Shown: piece by piece, positions 1 through 64,000 of the stretch
How the letters are laid out: each line of letters starts with the position of its first letter
Position numbering within the stretch: position 1 is the stretch's first letter
Source: Sphingomonas immobilis
GTDB lineage: Bacteria; Pseudomonadota; Alphaproteobacteria; Sphingomonadales; Sphingomonadaceae
Assembly (NCBI RefSeq): GCF_030580995.1
Contig: NZ_JAUQSZ010000001.1
Location: 434,001-498,000, forward strand
Direction: 5' to 3'
DNA: 64,000 nucleotides
Notes under the pieces: model-generated
Told to the model about the DNA's origin: nothing
Seen by the model: the letters and a program-made list of their open reading frames with translations, nothing else
The model's database searches: none
Position numbers and translations under genes: made by a program

Positions 1-363
1 CGTGAAGCCGCCGACATTGCCGAAGTAAAAGCCCCCGCCGCGATAGCTCCCGCCGGTCAGCGACACCGTCGCCAGCGTGTTCGCGGACGGCGCATCGAAC
101 AGCGTGATGTAATTGGGGCCGCCCGGATAGTCTCCGGTCGGGTTCCCGGTGGTCTGGATGCCGCCTGGGTCGCTGATCGACAGAGTATTGTAATTGTAGG
201 TCGTGCCCTGCGTCGAGCTGGGCACGGTGATGATCGTCGTCGTGTTACCGGTCACCGCCGCCTGATAGGCGTTGACGTCGGTGTAGAAGCTCGCCTGCGC
301 ATGCGCCGCAGCCGGTGCCAGCACCATCGCGGCCACAGCCGCAACCAAGCCCGAAACCTTCAT
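1..363 (-). CDS. secreted protein, N-terminal part (runs off the left edge)
   Basis: Read leftward from the ATG at 363-361, the frame is open for 121 codons to the window edge, so only the N-terminus is present. It begins MKVSGLVAAVAAMVLAPAAA followed by HAQA, a clear Sec signal peptide with likely cleavage after AHA. The mature part is rich in Thr, Ser, Asn and Gly (runs such as TGNTTTI and GGSYRGGGFYFGN), typical of exported beta-rich proteins. Sphingomonads encode many PEP-CTERM-sorted proteins with this kind of N-terminus, but the diagnostic C-terminus lies outside the window, so that is only a possibility. The first 120 nt upstream is plain spacer, then repeat copy A begins. Confidence 0.6.
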   Translation of the reverse strand, partial: MKVSGLVAAVAAMVLAPAAAHAQASFYTDVNAYQAAVTGNTTTIITVPSSTQGTTYNYNTLSISDPGGIQTTGNPTGDYPGGPNYITLFDAPSANTLATVSLTGGSYRGGGFYFGNVGGFT

Positions 364-480
364 GTGCGATGCCCCCGCGACGCAGCCCCTCTCTCCTCAC
401 GCGAGCGTCGGACGCGCGGGAATATAGGGTTAATCGCACAATCGTTCGTGCGCCGCAACGCCGCCCATTTTGAGATGCGT
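364..480. other. intergenic spacer, left part of the 364-689 gap
   Basis: The 326-base gap between the secreted-protein start and the cmk stop holds no credible gene. Its left third (364-480) should be the 5' leader of the leftward secreted-protein gene; a GAGGAGAG purine run lies on the minus strand about 25 nt upstream of the start. The rest of the gap (481-682) is dispersed element copy A. Confidence 0.4.
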
Positions 481-682
481 GCTGTCCTACACCGGCGCGA
501 TCTGCGATTATTCGTCCCATGCGCCTTAACCGCTTTTCCGCAGTTGCCAGATCGGCATCGCAACCCCGTCCGGGTAGCGCGATCAGTGTGACGTTCCGCG
601 TCCGATTGGTGCAATTTCGGAAACGATCGGGGATTACATTTTCGATTCAGGTGTCAATCTGTCAAGCGAACTATCACTTTAA
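481..682 (-). repeat. dispersed composite element, copy A (no cargo gene)
   Basis: Read on the minus strand from the cmk 3' end, this shows four blocks shared with copies at 20048-20392, 25604-25846 and 43955-44158. Module 1 (about 679-640) contains GACAGATTGACACCTGAATC; module 2 (629-611) is CGATCGTTTCCGAAATTGC; module 3 (600-581) carries one GTCACACTG unit instead of two; module 4 (492-481) is GTGTAGGACAGC. The stretch before module 4, ATCGCAGATCG, also occurs in copy B. Module 1 starts about 8 nt past the cmk stop codon. No orphan gene follows module 4 here. The function is unknown. Confidence 0.8.
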
Positions 683-689
683 CGCGCGC

Positions 690-1334
690 TCACCCCGCGT
701 CGCGTTCCGCCTTCAGCTTCACCTGCCGGTCGACCAGCTCGATCGCGCGTTTCAGCGCCGCCTCGATCGACAGGAAGCTGGTGTCGAGCGTCGCCGCGTC
801 GCTCGCCGCCACCAGCGGTGCCTCGCTCCGCGTCATGTCGCGCAGGTCGCGCGCGCGGATATCGGCGAGCACCTTGTCGAGGCTGACGGTCGATCCGCTC
901 GCCTGCAATTCGGCGTGGCGGCGCTTGGCGCGGATCGTCGGCGTCGCCTTCACGAACAGCTTGGCGTCGGCATCCGGCGCGATTACGGTGCCGATATCGC
1001 GCCCGTCGAGCACCGCGCCACCCTCCGCCCGCGCGAAGCGCCGCTGGCGCTGCAGCAGCGCTGCGCGCACCAGCGGATGCGCCGAGACGATCGAGGCGGT
1101 CTTGCCGCTCTCGTCGGTGCGAAGCACGGGATCGGCGAGCAGCTCGTCGTCGAAGTTCGACGCCGCCACCGCATCCGCCTCGATCGCAGGGTCGAGCCCC
1201 TCGCGCAGCACGTTCGCCGCGACCGCGCGGTACAGCAGCCCGGTATCGAGATAGGGCAGGCCGTAATGCTTCGCGAGCGCACGCGCGATCGTGCCCTTTC
1301 CCGAAGCGGCAGGCCCATCGACGGCAATGATCAT
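690..1334 (-). CDS. cmk: cytidylate kinase
   Basis: Transfers phosphate from ATP to CMP or dCMP in cytosolic pyrimidine nucleotide metabolism. The 214-residue protein has the usual cmk length. The P-loop GPAASGKGT is at residues 7-15, the CMP-site segment LDTGLLYRA at 29-37, and a DGRDIGT segment lies mid-protein. It is the last gene of a leftward operon aroA - small membrane protein - cmk; its ATG overlaps the preceding stop as ATGA (1331-1334), implying translational coupling. An aroA/cmk neighbourhood (often followed by rpsA) is common in proteobacteria. Here the gene is followed by repeat copy A instead. Confidence 0.95.
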
Positions 1335-1579
1335 CGCGTAGCCACCAATTTGCGTATCACCCCCAGTAACGCGATCGCCGCCCAGATCGTCTCCAGGGCG
1401 AGCGCCGGCAGGTTATAGTTTACGACAAGCGACAGCGCGAGCAACGATGCACCGAGGAAATTCAGCGTGTTGAGGGCCAGATTGGGCGCAATCCCGCGCA
1501 GCGTCTGCCAGCCATAGCCGCCGAGGATCAGCACGCTGCCGACGAAGCCGATCACGTCGGCGGTCTGCGAACCGATCAT
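1331..1579 (-). CDS. small two- or three-TM membrane protein (CBU_0592-like)
   Basis: An 82-residue, mostly hydrophobic protein starting [20 protein letters not shown]. Hydrophobic stretches at about 8-24, 40-57 and 60-77 suggest three membrane helices. It resembles the small CBU_0592-type membrane domain found as a stand-alone protein in many proteobacteria; this is a resemblance of size and helix pattern, and no function is known. It overlaps aroA (1576-1579) and cmk (1331-1334) by ATGA, so it is co-translated with both. A longer in-frame extension upstream would lie inside aroA and is not credible. Confidence 0.65.
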
Positions 1580-2901
1580 GCCTGCAACTGCGCGAGCTGG
1601 TCGAAAAAGGCGGGGTAGCTGGTCGCGACCGGCGATGCGTCGTCGAGCGTGACCGGGGCCTTCGCGTTGAGCGCCGCCACCGCCAGGCTCATCGCGACGC
1701 GGTGGTCGAGGTGCGTGGCGATGGTCGCGCCCCCCGCGATCGGATCGCCGCCTCGGCCCAGCACCGCGAGGCCGTCCTCGAACTCCTCGGTCTCGACCCC
1801 GCACGCGCCCAGCGCCGCCGCCATCGCCGCGATCCGGTCCGATTCCTTGACGCGCAGCTCGTGCGCGCCGCGCGCCACCGTCCGGCCATGCGCGAAGGCG
1901 GCGGCGACGAACAGCGCGGGATATTCGTCGATCATGCTCGGCGCGAGCTCGCCCGGCACCTCGATCGCGGTGAGGCTGGCGTGGCGCACGCGCAGGTCCG
2001 CGACCGGCTCGCCGCCGACCTCGCGAGGGTTCACTTCCTCGATGCTCGCGCCCATCAGTCGCAGCGCGGTGAAGATGCCCGCCCGCGTCGGATTGAGCCC
2101 GACATTCTCGACCACGATATCGGACCCCGGCACGATCGTCGCCGCGACCACGAGGAAGGCGGCGGAGGAGGGATCGCCGGGCACGACGATCTCCTGCGGC
2201 TTCAGCTCCGCCTCGCCCCGGATCGAGATGATCTTGCCCGCGGGCGACTCCTCGACCGTCAGCTCCGCGCCGAAGCCGCGCAGCATCCGTTCGCTATGGT
2301 CGCGCGTGGCGACCGGCTCGATCACGCGCGTGATCCCCGGCGTGTTGAGCCCCGCCAGCAGCACCGCCGACTTCACCTGCGCCGAGGCGACCGGCAGCGT
2401 GTATGCGATCGGCACCGCCGGATTGATCCCGCGCAGCATCAGCGGCAGGCGACCGCCGGGCGAAGCGGTGAACTCCGCGCCCATCTTGGAAAGCGGCTCG
2501 ATCACCCGGCCCATCGGCCGCTTGGACAGCGATGCGTCTCCGGTGAAGGTCGCGGTGATGCCGTGGCTGGCGATCAGGCCCATCAGCAGCCGCGTGGAGG
2601 TGCCCGAATTGCCCATCTCCAGCGCCGCTTGCGGCTGGAGCAGCCCGCCCACGCCGACGCCGTGAACGCGCCACACGCCATCCGCGCCGCGTTCTATGTC
2701 CGCCCCCATGCTGCGCATCGCGGCGGCGGTGGCGAGCACATCCTCGCCCTCCAGCAGCCAGGAGATTCGGCTTTCGCCCACCGCGAGTGCCGAGAGCATC
2801 AGCGAGCGGTGGCTGATCGACTTGTCGCCGGGCACCGTCACGCGGCCCTTGAGCGGGCCGGATGCGGTGATCTCGCGGGGGGAGGGAAGGGGGTGCGGCA
2901 T
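1576..2901 (-). CDS. aroA: 3-phosphoshikimate 1-carboxyvinyltransferase (EPSP synthase)
   Basis: Catalyses condensation of shikimate-3-phosphate with phosphoenolpyruvate, the sixth step of the shikimate pathway. The 441-residue protein shows [12 protein letters not shown] (residues 24-35; Lys27 binds both substrates), [40 protein letters not shown] and DHRVAMS, all diagnostic for the family. It heads the leftward operon with the small membrane protein and cmk and is divergent from the TIGR02300 gene across a 117-nt gap that must hold both promoters. Start at 2901 ([11 protein letters not shown]) fits the usual N-terminus. Confidence 0.96.
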
Positions 2902-3018
2902 ATGCGTTCCTTGGGGGCCGCGGCTTTTGACAGTGCCCTTGCGCTATGGCAAGGCGCGCGCCACTTTGCGGGGCAACCCCAAAATGACATCCGAAGATTT
3001 GAAAGGTCTAAGCGGCAC

Positions 3019-3336
3019 ATGATCAAGCCGGAATGGGGCACGAAACGCTCGTGCCCGAAATGCGCAACGCGCTTCTACGATCTCGGCAAGGACGATCCCG
3101 TCACCTGCATCGAATGCGGGTCGACCTGGGAGCCGGAGCCGATCCTGAAGTCGAAGCAGCCTCTGCCGTTCGAATCCGCCAAGCCCGACGAGGCGAAGAA
3201 GGACGACGATCTCGCCGGTGACGACGAGACGCTGGATATCGGCGAGGACGAGGAGCCGTCGCCGGACGACGAGGTCGATCTCGGCGGTGACGACGATCTC
3301 GGCGTGGAAGCGCCGACCAACGACGACGACCATTGA
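3019..3336 (+). CDS. TIGR02300 family zinc-ribbon protein
   Basis: A 105-residue protein starting MIKPEWGTKRSCPKC. Two CxxC pairs (Cys12/15 and Cys30/33) flank the family motif FYDL and should bind zinc. The second half is very acidic (repeats of Asp, Glu and Gly, ending TNDDDH) and probably disordered. This family is widespread in alphaproteobacteria and its role is unknown; the zinc ribbon plus acidic tail would suit protein or nucleic-acid interactions, but that is inference. It is monocistronic, divergent from aroA, and followed by a strong hairpin. Confidence 0.8.
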   Translation: MIKPEWGTKRSCPKCATRFYDLGKDDPVTCIECGSTWEPEPILKSKQPLPFESAKPDEAKKDDDLAGDDETLDIGEDEEPSPDDEVDLGGDDDLGVEAPTNDDDH

Positions 3337-3354
3337 TCTAGAGTTGAAATTTCC

Positions 3355-3384
3355 TTGGCAAGCGGTGCCCGCACCGCTTGCCAA
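3355..3384. terminator. perfect 14-bp hairpin after the TIGR02300 gene
   Basis: TTGGCAAGCGGTGC (3355-3368) pairs perfectly with GCACCGCTTGCCAA (3371-3384) across a CC loop, 18 nt after the stop codon. There is no good T-run downstream. It probably ends or protects the TIGR02300 transcript before the tRNA gene. Confidence 0.55.
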
Positions 3385-3440
3385 AGTCTCGCCGCCCGTT
3401 TAGGGGCGTCGCCTTCGCAGGAGCTACCAGCCTGCGACAT

Positions 3441-3516
3441 GGGGCCGTAGCTCAGCTGGGAGAGCGCTGCGATGGCATTGCAGAGGTCTGGGGTTCGATC
3501 CCCCACGGCTCCACCA
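3441..3516 (+). tRNA. tRNA-Ala (anticodon GGC)
   Basis: A 76-nt cloverleaf with encoded CCA. The acceptor arm GGGGCCG pairs with CGGCTCC (one G-T pair), the D arm is GCTC...GAGC, the anticodon stem CTGCG/TGCAG encloses the loop ATGGCAT with anticodon GGC, and the T arm is TGGGG-TTCGATC-CCCCA. It decodes GCC, a heavily used alanine codon in this GC-rich genome. Confidence 0.96.
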
Positions 3517-3615
3517 TTTTCCTTACTGATCTGTCGGAACGGACCTGTTCTGGCGGTTTGACGCCAGCGGGCGGACGTGGAACGATCGCGCTTCCGCACC
3601 AGCAGGATCAGATCG

Positions 3616-5292
3616 ATGAGCAATCTCGACCAACGCCGCGACCAGATGTTCCCGGTGTTGACCGGCCCGCAGATCGACGTCGCGCGGCGCTTCGCCAGCG
3701 GTGAGGCGCAGGCGTTCGAACCCGGCGCGACGATCTTCGGCATCGGTGATGTCGGGGCACCCGCGTGGCTGGTTCTCGAAGGATCGATCGCGGTGATCCG
3801 CCGCGACGGGCTCAATCACGATGCGGCCGTGACGGAGCATCACGTCGGGCAGTTCAGCGGCGAAGTAAATCAGCTATCCGGGCGGCCGTCGATAGCGGGC
3901 GGCAGTGCTGGCGCGGACGGCTGCACCGCGCTCCCCTTCGATGCCGCGCATCTGCGTGCGCTGATGGTTGGATCGGCCGATATCGGCGAGACGGTGATGC
4001 GCGCGCTTATCCTCCGCCGCGTCGGCTTGATCGAGGAAGGCGGTGCGGGGTCGATCATCATCGGCGCGCCGAACAGCCCGGAGGTCACCAGGCTGCAGGG
4101 CTTCCTCGCGCGCAGCGGCTATCCGCACCTCGTGCTCGACGCGGCGTCCGATGAGGAGGGCAAGGCGCTGATCGAGCGGAGCGGTGTGCTGCCCGAGGAA
4201 TTGCCGCTGATGGTCTGTCCCAACGGCACGATCCTGAAACGCCCGACCACCGCCGAAGTGTCGATCTGCCTCGGCATGATGCCGCAGCTCGACCCCGACA
4301 AGGTTTACGACGTCGCGGTCGTGGGTGCGGGGCCGGCCGGGCTGGCGGCGGCGGTCTACGCTGCCTCCGAAGGGCTGTCGGTGCTGGTGCTCGACGAACG
4401 CGCGATCGGCGGGCAGGCGGGCGCATCGGCGCGGATCGAGAATTACCTCGGTTTCCCGACCGGCATTTCCGGCCAGGCGCTGGCGGGCCGCGCCTTCAGC
4501 CAGGCGCTGAAGTTCGGCGCGGAGATCGCCATTCCGCTCGGCGTCCACGGCTTCGATTGCCCGCCCGATCACGTGCCGGGCGATCCGCTCGTGCTGGAGC
4601 TGGCCGACGGGCGCGTGCGGGCGCGCGCGGTGATCATCGCCAGCGGCGCGCGCTATCGCCGGCCCGATATCGCCGATCTCGATCAGTTCGAAGGCGCGGG
4701 CATTTCTTACTGGGCGTCGCCGATCGAGGCGAAATTGTGCGAGAACGAGAAGGTCGCGCTGGTCGGCGGCGGCAATTCCGCCGGGCAAGCGATCGTGTTC
4801 CTCGCGAGCAGGGCGAAGGAGGTGAACGTCGTCGTTCGTCGCCCGCTGGAGGAGACGATGTCGCGCTATCTGATCGACCGGATCGCGGCCTTGCCCAATG
4901 TCGAACTGCATGTCGGCAAGGAAATCTGCGGGCTGAAGCGCGACGCGGCGGGCGGCCTGTGCGGCGCGACCTTCCGCGATCGCAAGACCGGCGAGGTCAA
5001 ATCGTGCGATTCGCGCCATCTGTTCCTGTTCATCGGCGCCGACCCGAACACCACCTGGCTGCAGGATTGCGTCGATACCGACGACAAGGGTTTCATCGTG
5101 ACGGGCAAGTCCGATCTGCCGCTGGAGACGAGCATCCCCGGCGTCTTCGCGATCGGCGACGTGCGTGCGGAATCGACCAAGCGCGTCGCGGCGGCGGTCG
5201 GCGAGGGCGCGGCGGTGGTGGCGCAGATCCACGCCATGTTCGCACGTGTGAAGGCAGAGGGCGGTGTGGAGAAGGAGCCGGTCGCGGCCTGA
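3616..5292 (+). CDS. FAD-dependent thioredoxin-reductase-like protein with N-terminal cNMP-binding domain
   Basis: A 558-residue fusion. Residues about 10-135 resemble a cyclic-nucleotide-binding (Crp-like) beta barrel; about 146-215 look like a small thioredoxin/glutaredoxin-type fold. The rest is a thioredoxin-reductase-like flavoprotein with FAD motif GAGPAGLAAA (237-246), a second Rossmann motif GGGNSAGQA and the C-terminal FAD signature FAIGDVRAESTKRVAAAVGE. The catalytic CxxC of true thioredoxin reductase is absent: its place reads YWASPIEAKLC. This architecture is known among uncharacterised bacterial flavoproteins, and its substrate is unknown. Start is the ATG at 3616, with AGGATC 6-8 nt upstream. 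It is monocistronic between tRNA-Ala and ivd. Confidence 0.8.
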   Translation: MSNLDQRRDQMFPVLTGPQIDVARRFASGEAQAFEPGATIFGIGDVGAPAWLVLEGSIAVIRRDGLNHDAAVTEHHVGQFSGEVNQLSGRPSIAGGSAGADGCTALPFDAAHLRALMVGSADIGETVMRALILRRVGLIEEGGAGSIIIGAPNSPEVTRLQGFLARSGYPHLVLDAASDEEGKALIERSGVLPEELPLMVCPNGTILKRPTTAEVSICLGMMPQLDPDKVYDVAVVGAGPAGLAAAVYAASEGLSVLVLDERAIGGQAGASARIENYLGFPTGISGQALAGRAFSQALKFGAEIAIPLGVHGFDCPPDHVPGDPLVLELADGRVRARAVIIASGARYRRPDIADLDQFEGAGISYWASPIEAKLCENEKVALVGGGNSAGQAIVFLASRAKEVNVVVRRPLEETMSRYLIDRIAALPNVELHVGKEICGLKRDAAGGLCGATFRDRKTGEVKSCDSRHLFLFIGADPNTTWLQDCVDTDDKGFIVTGKSDLPLETSIPGVFAIGDVRAESTKRVAAAVGEGAAVVAQIHAMFARVKAEGGVEKEPVAA

Positions 5293-5378
5293 TCGCTACG
5301 GCGAACCCAAGTTCGCCGTAGCGACGGTTTCGCGCCGTCCGCGCGCCTGCTAACGGTCGGGCTTTGGTGAGGATAGAC

Positions 5379-6548
5379 ATGACGCCCGAACTGGATTTCG
5401 CGCTCGGCGAGACGGCGGAGATGATCCGCGACACGACGCAGCGCTTCGCGACCGATCGCATCGCGCCGCTCGCCGCGAAGATCGACGCGGAGGACTGGTT
5501 CCCGCGTGACCTGTGGCCGGAGATGGGCGCGCTCGGGCTGCACGGCGTGACGGTGCCGGAGGCGGACGGCGGGCTCGGGCTCGGGTATCTGGAGCATGTC
5601 GTCGCGGTCGAGGAAGTGTCGCGCGCATCCGCCTCGGTGGGGCTGAGCTACGGCGCGCATTCGAACCTGTGCGTCAACCAGATCGCGCGCTGGGCCAATG
5701 CCGAGCAGAAGGCGCGCTATCTGCCGAAGCTGATCTCGGGCGAGCATGTCGGCAGCCTCGCCATGTCCGAAAGCGGCGCGGGCAGCGACGTCGTTGGCAT
5801 GAAGCTGAAGGCGGAGAAGAAGGGCGACCGCTACGTCCTCAACGGCACGAAGTTCTGGATCACCAACGCGGCCTATGCCGACGTGCTCGTGGTCTATGCC
5901 AAGACCGGCCAGGGAACAGATGGTGGCGGATCGCGCGGCATCACCACCTTCCTGATCGAGAAGGATTTCCCCGGCTTCGCGATCGGCCAGAAGATCGACA
6001 AGATGGGGATGCGGGGGAGCCCCACCGCCGAGCTCGTCTTCACTGACTGCGAGGTACCCGAGGAAAACGTGATGGGCCCGCTCAACGGCGGTGTCGGCGT
6101 GCTGATGTCGGGCCTCGATTACGAGCGGACGGTGCTGGCGGGCATCCAGACCGGGATCATGCAGGCCTGCCTCGACGTGGTGCTGCCCTACATTCGTGAG
6201 CGCAAGCAGTTCGGCCAGCCGATCGGCGGGTTCCAGCTGATGCAGGCCAAGATCGCCGATATGTACGTCGCGCTCAATTCGGCGCGGGCCTATATCTACA
6301 CCGTCGCGCGCAATTGCGACGCGGGCAAGACAACGCGCTTCGACGCGGCGGGCGCGATCCTGCTGGCGAGCGAGAATGCCGTGCGCGTGTCGCTGGAGGC
6401 AATCCAGGCGCTGGGCGGGGCGGGCTACACCAAGGACTGGCCAGTGGAGCGTTTCGCGCGCGATGCCAAGCTGCTCGATATCGGCGCGGGGACGAACGAG
6501 ATCCGCCGGATGCTGATCGGGCGGGAACTGATCGGGGCGGGAAACTAG
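5379..6548 (+). CDS. ivd: isovaleryl-CoA dehydrogenase (acyl-CoA dehydrogenase family)
   Basis: Oxidises isovaleryl-CoA to 3-methylcrotonyl-CoA in leucine breakdown, passing electrons to ETF. The 389-residue protein has the acyl-CoA dehydrogenase signatures AMSESGAGSD (128-137) and the C-terminal block ALGGAGYTKDWPVERFARDAK. The catalytic base is Glu249 in LDYERTVLAGI, the position typical of isovaleryl- rather than short-chain dehydrogenases. Start is the ATG at 5379 after GTGAGGATAG; a TTG at 5364 is less likely. The other leucine-pathway genes (mccB/mccA) do not follow here, so substrate choice rests on sequence alone. Confidence 0.85.
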   Translation: MTPELDFALGETAEMIRDTTQRFATDRIAPLAAKIDAEDWFPRDLWPEMGALGLHGVTVPEADGGLGLGYLEHVVAVEEVSRASASVGLSYGAHSNLCVNQIARWANAEQKARYLPKLISGEHVGSLAMSESGAGSDVVGMKLKAEKKGDRYVLNGTKFWITNAAYADVLVVYAKTGQGTDGGGSRGITTFLIEKDFPGFAIGQKIDKMGMRGSPTAELVFTDCEVPEENVMGPLNGGVGVLMSGLDYERTVLAGIQTGIMQACLDVVLPYIRERKQFGQPIGGFQLMQAKIADMYVALNSARAYIYTVARNCDAGKTTRFDAAGAILLASENAVRVSLEAIQALGGAGYTKDWPVERFARDAKLLDIGAGTNEIRRMLIGRELIGAGN

Positions 6549-6550
6549 CC

Positions 6551-6636
6551 GTCGCCCCGGCGCAGGCCGGGGCCGCTGGAGTAACTGGCGAGCGACCTGA
6601 CACGAACACAGCGGCCCCGGCCTGCGCCGGGGCGAC
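6551..6636. repeat. inverted palindromic repeat pair, CCGGCCTGCGCCGG family
   Basis: 6551-6577 and 6610-6636 are almost perfect inverted copies built on CCCCGGCGCAGGCCGGGGCC, separated by 32 nt. Each arm is also palindromic, so the unit can fold as one long stem or two hairpins, as in REP/BIME elements. It fills the ivd-arsC-like gap. A single related hairpin lies at 60511-60536. Confidence 0.85.
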
Positions 6637-6648
6637 GATGAGGGGCAG

Positions 6649-6996
6649 ATGACGACGATCTACGGCATCAAGAACTGCGACACGATGAAGAAGGCCCGCA
6701 CGTGGCTCGACGCGCAGGGCGTGGCCTATGATTTTCACGACTATAAGGCCGTGGGCATCGATCGTGCCTCGCTCGAACGCTGGGTCGACAAGCTCGGCTG
6801 GGAGACGGTGCTCAACCGCGACGGCACGACCTTCCGCGCGCTGCCCGACGCCGACAAGGTCGACCTTACGCCCGCCAAGGCCATCGACCTGATGCTGGCG
6901 CAGCCCTCGATGATCAAGCGGCCGATCCTCGAAAACGGCTCCGTGCTGCTGGCGGGCTTCAAGCCCGATACCTATCTTGCGGCAGGACTTGGTTGA
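6649..6996 (+). CDS. ArsC/Spx-family reductase-like protein (YffB type)
   Basis: A 115-residue protein of the ArsC/Spx thioredoxin-like fold, starting MTTIYGIKNCDTMKKA. Cys10 is the conserved N-terminal cysteine (CDTM), and the later segment IKRPILENGS is the family signature RPI. There is no second CxxC cysteine, so this is closer to the YffB group of unknown function than to a proven arsenate reductase. It is followed 12 nt later by the DUF427 gene, suggesting a shared transcript. Confidence 0.8.
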   Translation: MTTIYGIKNCDTMKKARTWLDAQGVAYDFHDYKAVGIDRASLERWVDKLGWETVLNRDGTTFRALPDADKVDLTPAKAIDLMLAQPSMIKRPILENGSVLLAGFKPDTYLAAGLG

Positions 6997-7008
6997 AAGG
7001 ACGCCGCA

Positions 7009-7290
7009 ATGCCGACCGCGACATGGAACGGGGCGGTGCTCGCCCGATCGGACGACACCGTCGTCGTCGAGGGCAATCACTATTTCCCCGCCGACAGCAT
7101 CGATGCCGCGCTGTTCGAGGATAGCGACACGCACAGCCATTGCCCGTGGAAGGGCGACGCCAGCTACAAGTCGATCGTCGTCGGCGGAGAGCGCAACGCG
7201 GACGCCGCCTGGTATTATCCCGATCCCAAGCCCGCCGCCGCCGAGATCAAGGACCGCTTCGCCTTCTGGAAGGGCGTGAAAGTCGCCTGA
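7009..7290 (+). CDS. DUF427 domain protein
   Basis: A 93-residue protein with the DUF427 pattern: an N-terminal ATWNGAVLARSDDTVVVEGN strand region, CPWKG (residues 45-49) and AAWYYPDPK near the end. DUF427 is a common small single-domain family with a compact beta-rich fold; no biochemical role is established. It lies 12 nt after the YffB-like gene and before a membrane-protein gene. Confidence 0.85.
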   Translation: MPTATWNGAVLARSDDTVVVEGNHYFPADSIDAALFEDSDTHSHCPWKGDASYKSIVVGGERNADAAWYYPDPKPAAAEIKDRFAFWKGVKVA

Positions 7291-7349
7291 TTGCGTTTTC
7301 GCAATGAACCGGGCAGGTTCCTTCGCATAATAACCGAGGGGATTGCGCG

Positions 7350-7790
7350 ATGGCCTCGTTCGGGAAACTCCGGCCGCCGATCTGGTTCTACGTCATCGGC
7401 GTGCTGCTGCTGCTGTGGGGCGCGATGGGCGTCTACGCTTTCTATGCCGACGTAACGATGAGCGCGGCCGATCTGGCCAAGCTCCCCGCCTATGATCAGC
7501 GCCTGCTGGCGAGCCGCCCCGTCTGGTTCCCCTGGCTGTACGGTGCGTCGGTATGGAGCGGATTGATCGGCTCCGCGCTCTTGCTGGCACGCTCGGCACA
7601 TGCGCGGTGGCTGTTCATCGTCTCGCTGATCACCGTGGTGGTGATGTTCGGCTTCATCTTCATCGCGACGGATCTTATCGCGGTGAAGGGCGTGGGCGTC
7701 GCAATGGGCTTTCCGGTGTTCATCTTCGCGATCTGCGTGCTGGAAGTCTGGCTGTCGGGCCATGCGATCAAGCGGCGCTGGATCGGCTAG
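7350..7790 (+). CDS. four-TM membrane protein of unknown function
   Basis: A 146-residue protein starting MASFGKLRPPIWFYVIGVLL. Four hydrophobic segments (about 12-33, 63-81, 88-108 and 114-135) predict four membrane helices. Some databases label similar alphaproteobacterial proteins as sugar transporters, but nothing visible supports transport. The start ATG at 7350 follows a GAGGGGA purine run by about 8 nt. It ends 47 nt before panB, so the two may be co-transcribed. Confidence 0.65.
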   Translation: MASFGKLRPPIWFYVIGVLLLLWGAMGVYAFYADVTMSAADLAKLPAYDQRLLASRPVWFPWLYGASVWSGLIGSALLLARSAHARWLFIVSLITVVVMFGFIFIATDLIAVKGVGVAMGFPVFIFAICVLEVWLSGHAIKRRWIG

Positions 7791-7837
7791 CACGATCGGA
7801 CTCGCCGCCGCCTTTGCCGCGCGCTATTCGGACGTCC

Positions 7838-8698
7838 ATGTCCACGACCTTCACCATCGACACCTCGACCAGCCGCGCCAACCCGACGCCCGCGCCGATG
7901 AAGCGGCTGACCGTCCCCGCGATCCGCAACCGCAAGGGCAAGGAGCCGCTTGTGATGCTCACCGCCTACACGGTGCGCATGGCGCAATTGCTCGATCCGC
8001 ATTGCGACATCCTGCTGGTCGGCGACAGCCTGGGCCAAGTGATCTACGGCTTCCCGTCGACGCTGCAGGTCACGCTCGATCTGATGTCCGCGCACGGTGC
8101 CGCCGTGGTGCGCGGCAGCTATCATTCGGTCGTCGTCATCGACATGCCCTTCGGCAGCTACGAGGCAAGCCCCGAACAGGCCTTCGCCTCGGCCTCGCGC
8201 CTGCTCGCGGAGACGGGCGCTGCGGCGGTGAAGATGGAGGGCGGCGCGGCGATGGCGCCGACCGTCGCCTTCCTGTCGGAACGCGGCATTCCGGTGATGG
8301 GCCATGTCGGCCTCACCCCGCAGGCGGTCAACGCGCTCGGCGGCTACGGCGCGCGCGGCAAGACCAATGCCGAGCATGACAAGATCATCGGCGACGCGCG
8401 CGCGATCGATCAGGCGGGGGCCTTCGCGATCGTCGCGGAGGGGATCATGGAGCCGCTCGCCCGCACGCTGACCGGGGAGGTGTCGTGCCCCGTCATCGGC
8501 ATCGGCGCGTCCGCGCAGTGCGACGGGCAGGTGCTCGTCACCGAGGATATGCTCGGCCTGTTCGAGCGCACCGCGCGCTTCGTGAAGAAGTATGACGACA
8601 TGGCTGGCCGTATTTCCGCCGCGGTCGAGACCTATGCGGGCGAGGTGCGCAGCCGGACATTTCCCGGCCCGGAACAGACCTATCTGCCGAAGGATTGA
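7838..8698 (+). CDS. panB: 3-methyl-2-oxobutanoate hydroxymethyltransferase
   Basis: Makes ketopantoate from 2-oxoisovalerate and methylene-tetrahydrofolate, the first committed step of pantothenate and CoA synthesis. The 286-residue protein has the family blocks MLTAYT, DILLVGDSLG, VVIDMPFGSYE, AVKMEGG, GHVGLTPQ and IGIGAS. The Asp residues of VGDS and IDMP are the expected metal ligands. The N-terminus of about 25 residues before RLTVPAIRNRKG is Thr- and Pro-rich and slightly longer than average. panC is not in the window. Confidence 0.95.
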   Translation: MSTTFTIDTSTSRANPTPAPMKRLTVPAIRNRKGKEPLVMLTAYTVRMAQLLDPHCDILLVGDSLGQVIYGFPSTLQVTLDLMSAHGAAVVRGSYHSVVVIDMPFGSYEASPEQAFASASRLLAETGAAAVKMEGGAAMAPTVAFLSERGIPVMGHVGLTPQAVNALGGYGARGKTNAEHDKIIGDARAIDQAGAFAIVAEGIMEPLARTLTGEVSCPVIGIGASAQCDGQVLVTEDMLGLFERTARFVKKYDDMAGRISAAVETYAGEVRSRTFPGPEQTYLPKD

Positions 8699-8769
8699 CC
8701 GCTTCCCCTATATAAGCGACCCCGCTAAGGTCCGTGCCTTCCTCCCCCCGCTTTGACTGGAGTTTCTCG

Positions 8770-9483
8770 TTGGCTGTTCCGCCGAATACCGATGCCGCAT
8801 TTCTTCGCGAGGTCGATGAGGAACTGCGCCGCGACCAGATGGTCGGCGCGTGGAAGCGGTACGGACGGATCGCCGTCGCCGCGCTTGTGCTCGCACTGGC
8901 GGCGTTCGGTGGCTGGCTGATCTATCAGAACCAGCGCCAGGCCGCTGCGGGCGTCGAGGGCGAGCTGCTGTCGAAGACGTTCGACGACCTCGCCGCGAAG
9001 AAGGTCGATGCCGCCGCCAAGCCGCTCGCCGATCTCGCCAAGTCGGACGGCCCCGGCTACAGCGCCGTCGCGCGCTTCACCCAGGCCGATCTGCTGCTGC
9101 AGAAGGACGATACGGCGGGCGCCGCGAAGATCTTCGCCGCCATCACCGCCGATCAGAAGGTGGCGCAGCCGTTCCGCGATCTCGCGCTCGTCCGTCAGAC
9201 GTCTGCGGAATTCGACACGCTCAAGCCGCAGGTCGTGATCGACCGGCTGCGCGGGCTGGCGGTGAAGGACAATCCGTGGTTCGGCAGCGCCGGCGAGCTC
9301 GTTGCCGCCGCCTATGTGAAAAGCGGCCAGCGCGACAAGGCCGCCGCGCTGTTCTCGCAGATCGCCAAGGGGGACGACGTACCCGACACGATCAAGCAAC
9401 GTGCGGTTCAGATGAGCGGACTATTGGGTGTGGACGCCCCCGAGAAAACTGGCGACCAGGCTGAGGAAAAGAAGGCGAAATGA
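8770..9483 (+). CDS. YfgM-like tetratricopeptide membrane protein
   Basis: A 237-residue membrane-anchored protein: a cytoplasmic lead (LREVDEELRRDQMVGAWKRY), one TM helix at about 38-57, then a periplasmic alpha-helical region with TPR-like repeats. This is the layout of YfgM, a SecYEG- and chaperone-associated protein of E. coli. Gene order yfgM-bamB-der, as in E. coli, supports the call. The TTG at 8770 is preferred because GGAG lies 8 nt upstream; a GTG at 8734 would add 12 residues. Its TGA overlaps the bamB ATG (9480-9483). Confidence 0.75.
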   Translation: MAVPPNTDAAFLREVDEELRRDQMVGAWKRYGRIAVAALVLALAAFGGWLIYQNQRQAAAGVEGELLSKTFDDLAAKKVDAAAKPLADLAKSDGPGYSAVARFTQADLLLQKDDTAGAAKIFAAITADQKVAQPFRDLALVRQTSAEFDTLKPQVVIDRLRGLAVKDNPWFGSAGELVAAAYVKSGQRDKAAALFSQIAKGDDVPDTIKQRAVQMSGLLGVDAPEKTGDQAEEKKAK

Positions 9484-10856
9484 GGAAATCGAACGCGATC
9501 CTGCTCGCGGTGGCGACGGCGTCCTTTGCGCTGAGTGGTTGTGCGGCGCTGAAGGGCAAGAAGAAGACGCCGACGCTGGGCGAACGCATCCCGATCCTCG
9601 CCTCCGAAAGCGAGGTCAATGCCGACAAGACGATCGGCGAGGTTCAGGTCTTGCTGCCGGCCCCGGCGGAGAACGACGCCTGGGCGCAGCCCGGCGGCAG
9701 CGCCTCCAAATCGATGGGGCAGGTCGCGCTCGGCTCGTCGCTTTCGCGGCGCTGGAGCGTGTCGATCGACGGCGGATCGAACCGCCAGCGGCTCGGCGCG
9801 ACGCCGGTGGTCGGCGACGGCATGTTGTTTGCCGTAGACGTCGAAGCGACCGTTCACGCCTTCAACGCCGATACCGGCGCGAAGCTGTGGACTGCCGATA
9901 TCGCCAAGGGCAGCAACAAGAAGAACCGCGCGGCGCGCTTCGGCGGCGGCGTGAGCTATGAGGATGGCCAGGTCTTTGCGACCGACGGCCTCGGCGACGT
10001 CGTCGCTTACGACGCCAAGACCGGCGCCGAGAAGTGGCGCGTCAAGCCGGGCGGTCCGCTGCGCAACGCGCCGACGCTCGCGCTGGGGCAGGTGCTGGTG
10101 CTGAGCCAGGATAACCAGTTGTTCGCGTTGTCGCAGGCCGATGGATCGGTCGTCTGGACGGGCTCGGGCAGCCTCGAGACGCAGGGCGTGTTCGGCGTCG
10201 CGGCACCCGCCGTCGCGCAGGGCACGGTGGTTGCGGGCTTCTCCTCGGGCGAGCTCAATGCCTATCGTTACGAGAACGGCCGCACGCTCTGGGCCGACGC
10301 GCTGTCGCGCTCGAGCATCTCGACCTCGGTGTCGAGCCTTGCCGACATCGACGCCGATCCCGTGATCGATCGCGGCACGGTGTTCGCGGTCGGGCAGGGC
10401 GGCCGCACCGTCGCGCTCGAAATCGCTTCGGGCACGCGGCTGTGGGAACAGAATTTCGCCGGCATCTCGACGCCGTGGGTGGCGGGCGAGTGGGTGTTCG
10501 TCGTGACCGACGACGCGCGCCTCGTCTGCCTCGCGCGCGCGACCGGCAAGGTGCGCTGGATCAGCCAGCTCCAGCATTTCCGCAGCGACAAGTACGATCG
10601 CGAGGGCAATCGCAAGCTGCCCAAGCCCGGCAAGAAGGAGAACCGCAAGAACCAGATCAGCTGGTTCGGCCCGGTGCTCGCCGGCGGGCGGCTGATCCTG
10701 ACCAATTCGGTCGGCCAGATCGTCTCGGCATCGCCCGACGACGGCAAGGTCTTGTCGAAGATCAACGCCAAGCAGAGCTTCACGCTGCCGCCGATCGTCG
10801 CCAAGTCGACGCTCTACGTGCTCGACCAGAAGGGCCATATCGTCGCGTACAAGTGA
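9480..10856 (+). CDS. bamB: outer membrane protein assembly factor BamB
   Basis: A lipoprotein partner of the BAM complex that helps insert beta-barrel proteins into the outer membrane. The 458-residue protein starts MRKSNAILLAVATASFALSG with Cys21 as the lipobox cysteine (LSGC). The mature part is a PQQ-type beta propeller with repeats such as GAKLWTADI, GAEKWRVKPGG, DGSVVWTGSG and TGKVRWISQL. Translation is coupled to the YfgM-like gene by an ATGA overlap. It is somewhat longer than E. coli BamB, as usual in alphaproteobacteria. Confidence 0.9.
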   Translation: MRKSNAILLAVATASFALSGCAALKGKKKTPTLGERIPILASESEVNADKTIGEVQVLLPAPAENDAWAQPGGSASKSMGQVALGSSLSRRWSVSIDGGSNRQRLGATPVVGDGMLFAVDVEATVHAFNADTGAKLWTADIAKGSNKKNRAARFGGGVSYEDGQVFATDGLGDVVAYDAKTGAEKWRVKPGGPLRNAPTLALGQVLVLSQDNQLFALSQADGSVVWTGSGSLETQGVFGVAAPAVAQGTVVAGFSSGELNAYRYENGRTLWADALSRSSISTSVSSLADIDADPVIDRGTVFAVGQGGRTVALEIASGTRLWEQNFAGISTPWVAGEWVFVVTDDARLVCLARATGKVRWISQLQHFRSDKYDREGNRKLPKPGKKENRKNQISWFGPVLAGGRLILTNSVGQIVSASPDDGKVLSKINAKQSFTLPPIVAKSTLYVLDQKGHIVAYK

Positions 10857-10865
10857 GGGCGTTTC

Positions 10866-10949
10866 GTCATCTCAGCGAAAGCTGGGATCTCCCTGTGACG
10901 GCCCGCGCGCCTGCCTCGAGAGACCCCAGCTTTCGCTGGGGTGACGAAA
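10866..10949. repeat. inverted palindromic repeat pair, CCCAGCTTTCGCTGGG family
   Basis: GTCATCTCAGCGAAAGCTGG (10866 on) and its inverted partner ending at 10949 (CCAGCTTTCGCTGGGGTGAC) flank about 30 nt between bamB and der. The same unit, nearly identical, recurs at 32308-32390. Each arm is itself a hairpin around GCGAAAGC. Confidence 0.85.
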
Positions 10950-10975
10950 GCACACAGTTGCCGTAAGGGCTGATC

Positions 10976-12373
10976 ATGCCCAGTCTCCCCGTGGTCGCGA
11001 TTATCGGCCGTCCCAATGTCGGCAAGTCGACCTTGTTCAACCGTCTCGTCGGCAAGAAGCTCGCGCTCGTCGACGATACCCCCGGCGTCACGCGCGACCG
11101 GCGTGAGGGCGATGCGACGCTGATCGGCATCGATTTCCGCGTCATCGATACCGCCGGCTACGAGGACGAGGACGCCGCGTCGCTGCCCGGCCGCATGCGC
11201 CAGCAGACCGAGGCCGCCGTCGCGCAAGCCGATGTCGCGCTGTTCCTCGTCGACGCGCGCGCCGGCATCGTCCCGCTCGACGAGGAGATCGCGCGGTGGC
11301 TGCGCGGCTCCACCACGCCGATCGTGCTCGTCGCCAACAAGGCGGAAGGGAAAGCGGGCAACGACGGCATCCTCGAATCGCTGGCGCTCGGCTTCGGCGA
11401 TCCGGTCGAATTGTCGGCGGAGCATGGCGAGGGGCTGGTCGAGCTGTTCGACGCGCTGCTGCCCTTTATCGAGCCCGAGAAGAACCCGGACGGCACCGAC
11501 ATCCCCAATGCTGACCCCGAAGAGGAATACAGCCCCGACGCGCCGCTGAAGCTCGCCATCATCGGCCGGCCGAATGCGGGCAAGTCGACGCTGATCAACA
11601 AGATCCTCGGCGAGGAACGGCTCATCACCGGGCCGGAAGCGGGCATCACGCGCGATTCGATCGCGATCGACTGGATGTGGCACGACCCGGACCGCGAGCC
11701 CGGCGACGATGCGCGCAAAGTCCGGCTGATCGACACCGCCGGCATGCGCAAGCGCGCCAACGTGCAGGAAAAGCTCGAGAAGCTCGCCGTCGCCGACGCG
11801 CTGCACGCGATCGATTTCGCCGAGGTCGTCGTGCTGCTGCTCGATGCAACGCGCGGGCTCGAGTCGCAGGATCTGCGCATCGCCGACGCCGCGCTGCAGG
11901 AGGGCCGCGCGCTGATCGTCGTCATCAACAAATGGGATGTGGCCGAGAACGGATCGAGCCTGTTCAACGGCATCAAGGGTGCGCTTGAAGAGGGGCTCAG
12001 CCAGATCAAGGGCATGCCGGTGCTGACCGTCTCGGCGATCACCGGCAAGGGCATCGACACGATGCTGAAGGTCGCGTTCGACACCCGCGAGGCGTGGTCC
12101 AGGCGGGTCGGCACGGGCGAGCTGAACCGCTGGTTCGAACGCGCGGTCGAGGCCAATCCGCCGCCCGCGCCCGGCGGCAAGCGCATCAAGCTGCGCTACC
12201 TGACGCAGGCCAAGACGCGGCCGCCCGGCTTCGTGCTGTTCGGCACGCGAGTCGACCAATTGCCAATGAGTTACCAGCGATACCTCATCAACGGCATCCG
12301 TCGCGATCTCGGCTTCGGCGCGGTTCCGGTGCGGCTTACCTTGCGCGCGCCGAAGAACCCGTTCGACCGCTGA
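10976..12373 (+). CDS. der: ribosome-associated GTPase Der (EngA)
   Basis: An essential GTPase for 50S ribosomal subunit maturation. The 465-residue protein has two tandem G domains. G1-G3 of the first are GRPNVGKST (residues 11-19), then DTPGVTRDR and DTAG; the second repeats GRPNAGKST, GITRDS and DTAGMRK. NKxD-type motifs are VANKAEG (a divergent G4 with Ala-Glu instead of Asp in domain 1) and VINKWD in domain 2. The C-terminal KH-like domain closes with RRDLGFGAVPVRL. It is downstream of bamB across a repeat pair. Confidence 0.96.
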   Translation: MPSLPVVAIIGRPNVGKSTLFNRLVGKKLALVDDTPGVTRDRREGDATLIGIDFRVIDTAGYEDEDAASLPGRMRQQTEAAVAQADVALFLVDARAGIVPLDEEIARWLRGSTTPIVLVANKAEGKAGNDGILESLALGFGDPVELSAEHGEGLVELFDALLPFIEPEKNPDGTDIPNADPEEEYSPDAPLKLAIIGRPNAGKSTLINKILGEERLITGPEAGITRDSIAIDWMWHDPDREPGDDARKVRLIDTAGMRKRANVQEKLEKLAVADALHAIDFAEVVVLLLDATRGLESQDLRIADAALQEGRALIVVINKWDVAENGSSLFNGIKGALEEGLSQIKGMPVLTVSAITGKGIDTMLKVAFDTREAWSRRVGTGELNRWFERAVEANPPPAPGGKRIKLRYLTQAKTRPPGFVLFGTRVDQLPMSYQRYLINGIRRDLGFGAVPVRLTLRAPKNPFDR

Positions 12374-12491
12374 CAGTTAGCCTGAAGTCGCAAACAAATA
12401 CGCAAGCTCGTCAACGCATCCTTTACTCGATCGCGCGTACAAACTGCCTTGAAAGCATCCCGATCATGGTGACCGGGATGAGGAGATTGCG

Positions 12492-12902
12492 GTGTCTCTC
12501 GACGATCGAAGCCTAGTCGACTGGACGGCTTTCGCACGCTCGCGCAACGAACTCGGCGCCGGTTTCGTGCGCATCCTCGGCTATTTCCGTGAGGACGGCG
12601 TCAAATCGGTCGCCGCGATCGAAGCGGCCATGCGCGCGCAGAACGCCGCCGGCCTGGTGATTCCCGCGCACACGCTAAAGGGCGAGTCGCGTCAGTTCGG
12701 TGCGGAGCCGCTCGGTATGCTGGCGGAGCGGATCGAGACGATCGCACGCGATTCGGTCGAGAATCGCGACACGCCCGACGAAGCGCTGGAGCTGGTGGTC
12801 GAACTCCGCCCGCTGTTCGAACGCACGCTGAGCGTGCTGGAGCGCGAAGCCAATCCGATCGTGGAGCGCCGCGTCGGCGGCTTCGGACGGCGCGCGGGCT
12901 GA
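12492..12902 (+). CDS. HPt domain phosphotransfer protein
   Basis: A 136-residue single-domain histidine phosphotransfer protein. The phosphorylatable histidine is His60 in PAHTLKGESRQFGAEPL, matching the HPt consensus AHxLKG...GA. Start is a GTG at 12492, with AGGAG 6-10 nt upstream. HPt proteins relay phosphate between hybrid kinases and response regulators; the cognate partners are not identifiable here, though a histidine-kinase-like protein lies 5.6 kb downstream. It is convergent with the coiled-coil gene across an inverted repeat. Confidence 0.8.
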   Translation: MSLDDRSLVDWTAFARSRNELGAGFVRILGYFREDGVKSVAAIEAAMRAQNAAGLVIPAHTLKGESRQFGAEPLGMLAERIETIARDSVENRDTPDEALELVVELRPLFERTLSVLEREANPIVERRVGGFGRRAG

Positions 12903-12921
12903 ATCAGGCCAAACCAAAACA

Positions 12922-13002
12922 CCGTTAGCCCTGAGCTTGTCGAAGGGCTGTACTTCTTGGCTAGAAGAAAGGGCAGGGCTTCGACAAGCTCAGCCCGAAC
13001 GG
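12922..13002. repeat. inverted repeat pair, GAGCTTGTCGAAG family
   Basis: CCCTGAGCTTGTCGAAGGGC in the left arm (12922-12948) is mirrored by a right arm (12974-13002) with GCTTCGACAAGCTCAGCCC. It lies between two convergent genes, where it could serve as a bidirectional terminator. The same family occurs at 29121-29205, 53453-53542 and 53874-53905. Confidence 0.85.
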
Positions 13003-13016
13003 CATGATTTCAGAGC

Positions 13017-15359
13017 CTAAGTCCGCAGCCGCTCGATCGCCTGCGCCAGCGCCACGTAGAGCTTGCCCATATCCGAAGACAGCAAGGTTACGCCGAGTGG
13101 CGAGCCGTCGCGCTGCGCCAGGATCGCGCGCAGCATCGCCTCGAAATCGTGGATGTAACGATTGACCTGTTCGCGGAATGCATTGTCGTCGTCGTAGAGC
13201 CGCGCGATCTCGCGCGCCTCGCCTGAATCGAGCAGCCGCACTGCACGGCGCGTGAAGACGCCGCGGTCGCCGCGCAGATACGCGGCCCACGAACTGTCCG
13301 ACACTTCGGCGGAGAAGGTCTTGGCGATGTCGATCGACGCGGAGTTGAGCGCCTCGATCAGCAGCGAGACGCGGCGCGCGAAATTGTCCTCTTCGGCCTT
13401 CTCGCGTTCGTTGCGCGCTTGTTCGATCCGCGCCTCGACGATCGCGCTGGTCTGCGTGATCGTCGCAACCTGTGCGCTGAGCTTGGCGGAGACGCGCTCG
13501 GCGACCGAGGCGGCGCCCTCGGCGGCCTCGCCGATCGCGGCGATCTGGCGCTCGAAACTTTCCGTCGTGGCGCGCTTCAACGCATCGCTGCTCGCCGCCT
13601 GCAGCGCTGCGGCCGCGTCTGGGATGACCGACGCCAGCGTCTCGCGCGCGCGGTCGGCGGCGGCGCTGGCGGTATCGCGGACACGCAGCAGCGCCTCGAC
13701 CAGGCGCGGCGCGGCCTCCTCGGTGAAGCGGTGGCTCTGTGCGATCGTCTCGTCGACCGACGCGCCGAGCGCCAGCGCCTTGTCGTTGCTGGCGGCCAGC
13801 GTCTCGAGCAACGTCACGGCGAGCTTGTCGGCCTGATCGCGCTGGCCGTGGATCACGGTCGCGATCGCCTCGATCGCGTCGTGCGTGCTTTCGGCCGCGG
13901 AGACGAGCGCCATCAGCTCGGGCTTCGAATCGATCACCACCTGGCGGCTGGCGGCAATCCGCTCGTCCATGCGGATCAGCGCCTGCGGCACGGTCTCGTC
14001 GATCTCGCGCGTGGCGGCGTCGAGCGCGACGAGCAGGCGCTCGGTCGTCTCGATCGTCTCGCGCGCGGTGACGTCGCCGGCCTTGATGCGCTCGGCCATC
14101 GTCTCCGCCGAGGCACGCAGCGCATCCATCGACACGGCAAGCTCGTGCCCGCGTGCCGCCTCGCGCATGTGGAACTGCTCGAAATCGACCGACACGCGGC
14201 TGAGCCCCGTTCCCAGCGTCGAGATCAGATCGTTGGAGGCGTGGTGCTGGTCGGAAAGGCTGGCGGCGACGCGGTCGATCATTTCCTCGATCGCACCGAT
14301 GCGGCCGGCCAGCGCCTCGACGCTGTCCTTGGCGGTGCGGTCGAGCGCGGCCTGGTTGGTGCCGAGCATCGCCAGCATCGCTTCGCCCTGCGTCGCGATG
14401 CCCTTGCGCGCCTCGTCGACCGCATTGGCGGTGCGGCCGAGCAGATCGTCGACGGCGGTCGACATCGCGCCCGTCACCTGTTCGAGCCGCGCGCCCGCCG
14501 ATTCGCTGGTCGCCTCCATGCGCAGCAGATGCGCCGCGAGCTTCTGCGCCGCGCCGCCGGTGATCGTGTCGGCCTCGCGGCCCCGGTCGGCGAGCGCGGT
14601 AAGCTGCGCGTCGAGCGCCGTCGCGCTTTCGCTGACCGTGACCGACGCCTGCCTGAGCGCATCGGTCAGCGACACCGTCTGCTCGCCCGCGCGCGGCAGC
14701 ACGTTCAGCAGCACTTCGAGATTGCCGCGCGCATTGTCCGACAGGGCGGAGAAGGCGCGCGCATTCTCCTCGGCGCGGGCGATCTCGGCGGCCATGCCCG
14801 AACCGAGCGTGCCGAAGCGGGCGTTGCTGCTCTCTCCGATCGCGGTGAGCGCGACGGCATGGTCGGCAAGCTGGCGGCGATTGTCCTCGATCGCGGCCGA
14901 AAGCGACGCGACGGTGCGTTCGAGCGACGCGGCCTCCTCGCGCATTGCGCGCGCGGTCGTGCCGAAGCGCGCGGCTTCCGCGCGACTGGTGCGCAGCGTC
15001 AGCAGCAGCAGCACGCCGATCAGGGCGGGCGGCACGCACAATGCGGCGATGAACCCGGCCAGCGCCATCGGCTCGGCCGCGGCGATGCTGCCGCGCGCAA
15101 GCCACAGCATCCCGGCGATCCACGCGACTGACACGATGCCGCCGAGCGTGGGCAGCACCCATCCGAAACTCCGCGGCTTTTTCGGCTCCTGCAGGACGAG
15201 ATCGATCAGGTCGTACGGCTCCTCGTCGGGCTCCGGCGATGATTGCTGCTGCTCGGTGTCGATGCCGGCGCCCTCTTCGATATCCGCGGAATTGACGCTC
15301 GGCTTGACCGTGGTTGCCATGCCCTTGCGCAGGTCGATGATGTGCGAACCCCCGTTCAT
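13017..15359 (-). CDS. large two-TM coiled-coil protein (TipN-like layout)
   Basis: A 780-residue protein starting MNGGSHIIDLRKGMATTVKP. An acidic, low-complexity N-terminus (to about 60) is followed by two close membrane helices (about 68-89 and 97-121) and then about 600 residues of Ala/Glu/Arg-rich heptad sequence, predicted coiled coil. The final 100 residues (FEAMLRAILAQRDGSPLGV...YVALAQAIERL) look globular. This two-TM plus long coiled-coil layout matches Caulobacter TipN, a polarity and division landmark; that is inference from architecture, not proven homology. It is leftward, between an HPt gene and a degenerate HPt-like gene. Confidence 0.6.
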   Translation of the reverse strand: MNGGSHIIDLRKGMATTVKPSVNSADIEEGAGIDTEQQQSSPEPDEEPYDLIDLVLQEPKKPRSFGWVLPTLGGIVSVAWIAGMLWLARGSIAAAEPMALAGFIAALCVPPALIGVLLLLTLRTSRAEAARFGTTARAMREEAASLERTVASLSAAIEDNRRQLADHAVALTAIGESSNARFGTLGSGMAAEIARAEENARAFSALSDNARGNLEVLLNVLPRAGEQTVSLTDALRQASVTVSESATALDAQLTALADRGREADTITGGAAQKLAAHLLRMEATSESAGARLEQVTGAMSTAVDDLLGRTANAVDEARKGIATQGEAMLAMLGTNQAALDRTAKDSVEALAGRIGAIEEMIDRVAASLSDQHHASNDLISTLGTGLSRVSVDFEQFHMREAARGHELAVSMDALRASAETMAERIKAGDVTARETIETTERLLVALDAATREIDETVPQALIRMDERIAASRQVVIDSKPELMALVSAAESTHDAIEAIATVIHGQRDQADKLAVTLLETLAASNDKALALGASVDETIAQSHRFTEEAAPRLVEALLRVRDTASAAADRARETLASVIPDAAAALQAASSDALKRATTESFERQIAAIGEAAEGAASVAERVSAKLSAQVATITQTSAIVEARIEQARNEREKAEEDNFARRVSLLIEALNSASIDIAKTFSAEVSDSSWAAYLRGDRGVFTRRAVRLLDSGEAREIARLYDDDNAFREQVNRYIHDFEAMLRAILAQRDGSPLGVTLLSSDMGKLYVALAQAIERLRT

Positions 15360-15442
15360 ACCATCTGTTTACCACGTTTTTGCCACGGGGAAACCTCCGT
15401 ACGAAACCTTGCCTTAAGTGCTCGGCGGCTATCGCTGCGGAC

Positions 15443-15736
15443 ATGGCTTATGATCCCGGTGCAATCGATGCGACTCTGGCGGCGGCGTTGGGCGACCAGC
15501 CCGAACTGATCGCGGAGCTGCGTTTCGCCTTCATGGAAAGCGCCGGCCGCGCGCTCGACGCGCTCGAGGGCGCGCAGGATGCCGCCGCATGGCGTGCCGC
15601 CGCCAATCGCCTGAAGGGCCTTGCCGCCAGCTTCGGCGCGATCCGGCTGATGGCGATCGCCGGCGAAGCGGCCGAGGTGGAGCCGGGCGACGCGGCGATG
15701 ATCCGTCGCCTGCGGCGCGCCGTCGAACGGCTGTAA
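15443..15736 (+). CDS. HPt-like domain protein lacking the phospho-histidine
   Basis: A 97-residue helical protein starting MAYDPGAIDATLAAALGDQP. Residues about 20-75 align by eye with an HPt four-helix core: RAAANRLKGLAASFGAIRLM corresponds to the consensus AHxLKGxxxxxGA, but the histidine position is Asn55. It should therefore be unable to carry phosphate and may act as a docking or inhibitory domain; this is inference. It is divergent from the coiled-coil gene (84-nt gap) and 44 nt upstream of the next gene, probably in one operon. Confidence 0.6.
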   Translation: MAYDPGAIDATLAAALGDQPELIAELRFAFMESAGRALDALEGAQDAAAWRAAANRLKGLAASFGAIRLMAIAGEAAEVEPGDAAMIRRLRRAVERL

Positions 15737-15780
15737 CCCAGCTTTTGCCTTTACCGGCCTGACCGCTTAACACCCCGCCG

Positions 15781-16941
15781 ATGCTGGCGGGGCTCATTTT
15801 CGCGACGGAAGACGCCGACGACAAAGCGGGGACGCTTGCCGAGACGTTGCCGTTCGGCGGGCTCACGCTCATCGAGTTTCAGGCGCGGCTGCTGATCGCG
15901 GCCGGCGCGACGCAGATCGTGCTGGCGGTCGCGCGGATGACGCCGGGGCTGCTCGGCGCGATCAGCCGCATCGGACGGCGCGGCGTGTCGGTCGATGCGG
16001 TGCGCACGGCGGCGGAGGCGATCGAGAAGCTCCATCCGCTCGCGCGCGTGCTGGTCGTGGCGGACGGGCTCGTCACCACCGGCGATGCGGTGATGGCGCT
16101 GGTCGACGAGAGCGGCGAGGGCATCCTCGTCATCGACGACGAGGATCCGGCGTTCGAACGCATCGGCGTCGCCACCGCCTGGGCCGGCATGGCGCTGGTC
16201 GAGGCGCGGCGGATCGCCGACGTCGCCGCTTTGCCGCGCGATTACGATTTCCAGTCGACGCTGCTGCGCGTGATCGCACAGAGCGGCGCGGCGCACGTCC
16301 ACCTTCCCGCGGAGGCCGAGATCCATCACGCGATCGAACGCGATTCGCGCGCGCTGGCGGCACTCGGCAATGCGACGATCGCGAGCCTCGTCGCGCGCCC
16401 GGTGCGCTGGGCCGATCGCTACATCGCCGCCCCCCTGGCGCGCGCCGCCTTGCCGCACCTGTTCGCGCAAGGGGTGCCGACCTGGCCGCTCGGCGCGGGG
16501 ACGGGCGTGCTCGGGCTGATCGGGCTGGCGGCGATCTATTTCGGCTGGGGCGTGGTCGGGCTGGTGACGGTCCTCGTCGCGGCGCTGCTCGGCACGACCG
16601 GGTCGACGCTGGCGTGGCTGCGCGACGAGGACGGCCTCGCGCGCGGCCTCGCCATCGCCAGCCCCGCGCTCTCCGCGCTCTCCGTGGTCGCGGTCGGCGG
16701 ATCGACCGGGCAGGCGACCGGATGGATGCTGGCCGTCGGGGCGCTCGTCGCCAGCCTGCTGGTCGAGCGAATCACCCGCGCCGCACATCCCCGCCGCTGG
16801 TGGTCTAGCCCGCTCGCCGCACCCCTCCTGATGCTCGCGCCGGTGCTGGTGGGGGAGGCGCTCGTCGCCGTCGGGGTCGTCACGCTCTACGCGGTCGTCA
16901 CCCTTGCTTCGGCAATCGAGGGGCTGAGTCATGAAAAATGA
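15781..16941 (+). CDS. nucleotidyltransferase-like domain fused to a membrane domain
   Basis: A 386-residue protein. The N-terminal 200 residues resemble a MobA/sugar-nucleotidyltransferase fold (LAGLIFATEDADD, then a PFGGLTLIEFQARLLIAAGA stretch like the usual PLI...L..AG helix), but the Gly-rich nucleotide loop is degraded. Residues about 200-386 carry four or five hydrophobic segments preceded by ARPVRWADRYIAAPLARAAL, like the lead-in of CDP-alcohol phosphatidyltransferases in fused IPCT/DIPPS enzymes. The catalytic DG..AR...G...D...D motif is not visible. It may be a catalytically dead relative, or a separate family; the function is unknown. It precedes a DUF2336-like gene by 50 nt. Confidence 0.5.
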   Translation: MLAGLIFATEDADDKAGTLAETLPFGGLTLIEFQARLLIAAGATQIVLAVARMTPGLLGAISRIGRRGVSVDAVRTAAEAIEKLHPLARVLVVADGLVTTGDAVMALVDESGEGILVIDDEDPAFERIGVATAWAGMALVEARRIADVAALPRDYDFQSTLLRVIAQSGAAHVHLPAEAEIHHAIERDSRALAALGNATIASLVARPVRWADRYIAAPLARAALPHLFAQGVPTWPLGAGTGVLGLIGLAAIYFGWGVVGLVTVLVAALLGTTGSTLAWLRDEDGLARGLAIASPALSALSVVAVGGSTGQATGWMLAVGALVASLLVERITRAAHPRRWWSSPLAAPLLMLAPVLVGEALVAVGVVTLYAVVTLASAIEGLSHEK

Positions 16942-16991
16942 CCCGAAAAGCCTTAGGTGCGTTTTAACCGCAAATCCCTAAGCACTGTCGC

Positions 16992-18071
16992 ATGGCGATC
17001 TCTCATCGCGACCAGGAAGACGGCGTCCGCAGCGGCGCAGCCACGTTGCGCACCCGCGCAGCGCAGGCAGACGCGCGTGCGGACCGCAGGCTCGCCATCG
17101 CCATCGACGATTTCTTTCTGAGCGACGACGGGCGGCTCGACGACCAGCTTCGCGATGGCCTCGCCCAGTCGCTGAGCGGCCTCGTCGGCACGATCGAGGC
17201 GGCGATTCGCGCGCATGCCGGGCGTCTGCTCGCGGCACGCGGCGGCCCCGCGCTGGCCGGGGCACCGCTCGCGCTCGACCGGCTCGTCGCGGTCGGCCTC
17301 GTCCGCGACAGCGAGCTGATGGGCGAACTCATCGGTCGCGTGCGCCAGACGCAACTCTCCGAGGCGCTCCCGGTCGAATCGCCTGATCGCGCCGATCAGC
17401 CGAGCATGCTCGCCCGGCTCTCGCAATATCCCGATCACGTCGTCGCGACCAACGCCGTCGCGCTGCTCGCCGCCGAGGGGCGCAGGCGCGAGCCCGGCGC
17501 GGGGACGCGCACCGATTTGCCCGCGGAACTCCATCACCGCCTCGTCTGGTGGGTCGCCGCCGCCCTGCGCGACAGCGCGCCCGACGCAACTGACACGCTC
17601 GATCGCGCGCTCGCCGAGGCTGCGCTGCGCAGCGTCGCCGCGCATGACGAGAGCGAGCGGCTGGAGGCATCGGCGATGCGGCTGGCGGCGGCGCTCGATC
17701 CGCGCGCGGAGGAACTCGCGCCGCTGCTGCTCGAATCGCTCGCCGACCGGCGGCTGTCGCTGTTCATCGCCTTGCTCGGCCACGCGCTCGGCCTCGATTT
17801 CGCCGATGCGCGTGACGTGGTGCTGGATCCCGATGCCGATCGTTTGTGGCTGGTGTTGCGCGCATTGGAACTCGACCGGATCGCCATCGCCAGGATCGGC
17901 CTCGCGCTCAGCGACGCCGATCCGCGCCGCGATGTCGAGCGGTTCGCCGATGCGCTCGACGGCATCGCCTCGGTCCCCGCCACCGAGGCGCGCAGCGCGA
18001 TCGCGCCGCTGTTGCTTCATCCCGATTACCGCGCGGCATTGCTCGCGCTCGCGCGCGGCGCACGCGCATGA
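16992..18071 (+). CDS. DUF2336-like alpha-helical protein
   Basis: A 359-residue, almost entirely alpha-helical protein rich in Ala, Leu, Asp and Arg. Its size, helical repeats (for example ALDRLVAVGLVRDSELMGEL and LFIALLGHALGLDFADARDV) and co-location with signalling genes resemble the alphaproteobacterial DUF2336 (COG5330) family, often found beside sensor kinases; I cannot confirm membership without a profile search. No TM or signal peptide is visible. Its stop overlaps the start of the histidine-kinase-like gene as ATGA (18068-18071), so the two are translationally coupled. Confidence 0.5.
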   Translation: MAISHRDQEDGVRSGAATLRTRAAQADARADRRLAIAIDDFFLSDDGRLDDQLRDGLAQSLSGLVGTIEAAIRAHAGRLLAARGGPALAGAPLALDRLVAVGLVRDSELMGELIGRVRQTQLSEALPVESPDRADQPSMLARLSQYPDHVVATNAVALLAAEGRRREPGAGTRTDLPAELHHRLVWWVAAALRDSAPDATDTLDRALAEAALRSVAAHDESERLEASAMRLAAALDPRAEELAPLLLESLADRRLSLFIALLGHALGLDFADARDVVLDPDADRLWLVLRALELDRIAIARIGLALSDADPRRDVERFADALDGIASVPATEARSAIAPLLLHPDYRAALLALARGARA

Positions 18072-19429
18072 ACGCGCATGAGGCGACCCTGCCGCCGGTG
18101 CGCGGCCTCGTCGATCGCGACGGGCGGCTGATCGAGGCCGACCAGCGCCTGCACGATCTCAACGCGCGCGCGGGCGGGCGGCTCGGCGCGACAGTGGCGG
18201 TGCCGCAGATCGCGACGATCGCGCGCCTCGCACAGCGGCTCGGCATCCTCGTCGCGCGCGGCATCGTCGCGGCGGACGGAGAGCGCGACATCGAACTCTG
18301 GGTGCGCGCCGAGCCGACCGATGGCGGCGTTTCGCTCGGCATCACCGGCTGGCGCAGCCGCCCCGAATGGGATGCGCCCGAGACGGTCGACACGCGCGAG
18401 GCGGATTTCGCCGCGATCGACGCCGACTGGTCGTGGGAAACCGACTCCGCGCTGCGGCTGACCTTTCTCTCGCCCAAGGCGGGCCCGCGCCACGGCTTCG
18501 ACGGCGACGCGATGCTGGGCAGCCCGCTCACCAGATTGTTCGCGCTCGGCGAGGACCGCGTCGGCGGCTTCCCGATCCTCGGCGGCCTCGCCATGCACGA
18601 GCATTTCGACGACCAGCCCGCGACGCTGCGCCCGACCGGCGAGCAGGTGCGGCTGGAAGCGCGCCCCCTGATCGACAAGCGCGGCGGCTTCGCGGGCTTT
18701 CGCGGCGCGGTGACGGTGCAGGTCGCCACCCCGGAGCCCGCACCCCGCACCGACGCGACGATCGCCTTCGCCGCGCGCCTCGACGCGGCGCTCCGCGCGC
18801 CGCTCGGCCGCATCATCGCCAACGCCGACAGCATCAACGCCCAGTCCGAAGGCCCGCTGCGCCAGGACTATGCCGATTACGCCGCCGACATCGCCAGCGC
18901 GGGGCGGCATCTGATGGGCCTGGTCGACGATCTCGTCGATCTGCAGGCGATCGAACGGCCCGATTTCTCGGTCGCGTCCGAAGCGCTCGATCTCGCCGAT
19001 ATCGCCCGCCGCGCCGCCGGTCTCCTGTCCGTCCGCGCTGCCGAGGCGAAGGTGCGGATCGATCGCCCCGCCACCGGCGAGCTTCTCCCCGCCACCGGCG
19101 AATTTCGCCGCGCGCTGCAGGTGCTCGTCAACCTCATCGGCAACGCCGTGCGCTATTCCCCGCGCGAGGGGATGGTGTGGGTCCGCGCCGAGCGTGACGG
19201 TGCCTTCGCGGCGATCATCGTCGCCGATCAGGGCAAGGGTATCGCGCTCGCCGATCAGACCCGCATCTTCGAAAAGTTCGAGCGCGTCGATCCGCGCGAG
19301 CCCGGCGGCAGCGGCCTCGGCCTCTACATCGCCCGCCGCCTCGCGCGCGCGATGGGCGGCGACGTCACGGTCGACAGCGCGCCGGGGCAGGGCGCGCGGT
19401 TCGTGTTCACGCTGCCGTATCGGGGCTGA
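18068..19429 (+). CDS. PAS sensor histidine-kinase-like protein without the H-box histidine
   Basis: A 453-residue soluble protein. Residues 1-100 are a sensor-like lead, about 112-220 a PAS domain (WSWETDSALRLTFLSP...GFRGAVTV), about 232-295 a DHp-like region and 340-451 a HATPase domain. The ATPase motifs are intact: N box VNLIGNAVRYSP (354-365), G1 ADQGKGI, F box FEKFERV and G2 GGSGLGLYIARRLA. In the DHp helix the usual SHELRTPL reads DAALRAPL (239-246), so the phospho-accepting His is Ala240. It should bind ATP but not autophosphorylate at the normal site, like DivL-type pseudokinases. It is coupled to the DUF2336-like gene. Confidence 0.75.
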   Translation: MNAHEATLPPVRGLVDRDGRLIEADQRLHDLNARAGGRLGATVAVPQIATIARLAQRLGILVARGIVAADGERDIELWVRAEPTDGGVSLGITGWRSRPEWDAPETVDTREADFAAIDADWSWETDSALRLTFLSPKAGPRHGFDGDAMLGSPLTRLFALGEDRVGGFPILGGLAMHEHFDDQPATLRPTGEQVRLEARPLIDKRGGFAGFRGAVTVQVATPEPAPRTDATIAFAARLDAALRAPLGRIIANADSINAQSEGPLRQDYADYAADIASAGRHLMGLVDDLVDLQAIERPDFSVASEALDLADIARRAAGLLSVRAAEAKVRIDRPATGELLPATGEFRRALQVLVNLIGNAVRYSPREGMVWVRAERDGAFAAIIVADQGKGIALADQTRIFEKFERVDPREPGGSGLGLYIARRLARAMGGDVTVDSAPGQGARFVFTLPYRG

Positions 19430-19444
19430 ACCTAAGCCGCGAGG

Positions 19445-19472
19445 GTCTGTTTGCGACCCATTGCGGACATTC
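19445..19472 (-). repeat. 28-nt GAATGTCCGC...AAACAGAC repeat, copy 1
   Basis: Read on the minus strand, this matches the copy at 26569-26596 in 25 of 28 positions by eye: GAATGTCCGC, then GGGTCG, then AAACAGAC. It lies just upstream of the AT-richer gene at 19496-20026, on the side away from element copy B and in the same orientation as that element. Confidence 0.7.
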
Positions 19473-19495
19473 GCTCTTCGCCGCATCCTGCTTAG

Positions 19496-20026
19496 ATGAA
19501 CGAAGCGTCAAGCCGTTGTTGTTGCGCATCCCTGCCTGACTTGGCCGCAGTGCCGATGGGTGGAGACGGTCTGGACGAGCGAGTGTTCGCGACTGTCGAG
19601 AATGTAGTCGATCATGGCGGAGACGCTTGGTGGTTACACCTATCGCAGTGCCATGCGTGCGGTCAGCATTGGATGATTGCTCAGGAAGAACGCATCTTCG
19701 ATGAGTATTTCCTACGGCGGTTGAGCGTAGATGAAGCCGACCGCATTTTTGTCAATGCCGAATGGCCGGTCGAGTTTCTCAGTTACGAGCGCGTGCTAAA
19801 AACAGGGCACGCGTTGCGTATTCGACCTTGCATCTTCTTGGAGCGCCTCTCCCCGTCGCTGGTTTGGACGGCGGAAGACCTGCGAAAAGAACGGCCCGAC
19901 ATCTCAGTGGAAGAGATCTCGCTTCTGCTCGGTGTCACCGCAACGCAAGCGGGGCGGCTTTTGGTAACAGCGTCATCGGAGCAGGGTTCGTGGTGGCAGC
20001 GGATGCGCCACCGTCTGGGTTGGTAG
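19496..20026 (+). CDS. orphan protein with a small zinc-ribbon-like pair (cargo gene of islet B)
   Basis: A 176-residue protein of unrecognised family. It has a Cys-rich N-terminus (SSRCCCASLPD), a WWLHLSQCHACGQHW segment whose CxxC may bind metal with the N-terminal cysteines, and a helical C-terminal part (EEISLLLGVTATQAGRLLV) with a possible helix-turn-helix flavour. No signal peptide or TM. Base composition is clearly AT-richer than its neighbours: two 60-base lines count 58% and 55% GC against 77% in the end of the preceding gene. It is bracketed by the 28-nt repeat (19445-19472) and element copy B, with its 3' end facing the element. Confidence 0.6.
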   Translation: MNEASSRCCCASLPDLAAVPMGGDGLDERVFATVENVVDHGGDAWWLHLSQCHACGQHWMIAQEERIFDEYFLRRLSVDEADRIFVNAEWPVEFLSYERVLKTGHALRIRPCIFLERLSPSLVWTAEDLRKERPDISVEEISLLLGVTATQAGRLLVTASSEQGSWWQRMRHRLGW

Positions 20027-20047
20027 CGTCTAGTTCGGCGAAGCAGA

Positions 20048-20392
20048 AATGTCCGCTTTCCACCCGATCCCGGACATTCCCGCTGTCCTACACGCAACCG
20101 ATCTGCGATATCGCGCCGACGCTCTTTGAACCGTTGGACCCGCCACTCGCCATTCCCGCGAAAACCGTTCTCGCGTCCGCGCCGCGCGGCCGCCGGAAAG
20201 GGACAACAGACGCAGACGTAGCGTAACTTTGTAAACTTCCGCGTACAAACCGTCCAACACGTGAGCGCCCGTACACCCCGGACCAGTGTGATCCTAGTGT
20301 GACTTTCCGCGCTCGATCAGCGCAATTTCGGAAACGATCGTGGGTGACAGTTTCGATTCAGGTGTCAATCTGTCAACCGAGCTATCACTTTA
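20048..20392 (-). repeat. dispersed composite element, copy B (fills the 20027-20389 gap)
   Basis: Read on the minus strand from the end of the 62-residue gene: module 1 (20392-20348) GACAGATTGACACCTGAATC, module 2 (20340-20322), module 3 (20311-20284) with two CACACT units, then about 190 nt of copy-specific sequence, ATCGCAGATCG, module 4 GTGTAGGACAG (20092-20082) and a hairpin AATGTCCG...CGGACATT (20048-20078). Module 1 contains the stop codon of the adjacent gene (20390-20392). Next in this direction comes the AT-rich gene at 19496-20026, in antisense. No credible gene lies inside the 363-base gap itself. Confidence 0.8.
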
Positions 20393-20578
20393 GCGACGCC
20401 GCGCTCCCCAGATCAGCGCCGCGCCCGCCACTGCGAGGATCGCGCCATAGAGCGCCCACTGCTTTTGCGCGAGCATGAAGCTCGACGCAGGCCACATGAT
20501 GAAGCCCAGGCCCTGGCCGATCCAGAGCAGGCCCATCGTCACCATCAGCGCGCCGATGGTGGCGATGGCGATGCGCAC
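20390..20578 (-). CDS. 62-residue two-TM membrane protein
   Basis: A tiny, mostly hydrophobic protein, MRIAIATIGALMVTMGLLWI..., with two likely membrane helices (about 3-24 and 38-57) and a basic C-terminus (WGARRR). It starts with GTG at 20578, directly abutting the gltA stop (20579-20581), so it is very probably translated from the gltA transcript. The stop codon is formed by the end of dispersed element B. The function is unknown. Confidence 0.55.
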   Translation of the reverse strand: MRIAIATIGALMVTMGLLWIGQGLGFIMWPASSFMLAQKQWALYGAILAVAGAALIWGARRR

Positions 20579-21868
20579 TTAGCGCTTTTCGACGGGAACG
20601 TAGTCGCGCTCGGTCGCGCCGGTGTAGAGCTGGCGCGGACGGCCGATCTTCTGCTGCGGGTCGGAAATCATCTCGTTCCACTGCGCGACCCAGCCGACGG
20701 TGCGGGCGAGCGCGAACAGCGCGGTGAACATCGTCGTCGGGAAACCGATCGCCGAAAGGATGATGCCCGAATAGAAATCGACGTTCGGGAACAGCTTCTT
20801 CTCGATGAAATACGGGTCGCTCAGCGCGATCTCTTCCAGCTTCAGCGCCGTGTCGAAAACGGGGTCGCTGACGTTCATCGCCTTGAACACCTCGCGCACG
20901 GTCTGCTGCATCACCGTCGCGCGCGGATCGTAGTTCTTGTACACGCGGTGGCCGAAGCCCATCAGGCGGAACGGATCGTTCTTGTCCTTGGCGCGGGCGA
21001 TATACTCCGGGATCTTGTCGGGCGTGCCGATCTCGTGGAGCATGTTGAGCGCGGCTTCGTTCGCGCCGCCGTGCGCCGGGCCCCACAGGCAGGCGATGCC
21101 CGCCGCGATGCACGCGAACGGGTTCGCGCCAGACGATCCGGCAAGGCGCACGGTCGATGTCGAGGCGTTCTGCTCGTGATCGGCGTGGAGGATGAAGATG
21201 CGGTCCATCGCCTTCTCGATCACCGGATCAACGACATACTCCTCGGCCGGCACGCCGAAGGTCATGCGCAGGAAGTTGCCGGTGTACGACAGGTCGTTCT
21301 TGGGGTGCATGAACGGCTGGCCGATCGAATATTTGTACGCCATCGCCGCGATCGTCGGCATCTTGGCGATCAGCCGGTGGCTGGCGATCATGCGTTGATA
21401 GGGGTCGGTCACGTCCGCCGAGTCGGCATAGAATGCCGAGAGGGCACCGACGACGCCGCACATGATCGCCATCGGGTGCGCGTCGCGGCGGAAGCCCGAA
21501 TAGAAGTTGGCGAGCTGTTCGTGCAGCATCGTATGGCGGCTGATCGTGTGGCTGAAGGTGCCGAGCTCGTCCTTCGACGGCAGCTCGCCGTTCAGCAGGA
21601 GGTAGCAGACCTCCATGAAGCTCGACTTTTCCGCCAGCTGCCCGATCGGATACCCGCGGTGGAGCAGCACGCCCTCGTCACCGTCGATATAGGTGATCGC
21701 CGAGTCGCAGCTCGCGGTCGAGGTGAAGCCGGGGTCGTAGGTGAACATGCCCGTCTGGGCATACAGCTTGCGGATATCGATGACGTCCGGGCCGACCGTG
21801 CCGGACATGACGGCATTCTCGACATCCTTGCCGGCCACGCTGATTTTCGCGGTCTCACCCATATCCAA
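20579..21868 (-). CDS. gltA: citrate synthase
   Basis: Condenses acetyl-CoA and oxaloacetate to citrate, entering the TCA cycle. The 429-residue protein is a type II (hexameric, gram-negative) enzyme by length and by the N-terminal domain ([20 protein letters not shown]). Catalytic segments are visible: [11 protein letters not shown] with the active His, [11 protein letters not shown] with the second His, and [15 protein letters not shown] with the substrate-binding residues. It lies 10 nt downstream of gltX in a leftward pair, an order conserved in many alphaproteobacteria. Confidence 0.96.
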
Positions 21869-21878
21869 GTCCTTCTGT

Positions 21879-23321
21879 TCAGCTACCCATCTGGTCCGCG
21901 ATCCGGCCGAGGCTCTCGTCGCGCCCGAGCAATTCGAGCACGTCGAAAATCCCCGGGGAGGTTTTCCGCCCGACCAGGGCTACGCGCAGCGGCTGCGCGA
22001 CCTGACCGAGCTTGACCCCTGCATCTTCGGCGACCTGCCGAACCGCGGCTTCGAGTTTCTCCGTATCCCAGCTTTCCACCGCGTCAAGCGCCGCGTGCAG
22101 GCGGGCGAGCAGCGCAGGGGCGTCACCGGCGAGAAGCGCTGCCGCATCGGCCGCAATTTCCAGTGGGCGAGCGCGAAAGAGAAAGGTCGCACCATCCGCC
22201 AGATCGACGAGATTGGCGGCGCGCGGCTTCATCGATGGCATGGCGCGTTGCAGCAATTCTACGTCCTTCGCCGAAAGATCTGGGGCCACGCGCGGTGCGA
22301 TCAGCGCGGCCAGCCGAGCGTCGTCCGCCTCACGGATATAATGGCCGTTAAGGTTCTCGAGCTTCTTGATATCGAACCGGCTTGGTGATTTTCCGATACC
22401 TGCCAGATCGAACCATGCGATCGCCTGTTCACGGCTGATGATCTCGTCGTCACCGTGCCCCCAGCCGAGGCGGAGCAGGTAATTGTCGATCGCCTCGGGC
22501 AACATGCCGAGCTCGTCGCGGTAGAGATCGACCGCGACCGCGTTCTTGCGCTTCGACATCTTGCTGCCGTCGGCGTTGTGGATCAGCGGGATATGCGCAT
22601 AGACCGGCTCGGCCCAGCCCATCGCGCGGTAGATCGGGAGCTGCCGGAAGGCGTTGTTGAGGTGATCGTCGCCGCGGATGACATGGGTGACGCCCATGTC
22701 GTGATCGTCGACCACCACCGCCAGCATATAGGTCGCCGTGCCGTCCGAACGGAGCAGGACGAGATCGTCGATCTCGCTGTTCTGCACGGTGACCTCGCCC
22801 TGGACGCGGTCGTGGATCGTCGTCGCGCCCTCGGTCGGGGCCTTGAGGCGGACGACATACGGCTTGTCGCCGGCCGGCTCGTCGTCGCGCTCCCGCCAGG
22901 GCGAGCGAATGCGCAGCGGCTTCTTGGCGGCTTCCGCCTCGACGCGCATCTGGGCGAGTTCGTCCTGCGTCAGGTAGCAGCGATAGGCCGCGCCCTTCTC
23001 GACCATTTCGCGCGCCACTGCGGCGTGCCGCTCGCCGCGCGCGAACTGGTAGGTTTCCTCACCGTCCCAGTCGAGATCGAGCCAGCGCATCCCGTCGAGG
23101 ATCGCCGCGATCGCCTGATCGGTCGAACGGGCGCGGTCGGTATCCTCGATCCGCAGCAGGAACTTGCCACCCTTCGCCTTGGCATACAGCCAGTTGAACA
23201 GCGCGGTGCGCGCGCCGCCGATGTGCAGATAGCCGGTCGGCGAGGGCGCGAACCGGGTAACGACAGGTGCGGTATCGGACGCGCCGGGAAGGGCCGTCGC
23301 GGTATCTTCAGTTGCGCCCAA
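21879..23321 (-). CDS. gltX: glutamate--tRNA ligase
   Basis: Charges tRNA-Glu (and, in many alphaproteobacteria, tRNA-Gln for later amidation). The 480-residue class I synthetase has the HIGH-type motif [18 protein letters not shown] (residues 25-42) and the KMSKS-type motif [10 protein letters not shown]. About 18 residues precede [11 protein letters not shown], slightly longer than average, so a later start is possible. It is followed by gltA and divergent from comEC with only 26 nt between the start codons, so the promoters must overlap the coding starts. Confidence 0.95.
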
Positions 23322-23347
23322 GCGCGCATGCTCCCAGACAGGAATGA

Positions 23348-25648
23348 ATGGCCAGATCAGCCGCCGACGCCCCTAGCACGCACCTCCCGCCGCTTCAAAT
23401 CGCGCGGTGGCTTGCGCCTTTGGGGGGTGCCGGACGCGGGGTGGAGCGATGGCTGGAGGCAGAGCGCGACCAGCTCGTGCTGTGGCTGCCGGTGGCGCTG
23501 GGGGCGGGGATCGCGGCTTGGTTCCTGCTGCCGGACGCGCCGGCATGGATCACCGTGATGCTGGTGGCGGCCGGCGCGGCGCTGGGCGGCGTGGCGATCG
23601 GGCGCGGCGACCGGGCTGGGCGGGCGATCGCGGTCGGCGGGGTGCTGGTGGCCGTTGGCGTGGCGATCGTGTGGTGGCGGGCAGAGAGCGTCTGGGCGCC
23701 GCCGCTGGCCGCGCCGGCGGTGGTGACGTTCGAGGCGCGGGTCGAGCGGATCGAGCCGCTGGTGGCGCGCGATCTGGTGCGGCTGCGGCTGGCACCGCTG
23801 CGGGTGTTGCCGGGGAGCCGCCCGAGCGATCGTCCGCCGCCGACCTTGCCGTCGCATATCCGCGTCAATATCGCCGAGGCGGACGTGCCTGCCGGGCTCA
23901 CGCGCGGCGCGGTGATCTCGCTCGGTGCGCGGCTGATGCCGCCGCCGGGGCCTGCGGTGCCGGGTGCCTACGACTATGCCCGCGTCGCCTGGTTCGACGG
24001 GATCGGTGCGACCGGACGGGGCTTCGCGCCGGTGAAGATCGTGACGGCGGGCGGCGGCGATGCGCTGAGCGGGCTGCGCCAGACGCTGTCGAAGCATATC
24101 CAGACGAGCGCGCCGGGCGGCGCGGGCGCGATCGCGGCCGCGCTGGCGACCGGCGATCAGGGCGCGATCTCGCAAGCGGATGCCGATGCGATGCGCCGGT
24201 CGGGCCTCGCGCACCTGCTCTCGGTGAGCGGGCTGCACATCACCGCGGCGGTGGGCGCGGTGATGCTGCTGGTCGGGCGGCTGCTCGCGCTCTCGCCCTG
24301 GATCGCGCTGCGCACGCGCATCCCGCTGATCGCGGCGGGCGCGGGGGCGCTGGCGGCGATCGGCTATACGCTGCTGACCGGCGCGGAGGTGCCGACGATC
24401 CGATCGTGCGTCGCCGCGCTGCTGGTGCTGGTCGCGCTGGCGATGGGGCGCGAGGCGCTGACGCTGCGGCTGGTCGCGGCGGGGGCGTTCGTCGTGCTGC
24501 TGCTCTTCCCGGAGGCGCTGGCGGGGCCGAGCTTCCAGCTCAGCTTCGCGGCGGTGGCGGCGATCATTTCCTTGCATGAGCATCCCGCGATGCGGCGCTG
24601 GTTCGGGCCGCACGAGGAGGGGCGCGGGCGGGCGATGCTGCGCGGGCTGGCGTCGCTGCTGCTGACCGGCCTCGTCGTGGAGGTCGCGCTGATCCCGATC
24701 TCGGTCTACCATTTCCACCGCGCGGGCGTGTACGGCGCGGTGGCCAACATCGTCGCGATCCCGCTGACGACCTTCGTGACGATGCCGCTCGAGGCGCTGG
24801 CCTTGCTGCTCGATCCAGTTGGGCTGGGCTGGCCGTTCTGGTGGCTGACGGCGCGGTCGCTCGATCTGCTGCTGTGGATCGCGCATGCGGTGGCGGGCTT
24901 GCCCGGCGCGGTCGCGGCGCTGCCGGCGGTGCCGGGCGGGGCCTATGCGCTGATGGTGGCGGGCGGATTGTGGATCGCGCTGTGGCGGACGCGCTGGCGG
25001 AGGCTTGGTGCGGTGCCGCTGGCGGCGGGCGCGATCTGGGCGCTGGCGACGCCCGCGCCCGATCTGCTGGTGACGGGCGACGGCCGCCACGTCGCGATCC
25101 GCACCTCGGGCGGCAACCTTGCCGTGCTGCGCGACCGGGTGGGGGATTATACCGCCGACATATTCTCCGAAAATGCCGGAATCGATGCGGTGCCGGTGCT
25201 GCTCTCCGAACAGCCCGACGCGCGCTGCAGCCGCGACCTGTGCCTGGCGACGCGCACGACCGGCGGGCGGAGCTGGCGCATCCTGGCGACGCGCAGCGCC
25301 TATCTGGTGCCGGCGAAGGAGCTGATCGCGGCGTGTGCGAGCGCCGACATCGTCGTCAGCGAGCGTGGCCTGCCGCGGGGGTGTATGCCGCGCTGGCTGA
25401 AGCTGGACCGTGCGACGCTGGCGACGACGGGCGGCGTGGCGATCGCGCTGGCGGCCGGGCGGACGACGACGGTGCGGCAACCGGGGGACAAGCATCCGTG
25501 GGTGGTCGCGCCGCCCGTCGTGCCGGAGCGTTCGCGGCGGCGGTGGCGGCAGAGGTCGGGCAGGTCAGCGGGAGCGGCGCGCGAGCGAGCGGGCGTCGGC
25601 CAGAGTGATAGCTCGCTTGACAGATTGACGCCTGAATCGAAACTGTAA
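23348..25648 (+). CDS. comEC: ComEC/Rec2-family membrane channel protein
   Basis: A 766-residue polytopic protein of the family that passes single-stranded DNA across the inner membrane during transformation. An N-terminal DUF4131-like region is followed by the competence domain with the signature [20 protein letters not shown] and about ten TM helices. The C-terminal part (about 560-740) occupies the place of the metallo-beta-lactamase domain, but no HxHxDH motif is visible, as in many alphaproteobacterial versions. The last 14 codons ([14 protein letters not shown]) are encoded by module 1 of dispersed element C, so the natural end of the protein was probably replaced. comEC next to lexA and gltX is a known order. 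Confidence 0.9.
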
Positions 25649-25846
25649 GGCGCGATCGTTTCCAGAATTGTACCGATCCGGCGCGGAAGGTCACACTAAG
25701 GTCACACTGATCCGCAGGGTTCGCGCGTCCCTGTGCGGCTGGCGGGGCGAGGGTATGTTGGCGATGAGAAAGAGCGGCCGCGAGGATAGCGCAAGGGCGC
25801 GGGTGTAGGACAGGGGAATGTCGGTAGTGGGTGGAAAGCCGACAGT
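25604..25846 (+). repeat. dispersed composite element, copy C (overlaps comEC 3' end)
   Basis: Forward order: module 1 (25604-25645) with TGATAGCTCGCTTGACAG, module 2 (25653-25670), module 3 (25681-25712) with GTCACACTAAGGTCACACTG, copy-specific sequence, module 4 GTGTAGGACAG (25803-25813) and a hairpin TGTCGG (25819-25824)/CCGACA (25839-25844). Module 1 reads through in frame as the end of ComEC. The AT-rich gene at 25864-26463 follows in antisense. Confidence 0.8.
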
Positions 25847-25863
25847 GGCGAGGCGCAGCTTCT

Positions 25864-26463
25864 TCATTTCGCCGGAGACAGATCGGGTAACTCAGTTAGA
25901 CGAGGCAAAACGTCAGCGTGCGGAGGGTGATCTGGGCCCCGACGTTCGGCGAGGCGGTACGGTACGTACCAGTCGTCAAATTCATCGTTTCCGATGGGGG
26001 ACCTCACCGGCAACATGATAACGTCGTGGGCGGACGGCCCTTGCCAGACAACTCTACAGCGATCGGGCAGATCAGGCGCAGAGACGCATAGTCGCGCTGT
26101 CCCTCGATATGGCTCAACCTTCCAACGCCCGTCGTAAGTTCGACGAGCGCGATGGCACTCGTTCAGCGACCAATCTCCATTCTGGTAAAATGTCTCTAAT
26201 GGCGCGCAACCTCCCATAAAGGTGACGCTCACGGTTATGCCCCGTGCGGGTTCATAGCGTTCATTGAGTTCGAGAGTTCTATTTGCGAACATTGCCGATA
26301 CTTGCGCCGCATCGAGAGGAACCCAGTTAGGTTCTGCTAGCCGCAATGGCGGCGAGCGGGGAGACGCTAGCGTTTGCGCAACGGCCGTGCCAGCGACGAC
26401 GGTGGCTCCGCCCGTAAAGGCTATGAGCGCTTTTTTTAAGCCACGAATACGCCGTCTTGCCAT
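25864..26463 (-). CDS. exported orphan protein (cargo gene of islet C)
   Basis: A 199-residue protein of unrecognised family, starting MARRRIRGLKKALIAFTGGA, a twin-basic signal peptide with likely cleavage after AVA (residue 29). The mature part has two cysteine pairs (GGCAPLE, NECHRAR, RLCVSAPD, DRCRVVW) that could form disulfides, and ends in a polar tail. Base composition is much AT-richer than the flanks (two 60-base lines count 58% and 47% GC). It lies between lexA and comEC, usually adjacent, bracketed by element C on its 3' side and the 28-nt repeat on its 5' side. Confidence 0.6.
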   Translation of the reverse strand: MARRRIRGLKKALIAFTGGATVVAGTAVAQTLASPRSPPLRLAEPNWVPLDAAQVSAMFANRTLELNERYEPARGITVSVTFMGGCAPLETFYQNGDWSLNECHRARRTYDGRWKVEPYRGTARLCVSAPDLPDRCRVVWQGPSAHDVIMLPVRSPIGNDEFDDWYVPYRLAERRGPDHPPHADVLPRLTELPDLSPAK

Positions 26464-26568
26464 CAGCGATCACTCCTCATTCGAAAATATACGAAAGTGG
26501 CGATGGTTCGTCGATGCCTTGGGAAAGTCCGCTAGTGGGGCGTTGACTGCCCTTCCACGAAGCCCGCT

Positions 26569-26600
26569 GAATGTCCGCTAAGGGTCGTAAACAGACGTTC
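26569..26600 (+). repeat. 28-nt GAATGTCCGC...AAACAGAC repeat, copy 2
   Basis: 26569-26596 matches the copy at 19445-19472 (opposite strand) at 25 of 28 positions. With the next four bases it can fold as GAATGTC...GACGTTC. It lies 106 nt upstream of the AT-rich gene's start codon and in the same orientation as element C, mirroring the arrangement at islet B. Confidence 0.7.
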
Positions 26601-26606
26601 GGCCGT

Positions 26607-26726
26607 AGTTTTCCGCCGCCGGCAAAGCCGTCGGCCGGGTTCGGTGCTTCGCGCCGACCCGCCGTCCGGGCCGGGCGCTGCGGCAGAGCCGCACCGGCGC
26701 ATAGCTACGCTACGCGCCTGCGGCCG
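26607..26726. repeat. hairpin cluster at the lexA 3' end
   Basis: A run of GC-rich hairpins: GCCGGCAAAGCCGTCGGCC, then a CGGGTTCGGTGCTTCGC / GACCCG stem, GCGGCAGAGCCGC, and GCGCATAGCTACGCTACGCG right before the lexA stop. A clearly related cluster lies at 60551-60643 and a looser one at 44685-44766; all three sit at the 3' end of a leftward gene, suggesting a terminator or 3'-protection role. Confidence 0.65.
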
Positions 26727-27407
26727 TCAGTCATACCGTCGCAACAGCCCCGCCAGCTTGCCCTGCACGCGGACCTGCGCGGGGGCGTAGCGTTGGGGAT
26801 CGTAGGCGCGGTTGGCGGGGTCTAGGCGGATCATCGCGCCTTCGCGGCGGAAGAATTTGAGCGTTGCCTCGGCATCCTCGATCAGGGCCACGACGATCTC
26901 GCCGTCGCGCGCGGTCTCGGTGCGGCGGATGAGAGCATAGTCGCCGTCGAGGATGCCGGCCTCGACCATCGAATCTCCCGCCACTTCGAGCGCGTAATGT
27001 TCGCCGCCGCCGAGCAGGGCGGCGGGGACGGCGAGCATCGACTGGCCCTCGAACGCCTCGATCGGGACGCCGGCGGCGATGCGGCCGTGCAGCGGGATCT
27101 CGATGACGTCGTTCGCCGGCTCGGGCATGCGGCGGAAATTGTCGGGCTTGGGCTCGGGCGCCGCCGCGACGACCTTCTTCGCGGTCGCCGAGCGTTCGGG
27201 CATCCGCAGCACTTCGAGCGCGCGGGCGCGGTTGGGGAGGCGGCGGATGAACTGGCGTTCCTCGAGCGCCGAGATCAAGCGGTGGACGCCCGACTTGGAC
27301 TTGAGGTCGAGCGCCTCCTTCATCTCCTCGAAAGAGGGCGACACGCCGGTCTCCTCCAGGCGATCGTTGATGAAGCAGATCAGCTCATGCTGCTTGCGGG
27401 TGAGCAT
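26727..27407 (-). CDS. lexA: LexA repressor
   Basis: Represses SOS genes and is inactivated by RecA-stimulated self-cleavage. The 226-residue protein has a winged-helix N-terminus ([17 protein letters not shown], recognition region [15 protein letters not shown]), the scissile Ala112-Gly113 in [11 protein letters not shown], and the Ser146/Lys184 dyad in [11 protein letters not shown] and [11 protein letters not shown]. Start is the ATG at 27407, with GGAGG 7-11 nt upstream; an upstream start would overlap the operators. Three GTTC half-sites in the 54-nt gap after moeA indicate autorepression. It is downstream of trpGDC-moaC-moeA. Confidence 0.96.
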
Positions 27408-27422
27408 CGCGTTCCTCCGTCC

Positions 27423-27448
27423 GAACAGATGCGGAACCAATATGGAAC
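27423..27448 (-). promoter_or_regulatory. tandem LexA boxes (three GTTC half-sites)
   Basis: On the minus strand: GTTC-CATATTG-GTTC-CGCATCT-GTTC, i.e. three GTTC units each spaced by 7 nt (27448-27445, 27437-27434, 27426-27423). GTTC-N7-GTTC is the established alphaproteobacterial SOS box; here two overlap by sharing the middle unit. The array ends 16 nt before the lexA start codon and begins 14 nt after the moeA stop. Confidence 0.85.
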
Positions 27449-27461
27449 ATTATTTTGCAAG

Positions 27462-28639
27462 TCAAGCGATGCGCAGGATTTCCACCGAGTCGCCCGCACT
27501 GGCCTTCGGCGCGCGCGGCGCGCGCAGCACGAGGCAGTCGGCGCGGGCGAGCGTGCGCAGCATCGAGGAGTCCTGAATGGCGGCGACGTGGACGCGGCCG
27601 TCCCGCGTTTCCGCGCGCAGGAAATCCATGCGGTGATCGTTTGCGGGCAGATCCTCGCCGAGGATTGCGGGCTGCGTCCGCAGGCGCGTGTCGGCCGCGC
27701 CGCCAAGGTGGGCGATCAGCGGACGCAGGAACACGGATCCGGTGACGAAGGCCGAGACGGGGTTGCCGGGCAGGCCGAGGACGATCGTGCCGTTCAGCCG
27801 CCCGGCGAGCATCGGCTTGCCGGGCCGGAGCGCGATCCGCCAGAAATCGAGGCTGCCGCCTGCGGCCTCCAGCGCGGGACGGACAAGATCGTGATCGCCG
27901 ACCGACGCGCCGCCGGTGGTGACGAGGACGTCGGCATCCACGCTGGCGAAGGCGGCGGTGATGGCGTCGAGCCGGTCGGGCAGGATGCCGAGCGGGATCA
28001 GCGCGACCGGCAGATCGGCGAGCATCGCGGCGAGCATCGCGCTGTTGCCCTCGGGCAGGCTGCCCTCCGCGACGGGTGTGCCGGGGGGGACGAGTTCGTC
28101 GCCGGTCGCGGCGATGGCGACGCGGATGCGGCGGCGGACGGGGAGCGCGCCGTGCCCGCCGGTCGCGGCGAGCGCGATGCGGGGGGCGGAGAGGCGCTCG
28201 CCACGCGCGACCAGCAGGTCGCCGGTGGTGAAGTCGAGGCCTTTCGGGCGGACGTTGCGGCCAGCGCGGCCGGGGCCTTCGCCTGCGAGGGTGAGGGTGT
28301 CGCCCTCCCGTGCGGCTTCTTCCTGCACCATGACGGTGTCGGTGCCTTCGGGTGTGGCCGCGCCGGTGAAGATGCGGACGGCCTCGCCGGGGGCGACGGT
28401 TCCCGCGAAGGGCCGTCCCGCCGCACTCTCGCCGATGACGCGGAACGGGCCGGGCAGGTCGGCGAAGCGGATGGCGTAACCGTCCATCGAGGACAGGTCG
28501 CGCTCGGGCTGAGTGCGCAGCGCCGGGATATCCTCCGCCGCCCAGCGCCCGGCGGCCTCGCCCAGCGATACGGTTTCGGTCGCGACCGGATCGGCGAGCG
28601 CGAGCAGGCGCGCGGTGGCTTCCTCGACCGAGAGCAGGG

Positions 28640-28643
<4 letters not shown>
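27462..28643 (-). CDS. moeA: molybdopterin molybdenumtransferase MoeA
   Basis: Inserts molybdate into adenylylated molybdopterin to form the molybdenum cofactor. The 393-residue protein shows the MoeA blocks [11 protein letters not shown] (residues 50-60), [48 protein letters not shown] and [20 protein letters not shown], the last being the MPT-binding loop. Its start codon overlaps the moaC stop (ATGA at 28640-28643). It precedes lexA, an order conserved in alphaproteobacteria. Confidence 0.95.
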
Positions 28644-29113
<470 letters not shown>

Positions 29114-29120
29114 TCTTCTT

Positions 29121-29205
29121 CCGTTCGTGCTGAGCGAAGTCGAAGCACGTGCCCCAAATCGCAGCGCCCGGAACATGCCCTTCGACTTCGCTCAGGGCGA
29201 ACGGG
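29121..29205. repeat. inverted repeat pair, GAGCGAAGTCGAAG family
   Basis: Left arm 29121-29151 (CGTTCGTGCTGAGCGAAGTC and onward) and right arm 29175-29205 (CCTTCGACTTCGCTCAGGGC region) fill the 105-nt gap between trpC and moaC. It is the same family as the TGAGCTTGTCGAAG repeats at 12922, 53453 and 53874. It could uncouple trp from moa expression within an otherwise tight operon. Confidence 0.8.
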
Positions 29206-29218
29206 GGAGGGGGCGCAT

Positions 29219-30004
29219 TCACCCCACCAGCGCCCGCGTGGCGGCTTCGATGTCGGGTTGCCGCATCAGCGCTTCGCCGATCAGGAAGCAGTGGACGCCG
29301 TGTTCGGCCATCGCGTCGAGGTCGGCGCGGGTCGTCAGGCCGCTTTCGGCGACGAAGGTGCAGTCCTTGGGCGCCTTGGCCATGAGATCGTAGCTGCGCG
29401 TGAAATCGACCGAGAAATCGCGCAGGTCGCGGTTGTTGACGCCGATCAGGCGCGACTTGAGCTTCAGCGCGCGCTCCATCTCCTTGGCGTCGTGGACCTC
29501 GACCAGCACGTCCATGCCGCATTCGAGCGCGCTCGCCTCGATCTCGGCGAGCAGGCCGTCGTCGAGAGCGGCGACGATCAGCAGGATGCAATCCGCACCG
29601 AGCCCGCGCGATTCGGGCACCTGCCAGGGATCGACCATGAAATCCTTGCGCAGCACCGGCAGGTCGCAGGCGTCGCGCGCGGCGGTGAGGTAGGAGTCGG
29701 CGCCCTGGAACCACGCCTCGTCGGTGAGGACCGAGAGGCAGGCGGCACCGCCGGAGGCATAGGCGGCGGCGTGCGCCGGGGGATCGAAATCCTCGCGGAT
29801 CACGCCTTTCGAGGGGCTCGCCTTCTTGATCTCGGCGATCAGCGCGTGGCCGGTCGCAGCCTTCGCATCGAGCGCGGCGCGGAAGCCGCGCGGCTTCGAG
29901 CGCGCGTGGATGCAGGCGTCGAGTTCGGAAAGCGGAGTCGTCGCCTTGCGCGCGGCGACGTCGGCGCGCTTGGTTTCGAGGATACGGTCGAGGACATTGC
30001 CCAT
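29219..30004 (-). CDS. trpC: indole-3-glycerol phosphate synthase
   Basis: Closes the indole ring in tryptophan synthesis. The 261-residue TIM barrel shows [20 protein letters not shown] at the start, then [13 protein letters not shown] (phosphate/active-site Lys), [32 protein letters not shown] and FVAESGL, all TrpC signatures. The ATG at 30004 shares a base with the trpD stop (TGATG), indicating coupling; an ATG 15 nt upstream is the alternative. No TrpF domain is fused. Confidence 0.95.
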
Positions 30005-31032
30005 CAATATGCGATCCATTGGTCGAGGAGCCTGTTCGCGGCGCCGCTGTCGATGACGGCGGCGGCGGCGCTGGCGCCTTCGGGGAGGGTATCGGCGCGG
30101 CCCGCCACGACGAGCGCGGCGGCGGCGTTGAGGAGGACGGCGTCGCGGTAGGCACCGCTTTCGCCCGCGAGGAGGCGGCGGAGCGCGGCGGCGTTCTCGG
30201 CCGCATCGCCGCCACGGATCGCGGCGAGCGGGTGACGCGGGAGGCCGGCATCTTCCGGCGTGATGCGAGCGGGCAGGCTGGCGGTGCCGACATTGGCGAC
30301 GATGCTGGGGCCGGCGCAGGAGAGTTCGTCGAGCCCTTCCTCGCCCGCGACGATCGCCGCGGCTTCCGCCCCGAGCAAGGTCAGCGCCTCGGCATAGACC
30401 TGTGCGTAATCGGGCCGGGCGATGCCGAGCAACTGCCGCGTCACCCGCGCCGGGTTGGCGAGCGGGCCCATCAGGTTGAACACCGTGCGGCGGCCGATGG
30501 CTTTGCGGATCGGCGCGATGCGCTTCATCGCCGGGTGGTGATTGACCGCGAACAGGAAGGCGATGCCGAGATCGCGTAAGGACGCCTCGGCCTTCAGCGC
30601 CGCCGCGTCCATGTCGAGGCCGAGCGCCTCCAGCGTGTCGGCGGCGCCGGCCTTCGAAGACGCGGCGCGGTTGCCGTGCTTGGCGACAGGCACGCCGGCG
30701 GCCGCGACGACGATGGCGACGGCGGTGGAGACATTGAGCGTGTGCTGCCCGTCGCCGCCGGTGCCGCAGACGTCGATAGCGCCGGCGGGGGCCTCGATCG
30801 GGATCATGCGCGCGCGCATCGCGCGGGCGGCCTCGGCGATCTCGATGCTGGTCTCACCGCGTTCGGAGAGGCCGATCAGGAAGGCGGCGATGGCCTCGTC
30901 GGACGCTTTCCCGTCGAGGATCGCGGCGAAGGCGTCGGCGGCGTCCTCATGGCTGAGCGGCGCGCGCGTTTCGGGGAGGAGGCGTATTCCCCTCCCGTTT
31001 ACGGGAGGGGTTAGGGGAGGGGCTGTCGACAT
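30004..31032 (-). CDS. trpD: anthranilate phosphoribosyltransferase
   Basis: Transfers the phosphoribosyl group of PRPP to anthranilate. The 342-residue protein has [17 protein letters not shown] (PRPP loop), [20 protein letters not shown] and a C-terminal helical part. It starts with [20 protein letters not shown], about 20 residues encoded by palindromic repeat 30988-31010, before the usual core begins at [16 protein letters not shown]. The repeat therefore seems to have become the N-terminus. The ATG overlaps the trpG stop (TAATG at 31030-31034). Confidence 0.93.
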
Positions 31033-31090
31033 TACGACGCCCTTGCCAAGGACGGGCCCTCCCCCAGCCCCTCCCGCAAGCGGGAGGGGA
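30988..31090. repeat. CCCTCCCGTTTACGGGAGGG palindromes spanning the trpG/trpD junction
   Basis: Palindromes at 30988-31010 and 31057-31090 (CCCGCAAGCGGG core) are arranged as an inverted pair. One arm encodes the TrpD N-terminus, the other the last 20 residues of TrpG ([13 protein letters not shown]...). A relative lies at 46031-46078. Related repeats that read as [11 protein letters not shown] are common in proteobacteria. Confidence 0.8.
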
Positions 31091-31664
31091 GTTTGGCGGG
31101 AACACCCGCCAGCCGCACGAAATTGGCGAGGAGGGCGTGGCCGTGTTCGGTGGCGATGCTCTCGGGGTGGAACTGGACTCCGTGGATGGGCAACTCGCGG
31201 TGGCGCACGCCCATCACCGATCCGTCGTCGCTGTGCGCGTTGGCGATGAGATCGGCGGGCAGATCCTCGACGATCAGCGAGTGATAGCGGGTCGCGGTGA
31301 AGGGTGAGGGGAGGCCCTCGAACACGCCGGTGCCGTCATGCGTCACCGGCGAGGTCTTGCCGTGCATCAGCCCGCCGCGCACCACGCGGCCGCCGAAATG
31401 CTGGCCGATCGCCTGATGACCGAGGCACACGCCCATCAACGGCTTGCCGAGATCGGCGCAGGCGGCGACGAGATCGAGGCTGATGCCGGCTTCGGTGGGC
31501 GTCTTGGGGCCGGGCGAGATCAGGAACCCTTGCGCATTGCTCGCCACCGCATCCGCCGCGCTCATCGCGTCGTTGCGCACCACCTTCACCTCTGCGCCGA
31601 GCTCCATCAGATAATGGACGAGGTTCCAGGTGAAGCTGTCGTAATTGTCGATGACCAGGATCAT
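31032..31664 (-). CDS. trpG: anthranilate synthase glutamine amidotransferase subunit
   Basis: Supplies ammonia from glutamine to TrpE. The 210-residue class I amidotransferase begins [19 protein letters not shown], has the nucleophile Cys in [10 protein letters not shown] and the His/Glu pair in [13 protein letters not shown]. The ATG at 31664 follows GGAG; two upstream in-frame ATGs exist. The last 20 residues (from [10 protein letters not shown]) are encoded by a palindromic repeat and extend past the usual family end at NFVRLAG. trpE is not adjacent but 0.7 kb away, separated by a secreted-protein gene. Confidence 0.93.
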
Positions 31665-31800
31665 GCGCTCCGCCATAGCCAAAGCGTACGCAATCGCAAC
31701 ATAAGGCCCGGATTGCGCCACGATTCGCGCCCGCCCGAACGCTATTCAGCATGGAGCAATCCGGCCGGGGGAACGTTACGCACCCGAGGAGACTAGAAAC

Positions 31801-32301
31801 ATGGTTCGCGCGCTTGCCCCTGCTCTCACGATTGCCCTGATGCTCTCGACGTCCGCCGCCTTTGCGCAAACGCCGGTGCCCACCCAGGCGGAGGTCGCGG
31901 CTGCCGATGCGCAGGCCGCGCAGGATCATGCGGGGGCGTTGAAGCAGGCGGAGACGGGCAAGCCGCCGCAGCGCATCCGCAACATCGCCTTGGTCGGCAA
32001 CCAGCCGTGCCCGAAGGCGACCGATCCGACCGAGGTCGTCGTGTGTTCGCGGATCGAGGAGCCGTACCGCATCCCCAAGTCGCTGCGCGATCGCAAGCCG
32101 ATCCCGGCGCAGAACCAGAGCTGGGTCAACCGCGCCGCGGCGCTGGACACGCTCGGCCGCAAGGCGGGCGGGCTGCCCAATAGCTGCACCAACATCGGCG
32201 CGTCGGGATCGACCGGATGCAGCCTCGCGCAGATCCAGCAATGGGCGGCCGAGAAGCGCGCTCGCGAGAATGGCGAGTCGATCGACCCGAACAATCCGTA
32301 A
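31801..32301 (+). CDS. secreted protein of unknown function
   Basis: A 166-residue protein starting MVRALAPALTIALMLSTSAA, a signal peptide cleaved after AFA (residue 22). The mature part is polar, with a central motif EVVVCSRIEEPYRIPKSLRD and four cysteines (NQPCP, VVCS, SCTNIG, GCSLAQ). Similar small exported proteins occur in sphingomonads, without assigned role. AGGAG lies 8-12 nt before the ATG. It stands alone on the plus strand between trpG and trpE, both leftward. Confidence 0.7.
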   Translation: MVRALAPALTIALMLSTSAAFAQTPVPTQAEVAAADAQAAQDHAGALKQAETGKPPQRIRNIALVGNQPCPKATDPTEVVVCSRIEEPYRIPKSLRDRKPIPAQNQSWVNRAAALDTLGRKAGGLPNSCTNIGASGSTGCSLAQIQQWAAEKRARENGESIDPNNP

Positions 32302-32307
32302 GCCTGT

Positions 32308-32390
32308 CGTCACCTCAGCGAAAGCTGGGGTCTCTTTTGTGGTGAGCGCAGCATCAACCCCGGAAAGACCCCAGCTTTCGCTGGGGCGAC
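32308..32390. repeat. inverted palindromic repeat pair, CCCAGCTTTCGCTGGG family (second copy)
   Basis: Arms 32308-32334 and 32366-32390 are nearly identical to the pair after bamB at 10866-10949, again with each arm palindromic. It lies between the convergent ends of the secreted-protein gene and trpE. Confidence 0.85.
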
Positions 32391-32398
32391 GCTCATGG

Positions 32399-33907
32399 CT
32401 ATTGCCCGAACCCTGCATCGCCCGCCCGCGCAATCGCCTCGCGGGCGGCGGCGAGGAGGGCGCCGGCCTTGGCTTCGCATTCGCGCTGTTCGTATTCGGG
32501 TGTCGAGTCCGCGACGATGCCGGCGCCGGCCTGGACGTGCATGACGCCGTCCTTCACGATCGCGGTGCGCAGCACGATGCACGAATCCATCGATCCGTCG
32601 GGCGAGAAATAGCCGACGCCGCCCGCGTACGGCCCGCGCACGGCATTTTCGAGTTCCGCGATGATCTCGCACGCGCGGACTTTCGGTGCGCCGCTGACGG
32701 TGCCCGCCGGGAAGCCAGCGAACAGCGCATCGAGCGCATCGTGCGCCGGATCGAGCGCGCCGATCACGTTCGAGACGATATGCATGACGTGGCTGTAGAA
32801 TTCGGTCGTATAGCTCGCCGTCACCTGCACGCTGCCCACACTTGCCACGCGGCCGACATCGTTGCGGCCGAGATCGAGCAGCATCAGATGCTCGGCGCGT
32901 TCCTTCGGATCGGCGAGCAGGCTGGTGCGGTTGGCCTCGTCCTCCGCCGCCGTCTTGCCGCGCGGGCGGGTGCCGGCGATGGGGCGGATCGTCACTTCAC
33001 CGTCACGCACGCGCACGAGGATTTCGGGCGAGGAGCCGCTGAGCGCGAAGCCCGGCAGGTCGAGATGATAGAGGAACGGCGAGGGATTGATCCGCCGCAG
33101 CGAGCGGTAGAGTTCGAATGGCGGCAGCGGGAAGGGGACGGTGAAGCGCTGTGCCAGCACGACCTGAAAGATGTCGCCCGCGACGATATAGTCGCGCGCG
33201 GCCTCGACCATCTCGGTGTAGCGGCCCGGCGGCAGCGTTGGGGTCAGCGCAACGTCAGGGAGATCGGCGGCGCGGACGGGCGCAGGGATCGCGGTGGCGG
33301 CGAGGCGCGCGGCGGTCGCTTCGATCCGTTCCTGCGCCTCGGCGGCAATGACGTGCGGATCGCGCGTCGCATCGGGCCAGACCGGGGCGACGAGGAACAG
33401 CGCATCGGCGAGCCGGTCGAAGATCAGGATCACGGTCGGCCGCACGAACATCATGTCGGCGAGGCCGAGCGGGTCGTTCTCCGGGCGCGGCAGCGTCTCG
33501 ACCAGGCCGACCGTCTCGTAGCCGAAATAGCCGACGAGACAGGCGAGCGCGCGCGGCAGTTCGGGCGGCACGTCCATCCGGCACGACGCGACGAGATCGC
33601 GTAAAGCGGCGAGCGCCGGCTTGTCCGCCGCCACGAAAGCCTCGCGGTCGGTAAGCCAGCGCGCGTTGATCTCGGCGCTCTGGCCGTGCGCGCGAAAAAG
33701 GAGATCTGGCGCCAGGCCGATCAGGCTGTGGCGGCCGCGCGTCTCGCCGCCCTCGACCGATTCCAGCAGGAAATCGCCGCGACCGGGCTCGATCAGCTTG
33801 AGTGCTGCGGCTACGGGCGTTTCGGTGTCGGCGATCTGGCGACGCCACAGCAACGCGGGCCGCCCGGCGCCGAGCGCCGCGACCGCTGCCTGAAGATTCC
33901 CGTTCAA
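32399..33907 (-). CDS. trpE: anthranilate synthase component I
   Basis: Makes anthranilate from chorismate with TrpG-supplied ammonia. The protein (about 502 residues) shows the chorismate-binding blocks SPEILVRVRDGEVTIRPIAG, TRPRGKTAAEDEAN, LLDLGRNDVGRVA and FPAGTVSGAPKVRACEII, with catalytic His in EFYSHVMHIVSNV. No ATG lies between the ppiD stop and the conserved N-terminus (LLWRRQIADTETP); I place the start at a TTG at 33907, 14 nt after the ppiD stop, with no clear ribosome binding site, so the exact start is uncertain. It is likely co-transcribed with ppiD. Confidence 0.92.
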   Translation of the reverse strand: MNGNLQAAVAALGAGRPALLWRRQIADTETPVAAALKLIEPGRGDFLLESVEGGETRGRHSLIGLAPDLLFRAHGQSAEINARWLTDREAFVAADKPALAALRDLVASCRMDVPPELPRALACLVGYFGYETVGLVETLPRPENDPLGLADMMFVRPTVILIFDRLADALFLVAPVWPDATRDPHVIAAEAQERIEATAARLAATAIPAPVRAADLPDVALTPTLPPGRYTEMVEAARDYIVAGDIFQVVLAQRFTVPFPLPPFELYRSLRRINPSPFLYHLDLPGFALSGSSPEILVRVRDGEVTIRPIAGTRPRGKTAAEDEANRTSLLADPKERAEHLMLLDLGRNDVGRVASVGSVQVTASYTTEFYSHVMHIVSNVIGALDPAHDALDALFAGFPAGTVSGAPKVRACEIIAELENAVRGPYAGGVGYFSPDGSMDSCIVLRTAIVKDGVMHVQAGAGIVADSTPEYEQRECEAKAGALLAAAREAIARAGDAGFGQ

Positions 33908-33920
33908 GGGGCCGTCACGA

Positions 33921-35873
33921 TCACTGTTGATCGCTGACCTCCTGCCCGGTGAGCGAGGCCTTGAGCTTGGCAACCTCTGGCGTGCTGATCTTGACGCCGA
34001 CGACCTTGCGTACCGCCTTGGCGAACTGGCCGACATATTCGCGGCCGACCATCTTGCCGATGTCCGCCTGAGTGGCCTTGATCAGATCCGGCCGGTTGCC
34101 GGCGTCGGTGCGTTCGATCTTGTCGAGATAGATGACGTACCAGCCGGCGTTGCCCGGCGCGGCGATGATCTTTGCGGTGCGTTCCGACATGCTGAACAGC
34201 AGCGCGAGCGGCGGCGGCACGCCGCCCTGTGCGTTGGCCAGCTCCGCGCGCGCCTTGTCGAGCGGCTGGACAGGTGGCAGCTTCACGCCGGTCGCAGTGA
34301 TGGCCTGTTGCAGGGGAGTGCCCTTGCTGGCGGCGAGCATGACGGTGCGGGCGATCTCGCGCGCCTTCTTGGCGGCACGGTCGAGCGTGAAGTCACGAAC
34401 GATGCTCGGGCGGACCTGCGCGAGCGGCGGGGCAGCGGCTGCGGTGATCTTGCCGAGCGCGACGACCGCGAAGCTGTCGTTGTCGACCGGCACGAGCTGC
34501 GGCGCATCGCCCGGCTGCGCGGCGAAGGCGGCGTCGGCGATGCCCTTGGCGACGGCGGGCGGCGTGCTCGGCGGCAGCGTCGGATCCTGACCCGAAGCCA
34601 GCACCGGCACCGAGGTCTGCGGCGACAGCTTCTGCTGCGCGACGATCTGGTCGAAGGTCGCCTTGTTCGAGATCGCATCGTCGAGCGCATCGTGGACGGC
34701 GCGCACCTTCGCGGTGGTCTTTTGCGCGATGACCTGCTTGCTGAGATCGGCACGAGCCGCCTCGAGCGGGATGAGCGCGCGGTCGTCGAAACTATCGACG
34801 CGGCCGATCATATAGCCAAGCGCGCTCTTGCTCGGGCCGATCAGCCCGCCTTTCGGCGCGGCGAAGGCGGCGGTGGCGAATTCGGCGGAGGTCTGCGCGG
34901 CGAGCGCGTCCTTTTCCTGCTCCTTGAGCGACGTCGGTTCGAGGCCTGCGGCGCGGGCGGCAGCATCGAGCGGTGTGCCCGCCTTGGCCTTGGCGAGAAT
35001 CGCGTCGGCGCTGGCGCGGTCGGCCGCGACGACGCGGGTGACGGTGCGGCGCGCGACCGCATTATATTTGGCGAAACCGGCCTTGTAGGCGGCGGCGATC
35101 TCTGCGTCGCTGGCGGTGAGTTGCGCGGCGAAATCCTTCGGCGCGATCACCGCGTAGCGAATCTGGCGGCGCTCCGGGATCGTGTAGCGCGCCGCGTTCT
35201 GCTTGTAGAAAGCGGCGATCTCCGCGTCGGTCGGCGGCGTGTCCACGGTTACGGCGGTGGTCGGCACGACGGCGATATGCGCGTGGCGCTTTTCGAGCAG
35301 CAGCGATGCGTAGATCGTGGCGACGCCCTTGGGCACCTGCGACGCCCCGATCGTCGGCACGATCAGGAATTGCGACATCATGTCGCGCTTCAGATCGGCG
35401 CGGATCCCCGCGTCGGTCTGGCGGGTGCGTTGGAGCGCGTTGTCGTAGACGGCCTGGCTGAACTTGCCGTCGGGCCCCTGCAGGCCGGGGATGCTGGCGA
35501 TCTTGCCGTCGATCGCGCGCTTGGTGATGACGAGGCCCTGCGCTTCGCCGAATTGTTCGAAGCCGATCGTATCGATCGTGCGATCAAGCGAGCCCTCCAG
35601 CCCGCTGCCGGCGATATATTGCGCGAGGTCGAGGTTCGGTTGCTGCGCGCGGAAATTCTCGACGTCGCGCTGCACGCGGTCGCGCAGTTCGGCCTCCGTG
35701 ACCTTTTCCTTGCCGACCGTCGCGACGACGTCGCCCGTCGGCGTCGCGCTGTTCCCGTTCCGCAGCCCGGCCACGTCGCCGAGCGCGAACATGGCCGCGA
35801 TGACGACGAGCACGCCGAGGGTCACGAAAACACCGACCTTCGAATTGATCAGGCGGCGGAAGAAACTGAGCAT
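33921..35873 (-). CDS. ppiD: PpiD-like periplasmic peptidyl-prolyl isomerase/chaperone
   Basis: A 650-residue inner-membrane-anchored folding factor near the Sec exit. It has a short cytoplasmic lead (MLSFFRRLINSKVG), one TM helix (about 14-32), a SurA_N-like helical region (about 50-200), a parvulin-type PPIase region around 250-380 and a helical C-terminus. Overall length and layout match PpiD of proteobacteria. It is divergent from tpiA (125-nt gap) and upstream of trpE. Confidence 0.9.
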   Translation of the reverse strand: MLSFFRRLINSKVGVFVTLGVLVVIAAMFALGDVAGLRNGNSATPTGDVVATVGKEKVTEAELRDRVQRDVENFRAQQPNLDLAQYIAGSGLEGSLDRTIDTIGFEQFGEAQGLVITKRAIDGKIASIPGLQGPDGKFSQAVYDNALQRTRQTDAGIRADLKRDMMSQFLIVPTIGASQVPKGVATIYASLLLEKRHAHIAVVPTTAVTVDTPPTDAEIAAFYKQNAARYTIPERRQIRYAVIAPKDFAAQLTASDAEIAAAYKAGFAKYNAVARRTVTRVVAADRASADAILAKAKAGTPLDAAARAAGLEPTSLKEQEKDALAAQTSAEFATAAFAAPKGGLIGPSKSALGYMIGRVDSFDDRALIPLEAARADLSKQVIAQKTTAKVRAVHDALDDAISNKATFDQIVAQQKLSPQTSVPVLASGQDPTLPPSTPPAVAKGIADAAFAAQPGDAPQLVPVDNDSFAVVALGKITAAAAPPLAQVRPSIVRDFTLDRAAKKAREIARTVMLAASKGTPLQQAITATGVKLPPVQPLDKARAELANAQGGVPPPLALLFSMSERTAKIIAAPGNAGWYVIYLDKIERTDAGNRPDLIKATQADIGKMVGREYVGQFAKAVRKVVGVKISTPEVAKLKASLTGQEVSDQQ

Positions 35874-35998
35874 GAAAACACGGGCCGATCTGTTGCAGAA
35901 CGGGTGCTTTACGGGCGGACCGGCGGCGCTTCAAGCTTGTGCGGGCGGACGAGCGCGTTATCGCGGTGCAGCAAAGACTGATCCGGGAGCAGATACGC

Positions 35999-36745
35999 AT
36001 GGCACGACGCAAGCTGGTGGCGGGCAATTGGAAGATGAACGGCGACCTCGCGGCGCTGGCCGAGCTGGAGGGGATCGCCGCCGCTGCGGTCGCGGCACCC
36101 GGCGTGGACGTGGCGATCGCGGTGCCGGCCACGCTGATCGCACCGGCGGCGGCGCGCGTGCCCGGCTTCACGATCGGCGCGGAGGACGTGCATCCCGCCG
36201 ACAAGGGCGCGCATACCGGCTGCATCTCCGTGCCGATGATCCGCGAGGCGGGGGCGAGCTTTTCCATCGTCGGGCATAGCGAGCGCCGCGCCGATTGCGG
36301 CGAGACCGACGCCGACGTGAGGGCCAAGGCGGAGGCGCTGCTGCGGCACGGGATGCACGCCATCCTGTGCGTCGGCGAGACGTTGGCGGAGCGCGACGCG
36401 GGGCAGGCCCAGGCGGTGGTGACGGGGCAGCTGCGCGCGTCTTTCCCGGACGGCGCAGCGTCGGGCTGGCTCTCGATCGCGTACGAGCCGGTGTGGGCAA
36501 TCGGCACCGGCCGCACGCCGACGGTCGAGGATGTGGCGGCGATCCACGGCGCGATCCGCGCGACTCTGGTCGATCTGCTCGGCGACGATGCGCAGGCGAT
36601 GCGCGTGCTGTATGGCGGATCGGTGACGGCGGAGAATGCGGCGTCGCTGCTCGGCGCGGGCGATGTCGACGGCGCACTGGTCGGCGGGGCGAGCCTGACG
36701 GCGGCGAAGTTCGTGCCGATCATCGACGCGGGGGCGGCGCTCTAG
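35999..36745 (+). CDS. tpiA: triose-phosphate isomerase
   Basis: Interconverts dihydroxyacetone phosphate and glyceraldehyde 3-phosphate. The 248-residue TIM barrel has AGNWKMNG (active Lys), VGHSERR (catalytic His) and AYEPVWAIGTG (catalytic Glu), plus the phosphate loop YGGSVTAENA. The ATG at 35999 follows CGGGAGCAG at a workable distance. Its TAG overlaps the stop codon of the leftward aminopeptidase gene by two bases (36743-36744), a tight convergent arrangement. Confidence 0.96.
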   Translation: MARRKLVAGNWKMNGDLAALAELEGIAAAAVAAPGVDVAIAVPATLIAPAAARVPGFTIGAEDVHPADKGAHTGCISVPMIREAGASFSIVGHSERRADCGETDADVRAKAEALLRHGMHAILCVGETLAERDAGQAQAVVTGQLRASFPDGAASGWLSIAYEPVWAIGTGRTPTVEDVAAIHGAIRATLVDLLGDDAQAMRVLYGGSVTAENAASLLGAGDVDGALVGGASLTAAKFVPIIDAGAAL

Positions 36746-38133
36746 GGCTGCCCGTAGCGCGCCTTCAACATTCCCCAGACGGCGCGCAGGCCCAGCGCCT
36801 CGCCGCCCTTGGGGCGGCCGGGCTTGGAGGCGGGACGCCAGGCAAAGGTATCGAGATGCGCCCAGGGCGTGCCCTCCGGCACGAAGCGGCGCAGGAACAG
36901 CGCGGCGGTGACGGCGCCCGCGAATCCGCCGTCGGGGGCGTTGACGAGATCGGCGATGTCGGAGCTAAGCATCTCGTCATAGCCGTCCCATAGCGGCAGC
37001 CGCCACAGCGGATCTTCCGCCGCCGTGCCCGCCGCGATCAGCGCATCGGCGAGCGTATCGTCATTGGCGAAGGTCGCAGGCAGATCGGGGCCGAGCGCGA
37101 CGCGCGCGGCGCCGGTGAGGGTTGCGAAGTCGAGGATCAGCGTCGGGCTTTCCTCGGCGGCGCGGGTGAGCGCGTCTCCCAAGATCAGGCGGCCTTCGGC
37201 ATCGGTGTTGGTGTTCTCGACCGTCAGGCCCTTGCGGGTGGCGAGCACGTCGCCGGGGCGGAAGGCGCTGGCCGATACGCTGTTCTCGACCGCCGGGATC
37301 AGCAGGTGCAACCGCACCGGCAGGCGTGCGGCCATGATGAGCTCGGCGAGCGCCAGCGCGTGCGCCGCGCCGCCCATGTCCTTCTTCATCAGCCGCATCG
37401 CGGAGCTCGGCTTGATGTCGAGCCCGCCGGAATCGAAGCACACGCCCTTGCCGATCACGGCGATGCGCGGATGCGCGGGGTTGCCCCATTCGAGCTCGAT
37501 CAGGCGCGGCTCGCGGCCGGGGGCGGCGGCCTGGCCGACCGCGTGGATCATCGGATAGCCCGTGACGAGTGGCGCGCCTTTCGTCACGGCGAGGACGGCG
37601 CTGTGGGTCTCGGCGAGGGCGCGCGCTTCCTCCTCCAGCTCCGCCGGGCCGAGATCGGCGGCGGCGGTGTTGACGAGATCGCGAACCCTGGCGGTGGCGG
37701 CGGCGAGCGCGACCGCTTCGGCGATGCGCGCAGGCTCGGTCGAGAGCAGCACCCGCGTGGGCGTGCGATCGGGCTTCTTGTAGCGGGCGAACGTGTGTTG
37801 GCCGAGCGCCCAGCCGAGCATCGCCGCCCCAGCGTCCGCGCCGTCGAGCCGGTAGTTCCCATCAGGCAGGGTCTCGGCGAGTCTGGCGAGATCCCACGGG
37901 CCGAGCGGCGTCTTTGCGACGCAGAGCAGGACCGACCAATCCTCGGGCGTGTCGACGGCGAGGATGGCGGAGGCACCGGCCTTGCCTTCGAAACGCTGGG
38001 CGTCGAGCAGGGCGCGCGCGCGCGGCGGCTGGGCGGTACGCCAAGCGTCGAATCCATCCTTGACGACGACATGGATGGTGCGGGCGCTCTGCCCGCGATC
38101 GGGCTGCAGCAGGGGTTGGGGATCGAAGCTCAT
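36742..38133 (-). CDS. M17 family leucyl aminopeptidase
   Basis: A 463-residue di-metal aminopeptidase of the PepA/PepB family. Metal and catalytic residues appear in GKGVCFDSGGLDIKPSSAM (Lys, Asp), MKKDMGGAA (Lys, Asp) and NTNTDAEGRLILGDAL (Asp, Glu, Arg). It is shorter than typical PepA and closer to the alphaproteobacterial M17 group, so I give no symbol. Cytosolic; degrades peptides from the N-terminus. It is the last of three leftward genes (YiiX-like, serine hydrolase, aminopeptidase), all joined by ATGA overlaps. Confidence 0.9.
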   Translation of the reverse strand: MSFDPQPLLQPDRGQSARTIHVVVKDGFDAWRTAQPPRARALLDAQRFEGKAGASAILAVDTPEDWSVLLCVAKTPLGPWDLARLAETLPDGNYRLDGADAGAAMLGWALGQHTFARYKKPDRTPTRVLLSTEPARIAEAVALAAATARVRDLVNTAAADLGPAELEEEARALAETHSAVLAVTKGAPLVTGYPMIHAVGQAAAPGREPRLIELEWGNPAHPRIAVIGKGVCFDSGGLDIKPSSAMRLMKKDMGGAAHALALAELIMAARLPVRLHLLIPAVENSVSASAFRPGDVLATRKGLTVENTNTDAEGRLILGDALTRAAEESPTLILDFATLTGAARVALGPDLPATFANDDTLADALIAAGTAAEDPLWRLPLWDGYDEMLSSDIADLVNAPDGGFAGAVTAALFLRRFVPEGTPWAHLDTFAWRPASKPGRPKGGEALGLRAVWGMLKARYGQP

Positions 38134-39524
38134 TCGCCCGGCATTATCAGGAACTGTTCGTAACGCCCATGCTCGCCGGGTTCGGCATAGGTGACGACGT
38201 TGACGGCACGGTTCGCGAAGGTGACGCGGTAGTTGCGGTTGACGAAACCGCCGCGCAGGCGAGGCGGACGGACCAGCTCGAAACTCCTGGGCTCCCCCAG
38301 CGGAGCGAGCGACGTCTTGTAGTCGGCGAGCGCGGTCGGCGTGAAATAGTAGTTCGCGTCGTCGGTCATCGTCGCGCGATCGAGCGTGCCGGTGCGCAGC
38401 GCGTCGAAGATCGCGCGCGCCTGCTTCGCCCTGGTGGCTTCGGTGGCGATGGTGGTGGGGGGCGGGAGGATCAGCGCCGCGATCTGGCTGGCGATCTTGC
38501 CCTGGGCGTCGCCGAAATCGCCGTTGACCAGCACGACGACCGCCGCCTTGTCGTCGGGAAAGACGGTGTTCTGCGACAGGAAGCCGACCGCTTCGCCGCT
38601 GTGTTCGACGTAGGCGTGGCCGTCCTGCTCCTTGGCATAGACGCCGAGGCCGTAGCCGTTGGTGCTGCCGTCTGGCAGGCGTACCGGCGTTTCCTGCGCT
38701 GCCCAGTCGTCGGCGGGCAGCAGCGTGCGGTTCATCCGCGCGATGTCCCATTTGGCGAGATCGCTCGCCGACATCGCCAGTTCCCCCGCAGCGTAGAGCC
38801 AGCCCGGCGCTGCAGGCTGGGCGACCCGCACCGGGCCGAGCGCGTAGCGGTGATAGCCGTTCGGAAAGCCGGAACCGGTCGCAAGATCCTGGTCGATCGC
38901 CGCGATGCCGAGCGGGGTGAAGACGCGGGCCCTCAGGAAATCGAGCAGCGGCATGCCCGCCACCTTCTCGATGATCATGCCGGCGACGACATAGCCGGTG
39001 TTCGAATATTGCCACTGCGTGCCGGGCGCGAAATCGAGCGGGTTCTTCGCCCAGCGATCTATGATGCCCTGCGGCGTGGTGGGATTGCTCATCGCCGCGA
39101 AACTGTAATCCTGCGGCCAATAGTCCTGCAGGCCCGAGGTGTGGCTGAGGAGCTGGCGGATCGTGATCCTGTCGCCGCCGCTGATGCCGGGAAGGTATTT
39201 CGCGACGGTGTCGTCGAGACTGAGCTTGCCCTCGTCCTCGAGCAGGAGCGCGGCGGCAGCGGTGAATTGCTTGGAGACCGAGGCGATCGGATATTTGGCG
39301 TCGGTGCGCGCGACCGGGATCGTGTCGGATTGCTTGCCGTATGCCTTGGCGAAGACGATGCGCCCGCCGCGCACGATCGCGACCGAGGCGGAAGGGACGC
39401 CGGTGCGGGCGAGGCTCTGCGCGACGATGGCGTTGATGCGCGCGGTTTCGGCCGGGGTGAGATCCTGCGCGGCGGCGGGCGCGGCTACCGTCGCGAATAT
39501 CGGCAGCAACCAGCCTGGCTTCAT
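38130..39524 (-). CDS. class C beta-lactamase-like serine hydrolase (exported)
   Basis: A 464-residue periplasmic protein starting MKPGWLLPIFATVAAPAAAQ (signal peptide, cleavage after AAA). The serine hydrolase triad is present: SVSK (Ser nucleophile, Lys), YSN (Tyr base) and HSG in place of KTG. About 100 extra residues at the C-terminus (from ALRTGTLDRATM) form an additional domain. The family includes esterases, D-Ala-D-Ala peptidases and peptidases, so the substrate is unresolved. Coupled to the aminopeptidase and YiiX-like genes by ATGA overlaps; a role in peptide or peptidoglycan turnover would fit. Confidence 0.85.
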   Translation of the reverse strand: MKPGWLLPIFATVAAPAAAQDLTPAETARINAIVAQSLARTGVPSASVAIVRGGRIVFAKAYGKQSDTIPVARTDAKYPIASVSKQFTAAAALLLEDEGKLSLDDTVAKYLPGISGGDRITIRQLLSHTSGLQDYWPQDYSFAAMSNPTTPQGIIDRWAKNPLDFAPGTQWQYSNTGYVVAGMIIEKVAGMPLLDFLRARVFTPLGIAAIDQDLATGSGFPNGYHRYALGPVRVAQPAAPGWLYAAGELAMSASDLAKWDIARMNRTLLPADDWAAQETPVRLPDGSTNGYGLGVYAKEQDGHAYVEHSGEAVGFLSQNTVFPDDKAAVVVLVNGDFGDAQGKIASQIAALILPPPTTIATEATRAKQARAIFDALRTGTLDRATMTDDANYYFTPTALADYKTSLAPLGEPRSFELVRPPRLRGGFVNRNYRVTFANRAVNVVTYAEPGEHGRYEQFLIMPGE

Positions 39525-40171
39525 TCGTCGTCCTCCATCGGGCCCTTGCGCAGAGGGTATCGCGAAACGCGCGCGACTGCACGCACCTCGGGCGCCTTCG
39601 CGAAATCGCATGGGGCGATGAACCCGCGCCCGTCCCACGGGATCGCGATGCCGAGCCGCTGGAAGCATTGATCGATATATTCCGCGCAGAAATATTCGTC
39701 GCCGGGCTGGATCAGCTTCGGCACCCGCATATGCGGCCGGGCGAAGGCGATGCGCAGGCCGATCTTGACCAGCTCCATCGCATCGAACGGCAGGCCGAGC
39801 TGGTCGGTCGCGAACTCGCTCATCTGGCGGAACTGCGCGGGGCTCGCGTCGGCGACGCGGTCGTGGCGGGCGATCACGACCTTGCCGGGGAACGGTTGGT
39901 CGGGCGTCTTGAAATCATTGAGGAAGCGGCTGAGCGGCACGCAGCGCACGCCGATCTTCTGCACCGCCTCCAGCACCATCACGCGGTCGAGCGCATCGAC
40001 GCGCACGATCATCGCGCAGTGACTCCAGTCGCTCTTGGTCGCCCAGCGGATGACCTTGGAGAACATCTGATCGCCCGAACAGAGCGCCAGATCGCCGGTG
40101 CGGACGATCTTGCGGATATCGGCGTAACGCTGCGGCGGGAGCGCGGTGAGCGCTTCGTGGGGCCTCGTCAC
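39521..40171 (-). CDS. YiiX-like permuted NlpC/P60 cysteine hydrolase
   Basis: A 216-residue protein of the permuted papain-fold family. The catalytic pair can be seen as His52 in KSDWSHCAMIVR and the later Cys in EYFCAEYIDQCF. There is no signal peptide. The start is a GTG at 40171 (MTRPHEALTALPPQRY). Related proteins cleave amide or lipid-linked peptide bonds, with few activities known. It heads a three-gene coupled operon with the serine hydrolase and M17 aminopeptidase, 12 nt after rimO. Confidence 0.8.
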   Translation of the reverse strand: MTRPHEALTALPPQRYADIRKIVRTGDLALCSGDQMFSKVIRWATKSDWSHCAMIVRVDALDRVMVLEAVQKIGVRCVPLSRFLNDFKTPDQPFPGKVVIARHDRVADASPAQFRQMSEFATDQLGLPFDAMELVKIGLRIAFARPHMRVPKLIQPGDEYFCAEYIDQCFQRLGIAIPWDGRGFIAPCDFAKAPEVRAVARVSRYPLRKGPMEDDE

Positions 40172-40183
40172 CGCGCGCGAGAC

Positions 40184-41512
40184 TCAGGCGACGGGCACGC
40201 CGTAGAGATCGTGCTCGTCGGCATCCTCGATCGAGACCGCGACGATATCGCCCTGCTTGAGATGGCCTGCATCGCGCAGGAACACCTCACCGTCGATTTC
40301 GGGTGCATCGGCCTTGGAGCGGCCAGTCGCGCCTTCTTCCCCGACCTCGTCGATGATGACGTCGAGCGTGCGGCCGACCTTGGCCTGCAGCTTCTCGGCG
40401 GAGATGCGGGCGGTCAGCTCCATCAGCCGGGCGTAGCGCTCCTCCTTGACCTCTTCAGGCACCGGGTTCGGCAGGTCGTTGGCGGCGGCGCCCTCGACGG
40501 GTTCGAAACGGAAGGCGCCGACGCGGTCGAGCTGCGCTTCCTCCAGCCAGTCCATCAGATAGGCGAAATCGTCCTCGGTCTCGCCGGGGAAGCCGACGAC
40601 GAAGGTCGAGCGGATCGCGATATCGGGGGCGATGGTGCGCCAGCTCTTGATACGCTCCAGCACCTTCGTTTCGTTGGCGGGGCGCTTCATCAGCTTGAGC
40701 ACGTTGCGGCTGGCATGCTGGAACGGGATGTCGAGGTACGGGAGGACCAGCCCCTCGGCCATCAGCGGAATGACCTGATCGACGTGCGGATAGGGGTAGA
40801 CATAGTGCAGGCGCACCCACGCCCCCAACTTGCCGAGTTCGCGCGACAGATCGGTCATGTGCGCGCGGACCTCGTGGCCCTTCCACTCGCGCGGCTGGTG
40901 GCGGATATCGACGCCGTAGGCCGAGGTATCCTGGCTGATGACCAGCAGTTCCTTGGTGCCCGCTTCGATCAGCTTCTCGGCTTCGCGCAGGATCGCGTCG
41001 GGGCGGCGGCTGACGAGATCGCCGCGCAGGCTCGGGATGATGCAGAAGGCGCAGCGGTGGTTGCACCCCTCCGAAATCTTCAGATAGCTGTAGTGGCGCG
41101 GCGTCAGTTTCAACCCGCTGTCGGGAACGAGATTGAGGAAGGCGCTGGGCGGCATCGGCGCCGCCTCGTGGACCGCGCCGACGACCTCTTCATACTGGTG
41201 CGCGCCGGTTACCGCCAGGACGTTGGGGAAACGCGCGCGGATGACCTCCGCCTCCTTGCCCATGCAGCCGGTGACGATGACGCGGCCGTTCTCGGCGATC
41301 GCCTCGCCGATCGCCTCCAGCGATTCCTCCTTGGCGGAATCGAGGAAGCCACAGGTGTTGACCAGCACCACGTCGGCGCCGGCGTAATCGGGCGACATGG
41401 CATAGCCGTCGCTGCGCAGCTTGGTGAGGATGCGTTCGCTGTCGACCAGGTTCTTGGGACAGCCGAGCGAAACCATGCCGACGCGCGGCGGGGAGGGGAG
41501 GACAGTTGCCAT
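40184..41512 (-). CDS. rimO: ribosomal protein S12 methylthiotransferase RimO
   Basis: A radical-SAM enzyme that methylthiolates an aspartate of ribosomal protein S12. The 442-residue protein has an N-terminal MTTase domain with its cluster cysteines ([35 protein letters not shown]), the radical-SAM CxxxCxxC in [18 protein letters not shown], and a C-terminal TRAM domain. The CPKN motif and the PSLRG loop favour RimO over MiaB. It is followed 12 nt later by the YiiX-like gene. Confidence 0.95.
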
Positions 41513-41618
41513 GAGAAGCGCGCCACATAGGCGAGATCGCGAGGTTTTTCCATAGGTGGGCGCGTTAACCCGGTGTTTACCATGTCGCGCGCAAACCCCG
41601 TCACTGGGGGAGCCCTAT

Positions 41619-41948
41619 ATGGCGTCGAGAGCGAGCAAATATCAGCCCGTCGAACCGGCCTCGCTGGAGGCACGCGGAGCGGCACGGCATACAGTCGTCG
41701 TCAACCGCGCGGCGGTGCGGCGGCATGGCAAAAGATCCGTCGATGCGAGCCTGCACGACATCTCGATCTTCGGCTGCCGGATCCAGTCCGATCTCGACAC
41801 CGAAGTGGGCGAGCGGCTGTGGCTTCGTTTCCTCGGCGGCCTGCCGGTGGCGGCGACGGTGGTGTGGTGCGGGGATGGCCTCGCCGGCTGTCGTTTCGAT
41901 GCACCGATCGCAGGGGCCATGTTGCGGACGCTGACTTTGCCCGCCTAG
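41619..41948 (+). CDS. PilZ domain protein
   Basis: A 109-residue single-domain protein. It has an Arg-rich N-terminal stretch (EARGAARHTVVVNRAAVRR) followed by DASLHDISIFGCRI, the second PilZ motif (D/NxSxxG), so it may bind c-di-GMP. The first arginines fit RxxxR only loosely. The start ATG at 41619 is chosen over an in-frame GTG-type extension. It is divergent from rimO and 8 nt upstream of the DOMON-like gene, so likely in one operon. Confidence 0.75.
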   Translation: MASRASKYQPVEPASLEARGAARHTVVVNRAAVRRHGKRSVDASLHDISIFGCRIQSDLDTEVGERLWLRFLGGLPVAATVVWCGDGLAGCRFDAPIAGAMLRTLTLPA

Positions 41949-41956
41949 AAGGGCCG

Positions 41957-42484
41957 ATGGCCGAATATACCCTTGTTCCACATCCCGACACGCCGCCGCG
42001 CGCGATCGACTTCGTCGGCGTCTCGATACGGCAGGACGAGCATGGACTGAACCTCTGCTACGTCATCGGTGGGGATACCGCCGGGCTGGTGATTCCGCCC
42101 GCAGCAGCGCCGTGCCGTACCGACGAACTGTGGCGGACGACCTGCTTCGAATTGTTCGTGCAGACCGGGGCGACCGACTATCTCGAATTCAACTTCTCGC
42201 CGTCGAGCGCGTGGGCGGCCTATCGCTTCTCCGACTATCGCACCGGCATGGCACCGGCCGACGCCGCGCCGCGCATCGGCATCAGCGACGAGGGCGATGC
42301 GCTGATCGTCGCGGTGCGGATCGCGGCACCCGCGCCGCCCGGCACGCTCGCCGCGCTGAGCGTCGTCGTGGAGGAGCGCGACGGGACCAAATCCTATTGG
42401 GCACTCGCGCACGGCGACGGGCCGCCGGATTTCCACGACCCGGATTGCTTTGTCGCGCCGCTCCCGGCACCTGAGCCGGCATGA
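41957..42484 (+). CDS. DOMON-like domain protein
   Basis: A 175-residue beta-rich protein without a signal peptide. Blocks such as LWRTTCFELFVQ, YLEFNFSPSSAWAAYRFSDYR and SYWALAHGDGPPDFHDPDCF are those of the DOMON_DOH-like family often found next to DUF1343/NamZ genes. DOMON folds bind heme or sugars; no ligand residues can be proved here. It overlaps namZ by ATGA (42481-42484), implying a coupled function in cell-wall sugar metabolism. Confidence 0.75.
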   Translation: MAEYTLVPHPDTPPRAIDFVGVSIRQDEHGLNLCYVIGGDTAGLVIPPAAAPCRTDELWRTTCFELFVQTGATDYLEFNFSPSSAWAAYRFSDYRTGMAPADAAPRIGISDEGDALIVAVRIAAPAPPGTLAALSVVVEERDGTKSYWALAHGDGPPDFHDPDCFVAPLPAPEPA

Positions 42485-43683
42485 AATTCGGAATCGACCG
42501 GCTGCTCGCCGACCCAGAATTGCGCAGGCCCCTCGAAGGCAAGCGCGTCGCGCTCGTCGCGCATCCGGCTTCCGTGACGGCGGACCTGACACACAGCCTC
42601 GACGCGCTGGTCGCGGCGGGGCTCAATGTGTCGGCGGTGTTCGGGCCGCAGCACGGCGTGCGCGGCGACCTGCAGGACAACATGATGGAGTCGCCGGACT
42701 ATACCGACCCGACCTACGGGATGCCGGTGTTCAGCCTCTATGGCGAGGTGCGGCGGCCGACGGGGCAGTCGATGGGCACATTCGACGTGATGCTGGTCGA
42801 TCTGCAGGATCTCGGCACGCGCATCTACACCTTCATCACGACGCTGCGGTACGTGCTGGAGGCGGCGGCGCAGCACGGCAAGGCGGTGTGGGTACTCGAC
42901 CGGCCCAATCCGGCGGGACGGCCGATCGAGGGGCTGACGCTGCGGCCGGGCTGGGAGAGCTTCGTCGGCGCGGGCGCGATGCCGATGCGGCACGGGCTGA
43001 CGATGGGGGAGCTGGGGGCCTGGTTCGTCGAGACGCTGGGGCTCGACGTCGAGTACCGCGTCATCGCGATGGAGGGCTGGGAGCCGGGCGCCGCGCCGGG
43101 CTTCGGCTGGCCCGAGGACCGGGTGTGGATCAACCCGAGCCCGAACGCGCCCAATCTGAACATGGCGCGCGCCTATGCCGGGACGGTGATGCTGGAGGGG
43201 ACGACGCTGTCCGAGGGGCGCGGGACGACGCGGCCGCTGGAACTGTTCGGCGCGCCCGATCTCGATGCGAAGGCGGTGATCGCCGAGATGCGCAAGCTCG
43301 CGCCGGAGTGGCTGGAGGGCTGCGTGCTGCGCGACATCTGGTTCCAGCCGACGTTCCACAAGCATGTCGGGCAGCTCTGCAACGGCGTGCATGTGCATGC
43401 CGAGGGGCCGTTCTACGACCATGCCGCCTTCAAGCCGTGGCGGTTGCAGGCGCTGGCGTTCAAGGCGATCCGGCGGCTGCGGCCGGATTATGATCTGTGG
43501 CGTGATTTCCCGTACGAATACGAGTTCGGCAAGCTCGCCATTGACGTCATCAATGGCAGTGCTTTGCTGCGCGAATGGGTGGACGACTCGGGCGCGACGG
43601 CGGGCGATCTCGACTCGCTGACGCTGCCCGATGAAGCCGCCTGGGCCGCGGAAATCCGCCATTTGCTGCTTTACGCAGGTTAA
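42481..43683 (+). CDS. namZ: DUF1343/NamZ-family exo-beta-N-acetylmuramidase
   Basis: Members release N-acetylmuramic acid from peptidoglycan fragments. The 400-residue protein has the DUF1343 signature blocks GPQHGVRGDLQDNM, PVFSLYG, DLQDLGTRIYTFITT, VLDRPNPAG and LSEGRGTTRPLELFGAP. There is no signal peptide, so it would act in the cytosol, as in a recycling pathway. It is coupled to the DOMON-like gene. The specific NamZ activity is inferred from family membership. Confidence 0.85.
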   Translation: MKFGIDRLLADPELRRPLEGKRVALVAHPASVTADLTHSLDALVAAGLNVSAVFGPQHGVRGDLQDNMMESPDYTDPTYGMPVFSLYGEVRRPTGQSMGTFDVMLVDLQDLGTRIYTFITTLRYVLEAAAQHGKAVWVLDRPNPAGRPIEGLTLRPGWESFVGAGAMPMRHGLTMGELGAWFVETLGLDVEYRVIAMEGWEPGAAPGFGWPEDRVWINPSPNAPNLNMARAYAGTVMLEGTTLSEGRGTTRPLELFGAPDLDAKAVIAEMRKLAPEWLEGCVLRDIWFQPTFHKHVGQLCNGVHVHAEGPFYDHAAFKPWRLQALAFKAIRRLRPDYDLWRDFPYEYEFGKLAIDVINGSALLREWVDDSGATAGDLDSLTLPDEAAWAAEIRHLLLYAG

Positions 43684-43798
43684 GCTCTCATTTTGCCGCG
43701 CTGCGGGAGCGGTTCGTCACAAAGTCTTATGTTCGTTCGGAAATTTGCGCTGGATTTGGTTCAGAGCAAAACAAAGTCGCGAAGTGGACTTGGGGCAG

Positions 43799-43948
43799 AT
43801 GGAATCGAACCTGTTTTATTACTCGCGCCGCGCCATGCAGGAACATGCCGCGGCCCGCACGGCGCTCACCGCGGAAGCCCGCCAGCGACGGCTCGAACTG
43901 GCGCAGATGTTCGAAGCCAAGGTCGCCGCGCAGAAGATGAGCGCCTGA
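43799..43948 (+). CDS. 49-residue conserved-looking small protein
   Basis: A small, basic, helical protein, MESNLFYYSRRAMQEHAAAR..., too short for strong evidence. The start ATG at 43799 follows a GGGGCAG run; codon use is GC3-rich like real genes here, and charged residues are spaced as in an amphipathic helix. Element D begins 7 nt past its stop, the same placement other copies show relative to real genes, which supports it being a gene. The function is unknown. Confidence 0.5.
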   Translation: MESNLFYYSRRAMQEHAAARTALTAEARQRRLELAQMFEAKVAAQKMSA

Positions 43949-43954
43949 GCGGGG

Positions 43955-44158
43955 GCGCGGAAAGTCACACTAAGGTCACACTGATTGGCATGTTTCGGGC
44001 GCGCATGTGGCGTGGCGAAGTTCACACCTGGTTGACACGATTGACACCTGGTTGGAAACTATTCGGACTGATCGTTTCCGAAATTGCGATGATCTCCGGC
44101 GATGTCAAAGAGCGTTCGGCCGAGGGATGGCAGGTTTCGGGCGTGTAGGACAGGGGCA
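43955..44158 (+). repeat. dispersed composite element, copy D (rearranged)
   Basis: Module 3 comes first (43955-43986, GTCACACTAAGGTCACACTG). Then a variant of module 1 with a tandem ACACCTGGTTG unit (44021-44060), module 2 (about 44069-44087, GATCGTTTCCGAAATTGC) and module 4 GTGTAGGACAG (44143-44153). The hairpin that follows module 4 in copies B and C is not clear. The AT-rich gene at 44159 follows immediately in antisense; its stop codon abuts the element. Confidence 0.75.
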
Positions 44159-44743
44159 TTACAGATAGGGCCCGTTCCACTTCAATGTCGTGGGTTTCTC
44201 GCAGGTTCCGGGAAGGCGTTTCAAGTTAACGACCCGGTCGATGAGAACGGCGTTATTGGTCGAGTTCGGGTAGCCGTGAGCACTCTCTATAACCGTGCGT
44301 CGTCCGATCAGTTCAATCATATGTTCGCATCTCGGTTCGCCTAGCTTCGCCCACCATTTCACGCCCGGGGAGGTTGTCACTACGCTGCGGGTTGAGTTCC
44401 AATAATTGCTTGGTCTCTTGTTCGCGTTTTCGTAGAAATCCGTTCCATAGATGATGCCGCGCATCGGGCGGGCGTCTCCAAAGCGGTAACAATCGCGTAT
44501 GTCAGTATCTTGCAGATACGCTGTGCCGTCTGCGTGTCTGGCCGGGCGCTTGCAGGGATAGCCGAAGACTCCTCCGGTCACCGCCTTCGCCTGATCGTCG
44601 AGGTGGCGGTACGCATCGGTCGGGACACCGGTTTTATTGCAGCCGGCCAGCGCGAGCGCGGTAGCGAGGCCCGCCGCGGCGAAGCCGCGTCGTCGGACGG
44701 TCGCGGGCGCGACCGCCGGCCGGGCCGGTGGCCTCTCGCGCAT
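44159..44743 (-). CDS. orphan lipoprotein (cargo gene of islet D)
   Basis: About 194 residues of unrecognised family. A twin-Arg-like lead RRRGFAAAGLATALALAGC ends in lipobox LAGC, so it should be a lipoprotein; the start is placed at the ATG 44743, inside a hairpin cluster, and could be elsewhere. The mature part contains GGVFGYPCKRPARH, IRDCYRFGDARPM, an NYWNSTRSVVTTSPG stretch and two further cysteines. Two 60-base lines count 55% and 50% GC, well below the neighbours. Its 3' end abuts element D and its 5' end runs into the hairpin cluster at the VWA gene's 3' end. Confidence 0.55.
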   Translation of the reverse strand: MRERPPARPAVAPATVRRRGFAAAGLATALALAGCNKTGVPTDAYRHLDDQAKAVTGGVFGYPCKRPARHADGTAYLQDTDIRDCYRFGDARPMRGIIYGTDFYENANKRPSNYWNSTRSVVTTSPGVKWWAKLGEPRCEHMIELIGRRTVIESAHGYPNSTNNAVLIDRVVNLKRLPGTCEKPTTLKWNGPYL

Positions 44744-44766
44744 AGCTGCGCTATCCGCGTGGGCCA
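44685..44766. repeat. hairpin cluster at the VWA gene 3' end
   Basis: GCCGGCCGGGCCGGTGGCC-type stems and GCGCATAGCTGCGCTATCCGCG immediately before the stop codon of the leftward VWA gene. The last hairpin matches the one before the lexA stop (GCGCATAGCTACGCTACGCG). Boundaries are approximate; it also supplies the probable start of the adjacent lipoprotein gene. Confidence 0.5.
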
Positions 44767-44767
44767 C

Positions 44768-45946
44768 CTAGCGTTTCCTCGTCAGCTCCCGCATCGCGTC
44801 GTCGAGACCTTGCAGCGTCAGCGGGTACATGCGGTCGTTCATCAGCTCGCGCATCACCTTGGTGGATTGCGAATGGACCCATTGTTCCTTCGGGGTCGGG
44901 TTGAGCCACACCGCCGCCGGATAGGTTGTCGTCAGCCGGTCCATCCACACCGCGCCCGCTTCCGGGTTCATATGCTCGACCGAGCCGCCGGGATGCGTGA
45001 TCTCGTACGGGCTCATCGCGGCATCGCCGACGAACACCAGTTTGTAATCGTGGCCGTATTTGTGGAGGATATCCCACATCGGCGTGCGCTCGGCGAAGCG
45101 GCGGCGGTTGTCCTTCCACACGCCTTCGTAGGGGCAATTGTGGAAGTAGAAGAATTCGAGGTTCTTGAACTCGGTCGTCGCGGCGGAGAACAGCTCCTCG
45201 CAGAGCTTGATGAACGGGTCCATCGATCCGCCGACGTCGAGGAACAGCAGCAATTTCACGGCATTGCGCCGTTCCGGGCGCATGTGGACGTCGAGCCAGC
45301 CCTGGCGCGCGGTGCCGCTGATCGTAGCGTCGATGTCGAGCTCGTCGGCGGCGCCGGTGCGGGCGAACTTGCGCAGGCGGCGCAGCGCGATCTTGATGTT
45401 GCGCGTGCCGAGCTCGCGCGTGGCGTCGAGGTTCTTGAACTCGCGCTGTTCCCACACCTTGATCGCGCGGCCGTGCTTGGCCTGGCCGCCGATCCGCACG
45501 CCTTCGGGGTTATAGCCGCTGTGGCCGAAGGGCGAGGTGCCGCCGGTGCCGATCCACTTGTTGCCGCCCTGGTGCCGGCCCTGCTGCTCCTCGAGCCGCT
45601 TCTTCAGCGTCTCCATGATCTCGTCCCAGTCGCCGAGCGACTTGATCTTTTCCATCTCCTCGGCCGTGAGATATTTCTCGGCGACGGCGCGCAGCCATTC
45701 GGCGGGAACGTCGGTGACGTCCTGGCCGTAGCTCGTCAGCAAGCCCTTGAAGACCTTGCCGAACACCTGATCGAAGCGATCGAGCAGGCCCTCGTCCTTC
45801 ACGTAGACGGCGCGGGAGAGGTAGTAGAATTGCTCGGGGTCGCGATCGATCACCTCGGCGTCGAGCGCTTCGAGCAGCAGGAGATGCTCTTTCAAGCTGG
45901 CGGGGATGCCGGCGGCGCGGAGCGCGTCGAGGAAATTGAGGAACAT
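44768..45946 (-). CDS. VWA domain protein (CoxE-like), MoxR partner
   Basis: A 392-residue cytosolic protein. The N-terminal half is helical (MFLNFLDALRAAGIPASLKE), a Gly-rich middle (GNKWIGTGGTSPFGHSGYNP) precedes a von Willebrand A fold. The MIDAS motif reads DVGGSMD, i.e. DxGGS with Gly in place of the first Ser of DxSxS. Such proteins pair with MoxR AAA+ ATPases to act as chaperones inserting cofactors or assembling complexes; the MoxR gene is 1.2 kb upstream at 47168. The target is unknown; no cox or mxa genes are present. Confidence 0.85.
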   Translation of the reverse strand: MFLNFLDALRAAGIPASLKEHLLLLEALDAEVIDRDPEQFYYLSRAVYVKDEGLLDRFDQVFGKVFKGLLTSYGQDVTDVPAEWLRAVAEKYLTAEEMEKIKSLGDWDEIMETLKKRLEEQQGRHQGGNKWIGTGGTSPFGHSGYNPEGVRIGGQAKHGRAIKVWEQREFKNLDATRELGTRNIKIALRRLRKFARTGAADELDIDATISGTARQGWLDVHMRPERRNAVKLLLFLDVGGSMDPFIKLCEELFSAATTEFKNLEFFYFHNCPYEGVWKDNRRRFAERTPMWDILHKYGHDYKLVFVGDAAMSPYEITHPGGSVEHMNPEAGAVWMDRLTTTYPAAVWLNPTPKEQWVHSQSTKVMRELMNDRMYPLTLQGLDDAMRELTRKR

Positions 45947-46030
45947 GGCGTGACCGTATCGCCGGTCGCGATCAGATCAACTGTTTCTTCGGCCCGCGAG
46001 GAATCGTGGCGCCTGCCCCAGAAAGCCCAA

Positions 46031-46078
46031 CCCCCAGCCCCTCCCTTCCAGGGAGGGGAGCAGGAAGGGGGGAGGGGC
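46031..46078. repeat. CCAGCCCCTCCCTTCCAGGG palindrome
   Basis: A GC-rich hairpin (CCCCTCCC...GGGAGGGG) followed by another GGGGAGGGGCT run, ending at the stop codon of the CHAP gene (46079-46081). Same family as the repeats at 30988-31090. Confidence 0.6.
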
Positions 46079-46639
46079 TTACCTGTAGACGTCGAGCAGC
46101 GCACCCACATAGTCCGGGTCGCGGCTGGTGAGTTCGCGTGCGGGGCGGGCGCGGGGGGCGCTGCGGGTGGCGGGGGTGCCGTAGATGAAGCCCGACACCG
46201 GATAGGTCGTGCTGCCGAGGCCGCCCATGTCGCGATACCAGACGCGCACCGAACTCCAGTCGTTGTCGGGCGAGGTGTCGGTAAGCGTCACGTCCTGCTC
46301 GGCATGGCCGCGCTCGCCGCCGACGCGCGACCAGTTGGCGTGCGTCACCATCACGACGCGGTCGTCCACCACGCGGCTGATGACGGCGACATGGCCGAGC
46401 GGCAGGCGCTGCGTGCGGGCGAACACCACCACCGCACCGACGCGCGGCACGTCGCCGCGCTGGTAATGGCCTTCCGCCTTTTCCCACCAGGTCCAGGCGT
46501 CGCCGTAGATCTGGATGCCCGAGGCGGCGCGCGCGAAGGGCACGCACTGGCCAACATAATCGAGCAGCGATTGCGCGGAGACGGGAGACGTCGCCATCAG
46601 GCTGGCGAGGATACCGGCGGAGAGGAGCAGCTTCTTCAT
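46079..46639 (-). CDS. exported CHAP domain amidase-like protein
   Basis: A 186-residue protein starting MKKLLLSAGILASLMATSPV (signal peptide, cleavage after VSA). The CHAP domain has the nucleophile in QCVPFARAASGI (Cys31 or so) and the catalytic His in LPLGHVAVISRV. CHAP enzymes cut peptidoglycan cross-bridges or stem peptides; this one probably acts in the periplasm. The C-terminal 35 residues are Arg- and Pro-rich. It lies inside the stretch separating MoxR from its VWA partner. Confidence 0.85.
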   Translation of the reverse strand: MKKLLLSAGILASLMATSPVSAQSLLDYVGQCVPFARAASGIQIYGDAWTWWEKAEGHYQRGDVPRVGAVVVFARTQRLPLGHVAVISRVVDDRVVMVTHANWSRVGGERGHAEQDVTLTDTSPDNDWSSVRVWYRDMGGLGSTTYPVSGFIYGTPATRSAPRARPARELTSRDPDYVGALLDVYR

Positions 46640-46710
46640 GGGGCCACCCTAGGCGCGGGGCCCCGGCGATCCGGTGTGCGAATCTGGTTTAAGTGGCGGT
46701 TACCAGTTTT

Positions 46711-47157
46711 TCATTTCGGGGGCGGATCGGTGGCAGGCGCAGGCGCAGGCGGGGCGGGCGGCTGGGCCGTATAGTGTTCGAGATGATCGGGGATCACCGC
46801 CCAGGCGGGGGCATCGCCGGTCCAGATCGCCGTGTCCGGCGCAAGATCGTGCGGCGCATCGATGAAGCCGAGGCGGATCGTGCGGAAATGCGGCCGCGCG
46901 GTGGTCTGCGCCATTACCGGCGTGCCGCAGCCGGGGCAGAAGCTGTGCGTCAGCACGTTGCCGCTCGCCGCCGTGTAGGAATGCGTGGCGAGCGTGCCGG
47001 TGATCGCGACGCCGTCGGCCGGGAAGATCGCGTTGGTGGTATGCGCCCCGCCCGCGACCTGCTGGCACTGGCGGCACCAGCATTGCCGGATCGCGACCGG
47101 CGTGCCCGACAGCGTCGCGGTGACGCCGCCGCAGGCACAGCGGCCGGTGTAGCTCAC
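46711..47157 (-). CDS. GFA family zinc protein
   Basis: A 148-residue protein of the GFA (glutathione-dependent formaldehyde-activating-like) family. It has zinc-binding cysteines in GRCACGGV (6-13), IRQCWCRQCQQVAG and FCPGCGTPV. The C-terminal 15 residues are a Pro/Ala-rich tail. Despite the family name, most members have no proven formaldehyde activity. It starts 11 nt after MoxR, so likely shares its transcript. Confidence 0.85.
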   Translation of the reverse strand: MSYTGRCACGGVTATLSGTPVAIRQCWCRQCQQVAGGAHTTNAIFPADGVAITGTLATHSYTAASGNVLTHSFCPGCGTPVMAQTTARPHFRTIRLGFIDAPHDLAPDTAIWTGDAPAWAVIPDHLEHYTAQPPAPPAPAPATDPPPK

Positions 47158-47167
47158 GGCTGGCAGC

Positions 47168-48016
47168 TCAGGGCTGGTTGCGGCGCGACAGGAAAGCGAG
47201 CCGTTCGAACATCATCACGTCCTGCTCGTTCTTGAGCAGCGCGCCGTGGAGCGGCGGGATCGCCTTGGTGGGATCGCGATTCTGCAGCACCTCGAGCGGC
47301 ATGTCCTCATGCAGGAGGAGCTTGAGCCAGTCGAGCAGCTCGCTGGTGCTCGGCTTCTTCTTGAGGCCGGGCACTTCGCGCAGATCGTAGAAGATATCCA
47401 TCGCGCGGGTGACGAGCAGCTTCTGGATGCCCGGGAAATGCACGTCGATGATCGCCTGCATCGTGTCGCGATCGGGGAATTTGATGTAGTGAAAGAAGCA
47501 GCGGCGCAGGAATGCGTCGGGCAGTTCCTTTTCGTTGTTCGAGGTGATGACGACGATCGGGCGCTCGACCGCACGGATCGTCTCGCGCGTTTCGTAGACG
47601 TGGAATTCCATCCGGTCGAGCTCCTGCAGGAGATCGTTGGGGAATTCGATGTCGGCCTTGTCGATCTCGTCGATCAGCAGGACGGGGAGCTTCGGGGCGG
47701 TGAACGCCTCCCAAAGCTTGCCCTTGCGGATGTAATTGGAGATGTCGTGAACGCGCTCGTCGCCGAGCTGGCCGTCGCGCAGGCGGGCGACCGCGTCATA
47801 TTCGTAAAGGCCCTGCTGCGCCTTGGTGGTGGACTTGACGTTCCACTCGATCAGCGGCGCGTCGACCGCCTTGGCGATCTCATAGGCGAGGACGGTCTTG
47901 CCGGTGCCGGGCTCGCCCTTGACGAGCAGGGGACGCCGCAGGGTGACGGCGGCATTGACCGCGACCTTCAGGTCATCGGTCGCGACATAGCTCTGCGTGC
48001 CTTCGAATCTTTTCAT
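47168..48016 (-). CDS. MoxR-family AAA+ ATPase
   Basis: A 282-residue AAA+ ATPase. Walker A is GEPGTGKT (37-44), Walker B LLIDEIDKAD, sensor 1 ITSNNEKELPDAFLRRC. MoxR ATPases work with VWA proteins to assemble or activate complexes. The VWA partner (44768-45946) is in the same leftward run, but the CHAP and GFA genes sit between them. It starts with ATG at 48016 (MKRFEGTQSYVATDDLK), typical for this subgroup. Confidence 0.9.
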   Translation of the reverse strand: MKRFEGTQSYVATDDLKVAVNAAVTLRRPLLVKGEPGTGKTVLAYEIAKAVDAPLIEWNVKSTTKAQQGLYEYDAVARLRDGQLGDERVHDISNYIRKGKLWEAFTAPKLPVLLIDEIDKADIEFPNDLLQELDRMEFHVYETRETIRAVERPIVVITSNNEKELPDAFLRRCFFHYIKFPDRDTMQAIIDVHFPGIQKLLVTRAMDIFYDLREVPGLKKKPSTSELLDWLKLLLHEDMPLEVLQNRDPTKAIPPLHGALLKNEQDVMMFERLAFLSRRNQP

Positions 48017-48058
48017 ACGACCCGATTAGAATCATTCCGCGCCGCAAAGCAAGTTAAC

Positions 48059-48721
48059 TTAGTGATGATGGTCGCGGGCGATGGCGCGGGCTTCGAGCAG
48101 ATCCCACAGGCCGCGGTGCTGAGCAAAGACCTGTTGCGCGCCGAAGGCGATGGCGCGCTGAACGCCGGGCGTGTCGCCGATCGCGGCGGCGAGGCCCGCG
48201 AGTTCGTTCATGTCGGGCAGTTCGCAGGCGGGCGCCTCGATACCGAAGCGCGTCGCCGCGCCGTCGAGCACGGTGCGGAATGCGCGCCAGTCGAGCACCA
48301 GCGCGATCGCCGCGCCGCTCGCGCAGCCCTTGCGATCGGAGCGGACGAGCATGTCGAAGGCGTGGCGCTGGTTGGCGAAGGCGGCGTCGGCCTCGGCCTG
48401 GCCGGGTGTGGAGGGCAGGGGGCCGGCGGCGGCGGTCAGGCGGGCGAGATAGGCGCGTTCGACCGGGAAGCCGCCGGTAATCGCGTCGATCCAGTCGGTG
48501 GTGCCGGGGTCCGTGCGGTCGCGCGCGGCATCCTCGAACAGATGGCGACCGTGGAGCGCGCAGATGGCGTGGACGGCATCGGCGAGATCGCGCTTGGCGA
48601 CGCGCGGCTCGGCCAGCGTCGCGACGACGCGGTGGCCGGCGCTGCCGTCGATCTCGACCAGCGAGGCGAGGACCGGCCACGCGCCGCCAAAGGTTTCCGA
48701 CGAGGGTGCTTCGAACGCCAT
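48059..48721 (-). CDS. hypothetical protein, probably sphingomonad-specific
   Basis: A 220-residue, mainly helical protein without TM or signal peptide. It ends in ARAIARDHHH, a short His-rich tail. Codon use matches the chromosome. No domain recognised; similar unnamed proteins occur in sphingomonads as far as I can recall. It lies 42 nt upstream of MoxR and may be transcribed with it. Confidence 0.6.
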   Translation of the reverse strand: MAFEAPSSETFGGAWPVLASLVEIDGSAGHRVVATLAEPRVAKRDLADAVHAICALHGRHLFEDAARDRTDPGTTDWIDAITGGFPVERAYLARLTAAAGPLPSTPGQAEADAAFANQRHAFDMLVRSDRKGCASGAAIALVLDWRAFRTVLDGAATRFGIEAPACELPDMNELAGLAAAIGDTPGVQRAIAFGAQQVFAQHRGLWDLLEARAIARDHHH

Positions 48722-48821
48722 GAGATCGCTGTGCCTTTTCGGGTCGGGGGCGAACCCCCTTGTGACCCGAGGCTATAACCGAAGCACGTAAAGACACGGT
48801 TTAGAGCCGCTTAAGCCTGTC

Positions 48822-49367
48822 TCAACCAGATGGCGGCGCGAACAAAGACGTCGTCATCACCGCGACGACGCCGCTTTCCGCCGCGCCGCCGCGCCGCCGG
48901 GCGAGGCCGATGCGGATGTCGGCGGGCGCCTCCGGATCGTCCCAGCTGCGCGCGTCCACCGACTGCGGCTGCGCGCCCGCCGCCACCGCCGCGACGGCGT
49001 GCGCCACCGCCTTGCGGCTGCCCGTATCGAACAGATCCGCGAAGGGCAGCGCATGGAGGAGGTGCAGTGGCTGGCGCAGGAAATCCGCGAGGACCGGATC
49101 GGGGGATTCGATGAAGCCGTCGCGGTCGATCCGCGCGGCGGCGATTCCGCCCGCCGCCGCCATCGCCTCTGCCAGCGCGCCCTGATCGGCCGAGGTGGCG
49201 CAGAGCGCATCCATGATGTCCACGGCGGTGATGACGAAGCGGAGACGGCCGCGGTGCAGCACGTACACGGGCTCGCGCGCGGCCTTGTCCTGCCAGTGTC
49301 CGAAATGGCGGACGAGATCCGAAGAGGTAACGATCTGCCGCGCGGAGGAATCGATATCGAGAAGCAT
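48822..49367 (-). CDS. Phd/YefM-like N-terminus fused to a PAS-like domain
   Basis: A 181-residue protein. Residues 9-53 (SSARQIVTSSDLVRHFGHWQ, then EPVYVLHRGRLRFVITAVDI) look like the DNA-binding half of Phd/YefM antitoxins, in which a short strand-helix unit is followed by the V..RG....V strand. Residues about 75-175 resemble a PAS fold (ARIDRDGFIESPDPVLADFL...). No toxin gene is adjacent. This suggests an antitoxin-derived, signal-responsive regulator; that is inference. The start ATG at 49367 is preferred over extensions with no better ribosome binding site. Confidence 0.55.
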   Translation of the reverse strand: MLLDIDSSARQIVTSSDLVRHFGHWQDKAAREPVYVLHRGRLRFVITAVDIMDALCATSADQGALAEAMAAAGGIAAARIDRDGFIESPDPVLADFLRQPLHLLHALPFADLFDTGSRKAVAHAVAAVAAGAQPQSVDARSWDDPEAPADIRIGLARRRGGAAESGVVAVMTTSLFAPPSG

Positions 49368-49502
49368 CGTTGCCGGTGTAGGGCCGTGCGCGCGGCTGAC
49401 GATGGCTCCGCGCCGGAACGGAGCAAGTTTTCCGAGCTGTCGCGGGAGGAAACCCGTGACGTCGGACGGCACTACGCGCCGCCGACCGGCCCGGCGCTGA
49501 TT

Positions 49503-49530
49503 CCGCAGATAAGCCTAGGCTTATCTGCGG
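49503..49530. terminator. 28-nt perfect palindrome after rpoD
   Basis: CCGCAGATAAGCC, a central TAGG-type core and GGCTTATCTGCGG form a 28-nt sequence identical to its own reverse complement, 11 nt beyond the rpoD stop. It can fold as a 12-bp stem with almost no loop or act as a dyad binding site. No T-run follows in the rpoD direction, so the terminator call is tentative. Confidence 0.5.
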
Positions 49531-49540
49531 GCGCGCGGGC

Positions 49541-51564
<2,024 letters not shown>

Positions 51565-51565
<1 letters not shown>

Positions 51566-53436
51566 CAATTGCCCTCAGCGTTGGAAGCTCTGGCGTCTTC
51601 GTTCGCCTGCACCAGATTTGCAAGCCGCGAGTCCAGAGCCTGTTTTTCCCGTACCAGCGACACCTGCCGCTCGAATGCCTCATCCGATAACGTCGCCGCC
51701 TCGCGATCGATCTCGGCGAGTGCCGCATCGATCTCGGGCCGTGCCACCAAAATCGCTATCGCTTCGTCAAGATCAGCACGCGCCCGCTCGGAATCCGAGC
51801 CTTTCTCGGTAAAGGAGAGGCTGAGCTGATCGGGACGAAGCAATTCATTGGCGATTTGATCGAAACCGGATGACGCCAATATGGTAAGAAGCCGATCACT
51901 ATCAAGCGCCTGATCTTCGACGGCGAGATCGACCACCGCCTCGAACAGCCGCCCGAGCGCGCCGTCGGCCAGTTGTAGCGACCCGAGTACGTCCATGTGG
52001 CGCGCGATTTCGGCCGGGTGGCGGATGAGCCCGGCGAGCACCGCCTTGGCGAGGATACGGTCGATGCCCGACGCGCGCACGGCCTTGGCGTGGTGGCCGA
52101 CCGGGGCGATGGGGGCTTTCCAGGGCTGGCCGGGTTTGCGGGCGGGGCCGCGCTGCTGCGGGACGAAGGGTGCGCGCGACGGGCGGACATGCTCGTCGAA
52201 ACGGTGGCGGAATTCGGCGAGATATTCGGATTTCACGCCCGGATCGGCGATGGTGTTGGCCAGTTCGGTCAGGCGCGCCTTGAGGCCGGCCTTCTGTTCG
52301 GGCGTGGCGAGCGACTCGGCGGCGAGCTCGTGCGCCCAGAGCAGATCGACCAGCGGGCGCGTCTCGCGCAGCAGCGCCTCGAACGCCGCCGGGCCTTTCG
52401 CGCGGACGAGATCATCGGGGTCCTGACCCTGCGGCAGCGTCACGAAGGCGAGGCTGCGGCCCGGCGCGAGCAGGGGGAGGGCGCGGTGCGCGGCACGGAT
52501 CGCCGCTTTCTGCCCGGCCGAATCGCCGTCGAGGCAGAAGATCGGCACGTCGGACATGCGCCACATCCGCTCGAGCTGATGCTCGGTGACGGCGGTGCCG
52601 TTGGGGGCGACGACCTCGGCGATGCCCGCGCCGGCCAGCGCGATCACATCCATATAGCCTTCGACCACGATCAGCCGATCGGCTTTGCGCGCGGCTGGGG
52701 CGGCCCTGTCGATATTGTAGAGCGTGCGGCCCTTGTCGAAGAGCGGAGTCTCGGGCGAGTTGAGATATTTGGGCTCACCGTCGCCGATGATGCGCCCACC
52801 GAAGGCGACAGTGCGGCCGCGCTGGTCGCGGATCGGGATCATCAGGCGGCCGCGGAAGCGGTCGTACGGCTCCTTGTTCTCGACCGAGATGAGGAGGCCT
52901 GCTTCGATGAGGAGCGGGTCGCCATAGTCCTTCAACGCGGCCTTCAGCTTCCCGCGCGAATCGGGCGCGAAGCCGAAGCCGAAATCGCGCGCGATCTCCG
53001 GGCGGATGCCGCGCTTCTCGAGCACCTTGCGCGCCTCCGCGCCGCCGATGCCGTCGAGCTGCTCGGTGAACCAGGCGGCGGCATCGGCGCAGGCTTCGTG
53101 CAGGCCCTTGGCGGCCTCGGCCTTTTCGGCGGCGCGCGGGTCCATCGCCGGGAGTTCCATGCCGGCGGATTGCGCGAGTTCCTTCACCGCATCCATGAAC
53201 GGCAGACCGCGCTGGTCGGTCAGCCAGCGGATCGCATCGCCATGCGCCGAGCAGCCGAAGCAATGGTAGAAGCCCTTCTCGTCATTGACGTAGAAGGAGG
53301 GGCTCTTCTCGTTGTGGAACGGGCAGCATGCGCGATACTCGCGCCCCGCCTTCTGCAGCTTGGTGGTGCGCCCGATCAGCGTCGACAGCGTGGTGCGCGC
53401 GCGGAGTTCGTCGAGGAATTGCGGGGAGAGGGTCAT
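51565..53436 (-). CDS. dnaG: DNA primase
   Basis: Synthesises RNA primers at replication forks. The 623-residue protein has the N-terminal CHC2 zinc finger ([13 protein letters not shown] ... FYHCFGC), the Toprim domain with [11 protein letters not shown] and [10 protein letters not shown], and a helical C-terminal region that would bind DnaB helicase. It overlaps the GIY-YIG gene upstream (ATGA, 53433-53436) and rpoD downstream (TGATG). rpsU, present in the classical operon, is missing. Confidence 0.96.
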
Positions 53437-53822
53437 GGCGCGGGATCTGTGGCACGTGCTTCGACAGGCTCAGCACGAACGGGATTTTGAAATGAGGGAC
53501 TGACCCCCGACTCCGTTCGTGCTGAGCTTGTCGAAGCACGTGTCCCACGCGACACCGCCAGTTGCGACACCCGCTCCCAATCGCCCGCGATCAGCGCTTC
53601 CTTCTTGGCGCGCGACCACCCCTTAATCTGCCGTTCCGCCGCAAGCGCCTCGAGCCGGCTCGCGAAATCCTGACACCAGACCAAGGCCACCGGCTGGCGA
53701 CGAGCCGTGTAGTCGCTTCCCGCGCCACCTTCGTGCGCACCGATCCTCGGTTCGAGATCGTCGGTGTGGCCCGCATAGTAGCTGCCGTCACCGCAGCGCA
53801 GGAGATAGGCCCAAAACACCAT
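53433..53822 (-). CDS. GIY-YIG nuclease-domain protein with repeat-encoded C-terminus
   Basis: A 129-residue protein. Residues 1-90 are a UPF0213-like GIY-YIG domain (FWAYLLRCGDGSYYAGHTDD, an Arg in TARRQPVALVW and a Glu in AAERQIKGW). The last 35 residues (RASTSSARTESGV... to [14 protein letters not shown]) are encoded by an inverted palindromic repeat (53453-53542) and should be disordered. The stop overlaps the dnaG start, so this repeat-derived tail lies between two coupled genes. The function of this subgroup is not settled. Confidence 0.8.
   Translation of the reverse strand: MVFWAYLLRCGDGSYYAGHTDDLEPRIGAHEGGAGSDYTARRQPVALVWCQDFASRLEALAAERQIKGWSRAKKEALIAGDWERVSQLAVSRGTRASTSSARTESGVSPSFQNPVRAEPVEARATDPAP
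53453..53542. repeat. inverted repeat pair, GAGCTTGTCGAAGCACGTG family, inside a coding region
   Basis: Arms 53453-53482 (CACGTGCTTCGACAGGCTCA...) and 53513-53542 (its inverse, TGAGCTTGTCGAAGCACGTG) lie within the 3' end of the GIY-YIG gene and read in frame as ASTSSARTE and AEPVEA-type peptides. The peptide RASTSSARTE is a known translation of this repeat class. Confidence 0.85.
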
Positions 53823-53873
53823 CGCGAGGCGATGCCAGATATCGGCGATTCGGTCGAGAGGGTGGTACTTGGG

Positions 53874-53905
53874 GCACGTGCTTCGACAAGCTCAGCACGA
53901 ACGGG
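53874..53905. repeat. single arm of the GAGCTTGTCGAAGCACGTG repeat
   Basis: GCACGTGCTTCGACAAGCTC and onward through the CGAACGGG end, 52 nt upstream of the GIY-YIG start and 54 nt past the yqeY stop. Only one arm is present, unlike the other copies. It may carry part of the GIY-YIG-dnaG-rpoD promoter region. Confidence 0.75.
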
Positions 53906-53958
53906 AAGGAGTGGGCGCAGGCCGGGGGGAGGTGGGAAGAAGGCCTGTGTCGCTCACC

Positions 53959-54411
53959 TCAGCTCAGCGCCGCTTTCACCAGGCCGCTCGCCTTGGTCAT
54001 GTCGAGTTCGCTCGCGTGGCGGGCCTTCAGTTCGGCCATCACGCGGCCCATGTCCTTCATGCCGCTCGCGCCCAGCTCGGCCTTGATCGCCTCGATCGCG
54101 GCCGTCGTCTCGGCTTCGGTCATCTGCTGCGGCAGGAAGCGTTCGATCACCGCGATCTCCGCGCCTTCCGCGTCGGCGAGTTTCTGGCGGCCGCCCTTCA
54201 CGAACATCTCGATCGATTCGCGACGCTGCTTGACCATCTTCTGCAGCACCTCGACCACCAAAGCGTCATCCTCGGTCGGCTGGGCCTTGGTGCGCTCCTC
54301 GATGTCGCGGTTCTTGATCGCCGACTGCACGAGGCGGAGCGTGGCGGTGTCGGCCTTTTCGCCCGCCTTCATGGCGGTGACGAGCGCGGCCTTGATGTCA
54401 TCCCGAATCAT
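53959..54411 (-). CDS. GatB/YqeY domain protein
   Basis: A 150-residue helical protein of the YqeY family, related to the tRNA-binding tail of GatB. It begins MIRDDIKAALVTAMKAGEKA and has the family pattern LPQQMTEAETTAAIEAIKAE then GRVMAELKARHASELDMTKA. It may affect tRNA-dependent amidation or tRNA binding, but no activity is proven. In many alphaproteobacteria it sits next to dnaG-rpoD and carA, as here. Start is the ATG at 54411. Confidence 0.88.
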   Translation of the reverse strand: MIRDDIKAALVTAMKAGEKADTATLRLVQSAIKNRDIEERTKAQPTEDDALVVEVLQKMVKQRRESIEMFVKGGRQKLADAEGAEIAVIERFLPQQMTEAETTAAIEAIKAELGASGMKDMGRVMAELKARHASELDMTKASGLVKAALS

Positions 54412-54545
54412 TTTTCGAAGTCCCGATAGCAATCCGCACGCTTAGCCGAAGCGGCCGGGCGATAACAGATTGACGCTATGCCCCGCTGTCTCTAGCTCCC
54501 GCCGCTTAGCGACATCGACAACCCGACGAAGGAGTGCCCGCCGCA

Positions 54546-55712
54546 ATGGCCGAGCCTAAACCCATGCCCGCGCCTGAAGGAGCGACCGGCGTTCTGGTCC
54601 TCGCAAGCGGCGATGTGTTGTGGGGGCGCGGGTTTGGAGTCGAGGGCGCGGCGGTCGGCGAGGTGTGTTTCCACACCGCGATGACGGGCTATCAGGAGAT
54701 CATGACCGACCCGTCGTTCGCCGGGCAGATCATCACCTTCACCTTTCCGCACATCGGCAATGTCGGCGCGAACCCCGACGATATCGAAGCGGACGACCCT
54801 CATGCGCTCGGCATGATCGTGCGCGAGGACGTGACCGCGCCGTCGAGCTTCCGCTCCAACGAGCGGCTCGACGACTGGATGGTGCGGCACAACCGGATCG
54901 GCCTGTCGGGCATCGACACGCGCGCGTTGACGCGGCGGATTCGCGCCGGCGGCGCGCCCAACGGCGTGATCGCGCATTCGGCCTCGGGTGATTTCGACAT
55001 CCCGGCACTGCTCAGGCAGGCGCAGGCATGGCCGGGGCTCGAGGGCATGGACCTCGCCATCGAAGTGACGCGCGAGACGCACGGGACGTGGGACGGCGGC
55101 ATCTGGCGGCTCGGCTTCGGCTACGACGCGCAAGGCCGCGACGATACGCGCCCGCATGTCGTCGCGATCGATTACGGGGCGAAGCGCAACATCTACCGCA
55201 ACCTCGTCGCGGCGGGTGCGCGCGTGTCGGTGATGCCGGCGACGGCGACCTTCGAGGATGTGATGGCGCTGATGCCCGACGGCATCTTCCTGTCGAACGG
55301 CCCCGGCGATCCCGCGGCGACGGGCGCATATGCCGTGCCTGTGATCCAGAAGTTGCTGGAAACGGGTATTCCGCTGTTCGGCATCTGCCTGGGGCACCAG
55401 TTGCTCGCGCTGGCGGTGGGCGCGCAGACCAGCAAGATGTTCCAGGGGCATCGCGGCGCGAACCATCCCGTGCGGCGCGCGTCGGACGGCGTGGTCGAGA
55501 TCACGAGCATGAACCACGGCTTCGCGGTGCTGCGCGAGACGCTCCCCGCCAACGCCCGCGAGACGCACGTATCGCTGTTCGACGGCTCCAATGCCGGTCT
55601 CGAGCTGACCGACAAGCCCGCGTTCAGTGTGCAATACCACCCCGAGGCGAGCCCCGGCCCGCAGGACAGCCTGTACCTGTTCGAGAAGTTCGTCGGGATG
55701 CTGAAGGCGTGA
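54546..55712 (+). CDS. carA: carbamoyl-phosphate synthase small subunit
   Basis: Glutaminase subunit of carbamoyl-phosphate synthase, feeding pyrimidine and arginine synthesis. The 388-residue protein has the N-terminal CPSase small-subunit fold (GEVCFHTAMTGYQEIMTDPS, HIGNVG) and the class I amidotransferase with Cys in FGICLGHQLLA and His/Glu in VQYHPEASPGP. The start ATG at 54546 is favoured; a GTG at 54534 lies inside the AAGGAG site. Its stop overlaps the next gene (GTGA, 55709-55712). Confidence 0.96.
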   Translation: MAEPKPMPAPEGATGVLVLASGDVLWGRGFGVEGAAVGEVCFHTAMTGYQEIMTDPSFAGQIITFTFPHIGNVGANPDDIEADDPHALGMIVREDVTAPSSFRSNERLDDWMVRHNRIGLSGIDTRALTRRIRAGGAPNGVIAHSASGDFDIPALLRQAQAWPGLEGMDLAIEVTRETHGTWDGGIWRLGFGYDAQGRDDTRPHVVAIDYGAKRNIYRNLVAAGARVSVMPATATFEDVMALMPDGIFLSNGPGDPAATGAYAVPVIQKLLETGIPLFGICLGHQLLALAVGAQTSKMFQGHRGANHPVRRASDGVVEITSMNHGFAVLRETLPANARETHVSLFDGSNAGLELTDKPAFSVQYHPEASPGPQDSLYLFEKFVGMLKA

Positions 55713-56179
55713 GGCGTATCGTCGCCACATTGGCGATCGCGTTGCTGGCATCGGGTGCGCACGCGACCGACGTGTCGCGCACGGTTGCCGGCTGGACGCT
55801 GGCCGACGCGGGCGGGAAGCCCGGGGATGATGGCGACCGCTCGCTTTCGATCGATCGCACGACCGATGCGGCGGAGGTGCGCTACACGCCCAACGGCCGT
55901 TCGCCCGAAAATGGCATCGTCGCGGTGTTCGTCGCATCCTTTCCCGGATGCACCGGCGGGAACACCGCGATGGGCGTGAATTTCGACGGCGCCGCTGCCC
56001 GCGAGAAGGCGGTACGCGATACCGTTCACACCGTGTTCGCCGGCTATGCCAAGACCTGCAAGCTGCCCGCCGATACCGAGATCGGGACAATGAAAGGCTT
56101 CACCGAGGCCTTCGCCGCGGTCGAGAAGCAGCTCCACGACCATCCTTTCACCTATCCGCCCGAGAAGGACGCCGAATGA
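55709..56179 (+). CDS. small exported protein in the car operon
   Basis: A 156-residue protein starting at GTG 55709 (VRRIVATLAIALLASGAHAT), a signal peptide with cleavage after AHA. The mature part is compact and polar with a single cysteine pair (PGCTGGN and TCKLPAD) that could form a disulfide. Its start overlaps carA and its stop overlaps the RraB-like gene (ATGA, 56176-56179). No family recognised. Confidence 0.65.
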   Translation: MRRIVATLAIALLASGAHATDVSRTVAGWTLADAGGKPGDDGDRSLSIDRTTDAAEVRYTPNGRSPENGIVAVFVASFPGCTGGNTAMGVNFDGAAAREKAVRDTVHTVFAGYAKTCKLPADTEIGTMKGFTEAFAAVEKQLHDHPFTYPPEKDAE

Positions 56180-56538
56180 CCCTCCCAGATGTGGATCCGG
56201 CGCGGCTCGAGGCGGAATGGGCCGAGGACAAGCAGGTGCTCGCCAGCCTCGCCGCCAACGGCGACCGCGCGGAGATCGTGCGCCCCGTCGACGTCAGCTT
56301 TCGCGGCGACGACGAGGCGCTCGACCGGCTGGAGGACGATGCCGGGGAACTCGGCTTCGAAGTGATCGAGCGCGAGGAGGACGAGGACGGCGAGATGAGC
56401 CTGTTCCTCGGCTGCGAGCAGACCGCCGACGAAGCCGCGATTCGCGCGCTGACGCTGAAATGCCTGCAGATCGAGCTGATCTACGATGTGGAATATGACG
56501 GCTGGGGTTGCACGGCCGAGGACGGACAGACGAACTGA
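56176..56538 (+). CDS. RraB-like ribonuclease E regulator family protein
   Basis: A 120-residue acidic protein starting [20 protein letters not shown]. The core [16 protein letters not shown], then [19 protein letters not shown], closely follows the RraB (regulator of RNase E activity B) pattern ending in VEYDGWGT. RraB binds RNase E and inhibits it in E. coli; in alphaproteobacteria the target is untested. It is translationally coupled to the exported-protein gene and one base before carB, an unusual place for this gene. Confidence 0.75.
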
Positions 56539-56539
56539 T

Positions 56540-59872
<3,333 letters not shown>

Positions 59873-59953
59873 TCCCCCACCGATGAGAACAGTGCGGGCC
59901 GGCTCGAGAGAGCGGGTTGGGGGCGCTATTTTTCGGGACGAAGGACTTTAGGG

Positions 59954-60430
59954 ATGGCTACCGTCGACAAGATGCCGATGCTGCAGGAGGGCTATGACAC
60001 GCTCACTGCGCACCTCAAGCAACTCAAGGCGGAGCGCCCGACCATTGTCGATGCGATCGAGGAAGCGCGCGCGCACGGCGATCTTTCGGAAAACGCCGAA
60101 TATCATGCCGCCAAGGAGCGCCAGGGCCAGATCGAGGCGTCGATTTCCGACATCGAGGACAAGCTGAGCCGTGCGCAGGTGATCGATCCCAAGGATCTGT
60201 CGGGCGACAAGGTGATCTTCGGCGCGACGGTGACGTTGCTCGACGAGGACGACAAACCGATCAAATACCAGATCGTCGGCCAGACCGAGGCGGACGCCAA
60301 GGGCGGCCGCATCTCGTACAACTCGCCGCTGGGCCGCGCGCTGATCGGCCGCAAGGTCGAGGACGAGGTCGAGGTGACGGTGCCATCGGGCGATCGGTAT
60401 TACGTCGTCGAGAAGATCGAGTTTATCTAG
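59954..60430 (+). CDS. greA: transcription elongation factor GreA
   Basis: Rescues backtracked RNA polymerase by stimulating transcript cleavage. The 158-residue protein has the N-terminal coiled coil with acidic tip ([20 protein letters not shown]) and the C-terminal globular domain ([35 protein letters not shown]). It is 81 nt after carB, a conserved neighbour in alphaproteobacteria. ATG 59954 follows TTTAGGG. A small hairpin follows its stop. Confidence 0.96.
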
Positions 60431-60441
60431 GCGGCGGCGAC

Positions 60442-60462
60442 GCGATTGGCGAAGCCAATCGC
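60442..60462 (+). terminator. hairpin after greA
   Basis: GCGATTGGC (60442-60450) and GCCAATCGC (60454-60462) pair perfectly over a GAA loop, 12 nt after the greA stop. No T-run follows. Confidence 0.5.
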
Positions 60463-60510
60463 GAGCTCAAGCCGCGCCCGGCTCGTATTTCATCGCCAGA
60501 GAAAGAAGTG

Positions 60511-60643
60511 AGACCCCGGCTCAAGGCCGGGGCGACGGGTTGTTGAGTTCGCCGCCGGCAGAGCCGTCGGCCGGGTTCGCGCTTGCGCGACCCGCCGTCC
60601 GAACCTGGCGATGCGCTGCGCGCACCGGCTTGTAAGCTTTGGC
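60511..60643. repeat. palindromes and hairpin cluster between greA and the DUF4170 gene
   Basis: 60511-60536 is a CCCCGGCTCAAGGCCGGGG hairpin of the 6551 family. From 60551 a series of stems follows: GCCGGCAGAGCCGTCGGCC, CGGGTTCGCGCTTGCGCGAC / CCCG, and TGTAAGCTTTGGCTTACG, the last of which includes the DUF4170 stop codon. The 60551-60600 part matches the lexA 3' cluster (26607 on) nearly base for base. Confidence 0.7.
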
Positions 60644-60868
60644 TTACGCGCCTTCGCGCAGGTCTGGCTCCAGCAACCGATGTAGATGCACGATCACATA
60701 TTTCATCTCGGCATCGTCTACTGTGCGCTGTGCCGCGCCACGCCACGCCTTTTCGGCGCTGGCATAGTCCGGGAAGATACCGACGACGTCGAGGGCGTCA
60801 GGGTTGCTGAAGTCGAGGGTCTGGGGGTCGCTGACGCGGCCGCCGAAGACGAGATGGAGCTTGCTCAT
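60644..60868 (-). CDS. DUF4170 family protein
   Basis: A 74-residue protein starting MSKLHLVFGGRVSDPQTLDF. The blocks DALDVVGIFPDYASAEKAWR and KYVIVHLHRLLEPDL are diagnostic for DUF4170, a short family conserved in alphaproteobacteria; no function is known. It is flanked on its 3' side by the hairpin cluster. Confidence 0.85.
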   Translation of the reverse strand: MSKLHLVFGGRVSDPQTLDFSNPDALDVVGIFPDYASAEKAWRGAAQRTVDDAEMKYVIVHLHRLLEPDLREGA

Positions 60869-60962
60869 GGCGTATGATTCCTTGGGGAAGGGGTTTCACC
60901 TCTCCTAAGCGGACGGCGGTTCATTTCAACGCTGTGCTGACATCATAAACCAGAAAATCACT

Positions 60963-61418
60963 CTAGGCGTCTTTCTTCGCCCCCTTTGCGGCACTCGCCG
61001 CGGCGGAGCCGGCGGTGTTGAGCGCCTTGAACACGCCGTCGATCAGCTTGCCGGCGGTATCGCGCGCGACGTTCTTGTTGAGGCCGAGCGCGTCGAGCTC
61101 GGCCTGGCCCGCGTCCTTCGCGGCCAGCACCGCGCCCTTGGCGGTGTCGGCGAGGCGCTTGCCGACGGGCGCGAGCAACTGCGCCTCGCTCCTGGTGCGC
61201 GGGATCAGCGCGCCGACCAGCACTCCGAGCGCGACGCCGCCGACCAGCACGCCGAGCGGATTGGCCTCGATCGCATCGACCGTCTTGCGCGCGCTTTCCT
61301 TCGCGCTGTCGCGGGTGGAATCGAGAACCTGAACGGCCTTGTCCTTGGCCTTTTCGAGTGTCGTGGCGGGCGCTTTTTCGGGGGTTCCGGCGGGCGCGGT
61401 CGTCTCGGTGGTCGTCAT
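60963..61418 (-). CDS. YtxH-like stress-type membrane protein
   Basis: A 151-residue protein with a Thr/Ala-rich start, an amphipathic helix (EKAKDKAVQVLDSTRDSAKE), one TM helix (about 54-72, NPLGVLVGGVALGVLVGALI) and a long Ala/Lys helical tail. The pattern is that of YtxH/DUF883-type envelope proteins linked to stress. It is the last of four leftward genes; its start overlaps the preceding stop (ATGA, 61415-61418). Confidence 0.65.
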   Translation of the reverse strand: MTTTETTAPAGTPEKAPATTLEKAKDKAVQVLDSTRDSAKESARKTVDAIEANPLGVLVGGVALGVLVGALIPRTRSEAQLLAPVGKRLADTAKGAVLAAKDAGQAELDALGLNKNVARDTAGKLIDGVFKALNTAGSAAASAAKGAKKDA

Positions 61419-61765
61419 TGTTCGCTTCCTTTCGTCGCGGCCGCAGCCTTGCGTCTGGAGTAACTCTTCGGTGTCGGTTCCGTTTCAGCGGGCTTGCGCC
61501 GGAACAGCGCGGCGATGGGGCCGCGCGCCGCGAACAGGCCGACCGCCGCAACCACGCCCGCCACGCGCAGCGGATTGCGCTTCGCCGCGGCGATGCCCGC
61601 ATGCGCGAGTTCCTGCCCGGTCTCGCGCAGTTCGTCGATTGCGTCACGCGCGAGGGCGGCGGGCTTCAGCCGCGCCTGGATCGCGACCAACGTACCCGCC
61701 AGCCGCGAGCGCGCGAGCTGCGAGCGCTCCTCCGCCGTGGTCAGTTCGGTGCGTTCGTCGGTCAT
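61415..61765 (-). CDS. DUF3618-like small membrane protein
   Basis: A 116-residue protein starting MTDERTELTTAEERSQLARS. It has an amphipathic N-terminal helix, a central TM segment (about 69-84, NPLRVAGVVAAVGLFAARGP) and a Lys/Ser-rich tail. The N-terminal part (SRLAGTLVAIQARLKP) matches the DUF3618 pattern; the YqjK position in the E. coli yqjD-yqjE-yqjK order supports a role in envelope stress. ATGA overlaps join it to both neighbours. Confidence 0.65.
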   Translation of the reverse strand: MTDERTELTTAEERSQLARSRLAGTLVAIQARLKPAALARDAIDELRETGQELAHAGIAAAKRNPLRVAGVVAAVGLFAARGPIAALFRRKPAETEPTPKSYSRRKAAAATKGSEQ

Positions 61766-62163
61766 TTCCGGTCGGCCTTCTCGCGGATCTCGGTGAGCTT
61801 CTTGATCTTGAGGATCGCGACCTGAATCATCCCGCCGGCGATGAGGAGGGCGGTGCCGACGACGATCAGGGTCGCGAGCGCCGGGCTTAGTTGCGCTTCC
61901 TGGCGAAGGATGATGAGCAGCCCGACGAGGAAGGCGATGAATGCCGATTGCGCGATCAGGAAACCCGCCACGATCAGGATGATCGCGGTGCGCGCCTGCC
62001 GCAGCCGTTCGTAGACCTGCGCGCGCCACAGCCGCAGCTCGGCGCGGATGAAGCGTTCGACATCGTCGATCAGCCGCAGGAACAGCTTCACGAAGCCGCC
62101 GTCCTCGGCGGCGGGTGCAGGTGGCGCGGGCTGCGGCTCCAGTGGCGCCTCTTCGGCCATCAT
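61762..62163 (-). CDS. YqjE/phage-holin-like membrane protein
   Basis: A 133-residue protein. A Pro/Ala-rich lead is followed by an amphipathic helix (FLRLIDDVERFIRAELRLWR) and two TM helices (about 60-85 and 90-115). This matches the Holin_3_6/YqjE family: the name comes from phage holins, but the chromosomal members are envelope proteins of unknown role. It lies between the YqjD-like and DUF3618-like genes, as in the yqj operon. ATGA overlap downstream. Confidence 0.8.
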   Translation of the reverse strand: MMAEEAPLEPQPAPPAPAAEDGGFVKLFLRLIDDVERFIRAELRLWRAQVYERLRQARTAIILIVAGFLIAQSAFIAFLVGLLIILRQEAQLSPALATLIVVGTALLIAGGMIQVAILKIKKLTEIREKADRK

Positions 62164-62183
62164 TCCCCCAGGCGCGTTCGAGA

Positions 62184-62654
62184 TCAGGCTTTGTCGGGGG
62201 CGTTATCGGCCTCAAGCCCCGACTTGATCAGCCGCACGAGCACGAAGCCAAGCGCGGCGGCGGTGCCGATGGCAACCGCCGGGCTCTTTTTCACGAAAGC
62301 GCGGGCGTCTTCGATGAGATCGTCGACGTCCTTCGCCTTGATCGATTCGGAAAGGCTCGCGATCTGTTCTGCTGCGGAGCGGGCGTACTGGCCGTATTGC
62401 GCGCCGACCTTCTCATCGACGGTGTTGGCGGCATCGCCCATCAGGCGCGAAAGCTCGTCGAGCGCGCCGCCCGCGCGCGCCTTGCCGTCCTCGGCATAGG
62501 TACGCGCCTTGTCGGCAGCCTCGGTCTTCAACTTGGCGGCACCGTCCTTGATCGCCTGCGTCGCGCTGGGCTTGGCATCCGCCGCGCCGCTCGCCTCGCT
62601 GGGGGGCGTGTCGTTCAGCACGTCGTTGAGCTCGTTCGAAGTTTCGTCGGCCAT
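62184..62654 (-). CDS. YqjD/ElaB-like (DUF883-type) membrane protein
   Basis: A 156-residue protein: a polar Asp/Ala/Ser-rich N-terminus, a central amphipathic region (ARSAAEQIASLSESIKAKDV), and a C-terminal TM helix (about 123-145, AVAIGTAAALGFVLVRLI) with a short polar tail. This tail-anchored layout is that of YqjD/ElaB proteins, which in E. coli associate with ribosomes at the inner membrane under stress. It heads the four-gene leftward operon. ATG at 62654 chosen; a longer frame would invade the eno promoter. Confidence 0.7.
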   Translation of the reverse strand: MADETSNELNDVLNDTPPSEASGAADAKPSATQAIKDGAAKLKTEAADKARTYAEDGKARAGGALDELSRLMGDAANTVDEKVGAQYGQYARSAAEQIASLSESIKAKDVDDLIEDARAFVKKSPAVAIGTAAALGFVLVRLIKSGLEADNAPDKA

Positions 62655-62792
62655 GCCACACGCCTTTCCCGGGTAAAGTCTTGACGCTTCAAACCGGCAG
62701 GCACTGGCCCCGGTTCCATCGCCCGTAGATGAATTGCGGCCCGTGCCGTTAGCCGATAGAGGCTGCCCGCATACCGCGCCGCACAACGATAG

Positions 62793-64000
<1,208 letters not shown>

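Follow-up and report, generated by a model that had tools for sequence, protein, structure and literature searches.

A short intergenic element, designated copy D, lies at positions 43955-44153 (+ strand) of the 64,000-nucleotide stretch of DNA that was analyzed (the window). Its left neighbor is a gene on the + strand for a protein of 49 amino acids (43799-43948), and on its right one further gene separates it from a VWA-domain gene (44768-45946, - strand; the name is that of the earlier note) that was used as an anchor in 295 genomes. Written in the direction of the earlier note, D has the order M2, M1', palindrome, M3, box. M2 (43961-43985, + strand) consists of two 11-nt direct repeats (AAAGTCACACT and AAGGTCACACT) plus GAT, and M1' (44021-44055, + strand), a subfamily form of the module M1, contains the direct repeats TTCACACCTGGTTG and TTGACACCTGGTTG at a spacing of 20. 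The spaced palindrome GGAAAC-N14-GTTTCC that follows (44054-44079) belongs to M1 and is similarly spelled in other copies. M3 (44105-44114) carries GCTCTTT at 44107-44113 on the - strand (AAAGAGC on the + strand), which stands at a near-fixed distance from the box and close to a putative transcription start. Between the two, TGCCATCCC (44124-44132, - strand) is a weak copy of the extended -10-like motif TGCnATAnT, which its sequence and the family profile mark as a candidate promoter part. The box (44143-44153) reads CTGTCCTACAC on the - strand and GTGTAGGACAG on the + strand, and would be the -35-side element of a promoter directed toward lower coordinates. The GC content of D is 0.553, and no inverted repeat of at least 10 nt was found in 43945-44160. 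The 16 nt preceding the box (44128-44143) reappear after M2 (43986-44001) with 15 of 16 positions identical, which hints that D was assembled by joining two elements.

As described in the earlier note, the 3' end of an antisense ORF is found 5 nt beyond the box (at 44159), and this ORF is AT-richer than the window (GC 0.609 compared with 0.673). The ORF (44159-44743, - strand) encodes an orphan, predicted lipoprotein of 194 amino acids, with a lipobox (LALAGC) recognized by eye. A hairpin cluster at 44691-44753 contains GCGCATAGCTGCGCTA at 44738, which is common to islet C (26697). The likeness to islet C that had been claimed for this cluster is borne out by GCGCATAGCTRCGCTA, present at 26697 and 44738 and matched just four times, with up to two mismatches, in 800 kb of other own-genome sequence searched; this shared hairpin spans the ATG of the lipoprotein ORF, however, and is not confined to the 3' end of the VWA gene, where it had been placed. 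A tandem duplication in the first module of D had also been proposed. The repeat is present: ACACCTGGTTG, searched with up to one mismatch, has just two matches in the window, at 44024-44034 and 44044-44054. It was mostly inherited with the M1' subfamily, however: the first half, CACACCTGGTTGACACGATTGAC, opens copies L004 and L049 too, and the second half differs from theirs by few bases, so the duplication is largely ancestral.

A modular repeat family within one genome and across the genus

The genome that contains the window has 58 copies of the 11-mer GTGTAGGACAG, compared with two in a reversed control and ∼1.4 expected genome-wide for an 11-mer of this composition; D is a real member of this repeat family. 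Variants at the first base of the box add 27 sites (8 in the control), for a total of 85. A census of modules was made in the 330 nt on one side of (before) each of these 85 boxes, thus covering M1 copies that accompany a box, and distinguished M1 (TTGACAGATTGACACC..., with a spaced palindrome ending GATCGTTTCC), M2 (GTCACACTAAGGTCACACT), M2b (AAGTTTACAAAGTTTACG), M2c (GAAGGTAACGAAGGTAACGCAA), and M3 (AAAGA[GC]C at -32 to -38, with 49 matches). The most frequent order was M1-M3-box (20 sites), followed by M1-box (9), M1-M2-M3-box (8), M2-M3-box, M2-M2b-M3-box, and M2c-box (7 each), M2-box (4), M2-M1-M3-box (3), and other combinations (8). Because the census shows so many orders before the box (fourteen combinations across 73 of the 85 sites, with 12 sites lacking any module at the thresholds used), the modules are separable units, as had been proposed. 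The M1' kind, to which D belongs, accounts for 11 of the 41 M1-bearing sites. The order of D, in which M2 (module 3 of the earlier note) indeed precedes M1' and M3, recurs at L003 and L051 (L051 and L248 denote one place), which does not support the view that its core is freshly rearranged.

Copies of the family are also found in other genomes of the genus, in widely differing numbers. In a set of 121 same-genus genomes, counts of the bare 11-mer are 58 for the present genome (G000), 30 for G097, 29 for G099, 27 for G036, and 0-20 for the rest. The spaced motif AAAGAGC-N22..30-TGTAGGACAG is present in 94 of 295 same-genus genomes (one reversed-control match in the table), with 0-44 copies per species. 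In G097 the tandem repeats are spelled otherwise (GGAAGTGGACGAAGTGGACG) and the box is unchanged. When 20 of the 30 G097 sites were compared with G000, no clearly shared position was found among them: next to the TelA-like and NupC-like genes and in the dnaG-GatB/YqeY gap, the counterpart in G000 has the other orientation, lies on the other side, or lacks a box, and the remaining overlaps are a coding site and the promoter of a helix-turn-helix (HTH) gene itself.

The high copy number in one species, its spread from 0 to 44 across species, the existence of empty sites, and the turnover of positions between G000 and G097 are what would be expected of purely selfish, non-autonomous mobile DNA of the MITE type, with no host function. 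We regard this explanation as quite unlikely, since D has none of the terminal inverted repeats of a MITE, the spacing between box and M3 is near-fixed in 94 species, and the box is reused before conserved genes. REP/BIME, ERIC, BOX, and MITE sequences resemble the family in being short, intergenic, and modular, with many copies whose number varies by species; D differs from them in lacking inverted repeats and structured RNA and in having a promoter-like box that it shares with genes. It also differs from REP/RAYT systems in that the REP-type Y1 transposase (PF01797) has no match in its genome, whereas control genomes including Escherichia coli were positive.

No match to the D element was found among plasmids. 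A phage origin of the element was considered and set aside, as the 14 spaced-motif matches in viral contigs were judged, by a rough estimate, to be at chance level for a collection of that size. In the portions of the literature that were retrieved, no published bacterial promoter study containing the 11-mer was among the matches listed, and a search for published repeats of this kind returned nothing that names the family, which is no proof of its absence. That the family is intergenic, multicopy, and conserved could also point to a structured small RNA or riboswitch, but folding of 24 of the 31 eligible copies gave mean z-scores near 0 (-0.05 on the box strand and -0.20 on the other), and the window has no Rfam match except a tRNA; this candidate was rejected as highly improbable.

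The box as a candidate promoter of phage-derived genes

The earlier note had regarded the 11-mer merely as a terminal boundary. This view does not account for the box standing at a fixed distance before the start codons of HTH genes and also upstream of the lysis genes of a gene transfer agent (GTA), observations that agree better with a promoter. Read on the opposite strand, the box is CTGTCCTACA and precedes the extended -10-like motif, with TGNNAT found at offsets 9-12 from the box in 22 of 85 sites compared with 0.9 expected from shuffles. The column profile of the 58 core copies, taken on the box strand, is xATAxT preceded by TG, 18 nt from CTGTCC, and peaks at the TG and at A2 of the -10 hexamer; GCTCTTT lies downstream, where a transcript would start. 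This arrangement has the appearance of an extended -10 promoter signature, whose activity we infer from sequence. Two observations speak against it: the -10 of D itself (CATCCC) is weak, and the strict TGNNAT is absent at 63 of the 85 sites. In addition, CTGTCC departs from the -35 consensus of sigma-70, which requires an activator or special factor to be postulated.

A promoter in D would be directed toward lower coordinates, through M3, M1', and M2, antisense to the 49-amino acid gene and away from the lipoprotein, and so most likely does not drive the orphan gene. Ahead of the 58 exact sites in the present genome, the gene is antisense in 33 cases and codirectional in 25; because flanking genes occur in either orientation, the sites have no common downstream target gene. 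In 1.66 Mb, 31 sites have a codirectional preceding gene, and at 11 of them no more than 10 nt separate the box from the stop codon of that gene, as if nothing were needed upstream of the box.

In the present genome, several boxes without modules closely precede genes. These are three HTH genes (distance of 26-27 nt between the end of the box and the start of the gene), a GTA_holin_3TM gene (holin, PF11351; 36 nt), and an endolysin-like gene with Pfam scores below the cut-off (L071; 74 nt). Another box is flanked by a divergent pair comprising a DUF6456 gene (PF20057) and an HTH gene, and the downstream genes all read in the direction from CTGTCCTACA to gene except the HTH gene of this pair. 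Across HTH loci, the start of the box is 37-38 nt before the ATG in 15 of 24 (14 exact, one with one mismatch), although 3 of the 15 (L317, L319, and L321) are profile seeds chosen for the box, giving 12 of 21 without seeds; the 24 were parsed from the 30 best matches to this box-seeded profile, with 6 dropped for mismatch to the motif pattern. A sixteenth match in these loci lies elsewhere, and the opposite-strand control gave none. Among the 29 best-matching holin loci of relatives, the box (up to one mismatch) precedes the GTA endolysin-holin operon or the holin in 18, 7 of them exactly, and one further match is off the promoter.

The absence of the box from its expected place in 9 of the 24 HTH loci and 11 of the 29 holin loci counts against a regulon promoter, as does the finding that in eight few-site genomes 10 of 20 boxes lie inside predicted genes. 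One other box in those genomes has no gene called nearby, and the 9 that are upstream of genes precede two endolysins, one DUF6456-like gene, one HTH gene, and five others. As would be expected for a GTA regulon of the GafA type, sites are present upstream of GTA lysis genes. The likeness to the GafA/GafYZ regulon of Rhodobacter and Caulobacter extends to the DUF6456 gene, DUF6456 being an annotation of GafA homologues (PMC9638019). The present system differs in that its main GTA cluster has no exact box, a further point against a regulon promoter: the structural cluster (C2:66000-100000) has no exact 10-mer and one match with one mismatch inside it. The bases that were mutated in the Caulobacter GafY element (ACTATG; PMC11150451) differ from the box in sequence, and the parts of the GafA/GafYZ literature examined do not describe scattered noncoding copies.

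By eye, many HTH promoters have GTTC-N7-GTTC or AACC-N5-GGTT beside the box, and such operator-like sites are often near CTGTCCTACA where it lies upstream of GTA lysis, DUF6456, and HTH genes (loci L071, L075, L091, L100, L105, and L012 of the present genome; L165-L193, L228-L230, and L246 of relatives). We take GTTC-N7-GTTC to be a site of the alphaproteobacterial LexA type. At L208, on contig C15 of the present genome, a gene for a Y-family polymerase (Pfam IMS) is preceded by CTGTCCTACAG and then GTTC-N7-GTTC, with the box ending 28 nt before the predicted start. GTTC and GAAC groups are mentioned in a published study (PMC6473078).

Two of the HTH proteins have a match to phrog_4044, a terminase small subunit family; L100 matches an Sf6 terminase with a score below Pfam cut-offs, and the labels "S24-like" (second gene of L012) and "DUF6456-like" (L228) were given by eye. 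The HTH family is present in 245 of 295 genomes and in all 94 that contain the element (by eye), a co-occurrence with a hypergeometric p of 4.9e-10 computed without correction for relatedness. Within the subset of 121 genomes, the HTH family is present in all 36 that contain the element, and elements are found in none of 26 HTH-negative genomes. Element copy number follows that of HTH genes weakly over the 121 genomes (rho 0.29) and shows no correlation with it among HTH-positive genomes (rho 0.09, p = 0.40), the counts for these 121 genomes having been typed by hand from tables. The GTA holin was also considered as a partner of the element and was discarded, as it shows no association (26 of 36 element genomes compared with 86 of 121, by eye).

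These data bear on the proposal that the repeats are chromosomal binding sites of the terminase-small-subunit-like HTH proteins, analogous to the pac or cosB sites of phages, with the tandem repeats loading the protein and the box regulating the HTH gene. The pac/cosB sites bound by small terminase likewise have tandem direct repeats, and here small-terminase-like genes share the box with the elements, which would be putative HTH binding sites. The phrog_4044 matches, the presence of the HTH family in every element genome, and the tandem 9-11-nt repeats with their species-specific spelling are consistent with this proposal. It is nonetheless improbable in our view, given that copy number does not follow the HTH family among HTH-positive genomes and that the HTH promoter stretches examined by eye lack tandem repeats.

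Orphan genes behind the box and the VWA locus

Outside D, direct 28-nt hairpin repeats bound orphan ORFs behind the box. An orphan ORF lies between two such repeats at islets B and C and at L010, L017, L028, L051, and L217; in L017 the 5' end of the longest ORF contains the far copy, and L010 and L217 have two repeat-bounded units in tandem. The first copy follows the box by 3-4 nt in 8 of 9 substitution-only matches and by ∼33 nt in L051. The repeat was matched loosely, and a similar setting gave 33 matches in 1.66 Mb compared with 17 in the reversed sequence, so weak copies may be chance; a strict half-pattern gave 11 matches in 864 kb, of which 8 were judged real. The single ORFs that are bounded in this way (window 19444-20075 and 25818-26595, the five loci above, and G000:C11:301033-301925) are AT-rich and mostly antisense to the repeat, and the two-unit arrays have back-to-back repeats between their ORFs. 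Elsewhere in the window, a 37-nt repeat (GGCACGTGCTTCGAC..) at 53448-53484 and 53870-53906 bounds a 522-nt gap, and a G097 element sits between genes similar to those that flank this gap.

Of 43 box gaps in 1.66 Mb, 11 contain an AT-rich stretch (at least 450 nt, GC below 0.62, no codon-model gene), compared with 48 of 1139 other gaps (p 3e-6); when contig C15 is left out, the figures are 10 of 41 and 7 of 980 (p 6e-11). The Fisher tests assume that gaps are independent of one another, they follow trials of several thresholds for length and GC, and the exclusion of C15 was decided after inspection. The enrichment is weaker for gene-model-free stretches without the GC filter (6 of 25 compared with 31 of 594 in 864 kb, p = 0.002). 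Genes were called by a codon-usage script trained on 32 window genes, which by design misses AT-rich genes and scores them as gaps. Positions 1-260000 of C15 have a GC content of 0.628, many stretches without codon-model genes, and just two boxes, and C15 looks like a plasmid or large island. The earlier note's picture of an islet with cargo suits the anatomy of D, but cargo is not obligatory, because 31 of the 41 box gaps outside C15 lack an AT-rich stretch; for the family it is optional.

These arrangements could point to a role for the box end as a docking site, that is, an insertion point for orphan genes bounded by 28-nt repeats, with D having lost its repeats. The seven repeat-bounded box sites, two of them with tandem units, the closeness of most first repeats to the box, and the excess of AT-rich stretches outside C15 favor such a role. 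We nevertheless consider it unlikely. The decayed 28-nt copy that the earlier note suggested looking for in D was not found: when the 40 nt after the box are aligned to the repeat, 748 of 1000 shuffles reach the score (compared with 0 of 1000 by the same local alignment at islets B and C), and an ungapped search of 44141-44790 found nothing better than shuffles. Most boxes are also without cargo, the unit at C11:301033-301925 has no adjacent box, the control for the loose pattern is high, the enrichment weakens without the GC filter, the genome has no Y1 transposase, and no GTDB r220 contig contains the exact 20-mer of the box-repeat junction. Integron gene cassettes are similar in carrying single AT-rich orphan genes with direct hairpin repeats at both ends, as at B, C, and other sites; D differs in having no repeat at both ends of its cargo. 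The 28-nt repeat also lacks the attC core triplets of integron cassettes.

The earlier note had asked whether the lipoprotein is conserved beside the VWA gene. None of the 29 VWA loci of relatives that match best encodes it. Relatives of the 49-amino acid gene are near the VWA gene in 6 of the 29; at L117, L119, and L141 this gene ends 19-62 nt from the VWA gene, and no box was found. Eight relatives pair the VWA gene with another convergent gene, across a gap of 15-55 nt in six of them and of 406 and 512 nt in L123 and L125. In these two the gap contains an element in the orientation of D, in which M2 is on the outside and the box (one mismatch in L123) is closest to the VWA gene. L125 also has another reading frame, with a stop codon in frame, between the box and the VWA gene, an arrangement that would also suit docking. 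The elements and differing contents in relatives indicate that the VWA side was used repeatedly and that the sequence behind the box varies. The VWA gene has a best identity of 85% among 294 other genomes, and all empty sites come from species in which the identity of this gene does not exceed 85%, which are too diverged for a target site duplication to be read. Searches of GTDB r220 contigs, viral contigs, plasmids, and phages revealed no relatives of the lipoprotein, and it has no match in Pfam, NCBIfam, or PHROGs. The orphan gene was probably inserted later, behind the D element.

We give about an even chance to the interpretation that D is a copy of a dispersed, high-turnover intergenic repeat whose conserved parts form a promoter of a phage-derived regulon, with the orphan gene a later insertion. 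The promoter would be directed from its 11-mer end into the modules, away from the orphan gene. On the box strand the order would be CTGTCCTACA on the -35 side, ∼10 nt, TGCnATAnT, ∼8 nt, and GCTCTTT at the presumed start; beyond it would come a variable spacer and then the tandem 9-11-nt direct repeats, which resemble sites for a multimeric DNA-binding protein. Because the box is common to phage-derived genes, the repeats most likely belong to the regulon of the terminase-small-subunit-like HTH, GTA lysis, and DUF6456 genes, and when this regulon is on they may produce short unstructured RNAs or bind regulon proteins.

A broader proposal, which we consider a long shot, is that a phage-derived regulon scattered its promoter as modular repeats whose outer end became a dock for orphan genes, forming integron-like cassettes with no known integrase, of which D would hold a naked cargo. 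If true, it would link dispersed intergenic repeats, the regulation of domesticated phages, and entry points of orphan genes, which are usually studied apart. The box provides a 10-base handle with which to define the regulon across the genus and to predict the firing of GTA lysis genes, and the alleles of the VWA locus, which range from no element through the element by itself to the element with either of two different genes, allow gene gain at such sites to be tested directly.
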